In this document: piece after piece, positions 1 to 64,000 of the stretch
How the letters are laid out: each line of letters starts with the position of its first letter
Numbering within the stretch: the first letter of the stretch is position 1
Source: Halobaculum saliterrae
GTDB lineage: Archaea; Halobacteriota; Halobacteria; Halobacteriales; Haloferacaceae
Direction: 5' to 3'
Length of the DNA stretch: 64,000 nucleotides
NCBI RefSeq assembly: GCF_009831625.1
Contig: NZ_WUUS01000005.1
Location: 124,001 to 188,000, forward strand
Notes under the pieces: model-generated
Told to the model about the DNA's origin: nothing
The model's input: only the letters and a program-made list of their open reading frames with translations
Database searches by the model: none
Program-made: the position numbers and the translations under genes

Positions 1-2481
1 GTCGATCTCCGCCCGGATCTCGTCGGCTCGCGCCGACAGCTCCGGGATCTTCGAGTCGGCCAACTCGGCCTCCAGCTCCTCGATATCCGCCTCGATGGTC
101 TCGATCTCCTCGTCGGCCGTCTCGATCTCGTCGTCGAGGGCCGTCATCTCCTCGTCGACGGACTCGCGCTCCTCGCGCAGCTCATCGAGGCGCTCCTCCA
201 ACTCGCCGATCCGTCCCTCCTTCTCCTCGAGCTTCTCCTCGGCGCGCTCGATGTCGGACTCGATGTCGCGCACCTTCTCGGCGGCGTCGGAGGCTCGCGA
301 GCGGGCGTCCTCCAGATCGTCGTCGACGTCGGCGATCTCCGCTTTGATCCGCTGGCGCTCGTCCTCTAGGTCGTGGATCTCCTCGGCGACGCGCTCCAGC
401 TTCCCCTTCCCGGACTTCGAGAAGGAGTACCGGGAGCCGCCGCCCGAGCCGCCGGTCATCGCGCCGGACTTCTCCACGAGGTCGCCGTCCAGCGTCACCA
501 TCCGGTAATTACCCATGAGGTGCCGGGCGGTGTCCATGTCCTCGACGACGAGCGTCGACCCGAGCACGTACGAGAAGATACCCTCGTACTCGGAGTCGTA
601 GTCGACGAGGTTTCGCGCGAAGTCGACGACGCCGGGGTCGTTCGGCAGCGACGGGAGCCCGCGCTCGTCCATCTCCGTGATCGGGAGGAACGTCGCACGT
701 CCGGCGTTACGCTGCTTCAGGTAGTCGATGCAGTCGGAGCCGACGCCGTCGTCATCGACGACCACGTTCGCGAGCCGGCCGCCGGCGGCGGTCTCACACG
801 CCTTCGCGTACTCGCCGGGCACCGACGCGAGTTCGCCCACGGGTCCGTGGACCCCCGAGAACTCCGCGTTCGTCACCGTCGTCACGGCGCGGGGCCAGGA
901 GGTGTCGCCGGAGTCGCCGGCTCGAGCCTCCAGCTTGGAGTACTCCTGTTGCTTCTCGCGGATCTCCTCCTCGACCCCGTCGAGTTCCTCCTGGAACTCC
1001 TCCCGCTCGGCGCGGAGGTCCTCGATAACGCCGTCGATGTTGGCCTTGTTCTTCTCGGCCTTGTCGAGCTCGGAGTGGAGGTTCGACACGCGCTCGTTCA
1101 GCTCCGGGATCGCCTCACGCGTCTCCTGCAGCTCGTCCTCTACGTCGCCGATCTCGTTCGAGCGCCGGCGAGCGTCGTCGAGCAGGCGGTCCTTCTCGCG
1201 CTGGAGTTCGTTCTTCTCGGAGCGCAGCTCCTCCAGCGACTCCTTCCTGTCGGCCAGCTCGGCCTTCAGCTCGTCGAACTCGGTGTCGACGCTGTCGATC
1301 TCGGCCTGAACGTCCGCCAGCTCGGTCTGCTTCGATTTGAGCGTCGACTTCAGGTTCGCCTTCTCGACTTTCGTCTCGCGGATCTCCGAGTCGAACTCCT
1401 CGATCTCCTCGCTCTTCTTGTCGATGGCGACGAAGGCGTCGCGCCGCTCGGTCTCGGCCTCCTCGATGCGCTCGCGCTGGTTCTCGATCTTCCCCTCGAG
1501 CCGGGAGACGTCGCCCTTGATCTCCTCGATCTCCGCCTTGATGGCGATCTGCTCGTCCTCGCCCTTGCGCTCGATCTCGCGGTTGATCTCGTCGAGGTCG
1601 TCCTCCAGATCGTCGACGCGGGCCTGTCGCTCGTCGAGTTCCGCGCGGATGTCCTCGAGTTCCTCCTCGCGGGACTCCATCGACTCGCGGGTGCCGGCGA
1701 GGTCCTCCCGCTTGTCCTCCAGTTCGGCGGCCTTCAGGTAGCCCTCGTACTCCTGCTTCTCGTCGCGGAGGTCCTGATACTGGAGGGCCGTCTCGCGCTC
1801 GTCCGCGAGCTGGTCGAGGCGGTCCTCCTTCTCCTCGATGCGGAGGTCGGCCTCGTCGATGCGCTCCTCGACCGTCTCCAGCTCCCCGAAGGCGTCCTCC
1901 TTCTTGGCGTCGAACTCGGCGACGCCGGCGATCTCGTCGACGATCCCCCGGCGCTCGTGGGGCGTCATGTTGATGATGTCGGTCACGTCGCCCTGCATGA
2001 CGACGTTGTACCCCTCCGGCGTGATGCCGGCCTGCGCGAGCAGGTCCTGGATGTCAGAGAGGTTGACCGAGCGGCCGTTGAGGTAGTAGTACGAGTAGTA
2101 GTTGTCGTCGGTCTCCTTCACCCGACGCTTGATGGTGATCTCGTCGGCGTCGCCGACGTCGTCGCTGCCGGCGGCGCTGACGACCTGCGAGCGGTCGAGC
2201 GTCCCCTCCGAGTTGTCGAGGACGACCTCGACGCTCGCCTCGCGGTCGCCGGAGGGTCCCTCGCCATCCTCGAAGCCGGGGTTGTAGATGAGGTCGGTGA
2301 GCTTCTCCGCGCGGATGCCGCGAGTGCGCGCGAGCCCCAGCGCGAACAGCACCCCGTCGATGATGTTTGACTTGCCCGAGCCGTTCGGCCCGGTGATGAC
2401 CGTGAAGTCCTCGTAGAAGGGGATCCGCGTCGGCCGTCCGAAGCTCTTGAAGTTGTCCAGTACGAGTTCCGTGATGTGCAT
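1..2481 (-). CDS. smc: Chromosome segregation ATPase SMC (3' end beyond the window)
   Basis: SMC proteins are dimeric ATPases that organise and help segregate the chromosome. The visible part is 827 codons. The N-terminal head carries the Walker A motif GPNGSGKS at residues 31-38. A long coiled coil follows, rich in E, D, R and L, and then a hinge ending in a glycine-rich MTGGSGGGSR stretch near residue 680. The start of the returning coil comes last. The C-terminal head with signature motif and Walker B lies left of the window. The ATG at 2481 is chosen because MHITELVLDNFKSF is the usual haloarchaeal N-terminus. The small coiled-coil gene ends about 80 bases upstream on the same strand, so the two may be co-transcribed. 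Family assignment is secure. Confidence 0.96.
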   Translation of the reverse strand, partial: MHITELVLDNFKSFGRPTRIPFYEDFTVITGPNGSGKSNIIDGVLFALGLARTRGIRAEKLTDLIYNPGFEDGEGPSGDREASVEVVLDNSEGTLDRSQVVSAAGSDDVGDADEITIKRRVKETDDNYYSYYYLNGRSVNLSDIQDLLAQAGITPEGYNVVMQGDVTDIINMTPHERRGIVDEIAGVAEFDAKKEDAFGELETVEERIDEADLRIEEKEDRLDQLADERETALQYQDLRDEKQEYEGYLKAAELEDKREDLAGTRESMESREEELEDIRAELDERQARVDDLEDDLDEINREIERKGEDEQIAIKAEIEEIKGDVSRLEGKIENQRERIEEAETERRDAFVAIDKKSEEIEEFDSEIRETKVEKANLKSTLKSKQTELADVQAEIDSVDTEFDELKAELADRKESLEELRSEKNELQREKDRLLDDARRRSNEIGDVEDELQETREAIPELNERVSNLHSELDKAEKNKANIDGVIEDLRAEREEFQEELDGVEEEIREKQQEYSKLEARAGDSGDTSWPRAVTTVTNAEFSGVHGPVGELASVPGEYAKACETAAGGRLANVVVDDDGVGSDCIDYLKQRNAGRATFLPITEMDERGLPSLPNDPGVVDFARNLVDYDSEYEGIFSYVLGSTLVVEDMDTARHLMGNYRMVTLDGDLVEKSGAMTGGSGGGSRYSFSKSGKGKLERVAEEIHDLEDERQRIKAEIADVDDDLEDARSRASDAAEKVRDIESDIERAEEKLEEKEGRIGELEERLDELREERESVDEEMTALDDEIETADEEIETIEADIEELEAELADSKIPELSARADEIRAEID

Positions 2482-2561
2482 GCGTGGTGGAACGTGGTGT
2501 GGTACCCGTCGTGCCGCCGCGATCCGGCGGCGCCGCGGGCTCGGTTACGCGTCGGTGGCCG

Positions 2562-2888
2562 TTACGCGACGATGATGTCGTCGGAGTCGTCGTCGGAGGA
2601 GTCCGACTCCTCGGGCGTCTCCCCGTCGGCGCCGCGGGCCGCCTTCTGGGCCGCGCCCTCGTCGTCGGCCATGGTGCCCTCGTCGTCGGCGGCGCCGTTC
2701 GTCGCCGACTCGTTCGGGACGAACTCGGCGTTCGGGTTGCGGTCAGGCGTCGACTCCTCCTCGACCTCCGTCGCCTGCTCCAACTGCGAGATGCGTTCCT
2801 TGGCCTCGACCAGTTCCTCCGTCAGCCCGTCGACGGCCGCCTGCAGCTCTGCGACCTGCGTCTCGAGATCCTCGACCCGATTTCCCAT
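2562..2888 (-). CDS. Small acidic coiled-coil protein upstream of smc (DUF7518-like)
   Basis: This 108-residue protein starts at the ATG at 2888, because a good TATA element sits about 25 bases upstream; longer in-frame starts would pass through that promoter. Residues 1-45 form a heptad-like coiled coil (MGNRVEDLETQVAELQAAV). The rest is an acidic, probably disordered tail rich in D, E, S and A that ends DDIIVA. No catalytic motif is visible. From memory, a short coiled-coil protein of this kind often precedes smc in haloarchaea. I infer an accessory role or mere co-expression with SMC; the function is unknown. Confidence 0.8.
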   Translation of the reverse strand: MGNRVEDLETQVAELQAAVDGLTEELVEAKERISQLEQATEVEEESTPDRNPNAEFVPNESATNGAADDEGTMADDEGAAQKAARGADGETPEESDSSDDDSDDIIVA

Positions 2889-2910
2889 ACACGGGGACGT
2901 GCCCGCATGC

Positions 2911-2917
2911 GTATAAA
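2911..2917 (-). promoter_or_regulatory. TATA-like element for the coiled-coil/smc unit
   Basis: On the minus strand the sequence reads TTTATAC, about 23-29 bases before the ATG at 2888. This spacing fits a leaderless transcript. It is the only AT-rich hexamer at that distance. Confidence 0.55.
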
Positions 2918-3140
2918 CCCGCGTCAGACGGGTAGATGACACGAATTGGGGCTCGAAACGGCAAATATCTGGAGAATCAAGTCCTCTCCGGCTGGTTCTC
3001 GATCGACAGCCGATAAACCACTCCACGCTATATCGAATCACCGGGTCCGAGAACAGACGGGGACGCCTCGATCGCGTTGCTGTCGGGCGACCGGGCCCGA
3101 TTCCACGGGAGAATCGTACCGAACACTGACTGGGGAACGG

Positions 3141-6100
3141 TCAGCGCCGCGGCCGACCGAACAGCAGGCCGATCAGTCCGAGCAGCGAGAGCGGCGCTCC
3201 CCAGATCATCCCCTGGGCCCCCGCGTCGATGGCGGCCTCGGCCGTCACGAACGTCGAGGTCGGTCCAGTTTCGTTGGCCGTCCCAGTCCCTGTTCCAGTC
3301 TCGGCAGTGTCCGAAGCGGTTGCAGTAGCCGTCTCGGTACCGGTCGCGGTGGTCGTCTCAGCAGCTGTCTCCGTGGTTGTTCCAGTTGCCGTCGCGGTAG
3401 CGATGGCTGTCTCCGTAGCTGTCGCGGTGGCTGTCTCAGTCGGGGTTGCGGTACCCGTCTCAGTCGCCGTCGTGGTGGGCGTCGTCGCGGGACCCGCAAG
3501 GGTCAGCGCGTACGTTTCATTGCCGTTGGCGGGTACCTCCCGCCCGTCCTCGGTCGACGCGGTCACCGTGTAGTCCCCGGGCGCGAGTCCCGCGACGGTC
3601 ACGTTCTCGCCGGCGCCGACCGTCCGCAGTTCGACCGGACCGGACTCGTCGGCGACCGTCACGGAGACGGGGAGGGCGTTCGGGTTCTCGATGCTGAACG
3701 TCTCGTCCCCGACGACGACGGCGAGCGATTCGAGCGGCGTCGCGGGCGCCACGGCGGTGAACGGGAACCTCTCGCTGCCGTTGATGCGGACGGTCCGCCC
3801 GTCCTCGGCGGTCGCCGTCGCGTTCCAGTCGCCGGGCGCGAGATCGGTCAGGTTCGCGGTTCCGTTGGCGGGCACCGACAGCGAGCGGTTCGCGTCCGTC
3901 TCGTTCGTCACGTCGACCGTGACGGCGACATCGTTGGGGTTCTCGACCGAGAGCGACTGGTTGTCGACGGTCGCGTTCACCGACGCCAGCACCGAGAACG
4001 CGAAGCGCTCGGTCCCGTTGATCGCGAGCGTTCGTCCGTCCTCGGTCTCGGCGGTAGCGTTGTAGTTACCCGCCGGAAGGGCGTCGAGCGTCCCGGAGCC
4101 GACGGCCGGAACGTCGAGCGTCCGGTTCGCGTCCGTCTCGTTCGTCGCGTTGACCGTGACGGCGATGTCGTTCGGGTTGTCGACCGTGAGCGTCGCGTTC
4201 ACCACCGTCGCGTTCAGCGACTCCAATGCGTCCGGGGCGGCCGCCTCGACGGTGAACGTGTACGTCTCGCTGCCGTTGACGAGGACCTGTCGGCCGTCCT
4301 CGGTGGCCGCCGTCGCGGTCCACTCGCCGGGAGCGAGATCGGTCAGGTTCGCGGTTCCGTTGGCAGGAACCGAGAGCGAGCGGTTCGCGCCCGTCTCGTT
4401 CGTCGCGTCGAGCGTGACGGCGAGGTCGTTCGGGTTCTCGACTGTCAGCGACTGGGTATCCATGGTCGCGTTCACGGACACGAGTTCCGCCGGCGGCGAC
4501 GTGGCTTCCCGGACGGAGAACGTGAACGACTCGGCCCCGTTGATCGAGGCCGTCGCGTTCCCCTCGCCGGTCGCGACGAGCGTGTAGTCGCCGGGCGCCA
4601 GATCCGACGCGTTCACCGTCTCCCCCGGGGGGACGACGAACGACTCGTTCTCGCCCGCACCGTCGGACAGGTTCGTCGTCGCGTTCGCGTCGGAGGGGTT
4701 CGAGACCGTGAGCGTGGCGTTCTCGACGGACGCCTCGAGGATCGCGTGACCGGGCGGCGGGGCGACGGAGACGTTCAGCGTCCGCTCGCCGTTGAGGGGG
4801 GCAGTCTCGCCCGCCTCGGTCAGCGCGGTGAGCGTGTAGTTCCCGGGCGTCAGCGACAGCGTCTCGGTCTCGTTCGTGGTCACCGTCTCGGTTTGAACCG
4901 TCCCGGCTTCGTCGGTCGCGGTGACGGTGACCGGACCGTCGTTCGGGTTGGTGACCGAGACGTTCTCCTCGCGCTCGACGACGGTGAGGCTCCGTGCGAC
5001 CGCCGGGCACTCCTCGACGGTCACGACGAGTTCGGACTCGTTCTCGGCGCCCAGCGGCACCGCCGTCCCGTCGCCGGTGCTCGCCGAGAGGCTGTACTCG
5101 CCGTCCGCCCGCACGACCTGCCGGGTTTCGCCCGATGCGAGCCCGAACTGCTCGGTGCCGTCGGCTCCGGTGACGGTCACCGTCACGGGGACGCTGTTCC
5201 GGTTGGTGACGGTGACGTTCTCGCAGTCGGTGGCGACCCCGAGCGACCGGACCCGCGGCGGGTCGTCGGGGTCGAGCGGGTCCGTCCCGTCGTCGACCTC
5301 GGTCCCGTCGAGGTAGCCGTCGCCGTCGGTGTCGGGGTTCGTGACGTCGGTCCCGAGCGCCTCCTCCGCCTCGTCCGGGAGGCCGTCGTCGTCGGCGTCG
5401 ATCGGGTTCGGGTCGTTCACGTCGAGCGGGTCGGAACCGTTCTCGACCTCGTCGCCGTCGTCGATGCCGTCGCCGTCGGTGTCGGCGTCGGTCGGGTCGG
5501 TGAACGTGACGGTCACCTCGGTCCCGTCGTCCAGGCCGTCCCCGTCGGTGTCGGGATCGTTCGGGTCGGTACCGATCCGCTCCTCCTGGGCGGTCCCCAG
5601 GCCGTCACCGTCAGGATCCGGGGGTGCCGGGTCGTCGGCGTCGGTCGGGTCGGTTCCGCGGTCGACCTCCGCCGAGTCGGTGAGGCCGTCGCCGTCGGTG
5701 TCGGGGTCCGTCGGGTCCGTCCCGAGGTCGACCTCCGTCCCGTCGCTCAGTCCGTCGTTGTCGGTGTCGTGATCGAGCGGGTTCGAGCCGTACGAGTCGA
5801 CCTCCGTCCCGTCGCTCAGCCCGTCGCCGTCGGTGTCGGCGTCGTCCGGGTCGGTTCCGAGCTCGCGCTCCTCGGCGAGCGTTAGCCCGTCCCCGTCGCC
5901 GTCGGTCTCGCTCGGGTCGTTCGGGTCCAGCGGGTCGGAACCCCTCTCGATCTCGTCGCCGTCGTCGATGCCGTCGCGGTCCGTATCGGCCCGCGTTGGG
6001 TCGGTCCCGAGATCGATCTCGTCGCCGTCGTCGATGCCGTCGCCGTCGGTGTCCCGGTCGCGCGGGTCGGTCCCCGTGACGAGCACCTCGGTCCCGTCGT

Positions 6101-7430
6101 TCAGGCCGTCCCCGTCGGTGTCGGCGTCGGTCGGGTCGGTGCTGATGAGTCGCTCCTGGTCGTCCGAGAGGCCGTCGCGGTCGGCGTCGCCGGGCGAGAC
6201 GTACTTGTCCTTGCCCTTCGTTCTCCCGTGCCTGTAGATCTCGTGCGGGCGGTCCTCTCCGTCCGCGGCCGCCTCCTTCGTGGTCTCGGCGGCCGCGACC
6301 TGCACGATGACCTGTATCTGAACGACGTTGACGACCTGCACTTGCGTCACTTGACCGAGGACGCCCCGGCAGGCCCCCCTGGCCGCCGACTGGATCTGTG
6401 TGACGCTCGCCGACTGGCTCTGGGAGAGCGCGCCCGAGGACGCGCCAGCGGCCGCGATCTGTATCTGCTCGATGGTGACCGTCTGGCTCTGGGAGATCCC
6501 CCCGGCGGCCCCGCCGTAGGCCGCCGCGTGAACCTGCCTGACCGTCGCCCGTTGGCTCTGGGAGATGGCGCCCTTCGCGCCGCCCAACGCCGCCACCTGT
6601 ACCTGCTTCACGTTCGCCCGCTGACGCTGTTGGAGGGAGCCCTCCGCGCCGCCCTCGGCGGCGGCACGGGTCTTCTCGGACTTCCCGTCGCGTTCGAGCG
6701 CTCCGTACGCCCCGCCCTGGGCCGCCTCCTGGATCTTCGAGACGTCCGAGACGCCCCGATCGGCCGCGCCCTTGGCGGCGCCGGAGGCGGCCCCCGCGGC
6801 TGCGTGCTGTACCTGCGTCAGCGAGACGCGCTGGGCCTGCGCGATCGATCCGTGCGCCGCACCGTACGACGCGCCCTGGAGCTGTGTCACGTTGGCCGAG
6901 TGCGACCGGCTCAGTGCGCCGTCGACGCTCCCGGCGACCGCCGTCCGTATCTGGGTCGCGTTGGCCGACTGCGACTGCAGCAGCGCGCCGTGTGCCGCGC
7001 CGCGCGCCGCGTGCTGGATCTGGTCGAGGTTCGCGTCCCGATGCCGACGCACCACGTCGGCGACGGCTTCCTTCGCGGCCGCTCGCTGCGCCCGCGTGAC
7101 CGTCGCGCCCTGCCGTCGGGCCAGTTCGGCGCCCTCCTCCACGCCCCGTTCCGCGGCGGCCTCCCGTGACTCCTGAACCGTGGCGGGATCGGCACGATCC
7201 CGGAGGCTCGTGGTCGCCGAAGTCTCCGGTGACGCCGTCGCCAGTACGTCCGGTGACGCCGTCGAGAACGCGATCGGGTTCGGTGACGCGAGCGAGTCCG
7301 TGTCGGCACGGTCCTGGGTCATCGCCGCGCCGCTCCCGACGAACGCCGCACTCGTCGCCACCGTCAGCGCGACGAGTGCGACCAGCACTCTCCCCACGGC
7401 GGTCCGCCGTGAGTGCCCGCGTTCAGCCAT
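3141..7430 (-). CDS. Giant repeat-rich surface protein (Q-rich repeats, TSP3 calcium repeats, Ig-like repeats, C-terminal anchor)
   Basis: The protein has 1429 residues. A signal peptide covers about residues 1-36. Residues 130-370 hold roughly ten units of about 23 residues with the pattern GAxxGAxSQSQxAxVTQIQxAA. Residues 412-722 hold thrombospondin type 3-like DxDxDGxxD repeats, which bind calcium in known families. Residues 725-1310 contain seven repeats of about 80 residues, each with V(E/T)NPND and LAPGDYTATA motifs and many N-x-S/T sites that could be glycosylated. A Thr/Glu linker and a hydrophobic helix ending GRPRR close the protein. It lacks a clear PGF motif, so it is not a standard archaeosortase substrate. 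I infer a cell-surface adhesin or matrix protein. The start is the ATG at 7430. Confidence 0.85.
4650..6200 (-). repeat. In-gene repeats: TSP3 array and the first Ig-like units
   Basis: From about 5260 to 6200 the DNA repeats a GACACCGACGGCGACGG-type unit that encodes calcium-binding DTDGDG loops every 18-40 residues. Below 5260 the ~80-residue Ig-like units begin and continue to about 3500. Near-identical stretches, such as the part encoding [20 protein letters not shown], occur more than once and point to recent duplication inside the gene. Confidence 0.8.
6300..7045 (-). repeat. In-gene array of about ten 23-residue Q-rich repeats
   Basis: On the coding strand, units of about 69 bases encode alternating small-residue (GAAxGA) and polar (SQSQ, VTQIQ) segments. 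Some units are diverged, for example those encoding [11 protein letters not shown] and [10 protein letters not shown]. The array ends in a run of [15 protein letters not shown]. The pattern is seen directly; any link to amyloid or beta-solenoid folds is inference. Confidence 0.75.
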
Positions 7431-7596
7431 CGCTCACCCCGGACTGTGGCCGGCGGGGTGTCCGTTCGACTCCGACGGCTCGATCCGTTCGACCCGCGCT
7501 CGGTGTGAGATCGACTGGTTCCCGTCCCCCCGCCGCGGCCGCCGTGCCCTCTACCGCGAGCACGGTGGACCGCCGATTGTTACCACAGGTTGACAT
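7423..7596 (-). CDS. Possible 57-residue leader ORF overlapping the surface-protein start
   Basis: The frame begins with ATG at 7596, about 9 bases after the start site expected from the TATA-like element at 7628-7635. It ends with TGA inside ATGGCTGA, the first codons of the surface-protein gene. The product is arginine- and glycine-rich with no recognisable domain. The termination/start overlap is the kind seen in translationally coupled genes. It could equally be chance in a GC-rich leader, so confidence is low. Confidence 0.25.
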
Positions 7597-7811
7597 GACA
7601 ATGACTAGCACGCACAGCGAGGACGGGCTTTACAGTTCCTTCGTCCTCCTTCTCAGCTACGGCCGGATTCGGGTGTGAGGGTGCCCCCTCCGTTCGATCC
7701 CGCTTCTGAATGGATCCGACTTGGTGTCACGTTGCCGAAGATCGGGTGGCGTGTGAGTCGGGGGCGGTCTCGGCGTTCCACCGACGATATCGTGGGCCGG
7801 GCTACCGGGAA

Positions 7812-7840
7812 CCGTGACACCGGATCGTTCGGTGTCACGG
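7812..7840. promoter_or_regulatory. 11-bp-arm inverted repeat upstream of the small membrane-protein gene
   Basis: The arms CCGTGACACCG and CGGTGTCACGG are perfectly complementary and separated by 7 bases. The element ends 13 bases before the TATA-like CTTAT of the next gene, a typical place for an activator or repressor site. A further single GGTGTCACG half-site lies near 7721-7729. Confidence 0.55.
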
Positions 7841-7845
7841 CTCGC

Positions 7846-7864
7846 GCACGGCCTTATGCCGTGC
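7846..7864. promoter_or_regulatory. Inverted repeat enclosing the TATA-like box
   Basis: GCACGGC and GCCGTGC flank the five bases CTTAT, which sit about 30 bases before the ATG at 7887. The TATA-like sequence is therefore in the loop of a 7-bp stem. Confidence 0.45.
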
Positions 7865-7886
7865 GGCTCCGAGGACCGAACACGAA

Positions 7887-8099
7887 ATGAACCACTTGAA
7901 TTCGCTGCTCGCAGTCCAACTCCTCGCCCTCGCGGTGGCGCTCGTCGCCGAGGGTCTCGCGTTCGAGTCGCTGGTCGCTCTCGCCCTCACGACGTTCGCC
8001 CTCGCGCTGGCGGCGATGTTCGTCGAGATGACCGGCGCGCTCCTCATCGGAACCCTCCGACCGACGGTCCCGGACATGTCGCCGGAGCGGCACGGGTAG
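7887..8099 (+). CDS. Small two-helix membrane protein
   Basis: This 70-residue protein has two hydrophobic segments, about residues 8-24 and 29-58, and a short polar C-terminus. It has no motif that I recognise. A promoter-like element at the right spacing and codon use like its neighbours support a real gene. It lies 131 bases upstream of two presenilin-type proteases on the same strand, so it may be part of that unit, either as a partner or as a substrate. That link is inferred from position only. Confidence 0.65.
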   Translation: MNHLNSLLAVQLLALAVALVAEGLAFESLVALALTTFALALAAMFVEMTGALLIGTLRPTVPDMSPERHG

Positions 8100-8104
8100 G
8101 CCGA

Positions 8105-8157
8105 ACCGGGACCGAGCCGGAGCGGACCGGGATCGAACTGCGACCGACTGGGACCGA
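8105..8157 (+). repeat. Three 11-bp direct repeats at exact 21-bp spacing
   Basis: Units start at 8105 (ACCGGGACCGA), 8126 (ACCGGGATCGA) and 8147 (ACTGGGACCGA). The 21-bp period equals two DNA turns, so the units face the same side of the helix. The element lies between the small membrane-protein gene and the first protease gene, ending 73 bases before its ATG. Confidence 0.55.
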
Positions 8158-8230
8158 ACCGGTCACGCCCGGCGACGCGGTTCGCTCGGAACCACAACCA
8201 CCAAACGCGGGCCACCCCTACCGGCGGGCG

Positions 8231-9154
8231 ATGAAGACTCGCGCAGTCCGCGGCGTCCTCCTCGCGGGGCTGTTGTTCCTCGTCGTCCACGTCGGCGCCG
8301 TCTCGTTGGCGCCCACGTTCGAGGCGGCCGGCTACCAGACCGTCGAGGACCCGCAGGACCCCACGAACTCCGGGCTCTACCTCGGCGCCATCCTCGTCGT
8401 CACGGCGCTGATGCTCGCGGCGTTCAAGTACGACTTCGACTGGGCGGTCCGGCTGGTCATCGTCGGCTCCTCGGGGATGCTCTCGTGGTACGTCTTCTCG
8501 GTGTTCCTCCCCGGGACCGTCGCAGTCGTCGCCGCCGGACTCGTTGCCGTCGCCCTGCTCGCGTACCCCGAGTGGTACGTCATCGACGCCGCGGGGGCGC
8601 TGATGGGCGCCGGCGCCGCGGGGCTGTTCGGCATCTCCTTCGGCCTCCTGCCGGCGATCGTCCTCCTGACGGTGCTCGCGGTGTACGACGCCATCTCGGT
8701 GTACGGCACCGAGCACATGCTCGACCTCGCGGAGGGCGTCCTCGACCTCAACATCCCCGTCGTGCTCGTCATCCCGCTGGAGTGGTCCTACTCGCTGCTC
8801 GACGAGGGATCGACCGAGGGCGCCACGGAGGGCACGGACGAGGACGAGCGGGACGTCTTCTTCATCGGCCTCGGCGACGCGGTGATGCCCGCGGTGATGG
8901 CCGCCTCCGCGGCGTTCTGGTCGCCCGCGCCGGCGTTCGGGCTCCCGGTCGTCCCCGCGATGGGGCTGCCGACGCTGTTGGCCATCGTCGGGACGTTCGT
9001 CGGCCTCGGCGTCCTCCTGCGGATGGTGCTGAAGGGTCGCCCGCACGCCGGACTTCCCCTGCTCAACGGCGGCGCCATCGGCGGCTACCTGCTCGGCTCG
9101 GTCCTCGCGGGCGTCCCGCTCGCGCAGGCGCTCGGGGTCGCGAGGTACCTGTGA
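8231..9154 (+). CDS. Presenilin-like A22 family intramembrane aspartyl protease
   Basis: This 307-residue polytopic membrane protein has the three hallmarks of presenilin/signal-peptide-peptidase homologues. They are YD at residues 152-153 (VYDAISVYG), GLGD with Asp216, and a C-terminal GLPLLNGG that stands in for PAL. The two Asp residues form the active site in characterised GxGD proteases, which cut membrane helices inside the bilayer. An acidic loop at about residues 185-210 separates the helices carrying the two Asp residues. The ATG at 8231 gives an N-terminus that leads straight into the first helix. A paralogue starts 10 bases downstream, so the two genes are almost certainly co-transcribed. 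The substrate is unknown. Confidence 0.9.
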   Translation: MKTRAVRGVLLAGLLFLVVHVGAVSLAPTFEAAGYQTVEDPQDPTNSGLYLGAILVVTALMLAAFKYDFDWAVRLVIVGSSGMLSWYVFSVFLPGTVAVVAAGLVAVALLAYPEWYVIDAAGALMGAGAAGLFGISFGLLPAIVLLTVLAVYDAISVYGTEHMLDLAEGVLDLNIPVVLVIPLEWSYSLLDEGSTEGATEGTDEDERDVFFIGLGDAVMPAVMAASAAFWSPAPAFGLPVVPAMGLPTLLAIVGTFVGLGVLLRMVLKGRPHAGLPLLNGGAIGGYLLGSVLAGVPLAQALGVARYL

Positions 9155-9164
9155 GCGCGCTCCC

Positions 9165-10025
9165 GTGACCGATCCCCCCGTCGTCGGGAACCTGACGCGC
9201 GCCCGCCGAGACCCTCGCGTCCGCGGCGCCGTCGGGGTCGGCGTCCTGTTCCTCGCGGTCCAACTGCTCGCGCTCGCGGCGGCCCCGCGGCTCGCCGGCT
9301 CCGGCGTCAGCTACGGGAGCGGCGGCGACGCGCTCGTCCCGCTGGTCCTCGGTCTCGTCGTCGGCACCGTTCTCTCGTTGGCGGTGGTCCGGTACGGCGC
9401 CAGTCGCCGCCTCGTTCGCGGGGTGATGCTCGTGTCGCTCGGCGCCGCCCAGTGGTTCGCACTCTCGGCGTTTCTGGGCTCGCTCGCCGGCGCCGTCGCC
9501 GCGGCGGCGGGAACCCTCCTCGCGTGGCGCGTCCCCCGCCCGGCCGTCCGCAACGCGGTCGCGGTCGTCGGCGTCGCCGGCGGCGCCGCGCTGTTCGGCG
9601 CGAGCCTCGCCCCGGCGTACGCCGCCGGCGCGCTGGTGCTCGCGGCCGGCTACGACGCCTACGCGGTGTACGGCTCGGGCCACATGCTCGACATGGCCGA
9701 CGCGAGCGCCGACCTCCGGGTACCGTCGATGTTCGTCGTCCCGACCGACGACGGCTACGACGACGCGAACGCGACTGTCACCGGCGAGGGGACGCCCGCG
9801 GCGACGCTTCTGGGCGCGGGCGACGCGCTGTTCCCCGCGATGCTGACCGCGAGCGTCGGGGTCGGAGCGCCGGGGTCGCTCGCCGCGGCCGCGCCGCTTC
9901 TCGGGTCGCTCGTCGGTCTCGCCGCGCTCCAGGTGCTCGTCCACCGTGTCCGCGGCGTCCACGCGGGCCTGCCGTTCGTCAACGGCGGCGCGCTAGCCGG
10001 TTGGCTGGTCGTCGTCCTCGCGTGA
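9165..10025 (+). CDS. Second, divergent presenilin-like (A22) membrane protein
   Basis: This 286-residue membrane protein starts at a GTG 10 bases after the first protease. It keeps the same three landmarks: GYDAYAVYG with Asp164, GAGD with Asp220, and GLPFVNGG near the C-terminus. GAGD still fits the GxGD consensus, so the active-site pair is intact. Overall sequence is diverged from its neighbour and the loop between the Asp helices is shorter. Two adjacent A22 paralogues suggest duplication and perhaps a heterodimer or two substrate classes; both ideas are inference. Membership of the family is well supported, activity is not proven. Confidence 0.82.
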   Translation: MTDPPVVGNLTRARRDPRVRGAVGVGVLFLAVQLLALAAAPRLAGSGVSYGSGGDALVPLVLGLVVGTVLSLAVVRYGASRRLVRGVMLVSLGAAQWFALSAFLGSLAGAVAAAAGTLLAWRVPRPAVRNAVAVVGVAGGAALFGASLAPAYAAGALVLAAGYDAYAVYGSGHMLDMADASADLRVPSMFVVPTDDGYDDANATVTGEGTPAATLLGAGDALFPAMLTASVGVGAPGSLAAAAPLLGSLVGLAALQVLVHRVRGVHAGLPFVNGGALAGWLVVVLA

Positions 10026-10085
10026 CCGGGCGAGTTGGAAACGTACGCTCCGAATCGAGCCGCAGTCGGGTGATCTGCGGTCTGG

Positions 10086-10559
10086 TTATTCGGCTCCGGC
10101 GCCCGAACGAACCTTCACCGCCATCCCCGAGGAGAAGTCGCGCATCTCTGCGGCCGCCAGCTCCGCCCGACCGACGGCGAGCACGGTGTCGTCCTCGTGC
10201 ACGACGACGACCTCGTCGCGCGGGCGGACGGACTCGCCCACGTCGCCGACGAACTTCGCGAACACGTTCTTCCCGTCGCGCACGAACGGCGCCGATTCGT
10301 CGCCGACGACGACGCTGTACTCGGGGTGCGGCAGCGCCGATCGGAGCCGTCTGCCGCCCTCGATGCCGAGGGTGAATCGACCGTCCGTCAGGTACGACAC
10401 GATCCGCCCGTCGTCGCAGGTGACCTGCCGGGGGCGCCCGCTCGTCGAGCGCCGGACGGTCACGTCCTCGTCCGCCGGGAACAGCGCCTCGCCCGCGCCC
10501 GCGCCGAACTGGTAGTCCGCGACCGTCCGGAGGTCCGCGAGCGTCGCGTCGCCGCTCAT
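10086..10559 (-). CDS. PUA domain protein, translationally coupled to an NYN-domain gene
   Basis: This 157-residue protein has a C-terminal PUA RNA-binding domain from about residue 75 to 150 (VRPRDEVVVVHEDDTVLAVGRAELAA). Its N-terminal half resembles the region before the PUA domain in archaeal tRNA-modification proteins. PUA domains bind structured RNA. Its ATG at 10559 overlaps the stop of the upstream NYN gene in an ATGA arrangement, so the two are translated together. I infer an RNA processing or modification role; the exact target cannot be read from the sequence. Confidence 0.82.
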   Translation of the reverse strand: MSGDATLADLRTVADYQFGAGAGEALFPADEDVTVRRSTSGRPRQVTCDDGRIVSYLTDGRFTLGIEGGRRLRSALPHPEYSVVVGDESAPFVRDGKNVFAKFVGDVGESVRPRDEVVVVHEDDTVLAVGRAELAAAEMRDFSSGMAVKVRSGAGAE

Positions 10560-11053
10560 AACAGGAACGTCTCCTCGCGCTCGCTCATGTCGATGAAGGA
10601 GTCGGCCGCCTCCTTCAGGTCCGCCGCCGCCGACTCCTCGAAGGCGACGACCTCGACGCGGACGCCCTCGTGTCGGAGGTGCGTACACAGGCGTGAGAAG
10701 TCGGCGTCACCGGTGCACAGCACGACCGTGTCGACGTGGTCCGCGAGCGTCACGGCGTCGAGGCTGATCCCCACGTCCCAGTCGGCCTTCTTCGACCCGT
10801 CGCCGAACGTCTTGATCTCCTTGATCTTCGTCTCGAACCCGATGTCGCGCAGGGCCTCGAAGAACGTCTCCTCGTCGGGCGAGTCAGCGCGGATCACGTA
10901 CGCGATCGCCCGGGTGAGCTGCCGTCCCATCACGGCCTTCTCCAGCATCTTCGAGTAGTCGACGTTCCTGGAGTAGACGCTCTGCGCGGAGTGATAGAGG
11001 TTCTGCGAGTCGGCCAACACGGCCACCCGCTGTCCCTCGTGGATCTCGCTCAT
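10556..11053 (-). CDS. LabA-like NYN (PIN-fold) domain protein, putative ribonuclease
   Basis: The 165-residue protein matches the NYN/LabA (DUF88) family, a PIN-fold group thought to cut RNA. Acidic motifs expected at the metal site are present: VLADSQNLY near residue 14, KADWDVGISLD near residue 90, and CTGDADFSRL near residue 113. The gene overlaps the PUA gene by four bases. A nuclease-like fold coupled to an RNA-binding domain suggests a joint RNA-processing function. The start is the ATG at 11053. Confidence 0.87.
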   Translation of the reverse strand: MSEIHEGQRVAVLADSQNLYHSAQSVYSRNVDYSKMLEKAVMGRQLTRAIAYVIRADSPDEETFFEALRDIGFETKIKEIKTFGDGSKKADWDVGISLDAVTLADHVDTVVLCTGDADFSRLCTHLRHEGVRVEVVAFEESAAADLKEAADSFIDMSEREETFLL

Positions 11054-11137
11054 ACCCGGTGGGTGTCGGACCGGGCGTTTAGTCGTGTCGGGGCGCGTCG
11101 CCGACAGCTACACCATCCCCGGCGGCCATCTCCCGGT

Positions 11138-11647
11138 ATGACACTCTCACTCGAATCCCTGCCGGACCGCTTCGCCGGACTCAGCCACGAGGAGCACGTC
11201 CGCGAGGCGATCGAGTTGGCCCGGGGCGCAGCCGAGCGCGGCGACGACCCGTACGGGTCCGTGCTCGTGCACGCCGCGGACGACGAGATCGTGATGACCG
11301 AGCGCAACGCCGTCAACACGGAGGACGACGTGCGTCGACACCCGGAGCTGACGCTCGCCCACCGCGCAGCCCGGGAGTTCTCGCCCGCGCAGCGACGGGA
11401 CCTGATCATGTACACCAGCACCGAGCCGTGCCCGATGTGCGCGGGCGGCATCGCCCACGTCGGCCTCGGCGCCGTCGTCCACGCAACCTCGGCCGAGCGC
11501 GGCGCCGAACTGTACGGCTCGGACTCGTGTCTCCCCTCCGCGGAGGTGTACGAGCGCCTCGGCAGCGACGTGGTCGCCGCGGGGCCGGTGCTGGCCGACG
11601 AGGGCGACGCCGTCCACCGGGATCACGGCGGCGTCACCGACGGATAG
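11138..11647 (+). CDS. Cytidine/deoxycytidylate deaminase-superfamily nucleoside deaminase
   Basis: This 169-residue zinc deaminase has the metal-binding PCPMCAGG motif near residue 98. Its first motif reads RHPELTLAHR, so the usual HAE is HPE; the zinc His and catalytic Glu are both kept. The family hydrolytically deaminates bases or nucleosides, such as guanine, or adenosine in tRNA. Length and layout are closer to free nucleobase deaminases than to TadA, but the substrate is not certain. It is divergent from the NYN/PUA pair with 84 bases between. The ATG at 11138 gives the usual family N-terminus. Confidence 0.85.
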   Translation: MTLSLESLPDRFAGLSHEEHVREAIELARGAAERGDDPYGSVLVHAADDEIVMTERNAVNTEDDVRRHPELTLAHRAAREFSPAQRRDLIMYTSTEPCPMCAGGIAHVGLGAVVHATSAERGAELYGSDSCLPSAEVYERLGSDVVAAGPVLADEGDAVHRDHGGVTDG

Positions 11648-11798
11648 GCGGAGAGAAACCGCCAGACTCCGGCGGGAATCGGAGACGTGGGACGGACAGT
11701 GGTCGACTCGCTCGATCGCCGGAGCGGGAGTCGTCCGAGCGGGAACGATACCCGCCGAACCACGTGGTGTTTTGTCGCGCCCGGCCACAGACGACTGC

Positions 11799-12809
11799 AT
11801 GACCGAACCAACCGGCGCGTCCGACGGGGACCGCCGCGACGCCGCGCTCGTCGACGCGTTCACCACCGAGCCGCTCGCGGGCAACGTCGCGGGCGTCGTC
11901 CCCGACGCCGACGGCCTCGACGCGAACCAGATGCGGGCCATCGCGAACGAGCTGGGCGCCAGCGAGACGGCGTTCCTCCGGCCCTCGAGCGATGCCGACC
12001 GTCGGGTGCGCTACTTCTCGCCGACCGCGGAGGTCGACCTGTGCGGCCACGCGACGATCGCCTCCCACGCTCGCCTGTTCGAGACGGGCGCGATCGACGC
12101 GGGGACGCACTCGCTGGAGACGAACGTCGGCGTCATCGAGATCGAGGTGACCGAGGAGGGCCGGGTGTGGATGACGCAGAACCCGCCGGCGGTGTTCGAG
12201 GTCGAGGTCGACTACGACCGGCTCGGCGACGTGCTCGGCGTCGACAGCGAGTCGTTCCGCGACGTGGGCGCCGAACTCCCCGTCGCGTACGCCTCCTCGG
12301 GGCTGCCGTTCCTCGTCGTCCCGGTGAACTTCCTCGAGCACGTCGGCGACATGACGCCGGACTTCGACGCCGTCGAGGCGCTCGCGGACGAGCACGACGT
12401 CGCCGGCGTGTACGCGTTCACGTTCGACGCCCTCGGCCCCGACTCCACGGCCCACGGTCGGTGTTTCGTTCCCGGCCTCGGCATCGACGAGGACCCCGTG
12501 ACCGGAACCGCGAGCGGCGCCTGCGGCGCCTACCTCGACCACTTCGCCGCGTTCAGCGGCGGCGACACCGACGGCGTTCCGGGGTCGGATGCCGGCACGA
12601 CCGGCGACGGAGGCGCCGGCGGCGACGACGGAACGCCCGAGGAACTGGTCTTCGAGCAGGGCCACTACGTCGATCGCCCGGGACGGGTTCACGTACGTCC
12701 CGGCGCCGGCGACGGCGGCGCGCCGGTCGTCGGCGGCGACACCGTGACCGCGTTCGAGGGCGAGATCCGGGTTCCCGAGAGCGACGACGACGAGATCATC
12801 GAAGTCTGA
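11799..12809 (+). CDS. PhzF family isomerase/epimerase-like protein
   Basis: The 336-residue protein has the duplicated PhzF fold (diaminopimelate-epimerase-like). Characteristic stretches are FTTEPLAGNVAGVV at the N-terminus, GASETAFL, RYFSPTAEVDLCGHATIAS, and GIDEDPVTGTASGACGAYL in the second half. PhzF isomerises a phenazine precursor; most homologues have unknown substrates. A glycine/aspartate-rich insert lies at about residues 257-282 (SGGDTDGVPGSDAG), probably a surface loop. The ATG at 11799 is preferred to an upstream in-frame start because it leads directly into the conserved N-terminus. Confidence 0.9.
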   Translation: MTEPTGASDGDRRDAALVDAFTTEPLAGNVAGVVPDADGLDANQMRAIANELGASETAFLRPSSDADRRVRYFSPTAEVDLCGHATIASHARLFETGAIDAGTHSLETNVGVIEIEVTEEGRVWMTQNPPAVFEVEVDYDRLGDVLGVDSESFRDVGAELPVAYASSGLPFLVVPVNFLEHVGDMTPDFDAVEALADEHDVAGVYAFTFDALGPDSTAHGRCFVPGLGIDEDPVTGTASGACGAYLDHFAAFSGGDTDGVPGSDAGTTGDGGAGGDDGTPEELVFEQGHYVDRPGRVHVRPGAGDGGAPVVGGDTVTAFEGEIRVPESDDDEIIEV

Positions 12810-12860
12810 CGTTCCGCTCCGATTCCGGCTGCCGTCTTGCGATCATCTCGAAGATCGGCG

Positions 12861-12865
12861 TTTTT
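12861..12865 (+). terminator. T5 run after the PhzF gene
   Basis: A TTTTT run lies about 50 bases after the stop codon and before the end of a convergent gene. Archaeal termination commonly uses such short T runs. No stable hairpin precedes it. Confidence 0.35.
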
Positions 12866-12901
12866 GAGAGACCCGGGTGAAGAAATCTTGGCTCGGAACT
12901 G

Positions 12902-13426
12902 TCACTGCTGTGCCGCGTCCAGCGCCTCCTCGGGGGACAAGTCGGGCGCCTCCCGCGGGTTCTCGTCGAGGTACGCCTCGGCCTCGGCGATCGTCGCCTC
13001 GTTCTCCAGGCCGTACGAGCGCGCGGTCGCCCCGTCAGCGCTGGCGTCGACGACCTCGGGAACGTCGGTCCGTTCCTCCGCGTCCTCGCCGACGTGGCGG
13101 CGAACGATCACCGCGGCCGTGACGACCGCGAGGACGGCGCCGACCGCGATCCCGAGCGTGCCCGCGAGCAACCAGCCCGCGGCGGGCAATCCGACCGCCG
13201 CGATCGGGACGAGCGCGAGCACGAGGCGGCGACGGGAGCGCGCCCGACGTTCGTACGTCGTCACGATCGCGGAGCCGGCGCCGGCGGGGACGGCGCGGCG
13301 GACAGGCTCGGGTTCCTCCTCGTACCGGAGCACGTCCCAGCGGTCGGCGGCCGCCGCCGCGAGGTACGGCTCCTCGGGCCGTTCGTCCGCGGCGGCTCCG
13401 GTTTCGGTTCCGGGGGGATCGCTCAC
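12902..13426 (-). CDS. Haloarchaeal membrane protein with two transmembrane helices, function unknown
   Basis: This 174-residue protein has a polar acidic N-terminal part (about 1-65), two hydrophobic helices at about 67-107, and an acidic C-terminal tail. The RARSRRR cluster before the first helix suggests that the N-terminus is cytoplasmic. The start is the GTG at 13426, with a TATA-like GGTTTTCG about 25-30 bases upstream. I do not recognise the family. It is convergent with the PhzF gene and divergent from ppsA. Confidence 0.75.
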   Translation of the reverse strand: MSDPPGTETGAAADERPEEPYLAAAAADRWDVLRYEEEPEPVRRAVPAGAGSAIVTTYERRARSRRRLVLALVPIAAVGLPAAGWLLAGTLGIAVGAVLAVVTAAVIVRRHVGEDAEERTDVPEVVDASADGATARSYGLENEATIAEAEAYLDENPREAPDLSPEEALDAAQQ

Positions 13427-13430
13427 ACAT

Positions 13431-13443
13431 CGTCTCGGAGACG
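13431..13443. promoter_or_regulatory. Palindrome at the start site of the two-helix membrane-protein gene
   Basis: CGTCTC and GAGACG flank a single G, between the TATA-like element and the GTG start at 13426. A repressor binding here would block initiation. This is inferred from position only. Confidence 0.35.
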
Positions 13444-13547
13444 AACCGTCGAAAACCCCGCGATTCGTGCGGAGCAGACGGCGGCGGTCCGGGCGGGACG
13501 CCGACAGATCGGGACGTCGACCAGACGCCGATAACTCCGTCTAGAGG

Positions 13548-13563
13548 TACTCATAACCGAGTA
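13548..13563 (+). promoter_or_regulatory. TrmB-type operator (TACT-N7-GAGTA) upstream of ppsA
   Basis: The sequence TACTCATAACCGAGTA matches exactly the TACT-N7/8-GAGTA motif described for the sugar-responsive regulator TrmB of Halobacterium salinarum, which controls gluconeogenic genes including ppsA. It ends 68 bases before the ATG. A TATA-like GATACC lies near 13590-13595, about 27 bases downstream of the site. An upstream position relative to the TATA box fits activation in low sugar. Confidence 0.75.
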
Positions 13564-13630
13564 TAGACTTCCACACCGTTGCGTCGGTCGATACCTTCTT
13601 GGTCCCGTCCTCGGTCCCTTCAGACACGAA

Positions 13631-15973
13631 ATGGCTGTACTTTGGCTGGACGACGTTTCCGCCGACGACCTGGACACCGTCGGCGGGAAGGGCGCCTCGT
13701 TGGGGGAGCTGACCGCCGCCGGCCTGCCGGTTCCGCCGGGGTTCGTGGTGACCGCGGGCACCTACCGGACGTTCATCGAGGAGGCGGGCATCGACGAGGA
13801 GCTGTTCGCCGCCATGGACATCGACCCCGAGGACTCCGCGGCGCTGCGCGAGGCCGAGGAGACCGCCAGGGACCTCATTCTCGGGACGGAGTTGCCCGAG
13901 TCGGTGCGCGAGGAGATCCTCGACGCCTACCGGACGATGGGCGACGACGGCGACGAGGCGTTCGTCGCGGTCCGCTCGTCGGCGACGGCGGAGGACCTCC
14001 CCGACGCCTCCTTCGCGGGCCAACAGGAGACGTTCCTCAACGTCCGCGAGGAGGCCCTGCTGGAGCGCGTGAAGGAGTGCTGGGCGTCGCTGTTCTCCCA
14101 GCGCGCCATCTACTACCGGCAGCGGCAGGGGTTCCCACACTCGGAGGTCGACATCGCGGTCGTCGTCCAGCGGATGGTCGACGCAGAGAAGTCCGGCGTG
14201 ATGTTCACCTCCCACCCCTCGACGGGCGAGCCCGAGATCATCATCGAGGCCGCGTGGGGGCTCGGCGAGGCCGTCGTCTCCGGCTCCGTCTCCCCGGACA
14301 ACTACGTGGTCGACCGTGAGACCGCGACGGTCGACGAGGTCACCGTCGCGGACAAGAAGATCCTGATGGAGAAGGACCCCGAGACGGGCGAGACGGTCAC
14401 GCGCGACGTGCCCGAGGACCGGCGCGAGGCCCGGGTGCTCTCAGACGGGGAGATCGAGCGGCTCGTCGAGCTCGGCCGACGGGTCGAGGACCACTACGGG
14501 AACCCGCAGGACGTGGAGTGGGCCGTCTACGACGGGGAGGTGTACATGCTCCAGTCGCGCCCGATCACGACCATCTCCGACTCGGCCGACGGGGCTGGAA
14601 CGACCCCGTCGAGCACGGAGCGGGCGGCCGCGGCGACCGACGCCATCGACGCCGACGGGTCGGGCACAGGGGCGAAGGCGGGCGGCGGCACGGAGGACGA
14701 CGACGTGCTCTTCCGCGGCCTCGGCGCCTCCCCGGGCATCGTCTCCGGCGAGGTCCGGATCGTCACGAAGCTCGACCACCTCGATCAGGTCGCCGAGGGC
14801 GACATCATCGTCACCGAGATGACGATGCCGGACATGGTGCCCGCGATGAAGCGCGCCGTCGGGATCGTCACCGACGAGGGCGGCATGACCAGCCACGCCG
14901 CCATCGTCTCCCGGGAACTCGGCGTGCCGGCGGTCGTCGGCACCGGCTCGGCGACGAGCGCGCTCTCGGACGGGCAGGTCGTCACCATCGACGGCGACAA
15001 GGGGACGATCCGCCAGGGGCGCGCGACCCAGGAGGAGGAGGAGTACGAACCCGTCGAGGCGGTCCGCCCCGAGACGCCGGTCAAGCCGATGACCGCTACG
15101 GAGGTGAAGGTGAACGTCTCCATCCCCGAGGCCGCCGAGCGAGCGGCCGCGACCGGCGCCGACGGCGTCGGCCTGCTGCGGATCGAGCACATGGTGCTGT
15201 CGCTGGGGGTCACCCCCGAGAAGTACATCGCCGACAACGGCGCCGACGCGTACGTCGAGGAGCTCGTCGACGGCATCCGCGAGGTCGCCGAGGAGTTCTA
15301 CCCGCGACCCGTCCGCGCGCGGACGCTCGACGCGCCCACCGACGAGTTCCGCGAGCTCGAGGGCGGCGAGGGCGAGCCGAACGAACACAACCCGATGATG
15401 GGGTGGCGGGGGATCCGCCGCTCGCTCGACAAGACGGACGTGTTCCGGCAGGAGCTGACGGCGTTCAAGCGCCTCTACGAGATGGGGTACGACAACGTCG
15501 AGCTGATGCTCCCGCTGGTGAACGACGCCGCGGACGTGGAGGCCGCCAAGCGCCACATGGAGGCCGTCGGCATCGACCCCGTGAAGCGCCGCTGGGGCGT
15601 GATGATCGAGACGCCCGCGAGCGCGCTCGCCATCGAGGAGCTGGCCGAGTGCGGCATCGACTTCGCCTCCTTCGGCACGAACGACCTCACGCAGTACACG
15701 CTCGCGGTCGACCGCAACAACAGCAACGTCGCCGACCGGTTCGACGAGCTCCACCCGACGGTGCTCACGCTCATCGGCGACGTGATCGAGACGTGTCGCG
15801 AGCTCGACGTGGACACGAGCATCTGCGGGCAGGCCGGCTCGAAGCCGGAGATGGTCGACTTCCTCGTCGAGGAGGGCGTCACCAGCATCTCCGCGAACAT
15901 CGACGCCGTCCGCGACGTGCAACACGAGGTCAAGCGCACCGAGCAGAAGCTGATCCTCGACGACGTGCGCTGA
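13631..15973 (+). CDS. ppsA: Phosphoenolpyruvate synthase
   Basis: PpsA makes phosphoenolpyruvate from pyruvate and ATP, the entry step of gluconeogenesis. At 780 residues it has the usual length. The N-terminal ATP-binding domain begins [10 protein letters not shown] and contains [17 protein letters not shown]. The swivelling domain carries the phosphorylated His422 in [14 protein letters not shown]. The C-terminal TIM barrel has [30 protein letters not shown] and [11 protein letters not shown] short Ala/Thr/Gly-rich insert at about residues 318-355 links the first two domains. A TrmB-type site upstream suggests control by sugar supply. The gene appears monocistronic. Confidence 0.97.
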
Positions 15974-16040
15974 CCGGTTCCGGGACGCCCCGCACCCGAA
16001 AGCGCAACCCCTAACTCTCGCACCCACCGTCTTCGGGGCA

Positions 16041-17138
16041 ATGCAGCCGTCCGCCGCCGAGCGCCGCCCCCAGTCGTTCGACCGCGTGCTCTCCTCGATG
16101 TGCACGGAGCCGCATCCCGCGGCGCGGCGGGCCGCTGAGCGCTTCCTCGCGTCCAACCCCGGCGACCCGGCGACCTACGGGACGATCGCCGAACTGGAGC
16201 GCGAGGCCGTCGGCGCGCTCGCGGAGATAACCGGACTCACGGACGCCGGGGGAGCCGCCGATTTCGACAGCTCGTCACACGGCTACGTCACCGCAGGCGG
16301 CACCGAGTCCAACATCCAGGCAGTACGCTCGGCACGGGAGCGCGCCGACACCGACGACCCGATCGTCGTCGCCCCCGAGTCGGCCCACTTCAGCTTCCAC
16401 AAGGCGGCGTCGGTGCTCGACGTGGAGCTTCGAACCGTCCCGACCGACGGGGACGGCCGCGCCGACGTGGACGCCGTCGCCGCCGCGCTCGACGACGACG
16501 CGGCACTGGTCGTCGCCGTCGCGGGGTCCACGGAGTACGGCCGCGTCGACCCGATCCCAGCGCTCGCGGACCTGGCGGTCGACGCGGGGGTTCCGCTCCA
16601 CGTCGACGCCGCGTGGGGCGGCTTCCACCTCCCCTTCTCGGGCCACGACTGGGCGTTCGCCGTCGACGGCGTCGAGACGGTGACGATCGACCCCCACAAG
16701 GTCGGCCGCGCGGCGGTGCCGGCTGGGGGGCTACTCGCGCGCGACCCGGCGGCGTTGGACGCGCTCGGGATCGAGACGCCGTATCTGGAGACCGCCTCGC
16801 AGGCGAGCCTCACCGGCACCCGATCGGGCGCCGGCGTCGCCAGCGCGGCCGCGGCCGCGGACGCGCTGTGGCCCGACGGCTATCGCCGCGAGCACGAACG
16901 CGCGAGCGACCTGGCCGCGTGGTTCGCGGACGAACTGCGCGGCCGCGGGATCGCGGTCGTCGAGCCGGAGCTTCCGCTCGTCGCGTTCGACCTCCCCCGA
17001 CCCACGTTCGAGTCCCTCCGCGAGCGCGGCTGGCGCCTCTCGCGCACCGGCGCCGGCGAGGCCCGCGTGGTGGTCATGCCCCACGTCACCCGGGAGTCGC
17101 TGTCGGCGTTTCTCGACGACCTCGACGAGCGACGGTAG
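16041..17138 (+). CDS. mfnA: L-tyrosine/L-aspartate decarboxylase MfnA
   Basis: This 365-residue pyridoxal-phosphate enzyme belongs to group II decarboxylases. The PLP-binding lysine is Lys220 in [16 protein letters not shown] just before it is the typical cofactor aspartate motif, and [11 protein letters not shown] lies near residue 80. In methanogens MfnA makes tyramine for methanofuran. In halophiles, which lack methanofuran, the likely job is aspartate to beta-alanine for pantothenate and CoA. It begins 67 bases after ppsA and could share its transcript or have its own promoter. Confidence 0.9.
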
Positions 17139-17213
17139 ATCGGTCGGGTCCTCCCGGATCGGCCTTCGCCGGGAACCACCGAACTTATTCTCCGCTGTCC
17201 CTCCGGTTCGAAC

Positions 17214-17888
17214 GTGCTCCCGGTCCCCGCCCCCGCCGCGCTGGCGACGCCGACGACGGTCGACGCCGTCGCCACGGCGGCGTCCGTCGGACTGCTCCCG
17301 CTCGGCGACGCGATCTCCCCCCTCGGCGCCGCGGTCCCGCTGGCGAGCGAGCCGTCGTGGTGGCCCGACTTCGGGTGGCTCACGCGGCTCGTGGAGACCG
17401 CGACCGGCTGGACCGGGCTGGGGATCATCTTCGTCTACTCGTTCCTCATCGCGTTCGCGCTCCCGGGCGTGAGCGAGGTCGTCCTTCTCGCGCCCTTGGA
17501 TCTGGGGCTCCCAACGTGGGCGAAACTCTCCGTGATCATGCTCGTCTCCGGGCTCGGGAAGGCCGCCGGCTCCGTGTTCGCGTTCCACATCGGGCAGGAG
17601 GCGAAGCAGTCCGGACCCATCATCAGGTGGCTTCGGCGCTCCCGCTTCGACGTGATCGAGTGGTCCGAGAGCACGACCGCGGAGCTGGCGCGTCGGTACG
17701 GCTACGCGGGGCTCGCGATCGCGCTGTCGGTGCCGTTCTTCCCGGACACGATCTCGATCTACGCGTTCGCCGTGCTCGAACGCGACTACTGGCGGTTCGC
17801 GCTCGCGACGTTCGTCGGCAGCGTCGGCCGACTGCTCGTCACGCTCGGCCTGTTCGGCGCCGGCTCGCTGACGCTCGGCCTGTTCTGA
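17214..17888 (+). CDS. VTT/SNARE-associated (YqaA/DedA-type) membrane protein
   Basis: The protein has 224 residues and four or more hydrophobic segments. The VTT-family core is visible from about residue 70: PGVSEVVLLAPLDLG, then GLGKAAGSVFAFHIGQ, and a re-entrant-type PFFPDTISIYAFAVLERDYWRF near residue 180. VTT proteins are integral membrane proteins, and some members scramble or carry lipids; the substrate here is unknown. The GTG at 17214 lies about 27-30 bases after a TATA-like CTTATT, consistent with a leaderless start. Confidence 0.8.
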   Translation: MLPVPAPAALATPTTVDAVATAASVGLLPLGDAISPLGAAVPLASEPSWWPDFGWLTRLVETATGWTGLGIIFVYSFLIAFALPGVSEVVLLAPLDLGLPTWAKLSVIMLVSGLGKAAGSVFAFHIGQEAKQSGPIIRWLRRSRFDVIEWSESTTAELARRYGYAGLAIALSVPFFPDTISIYAFAVLERDYWRFALATFVGSVGRLLVTLGLFGAGSLTLGLF

Positions 17889-17927
17889 CTCGGCGAGTCG
17901 TCCGGCGCGATCCACGCCGCCGGCGAC

Positions 17928-19091
17928 TCACTCCGTCGCCGACTCGATCGGCTCGTGTCTCACCCGATAGCCGCCGGCCGTCGAGTCGACCGCGATCGCT
18001 TCGTACAGCCGGATGTCGCGTTCAGCCTTCGTCACCACCGGAACGTCGTAGTGGGTCGCGTCGTAGCCGGGCCGCTCGTCGCGCTCGGCGACGAACGCCC
18101 GATGTTCTCGGAGCCTGCGGCGTCCCCGCTCGCGCGAGAGGGCCGGCGCACGTGCCGCGTCGCCGTCGAACGACTCGACCAGGTCCGGGTCGCGCTCGAC
18201 GCCGACGGAGTCGCGGCCGGCGGCCATCGCCGCCAACGTCGTCGTGCCGGTCCCCCAGAAGGGGTCGAGCACGCGGTCGCCGTACGTCGAGTACATGTTG
18301 ATCAGGCGGTAGGGTAGTTCGAACGGGAACGCCGCCGACCGGTCGCGGGCGTCGCCCGCGTCGAGCGACTGGTCGACCCCGCGGAGGTCGTCCCACGCGT
18401 CAGAGAACCAGCGGTTGCGCTCCTCCCAGAAGAACGCCGACGCGTAGCGCGCTGGGTCGCCGGCGTCGAACGAGCGGCGCGAGCCCTTCCGGAACACGAG
18501 CACGTGCTCGTGTTCGAGCGTGACGTAGGCGTTCGGCGGGAGCGTCCCGCTCCCCATGAACTTCGTCGGCGAGTTCGTCGGCTTGCCCCACAGCACGCCC
18601 GGCAGGCGGTCGAGGCCTGCCGCCGAGAGCGCGTCCGCGACCCGGGTCGCGTTGTCCCACAGGCGGAACCGACCGCCGACCGAGCGGGTCGCGTCGCCGA
18701 CGTCGACGCAGGCGACGCCGCCGGGAGAAAGCACCCGGGCGATCTCGTCCCACGCGGGCGCGAGCGCCCCGTGCATCGCGTCGAACGCCCGCTCGGCGGC
18801 CGCGTCGGCGTCGTTGTCGCCGCCCGATCGTGCCGCCTCGAGGGCCTCGCCGACCCCGGGATCCAGTCGGGCGAAGAGGTCGTCCCACTGCTCGACCATC
18901 GGGTACGGCGGCGAGGTGACGACGAGGTCGACCGACTCGTCGGGGAGAGGGAGCGCGCGCGCATCGCCGACGCCGACGACGTGTTCAGTCTCGAACGCCG
19001 GGCCGACGCCGGGTGTGGCGGCGGCCTCGACGGCGCCACCGTCGTCGGCGTCGGCGCCCCGGCTCGCGTGCGGATCGTCGTCGCCGCTCAT
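17928..19091 (-). CDS. zim: DNA N4-cytosine methyltransferase, probable CTAG-specific orphan enzyme (Zim-like)
   Basis: This 387-residue beta-class methyltransferase has motif IV TSPPYP at about residue 59 and the AdoMet-binding motif DPFWGTGTT near residue 275. The order, with motif IV first, is that of N4-cytosine/N6-adenine beta enzymes, and SPPY favours N4-cytosine. No restriction endonuclease gene is next to it, so it looks like an orphan. The stretches KPTNSPTKFMGSGTLPPN and FFWEERNRWFSD resemble what I recall of the haloarchaeal CTAG methylase Zim. The scarcity of CTAG in this window fits. The specificity is inferred, not shown. Confidence 0.78.
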   Translation of the reverse strand: MSGDDDPHASRGADADDGGAVEAAATPGVGPAFETEHVVGVGDARALPLPDESVDLVVTSPPYPMVEQWDDLFARLDPGVGEALEAARSGGDNDADAAAERAFDAMHGALAPAWDEIARVLSPGGVACVDVGDATRSVGGRFRLWDNATRVADALSAAGLDRLPGVLWGKPTNSPTKFMGSGTLPPNAYVTLEHEHVLVFRKGSRRSFDAGDPARYASAFFWEERNRWFSDAWDDLRGVDQSLDAGDARDRSAAFPFELPYRLINMYSTYGDRVLDPFWGTGTTTLAAMAAGRDSVGVERDPDLVESFDGDAARAPALSRERGRRRLREHRAFVAERDERPGYDATHYDVPVVTKAERDIRLYEAIAVDSTAGGYRVRHEPIESATE

Positions 19092-19233
19092 CGCGTCATC
19101 GGATCGGCCCGCGTGGGGCGGGCGAATAAACCCCCGCGATCCGGTCGACTGGCGACGGATCGGGGAGGCGAACGCGGAACCGAGATCGAAGCCGAGACCG
19201 GAACCGGTGTCGGAGCCGCGACCGCGTCAGCGA

Positions 19234-19590
19234 CTACTCTGTACAGGTGTCGAGCCACTCGCCGGCCCACGACTCCACCTCATCGAAGACGACCGACAGC
19301 GACTCCCCCTTCTCGGTCAGCGAGTAGTACGTCGCGACGGGGGCGTCCGGCTCCATGCGCTTCGCGACGAACCCCGTCTCCCGGAGGTCGTCGAGCACCC
19401 GCGAGAGCGTCCGCGCGCTCGCGTCCGTCGATCGCTTCAGTTCGTTGAACCGCTTCTCGCCGTCCAGCAGGTCGTGCAGCACCACGAGTCGCCACTTCGA
19501 CCCGACCTGTTCGAGCGCGTCGACGACCGGACACGGCCCGGCGTCGAGCGACTCCACGGACTCCGCCGCCTGCGACTCTTCGACTGCCAT
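19234..19590 (-). CDS. HxlR family winged-helix transcriptional regulator
   Basis: The 118-residue protein has the HxlR signature: CPVVDALEQVGSKWRLVVLHDLLDG, then RFNELKRSTDASARTLSRVLDDL as the recognition region, then a beta wing near AKRMEPDAPVATYYSLTEKG. HxlR proteins are often sensors of electrophiles or redox stress through a Cys. Here one Cys sits in GPCPVV and another near the end in DTCTE. I use the ATG at 19590 rather than an in-frame TTG three codons upstream, because a TATA-like CTAAAC lies about 25 bases before it. Confidence 0.9.
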   Translation of the reverse strand: MAVEESQAAESVESLDAGPCPVVDALEQVGSKWRLVVLHDLLDGEKRFNELKRSTDASARTLSRVLDDLRETGFVAKRMEPDAPVATYYSLTEKGESLSVVFDEVESWAGEWLDTCTE

Positions 19591-19704
19591 GTCACTCAAT
19601 ACTCGTCCGGGGGTTTAGCAGTTCGGATCCGAACCGGGTAACGGACGACAATCTCGTGTCAAGACGATAGCGGTCGTGGCGAGTGGAGCGTGTTCGCCGC
19701 AGGT

Positions 19705-19995
19705 TCACCCCTCGGCGTCGACGGCGGCGCGCTTCGCCTCCCAACTCTTCAGCGCGTCGCGCACCGCCGCGAGGTCCTCAGGGTCGCCGGCTTCGCGACT
19801 GTCGACCACCGTCCAACCGGCGTCGGGGTCGTACCCGAGGCCGTGGATCGTCTCGCCCGCCTGCACCGCGAGCGCGCGGATGTCGTCGTCATCGACACCG
19901 AGGGGTGCGGCCTCGGTGACGCTGTCGGCGTCGCGAAGCGCCTGTAACTCTGACGAACGGAGCGGACGGGACGGAAGCGAATCGAGGACTGTCAT
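19705..19995 (-). CDS. Small protein of unknown function
   Basis: This 96-residue acidic soluble protein has no motif I can name. It contains GVDDDDIRALAVQAGETIHGLGYD and a C-terminal helix DLAAVRDALKSWEAKRAA. The ATG at 19995 is chosen because a TATA-like GTTGAACC lies about 25 bases upstream. It is divergent from the lipoprotein gene. The composition matches neighbouring coding regions, so a real gene is likely. Confidence 0.6.
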   Translation of the reverse strand: MTVLDSLPSRPLRSSELQALRDADSVTEAAPLGVDDDDIRALAVQAGETIHGLGYDPDAGWTVVDSREAGDPEDLAAVRDALKSWEAKRAAVDAEG

Positions 19996-20094
19996 GCCGA
20001 GGGGATGGATCGGAACCGGGTTCAACGATCCGACTCACGGCCGACAGTCGGGGTTCACAAGGCTTTCACGTCGTAGCTCCCGAGTGGCCGGACC

Positions 20095-20613
20095 GTGCGA
20101 CGAGCCATCGCGGTCGTGACGCTCGCGGTTCTGGTATCGTTGGCCGGCTGCTCGGCGGCGCCCGGCGGTGGGTCCGCCGGCGACGGTGGCGCGACCGAGG
20201 CGGACGGCGTCGTCGCCGCGGACGCCTCGACCGGCGCATCTGACGTCGAACACACGGTCAGGTTCTCCGCCGACGAGTCCGACGCCGGGAGCGAGTGGGA
20301 GTCGCTGACCGTCGAGTATCCCCGTGAGCACTTCACCGTCGACAGCGTCAGTCACGGGGACGTGACGTTCGGCGTCGATACGAACGGCGACGGCGACGTC
20401 GATCGGGAGTTCAACGAGAGCGCGATCAGCGGCGTAAACAACAACGACTACTCGTTCACCCTCTCGCTCGACACGGACTACACGCTCGACGCGGACGACA
20501 CGGTCGTCGTCCGTTACCCCGCGGTCGACAACCCCGACCAGCCGGGCGAGTACGAGATCTCGGTGACGCTCAACGGCGCACGAACGACCACGGAGACGTT
20601 CACCGTCGGCTAA
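20095..20613 (+). CDS. Secreted lipoprotein of unknown function
   Basis: The 172-residue protein begins with a signal peptide and a lipobox LAGC, so Cys19 would be lipid-anchored outside the membrane. The mature part is acidic with a Ser/Gly linker, followed by a beta-rich domain (VEHTVRFSADES, DTNGDGDVDREFNES). That DTNGDGDVD loop resembles a calcium site. It starts at a GTG at 20095, about 30 bases after a TATA-like GCTTTCAC. There is no enzyme motif. Confidence 0.75.
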   Translation: MRRAIAVVTLAVLVSLAGCSAAPGGGSAGDGGATEADGVVAADASTGASDVEHTVRFSADESDAGSEWESLTVEYPREHFTVDSVSHGDVTFGVDTNGDGDVDREFNESAISGVNNNDYSFTLSLDTDYTLDADDTVVVRYPAVDNPDQPGEYEISVTLNGARTTTETFTVG

Positions 20614-20690
20614 GCGCGGACGTCGGAGCGCTCGGGCTCGGTTCGACCCCCGAAAGATTCATTGAGCCGGGTCGGCACTGGTGAACGGAC

Positions 20691-21389
20691 ATGTCACAGG
20701 CGACCGGAAACCGCAACGACGGCGGCGACGTGCTCGAGGTCGAGTTCAGACTCGCACGATCGGCGTATCCGTTCGTTCGGGCGTCCGCGGTCGCCGACTG
20801 CACGCTCGAGCTCGCCGAGCTGGTGCCGCGAGCCGACGGCCGCTACGCCGAGTTCTTCAACGTGACGGGCGCGGATCCCGAACGGATCGCCCCACTCGCG
20901 GCCGACCACGATGGCACGGATGTCACACTGGTCGAGACGTATCGCGACGGCGGCCTGTTCGAGTTCTCGGTGTCCGGCGACTGTCCGGCTCGGCGGCTCG
21001 CGGAACTCGGCGCGCTGCCACGGACGGTTCGGGGAACGGACGGTCGGGGCACCATCGTCGCCGAGATCCCGGCGGCGGCCGACACCGCCGGGATCGTCGA
21101 GGCGTTCCTCGAGGAGACGCCCGAGGCGACGATGGTGTCGAAGCGAGGGAAGCAGTCGATGCGCCCGATGCTCTCGGAGGCGACGCTGCACCGAACGCTG
21201 GAGGCTGGACTCACCGATCGACAGCGGGAGGTCCTCCGAACCGCCTTCGAGGCAGGCTACTACGACTGGCCTCGCCGGTGCACCGGCGAGGAGGTCGCGT
21301 CGGAGCTCGGCATCTCGTCGGCGACGTTCTCGGAGCACGTCCACGCCGCCGAACGGACGCTCATCGCGACGCTGTTCGATGAACGCTGA
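20691..21389 (+). CDS. Bat-type HTH-10 transcriptional regulator
   Basis: This 232-residue protein belongs to the bacterio-opsin-activator-like family of haloarchaeal regulators. The C-terminal HTH-10 domain covers about residues 165-225 (LTDRQREVLRTAFEAGYYDWPRR, then GEEVASELGISSATFSEHV). The N-terminal 150 residues form the alpha/beta domain common to these proteins and may sense a ligand. It lacks the PAS and GAF domains of full-length Bat. The target is unknown. It is convergent with a HalOD1 gene, 38 bases apart. Confidence 0.9.
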   Translation: MSQATGNRNDGGDVLEVEFRLARSAYPFVRASAVADCTLELAELVPRADGRYAEFFNVTGADPERIAPLAADHDGTDVTLVETYRDGGLFEFSVSGDCPARRLAELGALPRTVRGTDGRGTIVAEIPAAADTAGIVEAFLEETPEATMVSKRGKQSMRPMLSEATLHRTLEAGLTDRQREVLRTAFEAGYYDWPRRCTGEEVASELGISSATFSEHVHAAERTLIATLFDER

Positions 21390-21427
21390 GGCCCGAAGCC
21401 GCGGGGACCGCCGGCCGCTTCGATGAG

Positions 21428-21709
21428 CTAGGTATCCTCTCCGGCCGAGTCGACGGTCGTTCCCCCGTTCGCGTGGACCGTAACGTCGCACCCGTGATAC
21501 CGGAACGTGACGTGGCTGTCCATCGCCGGCGTGTCGAGTCCGAGGTCTCTCGGGAACAGGCGATCCAACGCGTCGGGGTCGACCACGTCGTGGAGCGGTG
21601 GAAGACGGAGCGGATCGGTGTCGGTCGCCTCCGCAACGGAGTCGATCACGAGGAGCGACGGTCGCCCTCCCTCGCTAGCGTCGTCCCGGCGGGTCGATTG
21701 ATCTGACAT
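21428..21709 (-). CDS. HalOD1 output-domain protein
   Basis: This 93-residue protein has the HalOD1 pattern: VIDSVAEATDTDPLRLPPLHDVVDPDALDRLF, then VTFRYHGCDVTVHANG near the end. HalOD1 is a small haloarchaeal domain often found after receiver domains and also alone; it is thought to act in signal output, with no known chemistry. Here it stands alone. The ATG at 21709 is preceded by two perfect palindromes at 21731-21742 and 21808-21823 that may control it. Confidence 0.85.
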   Translation of the reverse strand: MSDQSTRRDDASEGGRPSLLVIDSVAEATDTDPLRLPPLHDVVDPDALDRLFPRDLGLDTPAMDSHVTFRYHGCDVTVHANGGTTVDSAGEDT

Positions 21710-21730
21710 TCGATGGACTCCCGTCTTGCC

Positions 21731-21742
21731 CGGCGATCGCCG
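21731..21742. promoter_or_regulatory. 12-bp perfect palindrome before the HalOD1 gene
   Basis: CGGCGATCGCCG lies 22 bases before the ATG at 21709, at the expected start region of the mRNA. It is a candidate operator. Confidence 0.35.
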
Positions 21743-21807
21743 ACAGCATAGTTCGATTCCCTACAGTTCGAGGGTCACCCCCGTCGCCCCCAGATCCATC
21801 GGTCGCC

Positions 21808-21823
21808 GCGTGACGCGTCACGC
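21808..21823. promoter_or_regulatory. 16-bp perfect palindrome between YbaK and HalOD1 genes
   Basis: GCGTGACGCGTCACGC is fully self-complementary. It lies 99 bases before the HalOD1 start and past the end of the YbaK gene. It shares the GTGAC half with the inverted repeat at 7812-7840. Confidence 0.45.
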
Positions 21824-21912
21824 TCCGTCGATCCGACGCCCAGGCCGACGCGGCGCGGGACGACGATCCTTCCGCCGACCTGGGGATTCTGTATCGCGAC
21901 ATGAGATTTATT

Positions 21913-22383
21913 CTATTCGAACGCGTCGGTCGTTGTCGGATCCGCGATCGCTTGTAACTCCGCGGGAGCGAGCGCGAAAACCGCGTCCGGCGTCCCTGCG
22001 GCCGCCCAGATCCGGTCGTGGTCGAGCAACGACTCGTCGAGATACGTCGGAACCGGGGAGTCGTGGCCAAACGGCGGAACGCCGCCGATACTCCACCCAG
22101 TCGCCTCCTTCACCTCGTCGGGGTTCGCGGTCCGAACGGAGTCGGCGCCGAGTTCGGTCGCGAGCGCGTCGGTGTCGACGCGGTTGTCGCCGGCGGTGAG
22201 CACGACGACCGCCTCCCCGTCGGCGACGAGGACGATGCTCTTGACGATCTGTGCGACCGAACAGCCGACGGCGTCGGCGGCGTCGGCCGCGGTCCTCGTT
22301 CCCTCGGGGAACTCCTCGATCTCGGGGTCGAACCCGTACTCGTCGCCGACGCGCCGTGCGAACCGTGCCGCGCTGTCGTGCAT
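21913..22383 (-). CDS. YbaK/EbsC-type aminoacyl-tRNA deacylase
   Basis: This 156-residue editing-domain protein hydrolyses mischarged tRNAs in known family members, such as Cys- or Ala-tRNA(Pro). Visible family features are QIVKSIVLVADGEAVVVLTAGDNRVD, with the conserved lysine in the middle, and a GWSIGGVPPFGH loop near residue 114. The start is the ATG at 22383, since the upstream in-frame sequence is not conserved-looking and a TATA-like CTACTTG lies about 28 bases before it. It is divergent from metG, another translation-fidelity gene. Confidence 0.9.
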   Translation of the reverse strand: MHDSAARFARRVGDEYGFDPEIEEFPEGTRTAADAADAVGCSVAQIVKSIVLVADGEAVVVLTAGDNRVDTDALATELGADSVRTANPDEVKEATGWSIGGVPPFGHDSPVPTYLDESLLDHDRIWAAAGTPDAVFALAPAELQAIADPTTTDAFE

Positions 22384-22647
22384 ATCGTCGTGGACCGCGT
22401 GGACACGCAAGTAGCCACGGGAGGCGACACTGGTGCATCCGATCGGCAGACCGAAGTACGACCGTGACAGACTTCGAACCGTGAATTCCCCGGTTCCCTC
22501 GATGCGCATGCGCGAGTTCTTCGGCGTCGGGTGGATCGTCCGCGGCCGTCGCGGTCCGTAGCTGGACGGCGCCGGCGGCGACGTGAACCCGGGCGCACAG
22601 TCGGGGAACCGACGACGCCCACGGGCGGGGACCGTTCGCCCGTTTCG

Positions 22648-22664
22648 GCGGGCTTTAGGCCCGC
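22648..22664. promoter_or_regulatory. Inverted repeat enclosing the metG TATA-like box
   Basis: GCGGGC and GCCCGC flank TTTAG, about 25-29 bases before the metG ATG. The arms are perfectly complementary. Confidence 0.4.
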
Positions 22665-22682
22665 ATCCACGACACGACAGTC

Positions 22683-24800
22683 ATGAGCAGCAAGGACACT
22701 CACACGCGCGAGCCGTTCCCCGCGGACGGACCGGCGGTGGTGACGTGCGGGTTGCCGTACGCCAACGGCGACCTCCACATCGGCCACCTCCGGACGTACG
22801 TCGGCGGCGACGTGTACGCGCGAGCGCTGGAATCGCTCGGACAGGAGACCGCGTTCGTCTGCGGATCCGACATGCACGGTACCCCCGTGGCGGTGAACGC
22901 CGAGAAGGAGGGAACCTCCCCCGAGGAGTTCGCGCTCGCGTGGCACGAACAGTACGAGGAAACGTTCCCGCGGTTCGACGTCGACTTCGACAACTACGGC
23001 CACACCCACGACGCGACGAACACGGAACTCACCCAGGAGTTCGTCCGCACGTTGGAGGAGAACGGCCACGTCTACGAGAAGGAGATCAAGGTCGCGTACG
23101 ACCCCGAGGCCGAGCAGTCGCTCCCGGACCGATACGTCGAGGGTACCTGCCCGTACTGCGGGGAGCTCGCCCGCGGCGACGAGTGCGACGAGGGCTGCGG
23201 GCGCCACCTCGAACCCGGCGAGATCGAGGACCCGCGCTCGTCGGTCACCGGCAACCCCGCCGAGTACCGCGACCAGACGCACAAGTTCTTCCGGGTGTCG
23301 GAGTTCGAGGAGTACCTCTCCGGGTTCCTCGACCGGCTCGAAGGGACCGCCAACGCCCGAAATCAGCCCCGTGGGTGGCTGGAGGACGGCCTCCGCGACT
23401 GGTGTATCACCCGCGACATGGACTGGGGGATCGACTACCCCGATGTCGACGGGGAGGATCCCACCGATCTCGTGCTGTACGTCTGGGTCGACGCGCCCAT
23501 CGAGTACGTCTCCTCGACGAAGCAGTACAGCGAGCGCGTCGGCGCCGACGAGTACGACTGGCAACGGGCGTGGCAGGAGGACGGCGAGATCGTCCACGTC
23601 ATCGGGCGCGACATCATCCAGCACCACACCGTCTTCTGGCCCGCGATGCTGCACGGCGTCGACTACAGCGAGCCACGCGCGGTGATGGCCAGCGGCTTCA
23701 TGACGCTCGACGGGGACGGCTTCTCCACCTCCCGTAACCGCGCGGTGTGGGCCCGCGAGTACCTCGACGAGGGGTTCCACCCCGACCTGCTTCGCTACTA
23801 CCTCGCCACCAACGGCGGGTTCCAGCAGGACGTCGACTTCTCGTGGGAGAAGTTCCGCGACCGCGTCAATAACGAGCTCGTCGGCACGGTCGGGAACTTC
23901 CTGTACCGGTCGCTGCTGTTCGCCCATCGCAACTTCGAGGGAACGCCGGAGGCGGAGGTCAGCGACGAGGTCGAGGCTCGCATCGAGGAGGCGATCGCGG
24001 ACTTCGAGGCCGGCGTCAACGACTACTCCGTCCGCGCGATCGGCGACGCGACCGTCGAGCTGGCCCGCTTCGGCAACGAGTACATCCAGCGCGAGGAACC
24101 GTGGAACCTCGTCGGCGACGACGACGAGGCGGCAGCGCGGGTGATCCGCGACTGCGTCCAGATCGCGAAGGCCGTCGCCGTCCTCTTCGAGCCGGTCGCG
24201 CCCGGCACGAGCGAGGAGCTGTGGAGCCAGATCGGCGAGGACGGCTCCGTCCACGACGTGACCACGGACGCCGCGCTGGCGGCGCCGCCGCGCGACTTCG
24301 GCGCGCCCGAGGAACTGTACGAGAAGATCGAGGACGAGCGGGTCGAGGAACTCAACGAGAAGCTCGAGTCCCGCGTCGCCGAGGCGGCCGCCGAGGAGGA
24401 CGCGGGCGAAACCGAAACCGTAACCGACGAGGGCGAGGCGGACGCCGAGTCGGTCATGAGCGACATCGAGCCCGTCGCCGACGACCGCATCAGCTTCGAG
24501 GAGTTCCAGGATCTCGACCTCAGGATCGGCGAGATCCTCGCGGCCGAGCCCATCGAGGACTCCGACAAGCTCGTGAAGCTCACCGTCGACATCGGCGTCG
24601 AGGAGCGCCAGATCGTCGCGGGGATCAAGCAGCTTCACGACGTCGACGACCTCCCGGGGACGAAGGTCGTCATCGTGGCGAACCTCGAGAAGGCCGAACT
24701 GTTCGGCCACGAGTCCAACGGCATGCTGCTTGCGGCCGGCGACGACGCCGACCTGCTGACGACTCACGGCGACTCGTCGATCGGAACGAAGATCCGGTAG
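22683..24800 (+). CDS. metG: Methionyl-tRNA synthetase with C-terminal tRNA-binding domain
   Basis: The 705-residue enzyme charges tRNA(Met). The class I HIGH motif reads HIGHL at residues 32-36. The zinc knuckle is CPYCGELARGDECDEGCG. The KMSKS loop is GFSTSR, lacking the first Lys, as I recall for some archaeal relatives. An acidic linker near residues 570-595 joins the catalytic part to a C-terminal EMAPII/Trbp111-type OB fold (FQDLDLRIGEILAAEPIEDSDKL) that helps bind tRNA. The ATG at 22683 lies 25-30 bases after a TATA-like CTTTAG. Confidence 0.97.
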   Translation: MSSKDTHTREPFPADGPAVVTCGLPYANGDLHIGHLRTYVGGDVYARALESLGQETAFVCGSDMHGTPVAVNAEKEGTSPEEFALAWHEQYEETFPRFDVDFDNYGHTHDATNTELTQEFVRTLEENGHVYEKEIKVAYDPEAEQSLPDRYVEGTCPYCGELARGDECDEGCGRHLEPGEIEDPRSSVTGNPAEYRDQTHKFFRVSEFEEYLSGFLDRLEGTANARNQPRGWLEDGLRDWCITRDMDWGIDYPDVDGEDPTDLVLYVWVDAPIEYVSSTKQYSERVGADEYDWQRAWQEDGEIVHVIGRDIIQHHTVFWPAMLHGVDYSEPRAVMASGFMTLDGDGFSTSRNRAVWAREYLDEGFHPDLLRYYLATNGGFQQDVDFSWEKFRDRVNNELVGTVGNFLYRSLLFAHRNFEGTPEAEVSDEVEARIEEAIADFEAGVNDYSVRAIGDATVELARFGNEYIQREEPWNLVGDDDEAAARVIRDCVQIAKAVAVLFEPVAPGTSEELWSQIGEDGSVHDVTTDAALAAPPRDFGAPEELYEKIEDERVEELNEKLESRVAEAAAEEDAGETETVTDEGEADAESVMSDIEPVADDRISFEEFQDLDLRIGEILAAEPIEDSDKLVKLTVDIGVEERQIVAGIKQLHDVDDLPGTKVVIVANLEKAELFGHESNGMLLAAGDDADLLTTHGDSSIGTKIR

Positions 24801-25114
24801 TCGAGTCGTCGCCACGGCGTCCCTTGCGGCCTTCACTGCGCTCGTGAGCCGCTGCACTCCTTCCTCGGGCCGATCGCAGATATCGATTGGCACTCCCGAC
24901 CCACGGCTACGTAAGAGGGTAAACCGCATCTTGCGATACGAAACGGCGATCCTGGCGACGACTCCGTCCGTCCGGATCGCTCCGTGAACCGGCGCTGCGT
25001 ACGGATCGTATCCGACGGAACTCTGTACCGAAGTCCCGCGAACGTAGTGTGAAGTGTCGTGGTAACTCGACTCTCGGAACGGTTATGCCCCTATCGACCG
25101 TTCATCTGATCGTA
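24801..25114. other. 314-base gap between metG and the cold-shock gene
   Basis: I see no open frame of note, no tRNA and no strong hairpin. A TATA-like GGTTATGCC at 25081-25089 lies about 27 bases before the cold-shock ATG and is the probable promoter. The rest is less GC-rich than the coding DNA. Confidence 0.6.
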
Positions 25115-25321
25115 ATGGCTAACGGTACGGTTGAATTCTTCAACGACACGGGCGGCTACGGTTTCATTTCGACTGACGACGGTGACCTCGACGACGACGA
25201 GGACGTGTTCTTCCACATGGAGGACGTCGGCGGCGAGGATCTCACGGAGGGCACGGAGGTCGAGTTCGACATCGAGTCCTCCCCCAAGGGTCCCCGGGCA
25301 GCGAACGTCGTCCGGCAGTAA
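25115..25321 (+). CDS. cspA: Cold-shock protein CspA family
   Basis: This 68-residue single cold-shock domain has RNP1 as GGYGFIST and RNP2 as DVFFHMEDV. Such OB-fold proteins bind single-stranded RNA or DNA and act as RNA chaperones. The loop DDGDLDDDED is unusually acidic, as expected for high salt. I use the ATG at 25115, since MANGTVEFFNDTGGYG is the standard N-terminus and a TATA-like element lies about 27 bases upstream. Confidence 0.95.
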   Translation: MANGTVEFFNDTGGYGFISTDDGDLDDDEDVFFHMEDVGGEDLTEGTEVEFDIESSPKGPRAANVVRQ

Positions 25322-25514
25322 CACCGAGACACACCCGTCCGAGCGACGGACGACACGCTCGATTTTGCGGACACCCATACCACGGTCGAGCGACAGCGAT
25401 CGGGATCCACGTCGATCACAAGGCCCCGACTGAATCGGGATCGATCGTGAGCCCAGTGCGTCGCTGTTTGCTCTTTCGGGAGCCACCGCTACGGTGTGGA
25501 GAACTCGTTGAACG

Positions 25515-25551
25515 TTCACTCGCATGCTCAAAAAAAAAATGTCTGAGTGAA
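25515..25551. repeat. Inverted repeat enclosing an A10 tract
   Basis: TTCACTC (25515-25521) and GAGTGAA (25545-25551) are complementary and flank a 23-base spacer with ten A residues at 25530-25539. Such a tract is unusual in GC-rich DNA. It lies 41 bases before the DUF7344-like gene. On the minus strand it is a T10 run after a stem arm, so it could also end an antisense transcript. Confidence 0.45.
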
Positions 25552-25591
25552 TGCTGGCGGATTACTTACGCTTGTACAGTGGTCGGACAGT

Positions 25592-25918
25592 ATGGAAGGT
25601 GCTCAGGCCAGTCGGACGCTCGATGACTGTCTCGATGCGCTCGGGCACAGTCAGCGCCGGAAGCTGCTGCGGGCTGTGCTTCACAACCCGGAGGACGACG
25701 GCTCGGTGAGGATCGATTCGGACGAGTCGAACCGGAAGGAGCTCGAGCGGCTCGTCGAGATGAACCACGTTCACCTCCCGAAACTGGAGGACGCCGGGTT
25801 CATCACGTGGGACCGGAACGCCGACGAGGTCTCGAAGGGTCCGAACTTCGAGGAGATCCGCCCGCTGTTGGAGATACTCGTCTCCCATGCGGACGAACTC
25901 CCGGACGGGTGGCTGTGA
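25592..25918 (+). CDS. DUF7344-like winged-helix protein
   Basis: The 108-residue protein has an ArsR-like winged-helix layout: LDDCLDALGHSQRRKLLRAVLHN, then a middle helix RKELERLVEMNHVHLPKLEDAGFITWD as the recognition region and wing. This matches the DUF7344 group of small haloarchaeal regulators. There is no Cys pair for metal sensing. The start is the ATG at 25592, about 26-30 bases after a TATA-like TTACTTAC. The target is unknown; the A-tract element just upstream may be its own control site. Confidence 0.8.
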   Translation: MEGAQASRTLDDCLDALGHSQRRKLLRAVLHNPEDDGSVRIDSDESNRKELERLVEMNHVHLPKLEDAGFITWDRNADEVSKGPNFEEIRPLLEILVSHADELPDGWL

Positions 25919-26072
25919 TCCGGACAGTGACGGAGACACAGAGTGGAGTCACTGTGCTCACCGACCGTTCTCGGCGCGGTACTCGTTCGACCCTCGGTCG
26001 AACGTCGTGACGGTTCTCCCGGACGATCCGGCGAACGCTTTTGCCCCGTGGTCCCCTCGATTTGGGGAACTC

Positions 26073-26252
26073 ATGGGACTGTTCAACGAACTCGGGCGAC
26101 GGGTCGAGGAGTTCAAGCAGACCGCGCAGGACGCGGCCGACGAGAGGGAGGCACACCACTGTCCCGCCTGTGACGAGGGGTTCGACGGCGACCACGACCG
26201 GTGCCCGGAGTGCGGGGAGCGGATGGTCGAGTCGACGGGAATGGAGGAGTAG
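26073..26252 (+). CDS. Small zinc-ribbon protein
   Basis: This 59-residue protein has an N-terminal helix (MGLFNELGRRVEEFKQ) and a treble of Cys pairs, CPAC at 30-33 and CPEC at 44-47, which would bind one zinc. Such small proteins are common in haloarchaea and mostly uncharacterised. The start is the ATG at 26073; a T-rich GCTTTTGCC lies about 32-40 bases upstream. It overlaps nothing and is convergent with the VOC gene. Confidence 0.8.
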   Translation: MGLFNELGRRVEEFKQTAQDAADEREAHHCPACDEGFDGDHDRCPECGERMVESTGMEE

Positions 26253-26389
26253 CCGCCTCCCCCGCCCGCTCGGTCGTCGACGAACCGGTCCAAGCCGACC
26301 CCGGTCCGGGGGGAAGTATTCGCGTGATCGCGTTCGACGCCGCGAACGATCGGCCCGAACAGGAACCGCGACCCTCAGCGGCGAGCGAG

Positions 26390-27271
26390 TCAGTCGGTCG
26401 CGAAGCGAACGCGGACGTCGTCCGGAGAGAGCGCGACGACCCCGTCGCCGTCCTCGCGGACGTCGACCCCGGCGGCGACGAGCGACTCGCTGACCGCGTC
26501 GAGGGCGTCGCCGTCGGGGACGAGTACCTCGAACTCGGCCAGCCCTCGGCCGGACGCAGGTGCGGTGCGTCCGTTCCACGTGTTGAGGCCGACGTGATGA
26601 TGGTAGCCGCCGGCGGCGACGAACAGGGCGTCGCCGCCCAGGCGCTGGCGCACCTCGAACCCCGCGGCGTCGACGTGGAACGCCTCGGCCTCGTCGAGCT
26701 CGGTCACTTCGAGGTGGACGTGGCCGACGGCCGTGCCGGCGGGCGCGGGGTCGCCGGCGGCGTCCGCGTCGCCCGCGCGGTCCGCGAGAAGCGCGTCAAC
26801 GTCGAGCGCCAGCGTGTCCATCCGTACGTCGCCGTCCTCCTCCGGCCACTCCGACCGTGGGCGATCGCGGTACAGTTCGACGCCGTTCCCCTCGGGGTCG
26901 CGCAGATACAGCGCCTCGCTGACGCGGTGATCCGAGGCACCCGTGAGCCGTGTGCCGGCGTCCCGGGCCCGGGCGAGCGCGTCGCCGAGCGCTCCCCGCG
27001 ACGGGAACAGGAAGGCCGTGTGAAACAGCCCCGCCGCGTCCGACGGCCGGGGGCCCGCGTCCGCGTCCTCCTCGAGTGCGAGCAGGTCGGCGGGAGGATC
27101 GTCGCCGGTATCGCCGGCGTCGGCGACGCCGAGAACCGCGCGACCGTCGCCCCGATCGCGAACGCGGAGGCCGACGACGTCGCGGTAGAACGGGAGCACG
27201 TGTTCGAGATCGGAGACGGCGAGCGTGACGCGACCGAGCCGCGTCTCCGCGGGGAGCGAACGGGTTGGCAC
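26390..27271 (-). CDS. Two-domain VOC family protein (glyoxalase/extradiol dioxygenase-like)
   Basis: The 293-residue protein contains two vicinal-oxygen-chelate modules. The first runs from LGRVTLAVSDLEHVLPFYRDVVGL to YLRDPEGNGVELYRDRP. The second begins VGHVHLEVTELDEAEAFH and includes GGYHHHVGLNTW. Metal-ligand His and Glu are present in both halves. This layout resembles catechol-2,3-dioxygenase (CatE/YfiE) proteins, but the substrate is unknown. The start is the GTG at 27271, with a TATA-like ACTATAGT about 25 bases upstream inside a palindrome. Confidence 0.85.
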   Translation of the reverse strand: MPTRSLPAETRLGRVTLAVSDLEHVLPFYRDVVGLRVRDRGDGRAVLGVADAGDTGDDPPADLLALEEDADAGPRPSDAAGLFHTAFLFPSRGALGDALARARDAGTRLTGASDHRVSEALYLRDPEGNGVELYRDRPRSEWPEEDGDVRMDTLALDVDALLADRAGDADAAGDPAPAGTAVGHVHLEVTELDEAEAFHVDAAGFEVRQRLGGDALFVAAGGYHHHVGLNTWNGRTAPASGRGLAEFEVLVPDGDALDAVSESLVAAGVDVREDGDGVVALSPDDVRVRFATD

Positions 27272-27290
27272 GGAGGATCTACTCGGCAGG

Positions 27291-27302
27291 CGACTATAGT
27301 CG
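27291..27302. promoter_or_regulatory. 12-bp palindrome centred on the VOC gene TATA box
   Basis: CGACTATAGTCG is perfectly self-complementary, with TATA at its centre, 20-31 bases before the GTG at 27271. Confidence 0.4.
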
Positions 27303-27378
27303 TGGCGTCGGGGGCGGTTCGATCCGGCGTCGCGACCGGTGCGGCGGTTCACTCCGCCGAGGGTCGCTCCGCCATCGG

Positions 27379-28554
27379 TCACTCCGGAAGCCACGACGCC
27401 CGCTGAGCGAACACCAGCCCGACCAGCAGCACCACGAGGCCGACCGCGGCGGCGCCGAAGACGGCGTCGTACGCGAAGCCGGCGCCGCGAAGCGATCCGA
27501 CGACCGAGGAGCCCGTCGCCTGAACGATCATCATCGACGCGGAGTAGACGGCGTACGCCGACCCGCGGGTCGCGTCCGGCAGCGTGTCGAGGAGGTAGGT
27601 GTCCATCGCCGGGAACAGCGAGTGGATGACGTAGCCGATGACCGCCGAGACGACGAGCAGCGGAACGAGGCCGGAGACGGACACCAGCGCGAACAGGCAG
27701 ACGATGAACGCCGCGAGGACGCTCAACAGGTACGGAACGTGCGGGAACCGGTCGGCGAGCCGCCCCGAGATCAGGAACGCGGGGACGCCGGCGCCGAAGA
27801 CGACGGTGAGTGCGTTGCGCGCGACGTTCGGCGCGAGCCCCTTGTCGAGCATGTACAGCTCGTAGAAGTTGAACACGCCCTGCCAGACGAAGCCCGCGAT
27901 ACCGAGGATGAGCACGCCCGTGAGGACGGTCCGCCACTCCGACCGGGCCGCGCCGAGCAGGTCGCGGTCGCCGGCGCCGGCGTCGGGGAGGTCGGCGGCG
28001 CGGGCGGCGACGAACACCGCGGCGGTGACGGTCGCGGCCGCGACGGCCAGTACCGCGAAGACGGCGCGCCACCCGGCGAACGCCTCGATACCGAGGCCGA
28101 GCGCGACCGTCGCGAACGGCGCGGCGGTGACGGCGGCCAGCTGGCTTGCGGTGCCGTGGATCCCCATCACGCGGCCGACCGTCTCCGGGAACAGCTCCGA
28201 GACCAGCGGGTTGCCCGCGATGAAGTAGACGCCGGAGGCCAGCCCCATGCCGACGGCGGCGATCATCAGCACGTCGACGCCGGGGGCGAACGCCGCGAAC
28301 GTCGACGCCAGCGTGAGGACGACGCCGGCGCCGAGGACGACGTGGTGGCGGGGGACCCGGGTGAGCAGCCATCCGGTCGGGAGCCGAGGGGCGGCGCTGC
28401 CGATCCACACGAGCGTGACGAGCAGGCCCGCGGTCGCCTCGCCGATCCCGAAGGTGTCGATGAACTCCGACAGCAGCGGCGCGAACACGACCCGCGCCAT
28501 ATTGACGAGAAACACTGTTCCGCACAGCGTTCCGAACAGTCGTCCCCGTGACAC
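27379..28554 (-). CDS. Major facilitator superfamily transporter
   Basis: The 391-residue protein has about twelve hydrophobic helices. The loop between helices 2 and 3 reads RLPTGWLLTRVPRHH, a weak form of the MFS motif A, and LADRFPHVPYLL is the matching loop in the second half. The substrate cannot be read from sequence. The start is the GTG at 28554; sequence upstream of it is not membrane-like. It is divergent from the HVO_0758-type gene and precedes the VOC gene on the same strand, about 107 bases apart. Confidence 0.87.
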   Translation of the reverse strand: MSRGRLFGTLCGTVFLVNMARVVFAPLLSEFIDTFGIGEATAGLLVTLVWIGSAAPRLPTGWLLTRVPRHHVVLGAGVVLTLASTFAAFAPGVDVLMIAAVGMGLASGVYFIAGNPLVSELFPETVGRVMGIHGTASQLAAVTAAPFATVALGLGIEAFAGWRAVFAVLAVAAATVTAAVFVAARAADLPDAGAGDRDLLGAARSEWRTVLTGVLILGIAGFVWQGVFNFYELYMLDKGLAPNVARNALTVVFGAGVPAFLISGRLADRFPHVPYLLSVLAAFIVCLFALVSVSGLVPLLVVSAVIGYVIHSLFPAMDTYLLDTLPDATRGSAYAVYSASMMIVQATGSSVVGSLRGAGFAYDAVFGAAAVGLVVLLVGLVFAQRASWLPE

Positions 28555-28687
28555 GGTCGAACGGTTCGAGCGTCGGGGCTCAAGCCTTCCGACTCGCCGC
28601 CGTCGTGGGCACGACTCGCACGCGTCGCCGCACGACGGCGTCGTCCGCAACGCCGTGTTTTTGAGGCTCCCGGGCGAACGGCCGGAC

Positions 28688-28858
28688 GTGAAATCCACAC
28701 GGAAGGGGCTCCGCGAGGGTGAACTGGAGAAGGACAACTACGAACGGCTGGTCTGTGCCGACTGCGGCCAGTCGCTCGCGAGCGAGAACCCGCCGGACGA
28801 GGTGTACACCGTCCGGAGCTGTTCGGAGTGCGGCCGGGAATGGAAGGAACTCCGCTGA
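28688..28858 (+). CDS. HVO_0758 family zinc finger protein
   Basis: This 56-residue protein has Cys pairs at 23/26 (CADC) and 45/48 (CSEC) and the family's N-terminus MKSTRKGLREGELEKDNYERLVC. HVO_0758 is one of several small zinc-finger proteins conserved in haloarchaea; its function is unknown. The start is a GTG at 28688. A T-rich GTTTTTGA lies about 28-34 bases upstream and is the probable promoter. Confidence 0.85.
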   Translation: MKSTRKGLREGELEKDNYERLVCADCGQSLASENPPDEVYTVRSCSECGREWKELR

Positions 28859-28953
28859 CCACGGCGACCCCTGACCGCGACGACGACAGACTGGCCCCTC
28901 CCCGTTCGGTTCTCCACTTCTCGACTCCGACGAGCGGTTCGCTCCCGGTTCCG

Positions 28954-30054
28954 CTACTCGAACACCGCGTCGAACGCCGACGCGCCCAACGGGTCGAACG
29001 TCCCCGCGGCGACGGCCTCGCGGACGTGTTCGACCCGGCTGCAGCCGACGAGCGCCGCGGTCACCGCCGGCGCCGACCGCGCGAAGTTCAGCGCCCGCTG
29101 CGCCGGCGAGTCCCCCGCCAGCCGGGCCTCGACTGACTCGGGGATCGAGCCCTTCCCCGTCAGGTCGCCCTGCCCGAGGCTGGCGGCCGCGAACGCCGAC
29201 AACCCCTCGCGGTGACAGAACTCGAGCGCGCTCACCGGACCGTCCTCGCCGTCGGGATCGTGGCGTTCGCGGGTGAACGCGTCCGCCATCCGGACGTTGA
29301 ACGGGAGCTGTACCGCCCGGAAGCCGTGCTCGTCGAGGCCGGCCCGGTCGGCGGCGGCCTCGGCACGGTCGAGCACCTCCGCCAGGTCGAGGGCGGCGTC
29401 GTGGTCGGCCGGAACCCGGAACGCCTCCCACGTGGCGAGGCCGTACCCGCCGACGTCGCCGGCCGCGCGCCGTCGCTCCAGCGCCTCGAACGCGGCCCCG
29501 AGTTGGTCGTACACGGCCTCGCGGTCGCGAACCGTCAGTTGCGTCTCCGGGTTGTGAACGTAGTAGCAGTCGATCGAGTCGACGGCGAGCGCGTCCAGCG
29601 AGCGGTCGAGCATCGCGTTCAGGAACTCCGGCGCGATGCAGTGGCTCCCCTGGGCGAGGTCCCCAGGGTCGACGAGACCGGTGTCGACGAAGCGCTCGCG
29701 GACGTACTCGCCAGGGTCGTCGGGTCGCTCCCCGTCGAACGGGAGGAAGCCCGCCTTGCTCGCGACGACGACGCGGTCGCGGTCGACGCTCGACTCGCCG
29801 AGCGCCTCACCGACGACGCGCTCGGAGCGCCCGCAGCGGTAGTTGCTCGCGGTGTCGACGAGGTTGATCCCGGCTTCCAGCCCCGCGATCAGCGCCTCGC
29901 GGTAGCGGTCGTCGACGGCGTCGGTCGGATCGCCCAGGTACGTGCCGAGGCCGACGCTGGAGACGACGCCGGGGCCGAACCGGCGGAAGTAGGTGCGACC
30001 GAAGCGGTCGCCGAAGCGGTCGCGGTACGCCCACGTTCCGCTGGAGGTTGCCAT
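28954..30054 (-). CDS. Aldo/keto reductase family protein
   Basis: The 366-residue TIM-barrel protein has the aldo/keto reductase tetrad: Asp and Tyr in NLVDTASNYRCG, Lys in VVASKAGF, and His in DCYYVHNPE. The family reduces aldehydes and ketones with NADPH. It is longer than the usual 320 residues, with extra length in the middle (GLVDPGDLAQGSHCIAPEF). The substrate is unknown. The start is the ATG at 30054. It ends near a gene-poor 95-base gap and lies downstream of the DHH gene on the same strand. Confidence 0.9.
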   Translation of the reverse strand: MATSSGTWAYRDRFGDRFGRTYFRRFGPGVVSSVGLGTYLGDPTDAVDDRYREALIAGLEAGINLVDTASNYRCGRSERVVGEALGESSVDRDRVVVASKAGFLPFDGERPDDPGEYVRERFVDTGLVDPGDLAQGSHCIAPEFLNAMLDRSLDALAVDSIDCYYVHNPETQLTVRDREAVYDQLGAAFEALERRRAAGDVGGYGLATWEAFRVPADHDAALDLAEVLDRAEAAADRAGLDEHGFRAVQLPFNVRMADAFTRERHDPDGEDGPVSALEFCHREGLSAFAAASLGQGDLTGKGSIPESVEARLAGDSPAQRALNFARSAPAVTAALVGCSRVEHVREAVAAGTFDPLGASAFDAVFE

Positions 30055-30132
30055 GTCCGGCCGTGCGTGCCGAGCGAGAAAAGGGCTACCGCTGTCGACG
30101 TCTCGTGGTTACCCGTCCCAGCGGCCCCCCGT

Positions 30133-31299
30133 TCACCGCTCGCCGTCCATCGCGTCGAACAGCCGGTCGATCAGCTCGTCCCGGCCGAGGACGGAGACGG
30201 CCTCGCTCCCGTCGGCGGTGATCTGCGGACCGATCTGACCGCCGCCCATCCGGGCGTGCCCGCCCGCGGAGGCGTCGTTCACGTCGTCGACGGCCGCCTC
30301 CAACGCCCGCCCCATGTGGACGCGGTCGTCGCGCGAGCGCCCCGAGAGGTGGACCGTTCCCTCCCGCTCGCCGAGGACGACCACCGCGGTGACGCCCTCG
30401 AGGCCGACGAGTTCGTCCGCCGCCTGCGGGATGGCGTCTACGTTGGAGACGCGTCCGACGTCGCTGACCGCGAACGAGCCGCGGACCTCGCGGCCGGCGA
30501 TGGCGCGGGCCTTCACGTCCAGCGCCTCGGTGCTGACGGCCGGGTCCGCGATCCGCTCGAGGTTGTCCTCGTCGACGCCGGGTTGGAGGTACGCGGCGGC
30601 GGCGAAGTCGGCGGCGGACGCCCCTCTGGTCAGCCGGTTCGTGTCGGAGATGATTCCGTACAGCAGGCCGGTCGCCGTCCGCGTCGAGAGGGTCGCCCCG
30701 GTCACCTCCGTCTCGTGGGCGTCCGGCGGGATCGGCGTCGCGCCGGTGTCCCGGAAGTACTCCGCGAGGATGCTCGCGGTCGCGCCGTAGTCGGTGCGAA
30801 CGTCGGTGTACGCCTCGCCGCCACCCTCCCCGGGGTGGTGGTCGACGACCGCGAACGGCAGCACGCCGTCCGCGCCCGCGAACCCGCGGGCGGCGTTGTG
30901 GTCGACGAGGACGACCGCCTCGGCGGCCAGATCCGAGACGTGGTCGATCCGGTCCAGTTCGACGTCGAGGACGGTCCGGAACGCACGGTTCTCCTGTCGG
31001 CGTACCTGTCCGGTGTACTGGACGACTGTGTCGGTGTCGACGCTCTCGGCGAGTTCGGCGACGGCGATGCCGGCCGCCATCGCGTCGGCGTCCGGGTTCG
31101 GGTGGAGGAGCACGCTGATCGACTCCCGTCCGGCCAGCAGCGAACGGAACCGCTCGCCCGGCGCTCGACGGAGCCGTCGGTACAGCGCCAACGCGGCGAC
31201 GAGCGCGAGGGCGCCGCCGGCGACCGCGACCACCAGCCGCGGGTTGGCCGCCAGCATGTCCCACCCCGTCTCGATGGTGCGCACGCCCGCCTGTGCCAT
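30133..31299 (-). CDS. Membrane-anchored DHH family phosphoesterase
   Basis: This 388-residue protein has one transmembrane helix near residues 17-38 and then a DHH/DHHA1 phosphoesterase. The motifs are HPNPDADAMAAG, VLVDHNAA, VVDHHPG and, near the C-terminus, ASAGGHARMGGG. Relatives (NrnA, GdpP, RecJ) degrade nano-RNA, cyclic dinucleotides or DNA with Mn2+. The membrane anchor recalls GdpP but there is no PAS or GGDEF domain. I use the ATG at 31299, about 23 bases after a TATA-like TTCATATG. An in-frame ATG at 31323 is the alternative. Confidence 0.87.
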   Translation of the reverse strand: MAQAGVRTIETGWDMLAANPRLVVAVAGGALALVAALALYRRLRRAPGERFRSLLAGRESISVLLHPNPDADAMAAGIAVAELAESVDTDTVVQYTGQVRRQENRAFRTVLDVELDRIDHVSDLAAEAVVLVDHNAARGFAGADGVLPFAVVDHHPGEGGGEAYTDVRTDYGATASILAEYFRDTGATPIPPDAHETEVTGATLSTRTATGLLYGIISDTNRLTRGASAADFAAAAYLQPGVDEDNLERIADPAVSTEALDVKARAIAGREVRGSFAVSDVGRVSNVDAIPQAADELVGLEGVTAVVVLGEREGTVHLSGRSRDDRVHMGRALEAAVDDVNDASAGGHARMGGGQIGPQITADGSEAVSVLGRDELIDRLFDAMDGER

Positions 31300-31340
31300 G
31301 GCGGCGCTATTCGGTCCCGTCATATGAAGGTACCAGTCGC

Positions 31341-32231
31341 TTACTCGCCTCGGTACCCGTCGATAGCCGCTCGATACCCGCTCCGATACGTGGGGTGCGT
31401 GAACTCGTACCCGAGCGTCCGGAGTCGATCGTTCGAACAGCGCTTGCTCGTGCGGACCCGTCGCTCGGCCGCCGTCGAGAGGTCGCCCGCCGCGATCCGC
31501 TCCTCCTTCGTTCGCTTCTCCGGCCGCTCGACGCCACACTCGTCCGCGAGCCAGTCGGCGAACGCCCACTTGTCGGCGGGTTCGTCGTCGACGACGAGGA
31601 CGGCCTCGTCACGCGCGAGGTCCTCATCGAGCAGGAACCGCACCGCGCCCGCGGCGTCGTCGCGGTGGACCATGTTGAGGTACCCCGCGGTCACCGGCCC
31701 CTCCAGATACCGCGCCAGCCGATAGCGGTCCGGACCGTACAGTCCGGCGAACCGAGCGACGCTGCCGTCGATTCCGACCGCCGCCGCCTCCTCACGGGCG
31801 ACGCGCTCGGCCTCGACGAGCACGCGGGTCTTGTCGGTGGTCGGGTCCAGCGGCGTCTCCTCGTCGACCCAGTCGCCGTCGTGGTCGCCGTACACCCCGG
31901 TGCTGGAGGTGTACACGAGTCGATCCGGCGGGGATCCGCGGGCGCCGTACTCGCGGATCACGTTCCGCAACCCCTCGACGTACACCGCGCGGGCGGCGTC
32001 GGCGCCGCGTCCGCCGGAGCTGGCGGCGAAGACGACGGCGTCCGTGTCGGGCAGCGTCGCGAGCGAGTCGGGGTCGGTCGCGTCGGCGGCGACGGCCCTT
32101 GCGCCGACAGCCTCGACGGCGTCCAGTCCGGACTGTGACCGGCGAACGCCGACGACCGTGTGGCCGTCCCCGAGCAGTTGTCCCGCGAGTTCGAGACCGA
32201 CGTAGCCACAGCCGATGACAGTGACGTGCAT
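31341..32231 (-). CDS. NAD(P)-dependent SDR/epimerase-like protein (YeeZ-type)
   Basis: The 296-residue protein has an N-terminal Rossmann motif GCGYVG (residues 7-12) and an extended-SDR core with VYTSSTGVYGDHDG. Compact members of this type are related to YeeZ and to nucleotide-sugar epimerases. The Tyr of YGDHDG is present but the usual YxxxK is degenerate, so catalysis is uncertain. It ends 41 bases before the DHH start on the same strand and could share a transcript. Confidence 0.85.
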   Translation of the reverse strand: MHVTVIGCGYVGLELAGQLLGDGHTVVGVRRSQSGLDAVEAVGARAVAADATDPDSLATLPDTDAVVFAASSGGRGADAARAVYVEGLRNVIREYGARGSPPDRLVYTSSTGVYGDHDGDWVDEETPLDPTTDKTRVLVEAERVAREEAAAVGIDGSVARFAGLYGPDRYRLARYLEGPVTAGYLNMVHRDDAAGAVRFLLDEDLARDEAVLVVDDEPADKWAFADWLADECGVERPEKRTKEERIAAGDLSTAAERRVRTSKRCSNDRLRTLGYEFTHPTYRSGYRAAIDGYRGE

Positions 32232-32255
32232 GGGTGAGGTAGGTCTCGCTGGAGG

Positions 32256-32690
32256 TCAGGGGGTCCGCTCGATCATGAGCGCCTGAATGTCGGCCAACTC
32301 GCCGAGTGTGAGCCGGGTTCGGCCCTCCAGCGCCTGTTGGACCTCCTGACCGGTGAGGTCGGCGTCGATCTCGGCGGCGATCGTGTCCACGTCGAGGATG
32401 GCGGTCACCATCTCCATCATCAGGTGGTCGCGCACCTCGTATGCGATGTCCTCCGCGGGAACGCCCTCGTGGCGTTCGAGGACGGCCGCGGCGTCCGCGA
32501 GGCGGACCGTCGAGAGCCCGTCGGCGTCGCCGGCGGCCATCGCGACGACGACCGACTCGTCGACGCCGACCTCGTCCGCTACCGTGGCCGGGTCCGCGCC
32601 GTCGAGCGCCGCAGCCAACTCCGCCGCGTACGCCTCGATCAGGTCCCTCGATGTCGCCCCGTCCGGATCCGCGAGGGCGTCGTAGAGCAT
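32256..32690 (-). CDS. DUF5791-like small protein
   Basis: This 144-residue acidic helical protein starts MLYDALADPDG and contains VADEVGVDESVVVAMAAGD, which reads like a helix-turn-helix, and then helices around LERHEGVPAEDIAYEVRDHL. It resembles the haloarchaeal family named DUF5791, as far as I remember. A TATA-like GTTTTGCC lies about 28 bases upstream, inside the end of the previous gene, so it probably has its own promoter. The function is unknown. Confidence 0.72.
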   Translation of the reverse strand: MLYDALADPDGATSRDLIEAYAAELAAALDGADPATVADEVGVDESVVVAMAAGDADGLSTVRLADAAAVLERHEGVPAEDIAYEVRDHLMMEMVTAILDVDTIAAEIDADLTGQEVQQALEGRTRLTLGELADIQALMIERTP

Positions 32691-32724
32691 ACCCTCCCTC
32701 CCGGTCCCGACGGCAAAACCGTTG

Positions 32725-35700
32725 TCACTCCCCGTCGGGCGGCGGACAGCCGGGCGCCGCGGTCGCCACCGAGGTTTCGGTCCCGTTCGCAACGGTCGGA
32801 CACGGCCAGCCGGGGGATCGCTCGTCCGCGTTCCCGTCGACGTCGCCGACGCCCGAGGGCCCGGCCGGGACGACGACGACGACCACCGTCCAGGTCCGGA
32901 ACGCGACGCGGTCGCTCCGGCCGAGCCGTTCGGTCGCCCCGTCGCCGTCCACGTCGATCGACACGTTCCGGCCGTCGCGAACGTACCGGAGCCGTCCGGC
33001 GCCGCCGTCGGGGCCACCCACGGGCGCGGTGACCTCGAATCGGGAGTACGCGCCGGCGACTTCCACGTCCCAGACGTTCACCGTCGCGTACCAGTAGCCG
33101 GGGACGGGTGCGACCGGGAGGCCCGCGAGCACCGGCCCGAGCTTACCGTTTCCGTACCGCTCGTGGAGCCGCTCGGTGGCGTCGGTGCCCGCTCGTTTCG
33201 CTGCGGCGCGCAACTCGGCGCGACGTGCCGCACGCGTCTCGTCCACCGTGCCGGCGGTTATCGGGGAAGGGACGACGACGCTGGCGTCGGTCGCCGCGTC
33301 GGCGGTTTCGACGCGCAACCGGAGCGTTAGTCGGTCCCTGTCGGTCTCCTCCCAGTCGTCGCCGCGGGCGGCCGCGGCTCGCGCGACGGCGGCGGCGTAC
33401 GAGCCGTCGACGACCGCCGCCGTCCGCGCTCCCGTCGCCGGCCACCGACGGTTCGCGGCGCGGACCGCGGCGCGCCGGTCGGGACGGGGGAGGTCGGTCC
33501 GCCGTTCGAGCACCGCGAGCGCGCGAGAGTCGACGGCTCGAAGCTCGTCGGCGACCCGCCGGCGGAGGGTCACCCGCGCGCTCTCCTCATCCGATCCCCG
33601 GGTCGGACTCGCGTTCGTCGCCGCGGCCGTCCGGTTCGCGGCGACGAGCGCGCGCCCCGCCTCCGGAAGCGACGCGGTACGTCGTGCGGGGAGCGCGGCG
33701 TCAGTGACCGTGTCCGCGGCGTCGCCGGTGGGGACCGCGAACAGGTTCGTGTTGCGCGCGACGAGCGGATGGACGGGCTCACCGGGCGACACCGACGCGA
33801 CGTGATCGGCCTCGACAGCCGTGACTGGGAGATACCCCGGAGTTCCCCGCGGGGTGAACACCACCTCGCCGGCCCGCCACCGTCCCGCTGGCGCCGGTTC
33901 CGGCTCGGTCGCGTCGGCCGCGACCCGTGCGAGTTCGTCGATCCGTCCGTCGGCGCTCCCCCGTACCTGCCGGATCTGATCGAGGTATGCGTCGTTGCGC
34001 GCGGCCGAGCCGTCGGCCCGAGCGTCGAGTTCCGCGAGCACGGCGTCGACGTACGCCGCCCTGGCGGCCACCCGTGCCCGGTCGGCGGCGCCGTCGTAGG
34101 TCTCCGGCGCGTCGACGAGTGCCTCCCGCTGCTGTCTGATCGCCGCGGCCAGCTGTCGGGCCGCGTTCGCCTCGCCGGCGGCGACCTCGGAGCGCGGGAC
34201 ACGGACCGAAACGGCCCGGATCCGCTCGCGGAGGGCCGCCACGTCTCGGTACACCCACTGCGTGAGGACGTCCGGTCTGTCACCGTGAAGGATAGCATGG
34301 TCGGTTGTCACGTCTCGTTGAGTCCCGGCAGTCGCGACCGATCGGACCGACGCCCGTGCCTGCCGATCGACGGCTCCCGAGGGCAGCAGTTCGGCTCTCG
34401 CTGTCGCCGGGACGTCGGCGAGGTTCGGCCCGTCGACGGCGCCGCCACGGGCGAACACCGGCTCGGTCGGTCGTGCGGGGCCGGTTGAGGGGGCATGCTC
34501 GACTGAGACCGTGATCCGGACCTCGTACCGGTCGGTCCACGTCGTCGTCGTCGTCCGGAGGGTGCCGTTGGCCATCCATCGGCGCGTTACACGGTGTCTG
34601 ACGGCGACGGTCCGTCGCTCGTCAGCGACCGATCGAGGGGTCGACGCGGAGTTCGATTTCCGACCGACGATGACGATCCGCTCGTCGGTTCGTTCCGAGA
34701 GCAGCGTCCAGCCGGGGGCGGGCGGAGACGCGGGTGGTCGCCGTGATCGGCCGACCGGATCCACAGTCACTCGCCGGGTCGCCTCTACTCGGTAGGCGCC
34801 ACGAACCACGGCGTCGAAGCCGCGGGGGGAGTCGTCGTCGATGAACTCGAGGAAGGCCCGATCCGCGGTGGCGTTCACGCCGACGCGGAAGTCGTCGCCG
34901 CCGGTCCCGGAAGCGCCGTCGTTCGGGGCCCATCGATAGTCGTCCGTTGCCGCCGCCGAAGAAGCTTCATCGGCGCTCACACCGGCAGCCGACGTGCTCG
35001 CGTCGAGGACACGACCGGTCCACGACGGACCGCTCTCCATCGCCGGCGTGAGCAGGTCCCGTGCGCCCACGCGGCCGGTCGCCCTGATCAGCGCGGCCCG
35101 GCCAGCCGGGTCGCTGTGGCCGTACGTCGCACCCTGCGCGCGCAACGCTGCGGCGTTCGTCGACAGTTCCACGTGGCGAGCGGCGAGCACGTTCGAGATC
35201 GGCGCGCCGAGGTACTGTGCGGTGCCGCGAGCCTGCGCGACCGACCACAGGCGCCACGTGAGCGCACGGCCCAGTCCCGGCCCCTCGAGGGGTGAGCGGT
35301 TAAGTCGCGCTTCGTATGCAACAGTGCGGTCGTGCATCGCGAGGACGGGGACGGCCACCGCGACGGTGTAGTTCACCCGGCGGGTCGCGACAGTGTCCCC
35401 CCCGCGGGTCGCTGTGAGCGTCACGTTCCGGACGGTGACGCGCATCGCCGTTCCATTCGCGAGCGGCGCGACCGAGACGCGTTCGATGGCGGCGCGCGTG
35501 TCGTTCTGCGACTCGACCGCCGGGAGCGACGCGGTCGCCGTCACTCCGCCGGCGTCGGTCCGCGCGTCGGCCAGTGCGTCGGCGGCCGCCATCGAGATCC
35601 GCAATCGGAGCGTGTCGCGGAACGGTCGATCGGGGTCGAGCGCACGTCCCGCCGTCGTGTTTGCGGGCGCCGTTACGGGGTTGAGGGCCGCCTCACGCGC

Positions 35701-35979
35701 CGCGGCGGCCGCCGCAGTCCGGACCGCGGGTCTACCGACCGATTCAGCCCGATCGAGCGCGTCGTCCGCGGCGGTGTCGACGACGACCGGACCGCGGACC
35801 GCGAGCGTGTTCGCGTAGACGACGCTCCCGAGTAGGAGCACGACGCCGATCAACGCGAAGGGGACCAGCGCCCTGTCGCCGTCTCCGCCTCCGGCTCCGC
35901 CGGACGCGCCGAACCCGCAGGACCCGGACGATCTGGCGATCCCGATGAGCGCGGCCGTCGGGCCGTTCCGAGCACTCAT
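32725..35979 (-). CDS. Large pilus-cluster protein (DUF7286-like), one N-terminal helix
   Basis: The 1084-residue protein has one hydrophobic segment near residues 40-60 (RALVPFALIGVVLLLGSVVYANT), like the N-terminal helix of pilin-type proteins, and then a very long extracellular part. That part has many N-x-S/T sites and coiled stretches (RLRRRVADELRAVDSRAL). It is rich in Arg and Ala and has no enzymatic motif. Its ATG overlaps the previous stop by four bases (ATGA). It is the last of a four-gene run. I infer a structural or tip component of the appendage or channel. Confidence 0.75.
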   Translation of the reverse strand: MSARNGPTAALIGIARSSGSCGFGASGGAGGGDGDRALVPFALIGVVLLLGSVVYANTLAVRGPVVVDTAADDALDRAESVGRPAVRTAAAAAAREAALNPVTAPANTTAGRALDPDRPFRDTLRLRISMAAADALADARTDAGGVTATASLPAVESQNDTRAAIERVSVAPLANGTAMRVTVRNVTLTATRGGDTVATRRVNYTVAVAVPVLAMHDRTVAYEARLNRSPLEGPGLGRALTWRLWSVAQARGTAQYLGAPISNVLAARHVELSTNAAALRAQGATYGHSDPAGRAALIRATGRVGARDLLTPAMESGPSWTGRVLDASTSAAGVSADEASSAAATDDYRWAPNDGASGTGGDDFRVGVNATADRAFLEFIDDDSPRGFDAVVRGAYRVEATRRVTVDPVGRSRRPPASPPAPGWTLLSERTDERIVIVGRKSNSASTPRSVADERRTVAVRHRVTRRWMANGTLRTTTTTWTDRYEVRITVSVEHAPSTGPARPTEPVFARGGAVDGPNLADVPATARAELLPSGAVDRQARASVRSVATAGTQRDVTTDHAILHGDRPDVLTQWVYRDVAALRERIRAVSVRVPRSEVAAGEANAARQLAAAIRQQREALVDAPETYDGAADRARVAARAAYVDAVLAELDARADGSAARNDAYLDQIRQVRGSADGRIDELARVAADATEPEPAPAGRWRAGEVVFTPRGTPGYLPVTAVEADHVASVSPGEPVHPLVARNTNLFAVPTGDAADTVTDAALPARRTASLPEAGRALVAANRTAAATNASPTRGSDEESARVTLRRRVADELRAVDSRALAVLERRTDLPRPDRRAAVRAANRRWPATGARTAAVVDGSYAAAVARAAAARGDDWEETDRDRLTLRLRVETADAATDASVVVPSPITAGTVDETRAARRAELRAAAKRAGTDATERLHERYGNGKLGPVLAGLPVAPVPGYWYATVNVWDVEVAGAYSRFEVTAPVGGPDGGAGRLRYVRDGRNVSIDVDGDGATERLGRSDRVAFRTWTVVVVVVPAGPSGVGDVDGNADERSPGWPCPTVANGTETSVATAAPGCPPPDGE

Positions 35980-36851
35980 GCCGACCACGTCCTGACGACG
36001 ACGGTCACGCGCCCCGGGTCTCCGCTCCCGCATGCGTCGGGTTCCCCTGAGGGCTCCGGGGAGTCGGTCCCCGCGTGCCGGTCAGCGAGCGCTGCCGCGA
36101 GCGCACGGTTCGCCTCGCGTGGCCCGCCGCGATCCAGCGCCTCGACAGCGTCGACGCCGAGCACTGCCCCGATCCGACGGTACCGGTCCCTCACCACCCG
36201 CTCAGCCGCGTTGTCACCGCGTTCGGCGGCGGCGATCCTGTCCGGCGGAAACAGCACGGCGATCGTCCGCGCGGCGACGCCTCCAGCGGCCTCGGTGTTC
36301 GTATGCTCGGAGTCGGACGAGTCCGATGAGGGAGCCACCGGGACCGTGAACCGGGCGGCGTGGACGCTCGTCGACGCCGGGGGATGCGGCCCGATCCCGA
36401 TGGCCCCCTCGACTCGTGGTGTGCCGTCGAAGTCGTCACACGGGAGCGGACGCCAGACGGCCCGCACCCTCGTGTTCGAGCCGATCGCGTCGGCGACGGT
36501 TCTCCTGACTCCCCGGCGGTAGTCCGCGGCCGTCGGCGACGGCGCCGAACCGTCGACCGTCGCCGAACGAACCGCGGCGCGCGCGAGGTGTTCGGCGAGC
36601 GTCGCGTGAGCGACGCGCTGCGCCTCCGGTGACGCGGTTGCCCCGTCGGATTCCGCCTCCCCGCCCGCAGAGACGAGCGTGTACTCGACCGCCGACGTCG
36701 ACCCGGCGAGGGTCTCGGCCGTCTCGCTCGCCCTCGACGACGCTCCGATGTCGGGGGCGGCGGCCGCCTCCGACTCGGCACCGACGAGCGTTCCGGCGGC
36801 GGCGCCGATCAGGAGCAACGCGAGGCACACGTCGAGCAGGGATCCGGTCAT
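35976..36851 (-). CDS. Pseudopilin-like protein (DUF7284-like)
   Basis: The 291-residue protein has an N-terminal hydrophobic helix (LLDVCLALLLIGAAAGTLV) and an Ala/Ser-rich outer part. The start at 36851 gives a four-base ATGA overlap with the upstream gene; a GTG two codons earlier is possible. Its own stop overlaps the next gene in the same way. No catalytic motif is seen. By its place and shape I infer a minor pilin-like subunit. Confidence 0.7.
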   Translation of the reverse strand: MTGSLLDVCLALLLIGAAAGTLVGAESEAAAAPDIGASSRASETAETLAGSTSAVEYTLVSAGGEAESDGATASPEAQRVAHATLAEHLARAAVRSATVDGSAPSPTAADYRRGVRRTVADAIGSNTRVRAVWRPLPCDDFDGTPRVEGAIGIGPHPPASTSVHAARFTVPVAPSSDSSDSEHTNTEAAGGVAARTIAVLFPPDRIAAAERGDNAAERVVRDRYRRIGAVLGVDAVEALDRGGPREANRALAAALADRHAGTDSPEPSGEPDACGSGDPGRVTVVVRTWSA

Positions 36852-37258
36852 CGCCACACCGTGACGCGGAGTCTGCCCGGCCGGACGCGGCCGGGATCGA
36901 GCGCGACGCCGACGCGTCTGGTCGCTGTCGCTCGAATCGAGACTGGATCCGATGACTTCGGAGCCGCGTCCCCGACACGCCAGTGCCGACCGGCGACGGT
37001 CAGGGTGACGCTCGCGTTACGATCCGTTCGGGCGATCACGGATCGGACCCGGTCGAGGCGGCCGGCGTCCGCGACGCCGCCGACCGTGATCGCATCGTGA
37101 ACGCGTTCCAGCGTCGGCTCGGCGGTCGGTCCACGGTCTTCAACGCCGCTCAGAACGACCGTGTAGGCGGCGACGCCGAGCGACAGCGCGAGCACCGCCG
37201 CCAGCGCGACGGTCGGCTCGGCGAACGCGCGATCACGCGACGAGGACGAGCGTGACAT
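36848..37258 (-). CDS. Pseudopilin-like protein (DUF7285-like)
   Basis: This 136-residue protein begins with a short charged leader and then RAFAEPTVALAAVLALSLG, which closely resembles the class III signal and hydrophobic helix of archaeal pilins (cleavage expected before the hydrophobic run). The remainder is a small beta-rich domain. The ATG at 37258 lies inside the upstream gene (26-base overlap), so translation is probably coupled. I infer a pilin-like subunit. Confidence 0.7.
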   Translation of the reverse strand: MSRSSSSRDRAFAEPTVALAAVLALSLGVAAYTVVLSGVEDRGPTAEPTLERVHDAITVGGVADAGRLDRVRSVIARTDRNASVTLTVAGRHWRVGDAAPKSSDPVSIRATATRRVGVALDPGRVRPGRLRVTVWR

Positions 37259-37727
37259 CCGTCTCCCCCCACGAGACGTGTCGGACGTGCAGCGTCCGAC
37301 CCGCGGTCCAGTCGACCGCCGACTCTCCTCGCGTCGAGGTCCGCTCCGCACGTGCGGTCGCGACCGCGACGGCGAACGCTCCGGGCTCCTCGAACGCCGC
37401 GTCCGGGTGATCGCCGAGCGCGACACCCGCGAGCGGGCCGCCGGGATCGACGGGGACGACCGAGTCCGTCCCGAAGGCGGCGAACGCGCTGCCGCCGCCG
37501 GATCGCAGTGAGACGCCGCGGGTCGTCACTCTGACCCGATCGGCCGCGATCCGATAGCGGGCGGTCGCGGGCGGGTCGGCGGCGGCGACGGTGTCGACGG
37601 TCGCGGCGGCCGAGACGGCGTCGGGCGGCGGGGCGGTCGGGAGCCCCGATACCACCCCCAGCGTGACAGCGCCGGCGACGGCGAGTCCGAGCCAGGCGTA
37701 CCAAACGTCGAGAGGTGCGTCGATCAC
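37233..37727 (-). CDS. Pseudopilin-like protein (DUF7283-like), first gene of the subunit operon
   Basis: The 164-residue protein has one hydrophobic helix near the N-terminus (WYAWLGLAVAGAVTLGVVSG) and an outer domain rich in Val, Ala and Thr. It starts at a GTG at 37727. A TATA-like CAAATA ends 24 bases upstream as part of a block shared with two other genes of the cluster. It leads a tightly overlapping four-gene run. The function is unknown; a pilin-like subunit is inferred. Confidence 0.7.
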   Translation of the reverse strand: MIDAPLDVWYAWLGLAVAGAVTLGVVSGLPTAPPPDAVSAAATVDTVAAADPPATARYRIAADRVRVTTRGVSLRSGGGSAFAAFGTDSVVPVDPGGPLAGVALGDHPDAAFEEPGAFAVAVATARAERTSTRGESAVDWTAGRTLHVRHVSWGETDVTLVLVA

Positions 37728-37729
37728 GT

Positions 37730-37759
37730 GCCGGGGTGGTCCCGCTTTCGTATTTGAAC
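37730..37759 (-). promoter_or_regulatory. Shared pilus-cluster promoter block, copy 1
   Basis: Read on the plus strand, GCCGGGGTGGTCCCG is followed by CTTTCGTATTTGAAC. On the coding strand this gives GTTCAAATA with the TATA edge 24 bases from the GTG at 37727, then a GGGACCACCCC block. By my alignment, 25 of 30 positions match copy 2. Confidence 0.7.
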
Positions 37760-37770
37760 GCTCGGGGAGA

Positions 37771-39714
37771 TCAGCCGACGAGCATCGCGACCGCGGCGTG
37801 TCCAGCGACGAACGCGCCGCTCGCGGTGACGAGCGCGATCCCGACGCGGTAGCCGACGACCGTGCGGTCGAGCCCGCGCTCCAACCCCGTCGCGAGCACG
37901 GTCAGCGTCGCAGCCAGCGACAACACGTACACGCCGACGACCGGTCCGACGAGCGACGGCGAGAGCGCGGCTGCCTCCCCTGCGACAGCACCCGCGGCGG
38001 TGTGACCGGTACCGCCGCCGGTCGAACTGATACCATCGGTGGCCGAGTGGAGGCCGACGGTCCCGGATCCGCCGAGCCCGCCGAGATCGTCGAGGCGCCC
38101 CGCCAGCGCGACCGTCGCGCCGCCGACGAGTGGACCGAACAGCGCTGCCGTGTCACGGAGCGTCCCCGTCACGGTCGCCAGCTCTCGGCGAGCGGCGCGC
38201 TCCGCGCTCGCCAGCGCGTCGAGCCGATCGGCGTGCGTCACCAGCGCGTCGCCGGCGGGGCGTCCCTCCGTCGCCGCCGTGGCGATCGCGGTCACCGCTC
38301 CGGCCGCCCGACCGCCGGAACCGCGTGCGGGACCGAACGGCGCGCCGTCGCCGGCGAGCGCGTTCTCGACCGGCACGCCGAGCGCCGACCGCCGCCTGCT
38401 CGCCTCCGCGAGCGCGTCGGCCGTCGGTCCGGACAGCGACGACGCGACCGCAGGGAGGGCCCCTTCGACGGACTCGCCGTCGGCCACGCGGCGGCCCAAC
38501 AGCGCGAGTGCGTCGCTCAGCCCGCGGTCCCGCTCGTCGATCGACCGTCGTACCTCGCGACGCGGATGCAGGTGGACACAGAGTCCGACCCCGAGGCCGC
38601 AGCCGACGGCGAGCACCGGACTCGCCCACTCGCCGGCAACGAGAGGGGCCACGAACCAACCCGCGACGGCCGCCGTTGCGGCCGCCAGCAGTGCCGTTCC
38701 TCGTCCCTCGGAGACGTCGGGGTGGGTCTCGTCGATCCGGGGGGCGGAGATCGCGACCGGCCGACGGAGCAGTAGTCGGCCCGCGGCAGTCGCGACAGAC
38801 GCGGGCAACACTAGGTCGTACGTCGCGGCGAACGCCCGCGGCGGAATCGGAACGCCCGCGGCGACCGCCGCCGGAAGCGTGCCGACGAGCGCTAGCGGGA
38901 GCAGCACCCCGAACGCGTACAGCCCGGTGACCGGCGCGCGGAGATCGCCGGCGAACGACGCCGTCCGTTCGCGCAGGTCGTCCTCGACGGCGTCGACCGC
39001 ACGTTCGAGCAACCGAGTCCGATCGTCGCCCGTCTCGGCGTCGACCGCCGCGAGCAGGAGCGCGACCGAGCGATCGAGCGCCGGGAACCACTCGCTCCAC
39101 TCCGCGGCGAACGCGGAGAGTCCGCCGTCCGGGTCGCCCGTTACGGCGGCGCGATCGGCGTGTTCCCGGAGGCTTCGGTGGAGCGGGCCCGTTCCGGCGG
39201 TCGCAGCGAACCGCGCCGCGCGCTCCGGCACCGGCGCCAGCCGAAGCGAGAGCGCAAGCGCGCTCGTGACGGTCGCCGCGTCGCCGACCGCGCGCGTTCT
39301 GCCGATCGCCGCAGCGAGCACCGGCGCTCGACGGGTCACCGAGAACGCGGTCAAACCGACCGCCGCCGCGACGCCGGACGCGAACGGGGCCGCAAGCGAC
39401 GGGAGCATCGCACCGGAGAGGAGTGACCATGCCAGCGCGACAGCGAACGTACACGCTCCGAGGAGCGCGCTCACGGTCGCGGCCGCGGCCGTGATCTGTT
39501 CGGCGTCGAGGGACGGGTCGAGGAACGCGCACGCCCGGGTGAGTTCCTCGTCCGGATCGACCCAGTCGGCGTACCGGTCCGGCCACGCGCTGGCGGCGGT
39601 CTCGAGCCCGCGTCGAACGACTCCACGTCGGACCTCCGTCGACCAGTTGTGAACCCGCGAACGACTCTCTCCCCCGAGCCATCCCCGTCCGGTCAGCCAG
39701 TCCCGACCGATCAT
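37771..39714 (-). CDS. Type IV pilus/secretion membrane platform protein (PilC/TadC/FlaJ-like)
   Basis: The 647-residue protein has two copies of the T2SSF fold, with several hydrophobic helices around 80-135, 250-310, 340-385 and 570-645. In type IV pilus and archaellum systems this protein is the inner-membrane platform that the ATPase drives. The start overlaps the ATPase stop by four bases (ATGA), the usual arrangement for this pair. The N-terminal 80 residues are soluble and include ADWVDPDEELTRACAFLDP, typical of haloarchaeal PilC-type proteins. Confidence 0.87.
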   Translation of the reverse strand: MIGRDWLTGRGWLGGESRSRVHNWSTEVRRGVVRRGLETAASAWPDRYADWVDPDEELTRACAFLDPSLDAEQITAAAATVSALLGACTFAVALAWSLLSGAMLPSLAAPFASGVAAAVGLTAFSVTRRAPVLAAAIGRTRAVGDAATVTSALALSLRLAPVPERAARFAATAGTGPLHRSLREHADRAAVTGDPDGGLSAFAAEWSEWFPALDRSVALLLAAVDAETGDDRTRLLERAVDAVEDDLRERTASFAGDLRAPVTGLYAFGVLLPLALVGTLPAAVAAGVPIPPRAFAATYDLVLPASVATAAGRLLLRRPVAISAPRIDETHPDVSEGRGTALLAAATAAVAGWFVAPLVAGEWASPVLAVGCGLGVGLCVHLHPRREVRRSIDERDRGLSDALALLGRRVADGESVEGALPAVASSLSGPTADALAEASRRRSALGVPVENALAGDGAPFGPARGSGGRAAGAVTAIATAATEGRPAGDALVTHADRLDALASAERAARRELATVTGTLRDTAALFGPLVGGATVALAGRLDDLGGLGGSGTVGLHSATDGISSTGGGTGHTAAGAVAGEAAALSPSLVGPVVGVYVLSLAATLTVLATGLERGLDRTVVGYRVGIALVTASGAFVAGHAAVAMLVG

Positions 39715-41765
39715 CGGTCGGAAACCGCGTCGATCCCGCTCACGTCGGTCCTGTCGACGCCGGCGAGGGCTCCGATCCCCCGCCCGCGGCGACCGATCGC
39801 CTCGCGGACGTCGGCGTACGTCTCGCCCGGACAGGCGAGGTCGGCGACGACGGTGCTCTCGCCCCGGTCGATCACACGCGTCGCGACCGCCGCGGTCCCA
39901 TCGGCGTCGTCGGTGGCTCCCCCCTCGCTGCCGATTCTCCGACCACTGCCGTCGCTTTCGGGTCCGTTCCCGCGGCTCGCGATCCGCACGAGGTCCCCGG
40001 GATCGGGTCCCCGAACCTCCTCGATCGACGCCAGCGCGCGGTCGGGGCCGAGCGTGACGACCAGATCGGTCGCGGCGAACGACGACGCCGGCACGCCGAG
40101 GTCGGAGACGACGCGCTCCCGGACCGCCTCGCCGCCGGTCCCGTGGATCGTCCCCAGGACGGCGTCGCTTGCGGCGCCGACGCGCATCGCCTCGTACAGC
40201 GCCCGCGCCTCGGAGCCGCGGACCTCGCCGACGACCAGCGCCCCCTCGCCCAGTCTGAGGGCGGTTCGGACGGCGTCAGTCGGCGCGAGCGCGTCGTCCC
40301 GATCGGTACCGGCGTGCAGCGGCTGTACGTCTCGTCCGGTGCCGCGGATCGCCGCGACCGGGAGTTCGGGGGTGTCCTCGATCAGCACCGTCCGGGCGTC
40401 GACGGGGACCTCCATGCACAGCGCGCCGAGCAGCGAGGTCTTTCCCGCCCCGCGGGGGCCGGCGACGAGGACCGCGGCGCCGCGCTCGACCGCGACCGAC
40501 AGGAGCCCGGCAGCTCGCTCGCGGATGGAACCGACGGAGACGAGCCGGGGGAGCGTCCACGGGTCGTCGTCGCGGCGGCGGAACGCGAACCCCCGGCCGT
40601 CGCTCGCGGGCGCCGTGACCCCCGCGACGCGAACGTCGCCGAGCGCGGCATCCGTCGTCGGCGACACACGCGAGAACGCTCGTCCGCTCGACGCGCGGAC
40701 TCTGGACGCCAACGCGTCCAGGTCGGCACGGGAGAACCGGACGTTGGTCGTCATCGTCTCGTCGTCGACGATCGCCCGGAGTTCCCGGTCGGCCGCCGGT
40801 CCAGACAGGAACGCGTCGCTCACGCGGTCGTCGGCGAACAGCTCGTCCAACACGCCCATCCCTCGAGTGTGGCGACGCAGCGCCGCCGCCAGGGAGTCGA
40901 TCGGGATCGGATTCGACGGCTCCCCGGGGCCGTCGTCGGAGCGCCGATCGGCGACGGTGCGACGGACGGCACGGCGATGGGAGCGCGGGCCGTGTGGAAC
41001 GGAGCCGTCGGCGAGCAGGTCGACCGCCCCCGCAAGCACGTCCAGTGCGTCCGCCGAGAACGTTCGTTCCGCGGGCGTGAGGTGATAGTGTGGAACGCCG
41101 TCCGGCCGGTCGTACACGCTCGCGCTCCCGCCCGTCGGCAACCCCTGAGTCTCCCGGAGCACGGCGCCGGACGGCGGCGCTGGCCGGGTTCGCCCCACCG
41201 CTGCCGTCGAGGCGACGCTCGCGGCAAGCGACACCGCGGATCCCCCGGCGTCGCCACGGACATCCGCCCACGCCGAGAACCCCGTCTCGGCCGCGAGTCG
41301 AGCGACCGGACCGGCGCGCCCGACGGCCTCGCGGGCGACCGCGACGGGGTCCGTGAGGACACGCTCGGCCACGGTCGGATGGCGGCCCTCGACCGCGTCC
41401 GCGAACCGCCCGGCGGAACACAACAACGCGGCCGACTCCCCCTCGTAGAACCGATCGAGTCCGCCGATTCGGACACGGACGAGGTCGGCGTCACGCTCGG
41501 TGAGCGCGTCGATCACCGTCGCCCTGCACGCCGGATCCGTCGAGAGATCGCCCCCCGAACACGCCGACGCATCGACGCGAAGTATCGCTGGATCGCTCAA
41601 CCCGGCGCGGCCGGGAGCCGATCCGTACCCGGGACCCGACCCGTACCCGGAACCAGAACCGCCGTCGAACTCGGTGTCGCAGCGACAACCGCTCCCGACG
41701 GGGGTCCGCTCGTCGGCGCTCCGCCCGTCGCCGACGCGGTCACGGATGTCGTCGATGAATCGCAT
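39711..41765 (-). CDS. Type IV pilus/secretion assembly ATPase (T2SSE/VirB11-like)
   Basis: The 684-residue ATPase has Walker A GPRGAGKTS near residues 436-444, an Asp-box-like IEDTPELP, and Walker B-type GALVVGEVRGSEARAL, followed by a GTIHGTGGEAVRERV His-box. These hexameric motors power pilus or archaellum assembly. The N-terminus has a Cys-rich CRC motif and a Gly/Tyr/Ser-rich spacer before ACSGGDLS. The ATG at 41765 is supported by the shared promoter block, whose TATA edge is 23 bases upstream. It is followed directly by the platform gene. Confidence 0.9.
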   Translation of the reverse strand: MRFIDDIRDRVGDGRSADERTPVGSGCRCDTEFDGGSGSGYGSGPGYGSAPGRAGLSDPAILRVDASACSGGDLSTDPACRATVIDALTERDADLVRVRIGGLDRFYEGESAALLCSAGRFADAVEGRHPTVAERVLTDPVAVAREAVGRAGPVARLAAETGFSAWADVRGDAGGSAVSLAASVASTAAVGRTRPAPPSGAVLRETQGLPTGGSASVYDRPDGVPHYHLTPAERTFSADALDVLAGAVDLLADGSVPHGPRSHRRAVRRTVADRRSDDGPGEPSNPIPIDSLAAALRRHTRGMGVLDELFADDRVSDAFLSGPAADRELRAIVDDETMTTNVRFSRADLDALASRVRASSGRAFSRVSPTTDAALGDVRVAGVTAPASDGRGFAFRRRDDDPWTLPRLVSVGSIRERAAGLLSVAVERGAAVLVAGPRGAGKTSLLGALCMEVPVDARTVLIEDTPELPVAAIRGTGRDVQPLHAGTDRDDALAPTDAVRTALRLGEGALVVGEVRGSEARALYEAMRVGAASDAVLGTIHGTGGEAVRERVVSDLGVPASSFAATDLVVTLGPDRALASIEEVRGPDPGDLVRIASRGNGPESDGSGRRIGSEGGATDDADGTAAVATRVIDRGESTVVADLACPGETYADVREAIGRRGRGIGALAGVDRTDVSGIDAVSDR

Positions 41766-42283
41766 GGCCGGGGTGGTCCCGTTTCGCTACTTGAACCTGC
41801 ACCCGCACTCGACCGATCGAGCAGTCGAACCCGTATTCGTCGCTCGTCCGCATCGGAACCGGCACTCACGGGGACCAGCGAGAGGAACACTCGTCGACTA
41901 CGGTCGAGCGCGATCCCGCCGTTCGGGAGGTCGTACGGAGCCGAGAGCGTCGTCCGTGAGTGAGCGGCGTCGCCGACTGCGTGGATCAGGACTGCGGTTC
42001 CGCGCTCGGCACCCGGACACAGCGAGAGCGATCGAACGGGCGCGGTCCCGATCGATTCCCCGGGGACGGCCACCGACACGACGCGCCGCGCGGTCGGGGC
42101 CGACCCGAGGGACGACCGACGTTCCGGTTCGCCGGCGAGCGCCGACCGCGCGGCGCGATCGATCCGGTCGGGGACGCGCTCGACCGCGGCGGTCGTCCGA
42201 TCGACCCGGGCGGTCTCGACGGCCGGGAGCGACGCCGAAAGCAGCGCCGCGGCCACCGCGACCGCGACGACCACGCGGATCAC
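41597..42283 (-). CDS. Exported pilus-cluster protein (DUF7311-like) with run-on C-terminus
   Basis: This 228-residue protein has an N-terminal hydrophobic segment (VVVAVAVAAALLSASLP) that may be a signal or anchor, followed by a conserved-looking domain up to about residue 155. The last 70 residues are low in complexity (S, T, P, G) and run over the ATPase promoter block and the first 169 bases of the ATPase gene in another frame. A stop may have been lost by a small indel. The GTG start overlaps the stop of the previous gene by four bases. The function is unknown. Confidence 0.6.
   Translation of the reverse strand: MIRVVVAVAVAAALLSASLPAVETARVDRTTAAVERVPDRIDRAARSALAGEPERRSSLGSAPTARRVVSVAVPGESIGTAPVRSLSLCPGAERGTAVLIHAVGDAAHSRTTLSAPYDLPNGGIALDRSRRVFLSLVPVSAGSDADERRIRVRLLDRSSAGAGSSSETGPPRPCDSSTTSVTASATGGAPTSGPPSGAVVAATPSSTAVLVPGTGRVPGTDRLPAAPG
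41767..41796 (-). promoter_or_regulatory. Shared pilus-cluster promoter block, copy 2
   Basis: Read on the plus strand, GCCGGGGTGGTCCCG is followed by TTTCGCTACTTGAAC. On the coding strand the TATA-like CAAGTA ends 23 bases from the ATPase ATG, and the GGGACCACCCC block lies between. It is located inside the overlapping upstream reading frame. Confidence 0.7.
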
Positions 42284-42861
42284 AGCGCGTCGCGCAGCCG
42301 CTCGACGAGCGGCGAGTCGTCGTCGGTCGGATCATCCGCCCGGTCGATCGGATCAGTTTGCGTGGCGGTCCCACAGCACTCGGACTCGGCTCGCGAAGGA
42401 TTCGGCTCGGCCGGTACCTCCCGGGCAGCGGTCGACGGCTCCTGATCCGGCAGATCGGGGGGCGACGACTCCCGATCCGGATCGGCTCGCGTCGGCCCGT
42501 CTCGACCTTCGGTCTCCCGTGTCGCGGCGAGCGCCCGGTCGGCGCGTCGCTCGACGCGTTCGTTCACGGCGCGTATCGACCCGACGTAGCCGCGCAGCGC
42601 CTGCGTGGCCGACTCGAGTTCGGCGACGCGCGACTCGAGGTCGTCGAGTCGAGTCGACGCGCGTCGCAGCTCGGCGGTGGCCTCGGCGGCGTCCGCGAGG
42701 TCCGTCAGATCGGCGTCGGTGTCGCCCGTACATGCCCGTTCGACGGCAGCGATCCGGGACCGGAGGTTATCGGCGGTGGCCGTCGTGGCGGCGGAACCGT
42801 CGTCGGTGTTCGTCCCTTCCCCGTCCTCGATCGGGAGTCGGTCGGCGATATCGCGTGACAT
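42280..42861 (-). CDS. Coiled-coil protein of the pilus cluster (DUF7310-like)
   Basis: This 193-residue soluble protein has a coiled coil at about residues 55-115 (RRASTRLDDLESRVAELESATQ) and an acidic, proline-rich tail with a CC pair (ESECCGTATQ). No membrane segment is seen. Its stop overlaps the start of the next gene (GTGA). It leads the cluster and has the shared promoter block upstream. By position it may regulate or link the motor to the cytoplasm; this is inference. Confidence 0.72.
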   Translation of the reverse strand: MSRDIADRLPIEDGEGTNTDDGSAATTATADNLRSRIAAVERACTGDTDADLTDLADAAEATAELRRASTRLDDLESRVAELESATQALRGYVGSIRAVNERVERRADRALAATRETEGRDGPTRADPDRESSPPDLPDQEPSTAAREVPAEPNPSRAESECCGTATQTDPIDRADDPTDDDSPLVERLRDAL

Positions 42862-42862
42862 G

Positions 42863-42892
42863 AGGGGGCTGGCCGCGCCCTCCTATTTGAAC
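42863..42892 (-). promoter_or_regulatory. Shared pilus-cluster promoter block, copy 3
   Basis: Read on the plus strand, GGGGGCTGGCCGCGC is followed by CCTCCTATTTGAAC. The coding strand gives GTTCAAATA with its edge 23 bases from the ATG at 42861. The GG-C-CC block is less exact than in copies 1 and 2 but at the same distance. Confidence 0.6.
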
Positions 42893-43030
42893 TTCGAGGC
42901 CGGTGCCCCGGACGGTCGGGGATCGGAACTCGTGGACGGCGTCCCATCTGCGGCGACTTCGTCACGACGAGAGCGATCTCGCCGCGACCGTGGGAAGATT
43001 CAAGCGCTCGGCTGTGCGAACTCCGTGCGT

Positions 43031-44119
43031 ATGAAGACGGTCCTCATCGGCGTCGGCCAGGCCGGCGGCAAGGTCACCTCCTCGTTGGTCGAGTTCGATC
43101 GCGACATGGGGTTCAACTCGGTTCGGGGGGCGCTCGCGGTCAACAGCGCCGAGGCCGACCTCCAGTCGCTCCCGATCGACACGCTCCTCGTGGGACAGGA
43201 CCGCGTGAAGGGACACGGGGTGGGGGGCGACAACGAGCTCGGCGCCGAGGTGATGCAGGCGGACGCTGGCGAGGTCATGTCCGCGCTCGACGGTCGCATC
43301 ACAGCCGAGGCGGAGGCGATCGTCGTGGTCGCGGGGCTCGGCGGCGGGACGGGGTCCGGCGGCGCGCCGGTGCTCGCGAAGGAACTCAAGCGCGTGTACG
43401 ACGTGCCGGTGTACGCCCTCGGGATCCTCCCCGGACGCGGCGAGGGCGCGATGTACCAAGTGAACGCCGGGCGCTCGCTGAAGACGCTCGCCCGCGAGGC
43501 CGACTCGACGATCCTCATCGACAACGACGCGTGGCACTCCTCCGGGGAGAGTCTCGAGGAGGGGTTCGACAGCATCAACGACGCTATCGCCCGGCGCGTC
43601 GGGCTTCTGTTCGCCTCCGGCGAGAACGTCGAGGGCGTCGGCGAGTCGGTCGTCGACACGAGCGAGGTGATCAACACGCTCCGCTCGGGCGGGATCGCCG
43701 CGCTCGGCTACGCCAGCGCGGAGGCGGACGACGACCCCGACACCAACGTCAACGTCGTCACCAGCGTCACCCGCAACGCGATGCTCACGGGGACCAGCCT
43801 CCCGAACGCGACGGACGCGGACGCCGCGCTGCTCGTCGTCGCCGGCAAGCCGGAGCGCATCTCGCGCAAGGGCGTCGAGCGCGCCCGGAAGTGGCTCGAG
43901 GAGGAGACCGGGTCGATGCAGGTCCGGGGGGGCGACTTCCCGCTCGATTCCGAGCGGCTCGCGTCGCTGGTGCTGTTGGGCGGCGTCGAGCGCTCAGCGC
44001 GGCTGGAGGAGTTCATGCAGCAGGCGAAGGAGGCGCGCGAGGAGGCTGAACGCCAGCGACAGGAGCAGGACGAGGCCGACAAGCTGTTCCAGAACGACGA
44101 CCTCGACGGACTGATGTGA
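43031..44119 (+). CDS. cetZ: CetZ family tubulin-like protein
   Basis: The 362-residue protein is a member of the FtsZ/tubulin superfamily. The GTP-binding motif GGGTGSG lies at residues 104-110, and the N-terminus MKTVLIGVGQAGGKV is the T1 loop. It lacks the FtsZ C-terminal peptide; a charged helix near residues 335-350 and LFQNDDLDGLM close it. CetZ proteins control cell shape, motility and surface-structure positioning in haloarchaea. It is divergent from the pilus-like cluster, with 169 bases between. I cannot say which CetZ paralogue this is. Confidence 0.9.
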   Translation: MKTVLIGVGQAGGKVTSSLVEFDRDMGFNSVRGALAVNSAEADLQSLPIDTLLVGQDRVKGHGVGGDNELGAEVMQADAGEVMSALDGRITAEAEAIVVVAGLGGGTGSGGAPVLAKELKRVYDVPVYALGILPGRGEGAMYQVNAGRSLKTLAREADSTILIDNDAWHSSGESLEEGFDSINDAIARRVGLLFASGENVEGVGESVVDTSEVINTLRSGGIAALGYASAEADDDPDTNVNVVTSVTRNAMLTGTSLPNATDADAALLVVAGKPERISRKGVERARKWLEEETGSMQVRGGDFPLDSERLASLVLLGGVERSARLEEFMQQAKEAREEAERQRQEQDEADKLFQNDDLDGLM

Positions 44120-44189
44120 GGGCTACGCCGCCGAGGCGGCTGTACCCGTTCGGGGAACCCTTATGACCGAGTAGCCGCTGAGCTATTCG

Positions 44190-44774
44190 ATGAGCGAATC
44201 CACCGGGAGTAAGGACAGACCGACCGTGTTGATCGTGGACGACGAGGTGGAGACGGCCACACTCTACGCGGAACATCTCCGTGACCGTTACACCGTGGAG
44301 ACTGCACATTCCGGGGAGGAGGCGCTCGAAGTCATTACCTCAATGGTCGACGTCGTGCTGCTCGATCGCCGAATGCCGGGTCTCTCCGGCGACGACGTGC
44401 TACAGGAGATCCGGGAGCGCGACCTCGGCTGCCGCATCGTCATGGTCACCGGTATCGCCCCCGGTCTCGACATCCTCGACCTCCCGTTCGACGACTACCT
44501 CGTCAAACCCCTCTCGGGGGAGGAGATTCGCAACGCCGTCTCTCGAATGCTCGTCCGGAACGCGTGCGACGACCGGATCCGGCAGATCGTCGCGATCGCG
44601 TCGAAGATGGCGACCCTCGAATCGAAGATGACCATCGCCGAACTGGAAGCGAGCGACGGCTACGCCGCACTGGAGGCGGAGCTGTCGGCGCTCCGCGAGC
44701 GCACGGAGCTCGGCGACCCGTCGGATGACGTGTACACGGAGTTCACCACCGAGAAGATCGGCGTCCTGTTCTAG
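44190..44774 (+). CDS. Response regulator with HalX domain
   Basis: The 194-residue protein has a receiver domain with phosphoacceptor Asp59 (VVLLDRRMPG), acidic pocket VDDE at 17-20, and the conserved Lys in DYLVKPLSG. A C-terminal HalX helical domain covers about residues 130-190. No DNA-binding motif is seen. HalX proteins are common haloarchaeal signalling outputs of unknown mechanism. The ATG at 44190 lies about 28 bases after a TATA-like CTTATGA. Confidence 0.9.
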   Translation: MSESTGSKDRPTVLIVDDEVETATLYAEHLRDRYTVETAHSGEEALEVITSMVDVVLLDRRMPGLSGDDVLQEIRERDLGCRIVMVTGIAPGLDILDLPFDDYLVKPLSGEEIRNAVSRMLVRNACDDRIRQIVAIASKMATLESKMTIAELEASDGYAALEAELSALRERTELGDPSDDVYTEFTTEKIGVLF

Positions 44775-44866
44775 CGATCGACGAGCCCGCGCCGACGGTC
44801 GAACGCCCCGCCCCTTCGCTCCGACGACCGCGTTTTCTAAGTAGCCGCAACCCCGACTATCGGCCA

Positions 44867-45742
44867 ATGTCACGCGGACCCGACTGGCTCTCGTTCCGTC
44901 GGTATGCGGCGTTCACGACCGGGATGGCGCTCACGCTCATCTCGCTCGGGATCTACACCGCCGCGACCGGCGCCGGACTGGCGTGTGCCCAACAGTGGCC
45001 GCTGTGTGACGGGGGCGTGCTCCCGCAGTCGATCCCCTCGTTCATCGAGTGGTTCCATCGGCTGTGGGCGATGGTGACCGGATTCTTCATTCTCGGCGCC
45101 GCCGTCTGGGCGTGGCGTGCTCGGGGGGAGGTGTCGACCCGCGGTCGGTACGCCGTGACGCTCGCGACGGTGCTCACGCCGATGCAGGCGATCTTCGGCG
45201 CGATCACCGTGACCCTCAACGGGGCGCTGCCGGGCGGCTACTCGGCGCCGGTCCACGCGGCGCACTTCCTCACGGGCTTCTCGATCTTCGCGCTGCTGTC
45301 GTACACGACGTTGCTCGCGTACGACGGGCGGTTCTCGCGCGACGCGCTCTCGCGAAGCCGGATCGCCGTCGGCGTCGGACTGGTCGGGCTGCTCGTCGCG
45401 TGGGTGTTCGCGCGGATCGATCCGGTGTCGTCGTACGGGCCTCCCGAGCAGGCCGCCTTCTTCGCCGCGTCGCTGTCGGCGTTCGCGGGACTGCTGGCGG
45501 CGACACGCTGGCTCGGCGAACTGGACGAACTGATCCCGCGTGTCGCGACCGGCGCCGCGGGCGCGTTGCTGTTCGTCGGAATGGTGCTGGGTCGCGACCT
45601 CGTCGTGTACTCGGCCGGCGTTCGGTTCGTGAACTGGCTGGTGATCGCGGCCGCCGTCGCGCTGACCGCGGGCGCGGCGTGGGTGCTCCGCGGCGTCGAG
45701 CCTGAGGTCTCCGAGCCGGTCTACGGATCGACGGACGACTGA
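44867..45742 (+). CDS. ctaA: Heme A synthase (CtaA/COX15 family)
   Basis: The 291-residue membrane protein has about eight helices. Conserved His residues occur in EWFHRLWAMVTG and in PVHAAHFLTG, the expected heme ligands. The family oxidises heme O to heme A for terminal oxidases. A Cys pair CAQQWPLC follows the first helix, as in Bacillus CtaA. The gene appears alone; a TATA-like element TTCTAAG lies about 27-35 bases upstream. Confidence 0.9.
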   Translation: MSRGPDWLSFRRYAAFTTGMALTLISLGIYTAATGAGLACAQQWPLCDGGVLPQSIPSFIEWFHRLWAMVTGFFILGAAVWAWRARGEVSTRGRYAVTLATVLTPMQAIFGAITVTLNGALPGGYSAPVHAAHFLTGFSIFALLSYTTLLAYDGRFSRDALSRSRIAVGVGLVGLLVAWVFARIDPVSSYGPPEQAAFFAASLSAFAGLLAATRWLGELDELIPRVATGAAGALLFVGMVLGRDLVVYSAGVRFVNWLVIAAAVALTAGAAWVLRGVEPEVSEPVYGSTDD

Positions 45743-45816
45743 GCGGGCCGCGGCGATCCGTCTGCGGCCGACTACCGAAGGGAACTAATAAGCGGGATGG
45801 AGTATCACACCCTGTC

Positions 45817-46635
45817 ATGGACAGACGCACGTACATCAAGTCCGCCGGCGCGACCGGCGTAGCGCTCACGGCCGCCGGCTGCCTCGGTGGCGGCGGCGGC
45901 GACGGCCAGGAGACCATCCAGATCGGGTCGGACATCCCGTACCGTCCGTTCGAGTACGAGACGACGGAAGGCGAACTCGTCGGCTTCGACGTCGACATCG
46001 CCGAGGCGGTGTTCGCCGAGGAGCTCGGCTACGACTACGAGTTCGTGAACAACTCCTTCGACACGATCATCCCCTCGTTGAACAACGAGAACTTCCGCGT
46101 GATCATGTCGGCGATGACGATCAACGACGAGCGCGCCGAACAGGTCGACTTCTCCGACCCGTACTTCACCGCGTATCAGACGATCGTCGTCCGGGAGGAC
46201 TCCGACATCACCTCGACGGAGGACATGCGCGGCGTCCGCGTCGGCGTCCAGAAGGGGACGACCGGCGCCGCCGCCGCCCAGACCCTCAAGGAGGACCTGG
46301 ACGGCGACCTGGAGATCAACGAGTACGACCAGATCCCCGACGCGTTCAGCGCGCTGCTCAACAACCAAGTCGAGGCGGTCATCAACGACAACACCGTCAG
46401 CGCCGAGTTCGTCAACGGCGACGGCGAGGGCGAGGTCCGGTTCGTCGAGGGCGAGGGCGCCGCCGCCGAGGAGGGCGAGAACGCGCCGCCGTACCTCACG
46501 CTCACCGTCGAGAACTACGGGATCGCCTTCCGGCAGGACGACGACGAGTTCCGGCAGGAGGTCAACGAGGCGCTCGCGACGATCCGCGAGGACGGCACGT
46601 ACGACGAGATCTACAACGAGTACTTCGCCGGGTAA
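45817..46635 (+). CDS. Polar amino-acid ABC transporter substrate-binding lipoprotein
   Basis: The 272-residue protein has a twin-arginine signal (DRRTYIKSAG) and lipobox-like TAAGC, so it should be folded in the cytoplasm, exported by Tat and lipid-anchored. The binding domain begins IQIGSDIPYRPFEY and matches the family 3 amino-acid binding proteins (GFDVDIAEAVFAEELG, VGVQKGTTGAA). The ligand is likely a polar or basic amino acid. It is followed after three bases by the permease. Confidence 0.92.
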   Translation: MDRRTYIKSAGATGVALTAAGCLGGGGGDGQETIQIGSDIPYRPFEYETTEGELVGFDVDIAEAVFAEELGYDYEFVNNSFDTIIPSLNNENFRVIMSAMTINDERAEQVDFSDPYFTAYQTIVVREDSDITSTEDMRGVRVGVQKGTTGAAAAQTLKEDLDGDLEINEYDQIPDAFSALLNNQVEAVINDNTVSAEFVNGDGEGEVRFVEGEGAAAEEGENAPPYLTLTVENYGIAFRQDDDEFRQEVNEALATIREDGTYDEIYNEYFAG

Positions 46636-46638
46636 CCG

Positions 46639-47472
46639 ATGGCGACCGACACCGGGCGCACGACCGATACCGATCGGGGCGTCCTCGAACAGCTGAACGA
46701 CCAAGCGTTCCGGCGTCTGGGCGTCGCCGGCACCTCGTTGTTCGCGCTCGCGGTCGGGCTGTTCATCGGCTACATCCTGTTGGTTCGCGTCGACTACGCG
46801 CTGCTCGTCGAGATCATCTACCCGCAGTTCACGTTCGCGTTCCTGCGGGTGATCGGTATCGTCCTGATCAGCAGCGTGCTCTCGGTGATCGCGGGCGTCA
46901 TCGTCGGACTCGCGCGCGTCTCACGGACGCGTCTGACGAGTTCGATCGCGAAGAGCTACATCGAGTTCTTCCGCGGGACACCCCTGTTGTTCCAGCTGTT
47001 CGTCATCTACATCGGCGTTCCGCAGCTGTGGAGCGGAAGCTTCCCGCTCCAGCAGTTCAACTACTACGCCGCGGTCATCGGGCTGACGCTCAACCACGCC
47101 GCGTACGTCGGCGAGGCGCTCCGCGGCGGGATCGAGTCGATCCCTGACGGCCAGATGGAGGCCTCGCGATCGCTCGGCATGTCGTACATCCAGTCGATGC
47201 GCGAGGTCATTCTCCCGCAGGCGTGGCGCAACTCGCTGGCGGCGATCGGCAACGACCAGGTGATCCTCGTGAAGGACACCTCGCTCTTGACGGTGCTCGC
47301 GATCCCGGAGCTGCTGTCCGCGTTCCGGCAGATCAACTCCGCGACGTTCGACGCGTGGACGCCGATCGTCCTCGTCGCGATCGCGTACCTCATGATCACG
47401 ATCCCGCTCGGGAAGGTGATCCGGACGCTCGAGGAGCGCGCCGACCCCGCGACCCACGGAGGTGACGACTGA
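46639..47472 (+). CDS. Polar amino-acid ABC transporter permease
   Basis: The 277-residue protein has the HisM/GlnP permease fold, with several helices and an EAA-type loop [25 protein letters not shown] near residue 170. It starts three bases after the substrate-binding gene and its stop TGA overlaps the start of the ATPase gene by one base. One permease gene is present, so a homodimer is likely. Confidence 0.93.
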
Positions 47473-48200
47473 TGGCCCTGCTCGAGTTCGAGGGGGTGAA
47501 CAAGTACTTCGGCGAGACACACGTGCTGAAGGACATCGACCTCGAGGTCGAGGAGCAGGAGGTGGCCGTCGTCATCGGTCCCTCCGGATCCGGGAAGTCG
47601 ACGCTGCTGCGATGTACGAACCGACTGGAGGAGATCCAGTCGGGGGAGATCCGCCTCGACGACGTGCCGCTCACCGACCCCGACGCCGACATCAACGAGC
47701 TCCGCCAGCGGATCGGGATGGTGTTCCAGTCGTTCAACCTCTTCCCGCACAAGACGGCGCTGGAGAACGTCGCGCTCGCCCCCAAGCGGGTGAAGAACGT
47801 GCCGGAGGAGGAGGCTCACGAGGACGCACGCGAGCTGCTCGAACGCGTCGGGCTCGGCGCGCAGACCCGCTCCTACCCGAGCGAGCTCTCGGGCGGGCAG
47901 CAACAGCGGGTCGCGATCGCCCGCGCGCTCGCGATGGACCCCGACGTGATGCTGTTCGACGAGGTGACGAGCGCGCTGGACCCCGAGCTGGTCGGCGAGG
48001 TGCTGGAGGTCATGCGCGATCTGGCAGAGGAGGGGATGACGATGATGGTCGTCACCCACGAGATGGGCTTCGCCCGTGAGGTCGCCGACACGGTGACGCT
48101 CATGGCCGACGGCCGGATCGTCGAACGGACGGCGCCCGAGCAGTTCTTCGATCAGCCGACGACCGAGCGTGGTCAGCAGTTCCTCTCGAAGCTGCTGTAA
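47472..48200 (+). CDS. Amino-acid ABC transporter ATP-binding protein
   Basis: The 242-residue ATPase has Walker [10 protein letters not shown] at residues 36-44, signature LSGGQQQRV, Walker [13 protein letters not shown], and the His switch THEMGFA. It powers the adjacent permease. Family members are called GlnQ or HisP. The gene overlaps the permease stop by one base. It is the last gene of the operon. Confidence 0.94.
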
Positions 48201-48230
48201 CGGCGGCGCGCTCCGTTCACTTCTCCCGCC

Positions 48231-49286
48231 TCAGAACGTCAACACCTCGACGCCCTCCGTCTCGTAGTCGGTCATCGCCGCCAGTCGCTCCGGCACCTCG
48301 TCCAGGCCGACCTCGCTCCCGACGAGAACGCTCGGGTCGAGATCCCCGGCCTCCAACAGGCCGAGCAGCTCGTCGTACCGCGTCGGCGGCATCCCGCGCG
48401 AGCCGAGGAAGTCCACCTCCCAGCGCGTCATCGCGTCCGTCGGCAGCGACACCTCCCCCTTCTCGGCGTCGGTGGTCAGCCCGACCTGCACGTGCGTGCC
48501 GCGCTCGCGGAGACACGCGACGGAGTTGCGGCACGTCTCCGCACGGCCGAGCGCGTCCATTGAGACGTGCGCACCCCGACCCGTGATCGACTCGACCGTG
48601 TCGGGCACGTCGACCTCGTCGCCGCGGAGCGTCTCGTCGGCACCGGCCGCCCCCGCTCGCGAGAGCGCACCGTCGTCCACGTCGACGGCGATCACGCGGG
48701 CGCCGAGGGCGTCCGCGACCTGTACCGCCGAGAGCCCGACGCCGCCGCAGCCGTGGACGGCGACCCACTCGCCGGCGCCGACGACCGCACGGTGTTCCAG
48801 CGCGTGGTACGCCGTCATGAACCGACAGCCGAGCGCGGCCACGTCGCGGGGCGCGACGCCCTCGGGGAGGCGCATCGCGTTGTAGTCGGCGTGCGGGAGG
48901 TGGACCCGCTCCGCGAACGCGCCGGGCGCCGCGCGTTCGAAGCCGAGCGCCCGGCCGTCGAGGCAGGTGTTCCCGTGCCCGTTCACGCACTCGGGGCAGG
49001 CGCCGCAGCCGAGGTTGAACGGGACGGCGACGCGATCCCCCTCCACGAGAGAGGAGACGCGCTCACCGACCGCGACGACGGTTCCCGCGGGTTCGTGGCC
49101 GAGCACGTAGTCGAGTGGGACCTGATCGTCGGCCCACTCGCCGTGGCCCATCCAGGCGTGCCAGTCCGAGCGACAGATGCCGCACGCCTCGACGTCGACG
49201 ACGACGCCGTGGGGCTCCAGCTCCGGCTCGGGAACGTCGGTCACGTCGAGAGGTTCGCCGTACTCGCGGAGGACGGCCGCTTGCAT
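48231..49286 (-). CDS. Zinc-dependent alcohol dehydrogenase family protein
   Basis: The 351-residue medium-chain dehydrogenase has catalytic zinc ligands in EACGICRSDWH and GHEPAG, four structural-zinc Cys in CGACPECVNGHGNTC, and a Rossmann motif GCGGVGLSAVQ. The substrate is not certain; such enzymes oxidise alcohols or polyols with NAD(P). It starts at the ATG at 49286. It is convergent with the ABC operon. Confidence 0.9.
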   Translation of the reverse strand: MQAAVLREYGEPLDVTDVPEPELEPHGVVVDVEACGICRSDWHAWMGHGEWADDQVPLDYVLGHEPAGTVVAVGERVSSLVEGDRVAVPFNLGCGACPECVNGHGNTCLDGRALGFERAAPGAFAERVHLPHADYNAMRLPEGVAPRDVAALGCRFMTAYHALEHRAVVGAGEWVAVHGCGGVGLSAVQVADALGARVIAVDVDDGALSRAGAAGADETLRGDEVDVPDTVESITGRGAHVSMDALGRAETCRNSVACLRERGTHVQVGLTTDAEKGEVSLPTDAMTRWEVDFLGSRGMPPTRYDELLGLLEAGDLDPSVLVGSEVGLDEVPERLAAMTDYETEGVEVLTF

Positions 49287-49366
49287 GGCTCGCCGTTCGT
49301 GGACGGGGATGAAAAGTCGGCCTGTCCCGGCGAGCGACGGACGGGGCGGGCGGTCCGGCCCGCGAG

Positions 49367-50881
49367 CTACATGAAGTCCGACAGCCCGGACTGGCCGTCG
49401 TCCTCCTCTGCGGCCTCCGGGTCGGCGTCGCGGCCGTCGTCGGGGGCGGGCGCGTCCGCGTCGCCGTCGGTCCCCGTGCCCTCCCCGGCGGCGTCCGCGA
49501 GGCTCGTCTGTCCGTCGTCGGACCCATCCTCCGTCTCGGCGTCGGCCTCCGCCGCCTCGGTGCTCGGCGCGACGCCCGCGAACGCCCCGCCAGAGTGCTC
49601 CTCCATGCGCTCGGCGCGTCGCTCCTCGGCGTCCTCGACGATCGACTGGACCTTGTTCGTCGTCTCGCCCGATCCCGTGACGAACGAGATGTGCTCCTCC
49701 TCGAATTCGTAGGCGGCGGCCATCTCGACCGTCACTTCCCGGGGTTTGCAGTGGTGGGTCATCGCCTGAAGGTACGGCAGGACGGCGCGGCGGGCCGTGT
49801 CCATCGAGAAGCCGCCGCGTTCGGCGATGGCGCGGACGACCTCGTCGCTGGTGTTCGACGTCGAGTGGTAGAACTGCGGGCGACCCCAACGCGTCCAGCC
49901 ACCCTTCGTCCCGTCGCGAGCCGCGGCGACGCCCGCCGAGAGGTTGTCGCCGGCGTAGCGCCAGTACGAGTAGTTCTGACTGGCCCACACGCGGCCCAGC
50001 CACACGTCGGCGTCGGCGAGATAGTCGTACGCGCGGGTCGCCTCCGCCACGTCGTACACCTTCAGCATGTTGTCCTCGATCCACTTCGTCAGGTCGTCCG
50101 GCGTCTCGTCCACGTCGTAGCTGGCCTGCAGTGCCTCCTGGGCGGACTCGCCCTCCTTCAGCACCAGATCGAGGAACGGGAAGACGTCCATCGAGCGGTC
50201 GCGGTCGCCGGTGATCACGTCCTCCAGCGTGAGGCGGTCCCTGCCGTCGGCGACGGCCTGCAGGTCGTTGACGGCGCCGCGGAGGTCCCCGCTGTTGCGC
50301 TCGGCGATCCGGTCGAGGGCGTCCGAGTCGAACTCGATCCCCTCCTTGCGGCAGATGTCGCGGAGGACCGGCACGATCGAGCGTGCCCCCACGTCGCGGA
50401 ACTCGATATCCCGCGTCGCGTTGCGGAGCCCGCGGCTCATCTCGTAGTACTCGTTGGCGATGAGGATCACCGGCTGACCGGCGTTCTTCACGAGCTCGGT
50501 CACCGCGCTCTTGCCGCCGCGGTCGTAGTTCCCGTGGATGTTGTCGGCCTCGTCGAGGATCACGAGCTGGCGGCCGCCGGTGTCGTCGCCGCCGGAGGAG
50601 CCGTTGAGCGTCGTGTTGTTCGCCGCGCGGCCGGCGTACCGCTCGATCACGTCGGCGGTGCGCTGGTCGGAGGCGTTCAGCTCCACGGTCTCCCAGCCCA
50701 TGTCCGCCGCCAAGGCGTGCGCCGCGGAGGTCTTCCCCACCCCCGGCGATCCGTGGACCACGAGCGCCTCGCGGTGGTCGTCCCACGTGTCCGCCCACTC
50801 GCGAACCCCCTTCACCGCCTTGTCGTTGCCCCGGAGCTCCGAGAGCGAGGACGGGCGGTATCGCTCCGTCCAGTCGGTCAT
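49367..50881 (-). CDS. rfcL: Replication factor C large subunit
   Basis: The 504-residue clamp-loader subunit begins MTDWTERYRPSSLSELRGN. Walker A is GSPGVGKTS near residues 45-53, and Walker B LVILDEADNIHG follows. RFC loads the PCNA sliding clamp. The C-terminal 90 residues are acidic, and two PIP-box-like pieces, QTSLADAA and QSGLSDFM at the very end, may bind PCNA. The ATG at 50881 is preferred; a TATA-like ACTATACG lies about 23-30 bases upstream. The gene is divergent from a type IV pilin. Confidence 0.95.
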   Translation of the reverse strand: MTDWTERYRPSSLSELRGNDKAVKGVREWADTWDDHREALVVHGSPGVGKTSAAHALAADMGWETVELNASDQRTADVIERYAGRAANNTTLNGSSGGDDTGGRQLVILDEADNIHGNYDRGGKSAVTELVKNAGQPVILIANEYYEMSRGLRNATRDIEFRDVGARSIVPVLRDICRKEGIEFDSDALDRIAERNSGDLRGAVNDLQAVADGRDRLTLEDVITGDRDRSMDVFPFLDLVLKEGESAQEALQASYDVDETPDDLTKWIEDNMLKVYDVAEATRAYDYLADADVWLGRVWASQNYSYWRYAGDNLSAGVAAARDGTKGGWTRWGRPQFYHSTSNTSDEVVRAIAERGGFSMDTARRAVLPYLQAMTHHCKPREVTVEMAAAYEFEEEHISFVTGSGETTNKVQSIVEDAEERRAERMEEHSGGAFAGVAPSTEAAEADAETEDGSDDGQTSLADAAGEGTGTDGDADAPAPDDGRDADPEAAEEDDGQSGLSDFM

Positions 50882-50929
50882 TGTCGGAGGGAGGAGCGAG
50901 CCGCGTATAGTGATTGTGGACGGCCGCGG

Positions 50930-50958
50930 GCGTGGTCGCCCGGGGCGGGCGACCACGC
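50930..50958. promoter_or_regulatory. 12-bp hairpin/palindrome between rfcL and the pilin gene
   Basis: GCGTGGTCGCCC and GGGCGACCACGC are perfectly complementary around a five-base loop GGGGC. The element lies 49 bases from the rfcL start and 99 bases from the pilin start, between two divergent promoters. It may be a binding site for a dimeric regulator. Nothing else in the gap explains it. Confidence 0.5.
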
Positions 50959-51056
50959 TATCAGTCGTGATATCGACGACGACGCCGTTAAGTTCCGACC
51001 CCCGGCAGTTCCAATAACTCGGGCGCGTCGCTGGGGAACCCGACGGTCGGAGATCC

Positions 51057-51509
51057 ATGACAGCGACACCACAGCAGGGAACGCCCTCCCGCGACAGAGC
51101 AGTCACGCCCGTGATCGCGGTCGTGACGATGGTCGCGATCACGGTCGTGCTCGCGGCCGTGCTCGGCGCCGCGATGCTCGGGCTCCCGAGCGGGCTCGGC
51201 GCCGGTCCGCCGTCGCTGACGGTCGACTTCACCTACCGATCGGTCGGCGGCGACTACGAGGTGGCCGCCAGTATCCACGGCGGAGAGACCGTCACCAAAC
51301 AGAACACGGGCAACCTGACGCTCGTCGCCGACAGCGGTCACGAGCACGCCGTGTTGAAGAACCGCTACCCGCTCACCGGCGGCGACAGCATCATGCTCTC
51401 CGAGGAGACGGACGGCCCGGTTCCGCCGGGAACCGACGTTCGGCTGGTCTGGACCGATCCGGACGGGCGGGCCTCCGTCGTACTCGCTCGGGGTCGGACG
51501 CCGTTCTGA
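51057..51509 (+). CDS. Type IV pilin-like protein
   Basis: This 150-residue protein has the haloarchaeal pilin N-terminus: a short charged leader and RAVTPVIAVVTMVAITVVL, with the H-motif typical of PilA-type pilins. Processing by prepilin peptidase PibD is expected just before the hydrophobic run. The outer domain is beta-rich and small. No assembly genes are adjacent, so the pilin may use a machine elsewhere, such as the cluster at 37-42 kb. Confidence 0.87.
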   Translation: MTATPQQGTPSRDRAVTPVIAVVTMVAITVVLAAVLGAAMLGLPSGLGAGPPSLTVDFTYRSVGGDYEVAASIHGGETVTKQNTGNLTLVADSGHEHAVLKNRYPLTGGDSIMLSEETDGPVPPGTDVRLVWTDPDGRASVVLARGRTPF

Positions 51510-51623
51510 GGTCGCGACGGTGGTCCGATGGCGCGGCGGTGCGAGAGGCTGCGGGGGGCGGCCCGCCCCCGGCGACACCCGCGGCCCGCAGGGTTTTCGA
51601 CCGCCGGCACGCAACCCCCGACC

Positions 51624-52493
51624 ATGAGCGAGGACCTCGGGACGCCCGTGCTCGACAACCACCTCCACCTCGACCCCGAGCACGGCCGTGGTATGGCCGC
51701 CGTCGACGACTTCGCCCGACTCGGCGGCACGCACCTGATCGTCGTCAACAAGCCCTCGTGGCACCTCGGACCGATTCCGACGGACGCCGAGGACTTCCGC
51801 CCCGCCTTCGAGGCGACGATCGACGCGGTCCGCGAGGCGAGCGATCGACTCCGCGGTCGCGCGTGGCCGGTCCTCGGGGTCCACCCCGGGTTGGTCTCAC
51901 GCCTCGTCGACGACGAGGGGTACGAGCCGGAGGCGGCACGGGATCTGATGCGCGACGGGCTCGCCGTCGCCGCGGAGTACGTCGCGGAGGGTCGTGCGCT
52001 GGGCCTGAAGTCCGGACGGCCGCACTACGACGTGTCCGAGGCGGTGTGGGAGGCATCGAACGCCGTGATGCGTCGGGCGTTCGAGCACGGCGCCGAGCTG
52101 GACTGTGCGGTACAGTTGCACACGGAGGCCAGCGAGGACCTCTCCGGGATCGCCGAGTGGGCCGCCGACGCCGGGATGGACCCCTCGCGCGTCGTGAAAC
52201 ACTACGCATCGGGGCGGCTCGCGGGACCGACGCCGAGCGTGATGAGCGAGAAGGACTGGCTGTCGACCGCGGCCGAGCGCGGGGAGCCGTTCCTCATGGA
52301 GACCGACTTCGTCGACGACCCCGAGAAGCCGGGGATGGTGCTGGGCCCGAAGACGGTGCCACGGCGCGTCCGGTGGCTGTTGGAGGAGGGCCACGAGGCG
52401 GCCGTGCGGACCGCACACGTGGAGACACCGCGGGCGGTGTACGGGATCGACACCGAGGCGACGTTGGCCGACAGGGCGTCGGAACAAGCCTGA
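51624..52493 (+). CDS. TatD-related metal-dependent hydrolase (COG1099-type)
   Basis: The 289-residue TIM-barrel protein has metal ligands in DNHLHLDP, VLGVHPGL, LHTEAS, KHYASG and METDFVDDP. This resembles the archaeal branch of TatD-like hydrolases. Its substrate is unknown; TatD proteins act on nucleic acids in some organisms. The start is the ATG at 51624, since the upstream in-frame region is low in quality. Confidence 0.85.
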   Translation: MSEDLGTPVLDNHLHLDPEHGRGMAAVDDFARLGGTHLIVVNKPSWHLGPIPTDAEDFRPAFEATIDAVREASDRLRGRAWPVLGVHPGLVSRLVDDEGYEPEAARDLMRDGLAVAAEYVAEGRALGLKSGRPHYDVSEAVWEASNAVMRRAFEHGAELDCAVQLHTEASEDLSGIAEWAADAGMDPSRVVKHYASGRLAGPTPSVMSEKDWLSTAAERGEPFLMETDFVDDPEKPGMVLGPKTVPRRVRWLLEEGHEAAVRTAHVETPRAVYGIDTEATLADRASEQA

Positions 52494-52696
52494 GAGCCGT
52501 ACCCCACCGACGAGCGCACGGTTGGGGAGTCCGTGGGCTGACGCGCTTCCGAGCCGGTGCGGATCCGGCAATCGTGACGGCTATCGGTGCCTGAGAGTGA
52601 CACGGGAGATCGGCGGGAAAACCCCGGACTCGGCCGCGATCGCCGGGCGTTCGGGGAGAAGAAAGGCATATCAACACAGGCCGAAACCGTGAACGT

Positions 52697-53275
52697 ATGA
52701 GCGAATCCGAGGACACGTTCTACACCGCCGACCGGTGGCAGAACTGGCTCGACCGCGTGGCGGAGGAGGACCTCGATCCGGAGAACGAGGACTCCGCCCG
52801 GTTGCTGCTCAACCTCCAGGACGACACCGCGATCGCGGTCGCGAAGATCCTCGCGGCCTTCGACGACGACCAGTTGACCGAGGACGAGGCGACCGACGAG
52901 ATCGCCGACATCCGCGACATCGTCCTCGCCGACGTGGACCTCGAGGACGAGGAGAAGGCGATGTTGATCGACGGCGTCCAGACGAGCCTGGTCTGCGTGT
53001 TCTACTCCGCCGAGGAGTACGTCGTCGGCGGCCCCGCCGACGAGGGGACCGTCGCGGAGTACGTCGAGGCCGCGGCGGCGGCGGAGGCCGAGGAGGACGT
53101 CGACGCGGCGCTCGGCTACCTCGTGCAGGCCGGCACGCGCATCATCGACGGCGACGAACTGCCGATGGACCTCGTCGAGGACCTCGAGTACGGCTTCGTC
53201 TCCGAGTGGGTCAACGGGCTCGACTCGCTGCAGTCGGCGATGGCCGACCCCGAGGTCGTCGAGGAGGACGAGTGA
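52697..53275 (+). CDS. DUF2150 family protein
   Basis: The 192-residue protein is very acidic and mostly helical. It has the pattern FYTADRWQNWLDRVAEED and LQDDTAIAVAKILAAFDDDQLTEDEA, which I recognise as DUF2150, a haloarchaeal family of unknown function. There are no Cys pairs or catalytic motifs. It is preceded by a 203-base gap that shows no other feature. Confidence 0.82.
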   Translation: MSESEDTFYTADRWQNWLDRVAEEDLDPENEDSARLLLNLQDDTAIAVAKILAAFDDDQLTEDEATDEIADIRDIVLADVDLEDEEKAMLIDGVQTSLVCVFYSAEEYVVGGPADEGTVAEYVEAAAAAEAEEDVDAALGYLVQAGTRIIDGDELPMDLVEDLEYGFVSEWVNGLDSLQSAMADPEVVEEDE

Positions 53276-53359
53276 GACGCCGGCGGCCACCGACGTGGCG
53301 GCGTCGGAACTGATACCCGGCCCCGCAGGCTTATCAGGGCCCTCGGGCTACACCGGGTC

Positions 53360-55462
53360 ATGACCGGCCGGGGGGACGGGAACCGGGATCGAGACCGCGC
53401 CGTCACGGTCCAGATCGGCGCGGTGATCCTCTTCGGGTTCCTGATCGTCGCCCTCTCGACGTATCAGGCCACCGTCGTCCCCGACCAGAACCGTGAGGTC
53501 GAGTTCCTCCACAGTCAGGAGGTCCAGACCGACATGGTCGAACTGTCCTCCAGCGTCGCCGCAACCGGCCGGACCGGCGACTCCGCGCCGGCGACGGTGA
53601 AACTCGGGACACGCTACCCGAGTCGGGCGTTCTTCGTGAACCCGCCGCCGGCGTCCGGAAGCCTTCGGTCGGTCGAGCCGTCGGGCGACGGGAACGTGAC
53701 GCTCGAGAACCTGTCGGTGATGAGCTCCGCGAACGGCGAGGCCGCGGACTACTGGGACGTCCCGTCGAACCGGAACAAGTCGACGCGGTTCGTCGTGTAC
53801 GAGCCGGGGTACAACGTCTACCGCGGAGGTCCCGCGACGCGCTATGAATCGGGAGTCACGTTCAACCGCTTCGACGGCGGGGCGAACCTCACGCTGATCG
53901 ATCAGGGCGTCGTGGAGGGCGACCGCGTCACCCTGATCGCGGTGTCCGGGGACCTCGACCGGAGCGGCGTCTCGACGGCATCAGTCGAGCCCGAGGCGGT
54001 CAGCACGGTCTCCAGACGCGAACGGGTCTCCGGCGAACTCGACGTGACCGTGCCGACGACGCTGAACGCGACCCGGTGGGAGGAGCTGTTGGCCGACGAG
54101 ATCGACGACGGGTGGGTCAACGGGACCCGACAGACCGGACAGGGACGTGTCACTATCGAGTTGAACGACTCGCGGACGTACTCCCTCGGGATCGCGGCCG
54201 TCCACCTCGGATCCGGGGGCGCCCCGGACCGGACGCCGGCGTACCTCGACGTCGAGCGGAGCCCCTCCGAGATGACCGTCGATACGACCCGCGAGGTCGT
54301 CGTCGAGGTCCGCGACGAGTACGGGAACCCGGTCCCGGGGACGGCCGTCGCCGGCTACGCGCCGGAGGGATCGTTCGCCGACGGCACCACGGCGACGGTG
54401 CGAACCGACGACGACGGACGTGCGGTGTTCGAGTACACCGCCGGGGGCGACGACGCGACACTCAACTTCTCGTTCGCCACGGAGCCCGACGATCCGGCGT
54501 TCGACGGCTCGGCCCCGGAGAACGTGAGCGTGAACGTCTCCACGACCGCCGGAACGGGTGGCGGCGGGGGCGGCGGACTGACGCTCGTCGGGGACGCGAC
54601 CGCCTTCGACGGAGAGGACGGGAACGACGTCCCCGGCGGCGTCTCGCTCACGGTTCGGAACACCCGTGCGACCGAGATCACGATCGTCGGCGCGACCGTG
54701 ATGCCCGAGGACTCCCGGTACAACGGGCTCTCCGATGCAGCGACCGGGGAGGGTCGAGGGCGGAGCGAACTGTTCGTTTCGGCGGATGGAACGGCAGGCT
54801 ACACTGACGTGCAGACGACGGGGGCCCAGTACACGTACGTCACCGGCCGCGGCCGGTCGCTCTCGCTCGTCGAGAGCCGGGAGGAGCGCGCGTACGACAC
54901 GAACTCGCAGTCGTTCGTCGACGTGTCGACCGTCGTCGCGCCCGGCGGGGCGGTGTCGGTCCCGTCGGGGGCCGACGCCACCGTCGAGTTCGCCGAGATA
55001 TACGATCTCGGGACGGACACGGCGACCGCGGTGAACATGTCGAACAAGGACGTGCGCGTGCTCGTCTCGTATACGACCGGGGACGGGAAGCGAACCGACG
55101 AGTTCGTCGTCACCCCGGAACCGCCGGGGACCGGCGACGCCGGCGGGAACTCGGCCCCGACAGTCTCGATCACGGACATCCAGGTCAGCGAGTCGGGCGG
55201 GTCCGGAAACGTCCAGAGCGTCGACGTCTCGTTCGTTCCGGACGACCCGGACGGGAACCTCGACACCGCCACGGTCACCGTGCGGGTCGGTGGAACCCAG
55301 ACCGACGCCCGAACGGTGGACGTGTCCGGACAGGAAGGAACGACGGTGACGGTTTCCGATCTGGACGGTGCGAACGAGAACGGGCAGGTCGAAGTGTCCG
55401 TCACGGTCACCGACGCCGACGGCGCTACCGGCTCCGACACGAAAACCGAGGACGAGGCCTGA
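53360..55462 (+). CDS. Long pilin-anchored surface protein with Ig-like domains
   Basis: The 700-residue protein starts with a charged leader and RAVTVQIGAVILFGFLIVAL, a class III-type N-terminus like that of archaeal pilins. The long outer part includes an Ig-like (Big-1 type) domain at about residues 302-391 (VVEVRDEYGNPVPGTAVAG), a glycine linker near 401-407, and a beta-rich domain at about 597-694 (VSFVPDDPDGNLDTATV). Several N-x-S/T sites are present. It may be an appendage or adhesion protein that uses the pilus system. The start is the ATG at 53360. Confidence 0.8.
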   Translation: MTGRGDGNRDRDRAVTVQIGAVILFGFLIVALSTYQATVVPDQNREVEFLHSQEVQTDMVELSSSVAATGRTGDSAPATVKLGTRYPSRAFFVNPPPASGSLRSVEPSGDGNVTLENLSVMSSANGEAADYWDVPSNRNKSTRFVVYEPGYNVYRGGPATRYESGVTFNRFDGGANLTLIDQGVVEGDRVTLIAVSGDLDRSGVSTASVEPEAVSTVSRRERVSGELDVTVPTTLNATRWEELLADEIDDGWVNGTRQTGQGRVTIELNDSRTYSLGIAAVHLGSGGAPDRTPAYLDVERSPSEMTVDTTREVVVEVRDEYGNPVPGTAVAGYAPEGSFADGTTATVRTDDDGRAVFEYTAGGDDATLNFSFATEPDDPAFDGSAPENVSVNVSTTAGTGGGGGGGLTLVGDATAFDGEDGNDVPGGVSLTVRNTRATEITIVGATVMPEDSRYNGLSDAATGEGRGRSELFVSADGTAGYTDVQTTGAQYTYVTGRGRSLSLVESREERAYDTNSQSFVDVSTVVAPGGAVSVPSGADATVEFAEIYDLGTDTATAVNMSNKDVRVLVSYTTGDGKRTDEFVVTPEPPGTGDAGGNSAPTVSITDIQVSESGGSGNVQSVDVSFVPDDPDGNLDTATVTVRVGGTQTDARTVDVSGQEGTTVTVSDLDGANENGQVEVSVTVTDADGATGSDTKTEDEA

Positions 55463-55525
55463 GTTCGACGATCGACGTATTCGACCATCGACAGACCTAC
55501 AACCCAGTTCTCCGTAGCGTCGCTC

Positions 55526-56863
55526 ATGACAGCTGTCGGCATCGACGCGATCGAGATCTGGACGGGGAAGCTCCAACTCGACCTCCCCGGAACGTTCGCG
55601 CCGGCGAAGGGCGAGGACCCCGGCAAGTACACGAAGGGGCTGGGCCTGGAGACCTCGTCGTTCCCGGACGCCTACGAGGACATCGTCACGATGGGCGCGA
55701 ACGCGGCCAAGCGCCTGATCGACCGGAAGGGACTCGACCCCCAGGACATCGGCCGCATCGACGTGGCGACGGAGTCGGCGTTCGACAACTCCAAGCCCGT
55801 CTCGACGTACATCGCGGGCTGCCTGGAGCAGGTGTACGACGGCGACTTCCACCACGCGAACAAGGGCGAGCGCAAGTTCGCGTGTCTCGCGGGCACCCAG
55901 GCGATCGACGACGCGTACAACTGGATCAGGGCGGGGCGAAACCGCGGGCGCGCGGCCCTCGTCATCGCCACCGACACGGCGCTGTACGCCCGGGGCGACC
56001 CCGGCGAGGCGACCCAGGGCGCCGGCGCGGTCGCGATGCTCATCACGGAGGAGCCGTCGGTCGTCGAGCTCTCGACCGAGCAGGGGTACGGCAGCGCCGA
56101 CGAGACGGACTTCCTGAAGCCGAACCAGCAGTTCCCCAGCGTCGACGGCAAGCGCTCGATGCAGGTGTACCTCGCGCGGATGCGGGAGGCGCTCACCGAC
56201 TTCGAGTCGGTCGCGTGGGACACCCACCCGGACGACTTCGCGTACATCCCGTTCCACACGCCGTTCCCGGGGATGGTTCGCAAGGCGGGGCTGCTCGGCT
56301 ACCGCCACATGATCCGCGACACGGAGATCGAGGACGCCCTCGAGGGACGGATCGGTCGCCAGCCCAGGGAGGAGGAGTACGACGACCGCGAGGCGTACGA
56401 GGAGGCCATCCGCGGGTACATGGACGACCTGAAGGAGACCGAGGAGTACCGGAGCTGGTACGCCGACACGATCGATCCGACGCTCGACATCTCCAGGCGC
56501 GTCGGCAACTGGTACACCGGCTCGGTCCACCTCGCCCGAACGTCCGCGCTGCGACGCGCCGCCGAGAACGACCTCGACCTCGCGGGGAAGAAGCTCCTCG
56601 TCGCGTCGTACGGCTCCGGCGCGCAGGCGGAGATCCACGCCGAGACGGTCATGGACGGCTGGCGCGAGGAGATCGAGGCGGCGAACATCGAGGACCAGCT
56701 CCAGCGGCGCTACGACCTCTCGTACGACGAGTACGAGGGCGTCCACGACCGCCACAACCACGACATGGACGTGGAGATGGAGGAGTTCACCCAGCCCGAG
56801 GGGGAGTTCGTGTTCACCGGCTGGGGCCGGATGAGCGAGCGGAAGTACGATTACGTCGAGTAA
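55526..56863 (+). CDS. hmgB: Hydroxymethylglutaryl-CoA synthase
   Basis: The 445-residue thiolase-fold enzyme condenses acetyl-CoA and acetoacetyl-CoA to HMG-CoA for the mevalonate pathway, which supplies archaeal lipids. The nucleophile is Cys120 in KFACLAGTQA. The general acid/base Glu is in DVATESAFDN, and FHTPFPGM carries the catalytic His. Length matches the family. The gene appears alone. Confidence 0.95.
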   Translation: MTAVGIDAIEIWTGKLQLDLPGTFAPAKGEDPGKYTKGLGLETSSFPDAYEDIVTMGANAAKRLIDRKGLDPQDIGRIDVATESAFDNSKPVSTYIAGCLEQVYDGDFHHANKGERKFACLAGTQAIDDAYNWIRAGRNRGRAALVIATDTALYARGDPGEATQGAGAVAMLITEEPSVVELSTEQGYGSADETDFLKPNQQFPSVDGKRSMQVYLARMREALTDFESVAWDTHPDDFAYIPFHTPFPGMVRKAGLLGYRHMIRDTEIEDALEGRIGRQPREEEYDDREAYEEAIRGYMDDLKETEEYRSWYADTIDPTLDISRRVGNWYTGSVHLARTSALRRAAENDLDLAGKKLLVASYGSGAQAEIHAETVMDGWREEIEAANIEDQLQRRYDLSYDEYEGVHDRHNHDMDVEMEEFTQPEGEFVFTGWGRMSERKYDYVE

Positions 56864-56979
56864 CGAACGTCGCACGCCTGCGGCCGCCACGCCACTCGAC
56901 TGTCGGACCGGTCGCCGCCGATGCGCCCGCCGCACACACGACTGCAACGCCTTTTGCCGCCCGCCGCCGATCTCCCCGT

Positions 56980-57366
56980 ATGAGCGACACCTCCCCGAAG
57001 CCCGCAGCCGACGCCACGGCGACCCCGAAGCCGCGCGACGTCGACGCCCGCGAGTTCCCCGCGGAACTGCGCGACGCCGTCGCCGGGTCCGACCTCGTGC
57101 TCGTCGACTTCTACACGAAGGGGTGTACGCTGTGTCAGAGTATCGAGCCAGTCCTCGGGAGTGTCGCCCGCGCCGCGGACGTGCCGGTACTGCTCGTGAA
57201 CCCGCAGAACGACCCCTCGCTCGTGAGCGAGCACGCGATCCGCTCGGTCCCGACGCTCGCGCTGTTCGAGGCGGGCGACGGCGGCGATCCGAGGGAGGTC
57301 GACCGGATCGCCGACGGGTTCGTCGGTGCCGAGCGGATCGTCGAGTTCGTCGAGGGCGCGCGATAG
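56980..57366 (+). CDS. Thioredoxin-like protein with CTLC active site
   Basis: The 128-residue protein has a thioredoxin fold with DLVLVDFYTKGCTLCQSIEP; the redox pair is Cys49 and Cys52 with Thr-Leu between, instead of the usual CGPC. The cis-Pro is in RSVPTLALFE. About 30 acidic/Pro-rich residues precede the domain. It should reduce disulfides, but the unusual dipeptide would change its redox potential. The ATG at 56980 follows a TATA-like CCTTTTGCC by about 23-30 bases. Confidence 0.88.
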   Translation: MSDTSPKPAADATATPKPRDVDAREFPAELRDAVAGSDLVLVDFYTKGCTLCQSIEPVLGSVARAADVPVLLVNPQNDPSLVSEHAIRSVPTLALFEAGDGGDPREVDRIADGFVGAERIVEFVEGAR

Positions 57367-57421
57367 GGCCTGGTATGCCCTCCCGAAGCCGAACGGGAGC
57401 CCGACAGCGACCGGATCCGTC

Positions 57422-58141
57422 CTACAGCGACCGAAGCCGCTCCAGCGACTCCTCCAGCGGCGCCGTCGAGACGGCCAGCGAGAAGCCGTCGACCTCCGCG
57501 AGCGCGGCGGCGTGGTCCCACAGCGCCTCCTCGTCGAGCCCGTGGAGGATCACCGCGTTCGGCGTCGGCGTCACGACCCGCAGCGCCACCAGCGGCGACT
57601 CCCCACGAGTGACGCCGGTGAACACGAGCGCGCGGTCGGTCGACTGACCGTACAGCCGGTAGAACTCCTCGGACGAGAGCGAGGTGATCGCCTCGATGGA
57701 GTTGATGACCGTGTGGCCGTTCACCGTGTCGCGCTCGCCGGGAGCGACCTCCGTCGCGTCGAGCGCCTCGTACACCCGGTCGGTCGGGATGGCCGCCGGG
57801 TACTCGCGGATGTCGCGGACGATGTCCGACTCGAACCCCGCCGAGACGACGCGGGCGAACTGCCGGATGCGCGAGCCGCCCCGCGACTCGTCGATGTCGA
57901 GCAGGCCCTCCACGACCCGGGAGACGAGGCCGATCCCGGGCGACTCCCGGCGACCGCTCTCGTAGTCGGAGACGACCGACGAGGAGACGCCCATCCGCCC
58001 GGCCAGCTCGGTCTGCGACACGTCGAAGTCCGTGCGCCACTTCCGGAGCGTCGCCCCCGGGTCCGTCGAGAGCGTGATCTCCCCCGCGATCCGGCGGGCG
58101 AGTTGCGCGCGCGCCTCGCCGGGGTCCTCGCCCACTGTCAT
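57422..58141 (-). CDS. HTH (XRE-type) transcriptional regulator of archaeal type
   Basis: The 239-residue protein has an XRE-like HTH at about residues 35-75 (WRTDFDVSQTELAGRMGVSSSVVSDYESG). The rest is a conserved alpha/beta domain with EALDATEVAPGERDTVNGHTV and AVILHGLDEEALWDH, shared with archaeal regulators of unknown ligand. The ATG at 58141 is used. It is divergent from the YdjM-like gene. A second protein of the same type is cut by the right edge of the window. Confidence 0.82.
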   Translation of the reverse strand: MTVGEDPGEARAQLARRIAGEITLSTDPGATLRKWRTDFDVSQTELAGRMGVSSSVVSDYESGRRESPGIGLVSRVVEGLLDIDESRGGSRIRQFARVVSAGFESDIVRDIREYPAAIPTDRVYEALDATEVAPGERDTVNGHTVINSIEAITSLSSEEFYRLYGQSTDRALVFTGVTRGESPLVALRVVTPTPNAVILHGLDEEALWDHAAALAEVDGFSLAVSTAPLEESLERLRSL

Positions 58142-58315
58142 GTCCGCGAGGTCGTCGCACCGATGTGTAAGCGTGTCGGAGCGGGCGGGTCCGCGCGCCC
58201 GGGGCCGCCGACGGCGGATCCCCACAGCCGCCCCTCAGAGGGCCCGGCCGCGACGGCACCGCCTCGGGCCCAGAACGCCGAAACGGCCATACCGGCGGGC
58301 CGCCAGACTCCCGTC

Positions 58316-58936
58316 GTGCCGTCCACGCTCGTCCATCTCGCGCTCGGGGGACTGCTCGCGGCGGCGCTGCTGCGCGAGTCCGCGTTCGGCCGTCGCGCGG
58401 TCGGCGTCGTCCTTCTGGCGACCGTTCTCCCCGATCTGGACTCGTTCGTCTCGCCGTTCCTCGCGGGCGCGCACCGATCGCTCGGCCACAACGTCCTGAT
58501 CCCGCTCGCCGTCGTCGCCGTGCTCGCGTACGACACCCGGGTTCGAGAGCGCTCGTGGCTGCGGGAGCGGTGGGGTGGCCTCGCGCCGCACGTCGCGTGG
58601 GTCGCGCTCGCCGGCCTCGCGGTCGCCGGGGTCGGACTGGACTACGTCGCCAACGGCGTCAACCTGTTCTGGCCGGTCCACGACCAGTTCTACACGCTGA
58701 ACGGTCGCGCGGGCCTGTCGAACCAGCGCGGCTTCTTCCAGACGTTCGTCGACCTCGCGCCCGAGACGGCTCGCACGACCGAGAACCGCCACTACTCGAC
58801 CGGGGTCGACCCCTCGCCCGGCGACGAGCCCGAGGACGTCGAGCGCGTGTTCCCGCTGGTGTGGGCCGGGTGGCAGTTGCTGCTCGTCGCGACGAGCGTC
58901 GTCGTGCTCGCGGTTCGGTTCGGGCGCCGCGAGTGA
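58316..58936 (+). CDS. YdjM-like metal-dependent membrane hydrolase
   Basis: This 206-residue membrane protein has the family's conserved VHLALGGLLAA and LPDLDSFVSPF, followed by RSLGHN, which supply the expected metal-binding His and Asp. Several hydrophobic helices follow. Members are named LexA-regulated in bacteria; activity is not established. The start is the GTG at 58316. Confidence 0.8.
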   Translation: MPSTLVHLALGGLLAAALLRESAFGRRAVGVVLLATVLPDLDSFVSPFLAGAHRSLGHNVLIPLAVVAVLAYDTRVRERSWLRERWGGLAPHVAWVALAGLAVAGVGLDYVANGVNLFWPVHDQFYTLNGRAGLSNQRGFFQTFVDLAPETARTTENRHYSTGVDPSPGDEPEDVERVFPLVWAGWQLLLVATSVVVLAVRFGRRE

Positions 58937-59040
58937 GACGCGGGCGCTGCGAGTGGGCTCCGTGTCGCGAGCGGGAGTCGGGCGCTTCAGCGGTTCGCCG
59001 CCACCGAGGAGTTGATTCGTCCGCCCCCGGAGACGAAGCC

Positions 59041-59616
59041 ATGGACGACACGGACGACGAGGTCGACGCCGACGCGACGATTCGCCCCTACGGATCCGGC
59101 GACGCCGACGAGCTGTGGGCGCTCAAGCGCGGCTTCGAGACCGGGCTCGGCGCCGGTACCGGTGGGGAGGAGAAGGCCGCGACGTACGAGGCGAAGCTGA
59201 CCGACGAGTATCGGCGACGCTGGCTCGACTGGGTCGACCGCTGCGTCGACGAACAGCCGGCGGCCGTGTCGGTCGCGGAGGCCGAGGGCGACAGGGCCAC
59301 CACCGCGGGCGGCGCCGCGGGCGACGATTCCGAGGCCACGGCGTCGGATCTCGCGGGCTACGTGTTCGTGCTCCCGGAGTCGCTGTCGTTCGTCTGGGAC
59401 GCCGCCGTCCTCAACGAGGTGTACGTCCGGCCCGAGTATCGCGGCACGGGCGTCGCCGACGACCTCATGGAGGCGGCGCTGTCGACCGCCCGAGCGCAGG
59501 ACCTACCGCTCGACCGGATGGTGCTCGACGTGGATCGAGAGAACGACCGTGCCCAGGCGTTCTACGACCGGTACGACTTCGAGCACTGGGGCGAGATGGT
59601 CGCGCGCGACCTGTGA
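59041..59616 (+). CDS. GNAT family N-acetyltransferase
   Basis: The 191-residue protein has the GNAT acetyl-CoA binding motif VYVRPEYRGTGVADDLMEAA near residue 130 and a C-terminal DRENDRAQAFYDRYDFE. An acidic/Ala-rich insert lies at about residues 80-100. The acceptor is unknown. It follows the YdjM-like gene by about 104 bases on the same strand. Confidence 0.87.
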   Translation: MDDTDDEVDADATIRPYGSGDADELWALKRGFETGLGAGTGGEEKAATYEAKLTDEYRRRWLDWVDRCVDEQPAAVSVAEAEGDRATTAGGAAGDDSEATASDLAGYVFVLPESLSFVWDAAVLNEVYVRPEYRGTGVADDLMEAALSTARAQDLPLDRMVLDVDRENDRAQAFYDRYDFEHWGEMVARDL

Positions 59617-59643
59617 CCGCGGCCGCCCCGGCGGCTCGTCGCC

Positions 59644-60267
59644 TCAAGCGTCGACGACGAGCGAACCGAGCGCGCCGCCGACGCCGCCGAAGACCGCCGG
59701 GTAGACGACGCCGGCGAGGAGCGCGGCCGTGACGTAGTCGGGGTGGACGCTCCCCGCGTCGCCGACCCCGTACGCGAAGGCGACGGTGCCGACGACCGCG
59801 AGCAGGAAGTACGCCGGGACGACGCCGAGCGCCGCCAGCGCCCCGTCGGTCGCCTCCTCCGCCTCGTGGAGCATGGCGACGGCCGCCCCCGCCAGAAGGA
59901 GCGCGAGCGGCGGTACCACGTACAGATACCCCACCCCCGCGTCGGCGCTCGCGAGGAGGTTCGATGAGCGCGCCCCGCCGCCGAACGTCGGCGACACGGT
60001 CGCCACGAAATGGGCGTTGTAGAAGTACCAGCCGACGCCCTGCCACGCCGCGACCGGGTCGCCGCCGAACAGGCTCGTGAGGAAGTTCAGCCCCGAGAGC
60101 CGCTCGCGCACCGCGCCCGCCTGCGTCACGTAGACGACGAGGTAGCCGAGCAGGTACGCGCCGACACCCGCCAACGTCCCGGGGAGGAGCGAGACCCGTT
60201 CACGTATCCCGCCCGTTCCCGAACCGTCCGCTCCCGTCGCTCCCGCGTTCGTCCGTTCATCATCCAT
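59644..60267 (-). CDS. Integral membrane protein, function unknown
   Basis: The 207-residue protein has about five helices and the motif AWQGVGWYFYNAHFV near residue 75. No catalytic or transport motif is seen. I do not recognise a named family beyond haloarchaeal membrane proteins with a similar FYNAHFV stretch. The ATG at 60267 lies close to the divergent amidohydrolase gene. Confidence 0.7.
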   Translation of the reverse strand: MDDERTNAGATGADGSGTGGIRERVSLLPGTLAGVGAYLLGYLVVYVTQAGAVRERLSGLNFLTSLFGGDPVAAWQGVGWYFYNAHFVATVSPTFGGGARSSNLLASADAGVGYLYVVPPLALLLAGAAVAMLHEAEEATDGALAALGVVPAYFLLAVVGTVAFAYGVGDAGSVHPDYVTAALLAGVVYPAVFGGVGGALGSLVVDA

Positions 60268-60379
60268 GCCCTGGCGGAACCCCCCGCGGGGTAAACCCGT
60301 TGTGGCCGCGTCGTCGAGGCGCCGATCCGGGGCCCCCGGATCCGGAACCCTCATTCCACCGCCGTCCGGAACGGAGAGC

Positions 60380-61585
60380 ATGCTTCTGCGGGACGCGATC
60401 CTCGTCGACTCGGGGGGCGTCCGAACCGGCGACCTCCGCGTCACCGAGGGACGGATCGAGGACGCGGGCGACCTGACCGCCCGAAGCGACGAGTCGGACG
60501 TCGACCTCTCGGGCCACGCGGTCCTCCCGGGGCTGGTCGACGCGCACGTGCACTTCTCGCTGTCGGGCGAACGAACCGTCGAGGAGGTCCTCGGGCTGAG
60601 CGACGCCGAACTCGCGCTGATCGAGGCGCGCAACGCCCGCAGGACGCTGGCGGCCGGGGTCACCGGCGCCCGGGTGATGGGCGCACGCGACGTCGACGTC
60701 CACGTGCGCGACCGCATCGACTCGGGGGACGTCCCCGGTCCGCGAACGGTCGCGAACTGTCGCTCGATCACGGCGACCGGCGGCCACGGCCACCACCTCG
60801 GCCGGGAGATCACCGGGGCCGACGACGCTCGCCGGGCGGTTCGCGAGCAGGCGAAGCGGGGCGCCGACTTCATCAAGTTCATGGTGACCGGCGGGGTGAC
60901 GACGCCGGGCAGCGACCCGAACGCCGTCGCGCTCACCGACGCCGAGGTCGAGGCGATCGTCGACGAGGCCCACCGCCGCGGGCTGCACACGGCGACACAT
61001 GCCCACGGCGGCGCCGGAGTGAAGGCGGCCGTCGCGGCCGGCGTCGACACCGTCGAGCACGGGACGCTCCTCGACGACGAGGCGATCGACATGCTCGACC
61101 GCGAGGACGTGACGCTCGTGCCGACGCTGTCGGCGCCCCACCGCATCGTCCGCAACGTCGACGCCGCGACCGAGGAGGACCGCACGCAGACCGAGGCGGT
61201 GTACGAGCGCCACCTCGACTCCTTCCGGCGGGCCGTCGAGGCGGGCGTCCGGGTCGCCGGCGGAACCGACGCCGGAACGCCGTTCAACATGCACGGCAGC
61301 AACGCGACCGAGCTCCGGCTCATGCACGAACACGCGGCGGGCGCGATGGACCCGCTGGCGGCGATCGTCGCGATGACCGAGACCGCCGCCGGGGCCGTAG
61401 GCCTCGACGGTCAGGGGACGCTGGACCCGGGGACGCACGCGGACCTGCTCGTCGTCGACCGGGACCCGACCGACGACCTCGCCGCGATGAACGACCCGGG
61501 CGTCGTGATCAAGGGCGGACGGGTCGTCGCGGGCGAGGACGAACGGACGAGGCGGGCCTTCGTCGACGCCCGCGGCGACCACTGA
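60380..61585 (+). CDS. Amidohydrolase family protein
   Basis: The 401-residue enzyme has the amidohydrolase metal site: LVDAHVHF, the lysine in DFIKFMVTGG that is often carbamylated, THAHGG, VEHGTLL and GGTDAG. This resembles imidazolonepropionase-like or Xaa-Pro dipeptidase-like members of the family. The substrate is uncertain. The start is the ATG at 60380 since MLLRDAILVDSGG is the usual N-terminus. It is divergent from the membrane protein gene. Confidence 0.9.
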   Translation: MLLRDAILVDSGGVRTGDLRVTEGRIEDAGDLTARSDESDVDLSGHAVLPGLVDAHVHFSLSGERTVEEVLGLSDAELALIEARNARRTLAAGVTGARVMGARDVDVHVRDRIDSGDVPGPRTVANCRSITATGGHGHHLGREITGADDARRAVREQAKRGADFIKFMVTGGVTTPGSDPNAVALTDAEVEAIVDEAHRRGLHTATHAHGGAGVKAAVAAGVDTVEHGTLLDDEAIDMLDREDVTLVPTLSAPHRIVRNVDAATEEDRTQTEAVYERHLDSFRRAVEAGVRVAGGTDAGTPFNMHGSNATELRLMHEHAAGAMDPLAAIVAMTETAAGAVGLDGQGTLDPGTHADLLVVDRDPTDDLAAMNDPGVVIKGGRVVAGEDERTRRAFVDARGDH

Positions 61586-61664
61586 GCGGAGCCCCACCGA
61601 CGGCGGACCGACCGGCGGCGAGCCGTGCGGTCGCGGATCGCCTCCGCGCTCCGGGTGCACACCC

Positions 61665-61687
61665 CGCCGGAGTTTAAGTCGCCGGCG
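61665..61687. promoter_or_regulatory. Inverted repeat enclosing the glutaredoxin TATA box
   Basis: CGCCGG and CCGGCG flank 11 bases that include GTTTAAGT, about 27-34 bases before the ATG at 61706. Confidence 0.4.
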
Positions 61688-61705
61688 GCGTTAGCTGGGG
61701 GCGCA

Positions 61706-61963
61706 ATGTCAGACCTCGTCCTCTACGAACTGGAAGGCTGTCCGTACTGCGCGAAGGTGACGAAGAAGCTGGCCGACCTCGACCTCGACTACGAGTCGAT
61801 CATGGTCCCGCGCTCGCACGACGAGCGCACGGAAGTGAAGGAGGTGTCCGGGCAGACCGGCGTTCCCGTCCTCGTCGACGAGGAGCACGGCGTCGAGGGG
61901 ATGCCCGAGTCCGACGACATCGTCGAGTACCTCGAGGAGACGTACGGTCACGGAGCGGCGTAG
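61706..61963 (+). CDS. Glutaredoxin family protein
   Basis: The 85-residue protein has active-site CPYC at residues 12-15, the TGVPVLVD cis-Pro motif, and GMPESDDIVEYLE near the end. It is a dithiol glutaredoxin or a related glutathione-S-transferase N-terminal-like domain. Haloarchaea use gamma-glutamylcysteine rather than glutathione, so the partner thiol may be that. A TATA-like GTTTAAGT is placed properly upstream. Confidence 0.92.
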   Translation: MSDLVLYELEGCPYCAKVTKKLADLDLDYESIMVPRSHDERTEVKEVSGQTGVPVLVDEEHGVEGMPESDDIVEYLEETYGHGAA

Positions 61964-62007
61964 GGGAGCGGCGAACGGTTCCGGTACAGGGGATTTTTAC
62001 CGGATAC

Positions 62008-63288
62008 GTGTCTACTACCGACGTGTTCGCTCCGCTCGGAGACGCGATCGCGTCGGTCCAGTCGGTGCTCGTCGTCGACGACGACCGGGCGATGGTCGAC
62101 CTCCTGACCGAGCGGCTGGACCGCGATCTCGACGGCGCGTCGGTGTCGGGGACGACCGATCCGACGGAGGCGGTCGGGCGGGTCGAGGGGGGTGAGACGA
62201 GCTGTCTGGTCTCCGACTACGACATGCCGAGGATCGACGGCCTGTCGCTGCTCCGGCGGGTTCGAGAGATCGACGACCGCGTGCCGTTCGTGTTGTTCAC
62301 CGGACGGGGAAGCGAGGAGATCGCCAGCGACGCGATCTCCGCGGGCGTCACCGATTACATCCAGAAGGGAGGCTCGGAGTCGTTCACCGTCCTCGCCAAC
62401 AGCGTCGGCCGAGCGCTCTCGCGGCGGCGCGCCGAGCGCGAGCGAGAGGCCGCCAGACGGTCGCTCGCGGCCAAGGACGCGACGCTGGAGTCCCTGTTCG
62501 AGTCGATCCCGGCTCCGGCGCTCGTCGTCGACGCCGCCGAGCCGACGACACCGATCGATCAGCTGAACCCCGCGTTCACCCGACGGTTCGACGTGGACCC
62601 CGAGCGAGCGCTCGGCGCGCCGATCGAGACGGTCGTGGAGGCGGTCGGCGAGGCGTCCGTCGAGCGGATCGCGACCGACGCGTCCACACGCCGAGCTGAA
62701 CTGACGTGCCGGACGCCGGCGGGCGACCGCGAGTTCCTCGTCACGGTCGTCGCCGCCGGCGACGACGGCGACGAGCGGTACGTCGTGTTCACCGACATCG
62801 ACGAACAGAAGCGGATACAGCGCGCCCTCGCCGACCTCCACGAGGCGACCCAGCGCCTGCTGGCGACCGACGACGCGCGGGAGATCGAGGGGATCGCGCT
62901 GTCCGCGGCGGCGGACGTGCTCGGGTTCCCGTACAACGGAACGCGTCGCTACGACCCGGCGGGCGATCGGCTCGTTCCCAGCGAGACGACTTCGGAGGCC
63001 GCGGACCGATACGACCGGCCCCGCTCGGCGTACGAGCGCGGGGATCCCGAGGCGATCCACGCGTGGCGGGCGTTCGACGAGAACGAGCCGGTCACGGTGG
63101 CGAGGCAGTCGGAGATCCAACGGGAGGGTGTCGCGAGCAAGGTGTACCTCCCGGTGGGCGAGTGGGGGCTGCTCACGCTCTCGGATCCAGAGCGGGACCG
63201 GATCACCGAGACCGAGGAGTATCTAGGGAAGGTTCTCGCGACGAACACGGCCGCGGCGCTGTCCGGAGCGGACGGGGCATCCGAGTGA
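62008..63288 (+). CDS. REC-PAS-GAF signalling protein without kinase or DNA-binding domain
   Basis: The 426-residue protein has a receiver domain (phosphoacceptor Asp70 in SDYDMP), a PAS-like domain from about 160 to 270, and a GAF-like domain from about 280 to 420. There is no His-kinase or HTH segment, which suggests that it acts through protein contacts. The GTG at 62008 is the longest reasonable start. An in-frame GTG at 62023 is 25-30 bases after a TATA-like TTTTTA and is the better leaderless start. Confidence 0.82.
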   Translation: MSTTDVFAPLGDAIASVQSVLVVDDDRAMVDLLTERLDRDLDGASVSGTTDPTEAVGRVEGGETSCLVSDYDMPRIDGLSLLRRVREIDDRVPFVLFTGRGSEEIASDAISAGVTDYIQKGGSESFTVLANSVGRALSRRRAEREREAARRSLAAKDATLESLFESIPAPALVVDAAEPTTPIDQLNPAFTRRFDVDPERALGAPIETVVEAVGEASVERIATDASTRRAELTCRTPAGDREFLVTVVAAGDDGDERYVVFTDIDEQKRIQRALADLHEATQRLLATDDAREIEGIALSAAADVLGFPYNGTRRYDPAGDRLVPSETTSEAADRYDRPRSAYERGDPEAIHAWRAFDENEPVTVARQSEIQREGVASKVYLPVGEWGLLTLSDPERDRITETEEYLGKVLATNTAAALSGADGASE

Positions 63289-63406
63289 TCGGCGGTCGGA
63301 GCGTCGTCGCTCGCGTCGCTACCGCCCTCGTTGCGCCGCCGGTGTCGGCTCGTCGCAGTCCCCGTATCGCCGACGACTCGACGCCGACCGCACACCGGCT
63401 CCGGCC

Positions 63407-64000
63407 TCACGCCTCCGCCGGCTCGTCGGACCGCTCGCGGATCAGCTCGCGGATCCGATCGGGGTCGTCGGTGCGCGAGAGCTCGACCATCGTGACGATG
63501 GCGGTGCCGTCGACGGTCTCCTCCTTGGGTTCGTCGTCGCCCTCGGTGAAGTAGACGGCGCGGGTCCCGGTGACGCGCCCGAGCGACCCCATCAGCTTGG
63601 CGCGCTTCTCGGCGGTCCTGTCGAACGGCGAGTGGCCGGTCAACAGTGTGAACTCCACGCGCGGCTCGGCCTCGTCCTCGCCGACAGCGGTGAACGGCGC
63701 CCGCTGGGTGGGGTGCACCGCGAAGCCCGCCCGCGAGAGCACGCCGTACACGTGCTCGTCGTCGGGGTCGACCTCCGGGGGCTCGGGGGTGGGGTCCGCC
63801 TCGCGGACTTCCTCCGCACCCTCCATCACCCGAACGGGGTCGGAGAATGGGCGATCGAACAGGTCCTCCAGCTCGACGGCGACCTCGACGGAGGCGTTCA
63901 TCCCGTCCTCGTACTTCGCGACGGTGCGCCGGGAGACGCCCAGCTCGTCGGCCAGGCGGCCGAGGCTCCAGTCACGGTCCCTGCGCTCGTCCGCGATCGT
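63407..64000 (-). CDS. Archaeal HTH transcriptional regulator (5' end beyond the window)
   Basis: The visible part is about 197 codons. The reading frame stays open from the right edge of the window and encodes a helix-turn-helix LADELGVSRRTVAKYEDG just before a Met at 63901. That Met is therefore internal, not the start. The C-terminal part (DRPFSDPVRVM, YGVLSRAGFAVHPTQRAPF, TVDGTAIVTMVELSR) matches archaeal HTH regulators of unknown target. It is of the same broad class as the gene at 57422-58141. The start codon lies outside the window. Confidence 0.85.
   Translation of the reverse strand, partial: TIADERRDRDWSLGRLADELGVSRRTVAKYEDGMNASVEVAVELEDLFDRPFSDPVRVMEGAEEVREADPTPEPPEVDPDDEHVYGVLSRAGFAVHPTQRAPFTAVGEDEAEPRVEFTLLTGHSPFDRTAEKRAKLMGSLGRVTGTRAVYFTEGDDEPKEETVDGTAIVTMVELSRTDDPDRIRELIRERSDEPAEA

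Follow-up and report, generated by a model that had tools for sequence, protein, structure and literature searches.

A G/C-rich box in fixed register with TATA precedes the units of a pilus-like cluster and a predicted multi-copy, pseudoknotted RNA in haloarchaea

In Sulfolobus acidocaldarius, the ups and UV-inducible promoters carry a conserved hexanucleotide that precedes the core promoter elements; the motif is found on 214 genes, and the pili serve aggregation and DNA exchange (PMC5817253). The basal promoter of haloarchaea comprises a BRE (CGAAA), a TATA element (TTWT), and an A/T-rich WW at -10/-11 (PMC4983044). Small RNAs that associate with ribosomes and have no protein product have been described in Haloferax volcanii (PMC12482152). 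Here we report a promoter box in Halobaculum saliterrae, its register and conservation, and its occurrence before pilus-like genes and structured RNAs. As in the Sulfolobus ups system, a single short, non-palindromic motif is shared by promoters of pilus genes and of many others in an archaeon. The box differs, however, in its sequence, in its position downstream of TATA, and in standing mainly before non-coding RNAs. With the haloarchaeal basal promoter it shares a BRE-like CGAA and a TATA-like element about 27 nt before the start, a leaderless distance, whereas a G/C-rich RRCCA (about -13 to -9 from the start codon) replaces WW and the TATA element often reads TTCAARTA instead of TTWT.

The window analyzed is a 64,000-nt stretch of contig NZ_WUUS01000005.1 (positions 124,001 to 188,000), and all coordinates below refer to it. 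Its pilus-like cluster lies on the minus strand, and the proteins were assigned with Pfam and NCBIfam. The downstream unit begins with a DUF7283 gene that has a GTG start (37233..37727; PF23954, E = 8e-43); the rest of this unit consists of DUF7285, DUF7284, and DUF7286 genes (32725..37426; PF23956, PF23955, PF23957), with the DUF7285 ORF running from 37426 and its domain beginning at about 37195. The cluster contains a T2SSE-type assembly ATPase, a type II/IV secretion-type, TadA/PilB-like motor (39711..41765), which scored above the cut-off for PF00437 and below the curated cut-off for TIGR03819. Between the ATPase and DUF7283 lies a gene for a hydrophobic protein (37771..39714), a neighbor conserved in related genomes; it gave no Pfam match and, by its position only, may be TadC/PilC-like. 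The third unit opens with a DUF7310 coiled-coil protein gene (42280..42861; PF23991, E = 5e-27), and its second gene is a DUF7311 ORF (41597..42283) whose PF23993 match covers residues 1–140 of 228 only. The preliminary description had named the units after a motor, a coiled coil, and a subunit. The first two names agree with the ATPase and DUF7310 assignments, while DUF7283 is a conserved protein of unknown function and only a putative subunit.

Each of the three units is preceded by the same arrangement on the minus strand (given 5′ to 3′). Upstream of the DUF7283 start at 37727 we found GTTCAAATA-CGAAAGC-GGGACCACCCCGGCAC directly before GTG (whole region, GTTCAAATACGAAAGCGGGACCACCCCGGCAC). 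The TATA-like element GTTCAAATA occupies 37751..37759, and the box GGGACCA (37737..37743), inside a longer block, GGGACCACCCCGG, begins 7 nt after it, placing the RRCCA core 9 nt after the TATA element. Upstream of the ATPase start at 41765 the sequence is GTTCAAGTA-GCGAAAC-GGGACCACCCCGGCC directly before ATG (whole region, GTTCAAGTAGCGAAACGGGACCACCCCGGCC), with the TATA-like element GTTCAAGTA at 41788..41796 and GGGACCA, again in the block GGGACCACCCCGG, at 41774..41780. Upstream of the DUF7310 start at 42861 it is GTTCAAATA-GGAGGGC-GCGGCCAGCCCCCTC directly before ATG (whole region, GTTCAAATAGGAGGGCGCGGCCAGCCCCCTC), with the TATA-like element GTTCAAATA at 42884..42892 and GCGGCCA at 42870..42876. 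The RRCCA core stands 13–14 nt before the start codon at these sites. An element between TATA and start that is common to three separate units in fixed register, as had been proposed, was therefore found at all three. Between the end of GTTCAARTA and the start codon lie 23, 22, and 22 bases (the earlier figure of 23–24 counts one more), and sites 1 and 2 agreed at 25 of 30 positions in an ungapped count, as stated before. The third site, described as weaker but at the same distance, does keep the register, but it is not a mere weak look-alike: it carries the GCGGCCA form of the box. The TATA-to-start distance fits leaderless transcription, in line with the original suggestion.

The three sites stood out clearly from the rest of the window. 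A model of 50 pilus promoters, three of which came from this window, recovered them with E = 8e-10, 2e-8, and 9e-7, with the next match at 0.38. A matrix built without the window's genus, from 89 sites of other genera, again placed the three on top (38.1, 30.8, and 29.0 bits; next 11.3), and the best of 120 random strands reached 17.7 bits. In the 3.78 Mb genome, GGGACCACCCC occurred 7 times against 0 for the reversed control, and the full composite was found without mismatch at sites 1 and 2 only. Chance resemblance and duplicated upstream DNA were ruled out by the genus-excluded matrix together with the deep conservation described below. We also rejected a tRNA T-arm reading of TTCAAATC...CCA, because no paired T-stem was seen and the element stands before ordinary coding starts. 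The DUF7311 frame extends 168 nt into the ATPase gene, through site 2 (41597–41800), and similar overlaps occur in some congeners. It is the C-terminal part of DUF7311, beyond the Pfam match, that overlaps site 2 and the ATPase start. Coding constraint from this frame was dismissed as the cause of the block, since the Pfam match ends before the site and sites 1 and 3 lie outside the frame. Separately, a TTCAAGCG element is similarly spaced before a divergent CetZ/FtsZ-like gene (43000–43030), where there is no RRCCA box.

DUF7283 was detected in 123 of 148 family genomes, and the cluster region was inspected in 60 of them. The expectation that the block would recur before the same gene families in relatives was borne out: in nearly all of about 60 genomes the box precedes both the ATPase, across related genera, and DUF7283. 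A scripted count covered 57 DUF7283 and 50 ATPase sites. The layout in relatives is a TATA-like element, 9 nt, and RRCCA, located 13–14 nt before the ATPase and DUF7283 starts, and the box is present whether the TATA element reads TTCAAGTA or TTTATATA. The box also precedes DUF7310 in many genera, with 30 of 55 sites counted automatically under strict criteria and more visible with a looser TATA. When 113 sites from this and related genomes were anchored on RRCCA, the second T of TATA was present in 100% and the main A in 97%. The register between box and TATA is thus exact, while the distance to the start codon shifts by one (13 or 14).

We then searched for the box in the whole genome. The consensus TTCAARTACGAANNCGGGACCA gave 18 sites at three or fewer mismatches and 0 in the reversed control. 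The pilus-only model gave 13 matches at E < 1e-4, namely the 3 pilus sites, 8 loci of an RNA, a gene for a Cas4-like protein (TIGR00372, below its cut-off), and one more non-coding locus. The 8 RNA loci have no long ORF at a leaderless distance and show a common RNA-like segment instead. Weaker matches included further copies of the RNA and some genes, and several of the putative regulon proteins were weak matches (E = 1e-3 to 0.3). Besides the Cas4-like gene, the box was found before genes for a secreted phospholipase-D protein (PF13091), DUF7382, DUF7857, a NucS_N/zinc-ribbon protein, an unnamed protein of about 150 residues, and a Rad3/DinG-like helicase, whose likely start is further from the box. 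Much of the same target set carries the box in congeners. A second non-coding segment under the box, CACGGGCGATGGGNCGCGCCCGTCCGGCTCGCGAGCC, is nearly invariant in five Halobaculum genomes (L090, L297, L312, L318, L329), and a third conserved segment reads CCGGACG ... ACAGTCCGCGT ... GGCCGAGC (L103, L293, L327, L330). The preliminary description had envisaged a regulator site restricted to the pilus-like cluster and had counted a block common before unrelated genes as evidence against it; in part, this is what we found. Although the box does occur at all three pilus units in many genera, most sites genome-wide precede non-coding RNAs or unrelated proteins, and specificity for the cluster is not supported, a private site being highly improbable unless those further sites are inactive.

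The predicted RNA has a regular architecture. Its 5′ part consists of a TATA-like element, seven nucleotides, GGRACCA, 8–9 nt, a start codon, one or two sense codons, and a stop codon. After the stop, usually 6–8 nt lead to a P2 stem, mostly of 8–10 bp, whose sequence differs in each copy; the loop (GCGGGTGY, then GCGRYN) is followed by P2′, a linker, the complement of GCGRYN, and CTGTCAGCC or CTGTTCGCC. The RNA has a covarying P2 stem and a loop pseudoknot. The loop-to-tail pseudoknot pairs in 11 of 11 copies at six positions, and both sides change at several of them. In a separate set, retrieved with a pattern restricted to the loop and 3′ end, the less constrained positions showed pairing in 97 of 108 cases, compared with 67 ± 4 when partners were shuffled, although the search pattern itself fixed part of the pairing. 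P2 averaged 9.3 bp, against 5.4 with swapped partners and 3–6 in chance bacterial matches. The RNA matched no Rfam 15 covariance model at the gathering score or at E ≤ 0.5. A viral origin was set aside since a strict pattern found no match among IMG/VR viral contigs, and a C/D-box guide RNA was likewise rejected, because neither canonical C/D boxes nor an Rfam match turned up. Neither the box nor the RNA was mentioned in the open-access papers searched, an incomplete set.

Copies of the RNA are numerous. A model built from the RNA alone, with the promoter left out, found 15–21 copies in each of 11 Halobaculum genomes and detected the RNA in 45 of 60 family genomes, with up to 25 copies each; class-wide it occurred in 20 of 43 genera and was nearly absent from one large family (f4). 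In the converse test, RNAs found by this promoter-free model or by the pattern carried the box at the same distance. The genome studied here has RNA loci at L091, L093, L094, L096, L097, L099, L100, L105, L106, L111, L112, L114, L117, and L119–L123, and none lies within the window. According to a simple coding-potential caller, the next downstream gene is on the opposite strand in 16 of 17 own-genome copies, so the RNA is unlikely to be a cis leader of that gene. In these 16 copies the RNA and the next gene face each other, and the distance from the RNA end to the gene's stop codon is often no more than a few tens of bases. It might be supposed that the block belongs to a transcribed leader or structured RNA and not to a promoter, given that it precedes a structured RNA in most genomic copies. 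We consider this very unlikely: the pilus genes have an ordinary coding start after the box, the RNA is absent from the window, the element opens with BRE and TATA, and the TATA-to-start distance fits leaderless genes. The box is kept before the pilus cluster in genomes without detected RNA (e.g., G022), and the congeners G003 and G009 have 20 and 17 RNA copies with no DUF7283 detected. The RNA is therefore independent of DUF7283, and the cluster and the RNA are not obligate partners.

The start-stop frame was examined in 137 distinct copies picked by the loop, P2, pseudoknot, and CTGT only. A start codon with a close in-frame stop was present in 127 of them (119 by script and 8 by eye) and missing from 10, in a set partly fetched with a model that favors the usual 5′ end. 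The 119 scripted copies had the box and an in-frame start-stop at 13–15 nt, with one sense codon in 110 and two in 9; the stop was TGA in 115, TAG in 2, and TAA in 2. In one of the 8 copies read by eye, ATG is directly followed by TAG, and at four RNA starts the codon is ATC, which does not normally serve as a start. The less biased pattern-found set showed the start-stop in 50 of 62 copies by script and 56 by eye, compared with 0 of 16 chance bacterial matches. A closing helix joining the 5′ end to the 3′ CCTGTCAGCC was rejected as inconsistent across copies; because of this inconsistency, because TAA and TAG also occur, and because 3-nt insertions keep the frame, we prefer to read the conserved UGA as a stop. 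The stop-codon swaps and frame-keeping length changes, which amount to few independent changes, appear to favor a real stop over a purely structural motif.

We propose that the block is probably the -10-region box of a dedicated haloarchaeal promoter class that serves a regulon and is read by a putative dedicated factor. The promoter would consist of a BRE-like CGAA, the TATA-like element, exactly 9 nt, and an RRCCA core, mostly in the form GGRCCA or GCGGCCA; transcripts would begin at the start codon or right beside it. The factor, either a regulator or a specialized TFB/TBP set, would recognize the box at its fixed spacing from TATA and thereby co-express the regulon. In Halobaculum, this would include the three pilus-like units, about 20 copies of the pseudoknotted start-stop RNA, both of the further conserved non-coding segments, and a few genes for DNA-processing, surface, or unknown proteins. 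The G/C-rich sequence at -10/-11 in place of WW suggests that promoter opening may have other needs, and together with the exact register it points to a candidate factor that acts with, or is part of, the basal machinery. The same register, exact to one base, is more what one would expect of the basal machinery than of a site for a classical repressor or activator, and it could come from a contact of ordinary TFB or RNA polymerase. The box might then be a variant core-promoter contact at strong or constitutive promoters, with no dedicated regulator. This we regard as rather unlikely, since only a few dozen sites exist per genome and the same targets are repeated across species. Moreover, TTCAARTA lay 18–26 nt before RTG at 18 places, 10 of them with the box, versus 14 places for the reversed control, and so at that distance it is not itself a common promoter form.

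For the RNA under the proposed dedicated promoter class, we consider a function at the ribosome the most likely. A 70S ribosome would load on the leaderless start codon, meet the stop after one or two codons, and be held against the pseudoknot a few nucleotides on; both the leaderless start-stop frame and the spacing of the pseudoknot suggest such ribosome capture. Tentatively, and with less than even confidence, we put forward a previously undescribed class of RNA spread through the haloarchaea at up to about 25 copies per genome, leaderless, with a start-stop frame and an H-type pseudoknot positioned so that it would press on a ribosome at the stop, which would be co-controlled with the pilus-like machine and DNA-processing genes and act as a ribosome-capturing regulator. 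Some retroviruses have stop-codon readthrough elements with an H-type pseudoknot. The RNA resembles these in its stop codon, short spacer, and H-type pseudoknot but differs in having only one or two sense codons before the stop and no conserved frame after it. Like the H. volcanii small RNAs, a leaderless start-stop RNA would be expected to show ribosome occupancy and no protein product. A function in DNA exchange or on the cell surface is offered only as a hypothesis, the link to DNA exchange being drawn by analogy with the Sulfolobus ups promoters (PMC5817253).

These results turn a local promoter resemblance into a testable regulon, in which one G/C-rich box in exact register with TATA ties a conserved and unexplained pilus-like machine to a multi-copy structured RNA that Rfam lacks. 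If reading the box requires a dedicated factor, the selection of promoter classes in archaea could be studied here in a clean system. Should the RNAs capture ribosomes, they would constitute a translational regulator of a new kind and might account for the haloarchaeal small RNAs that are found on ribosomes without a protein.
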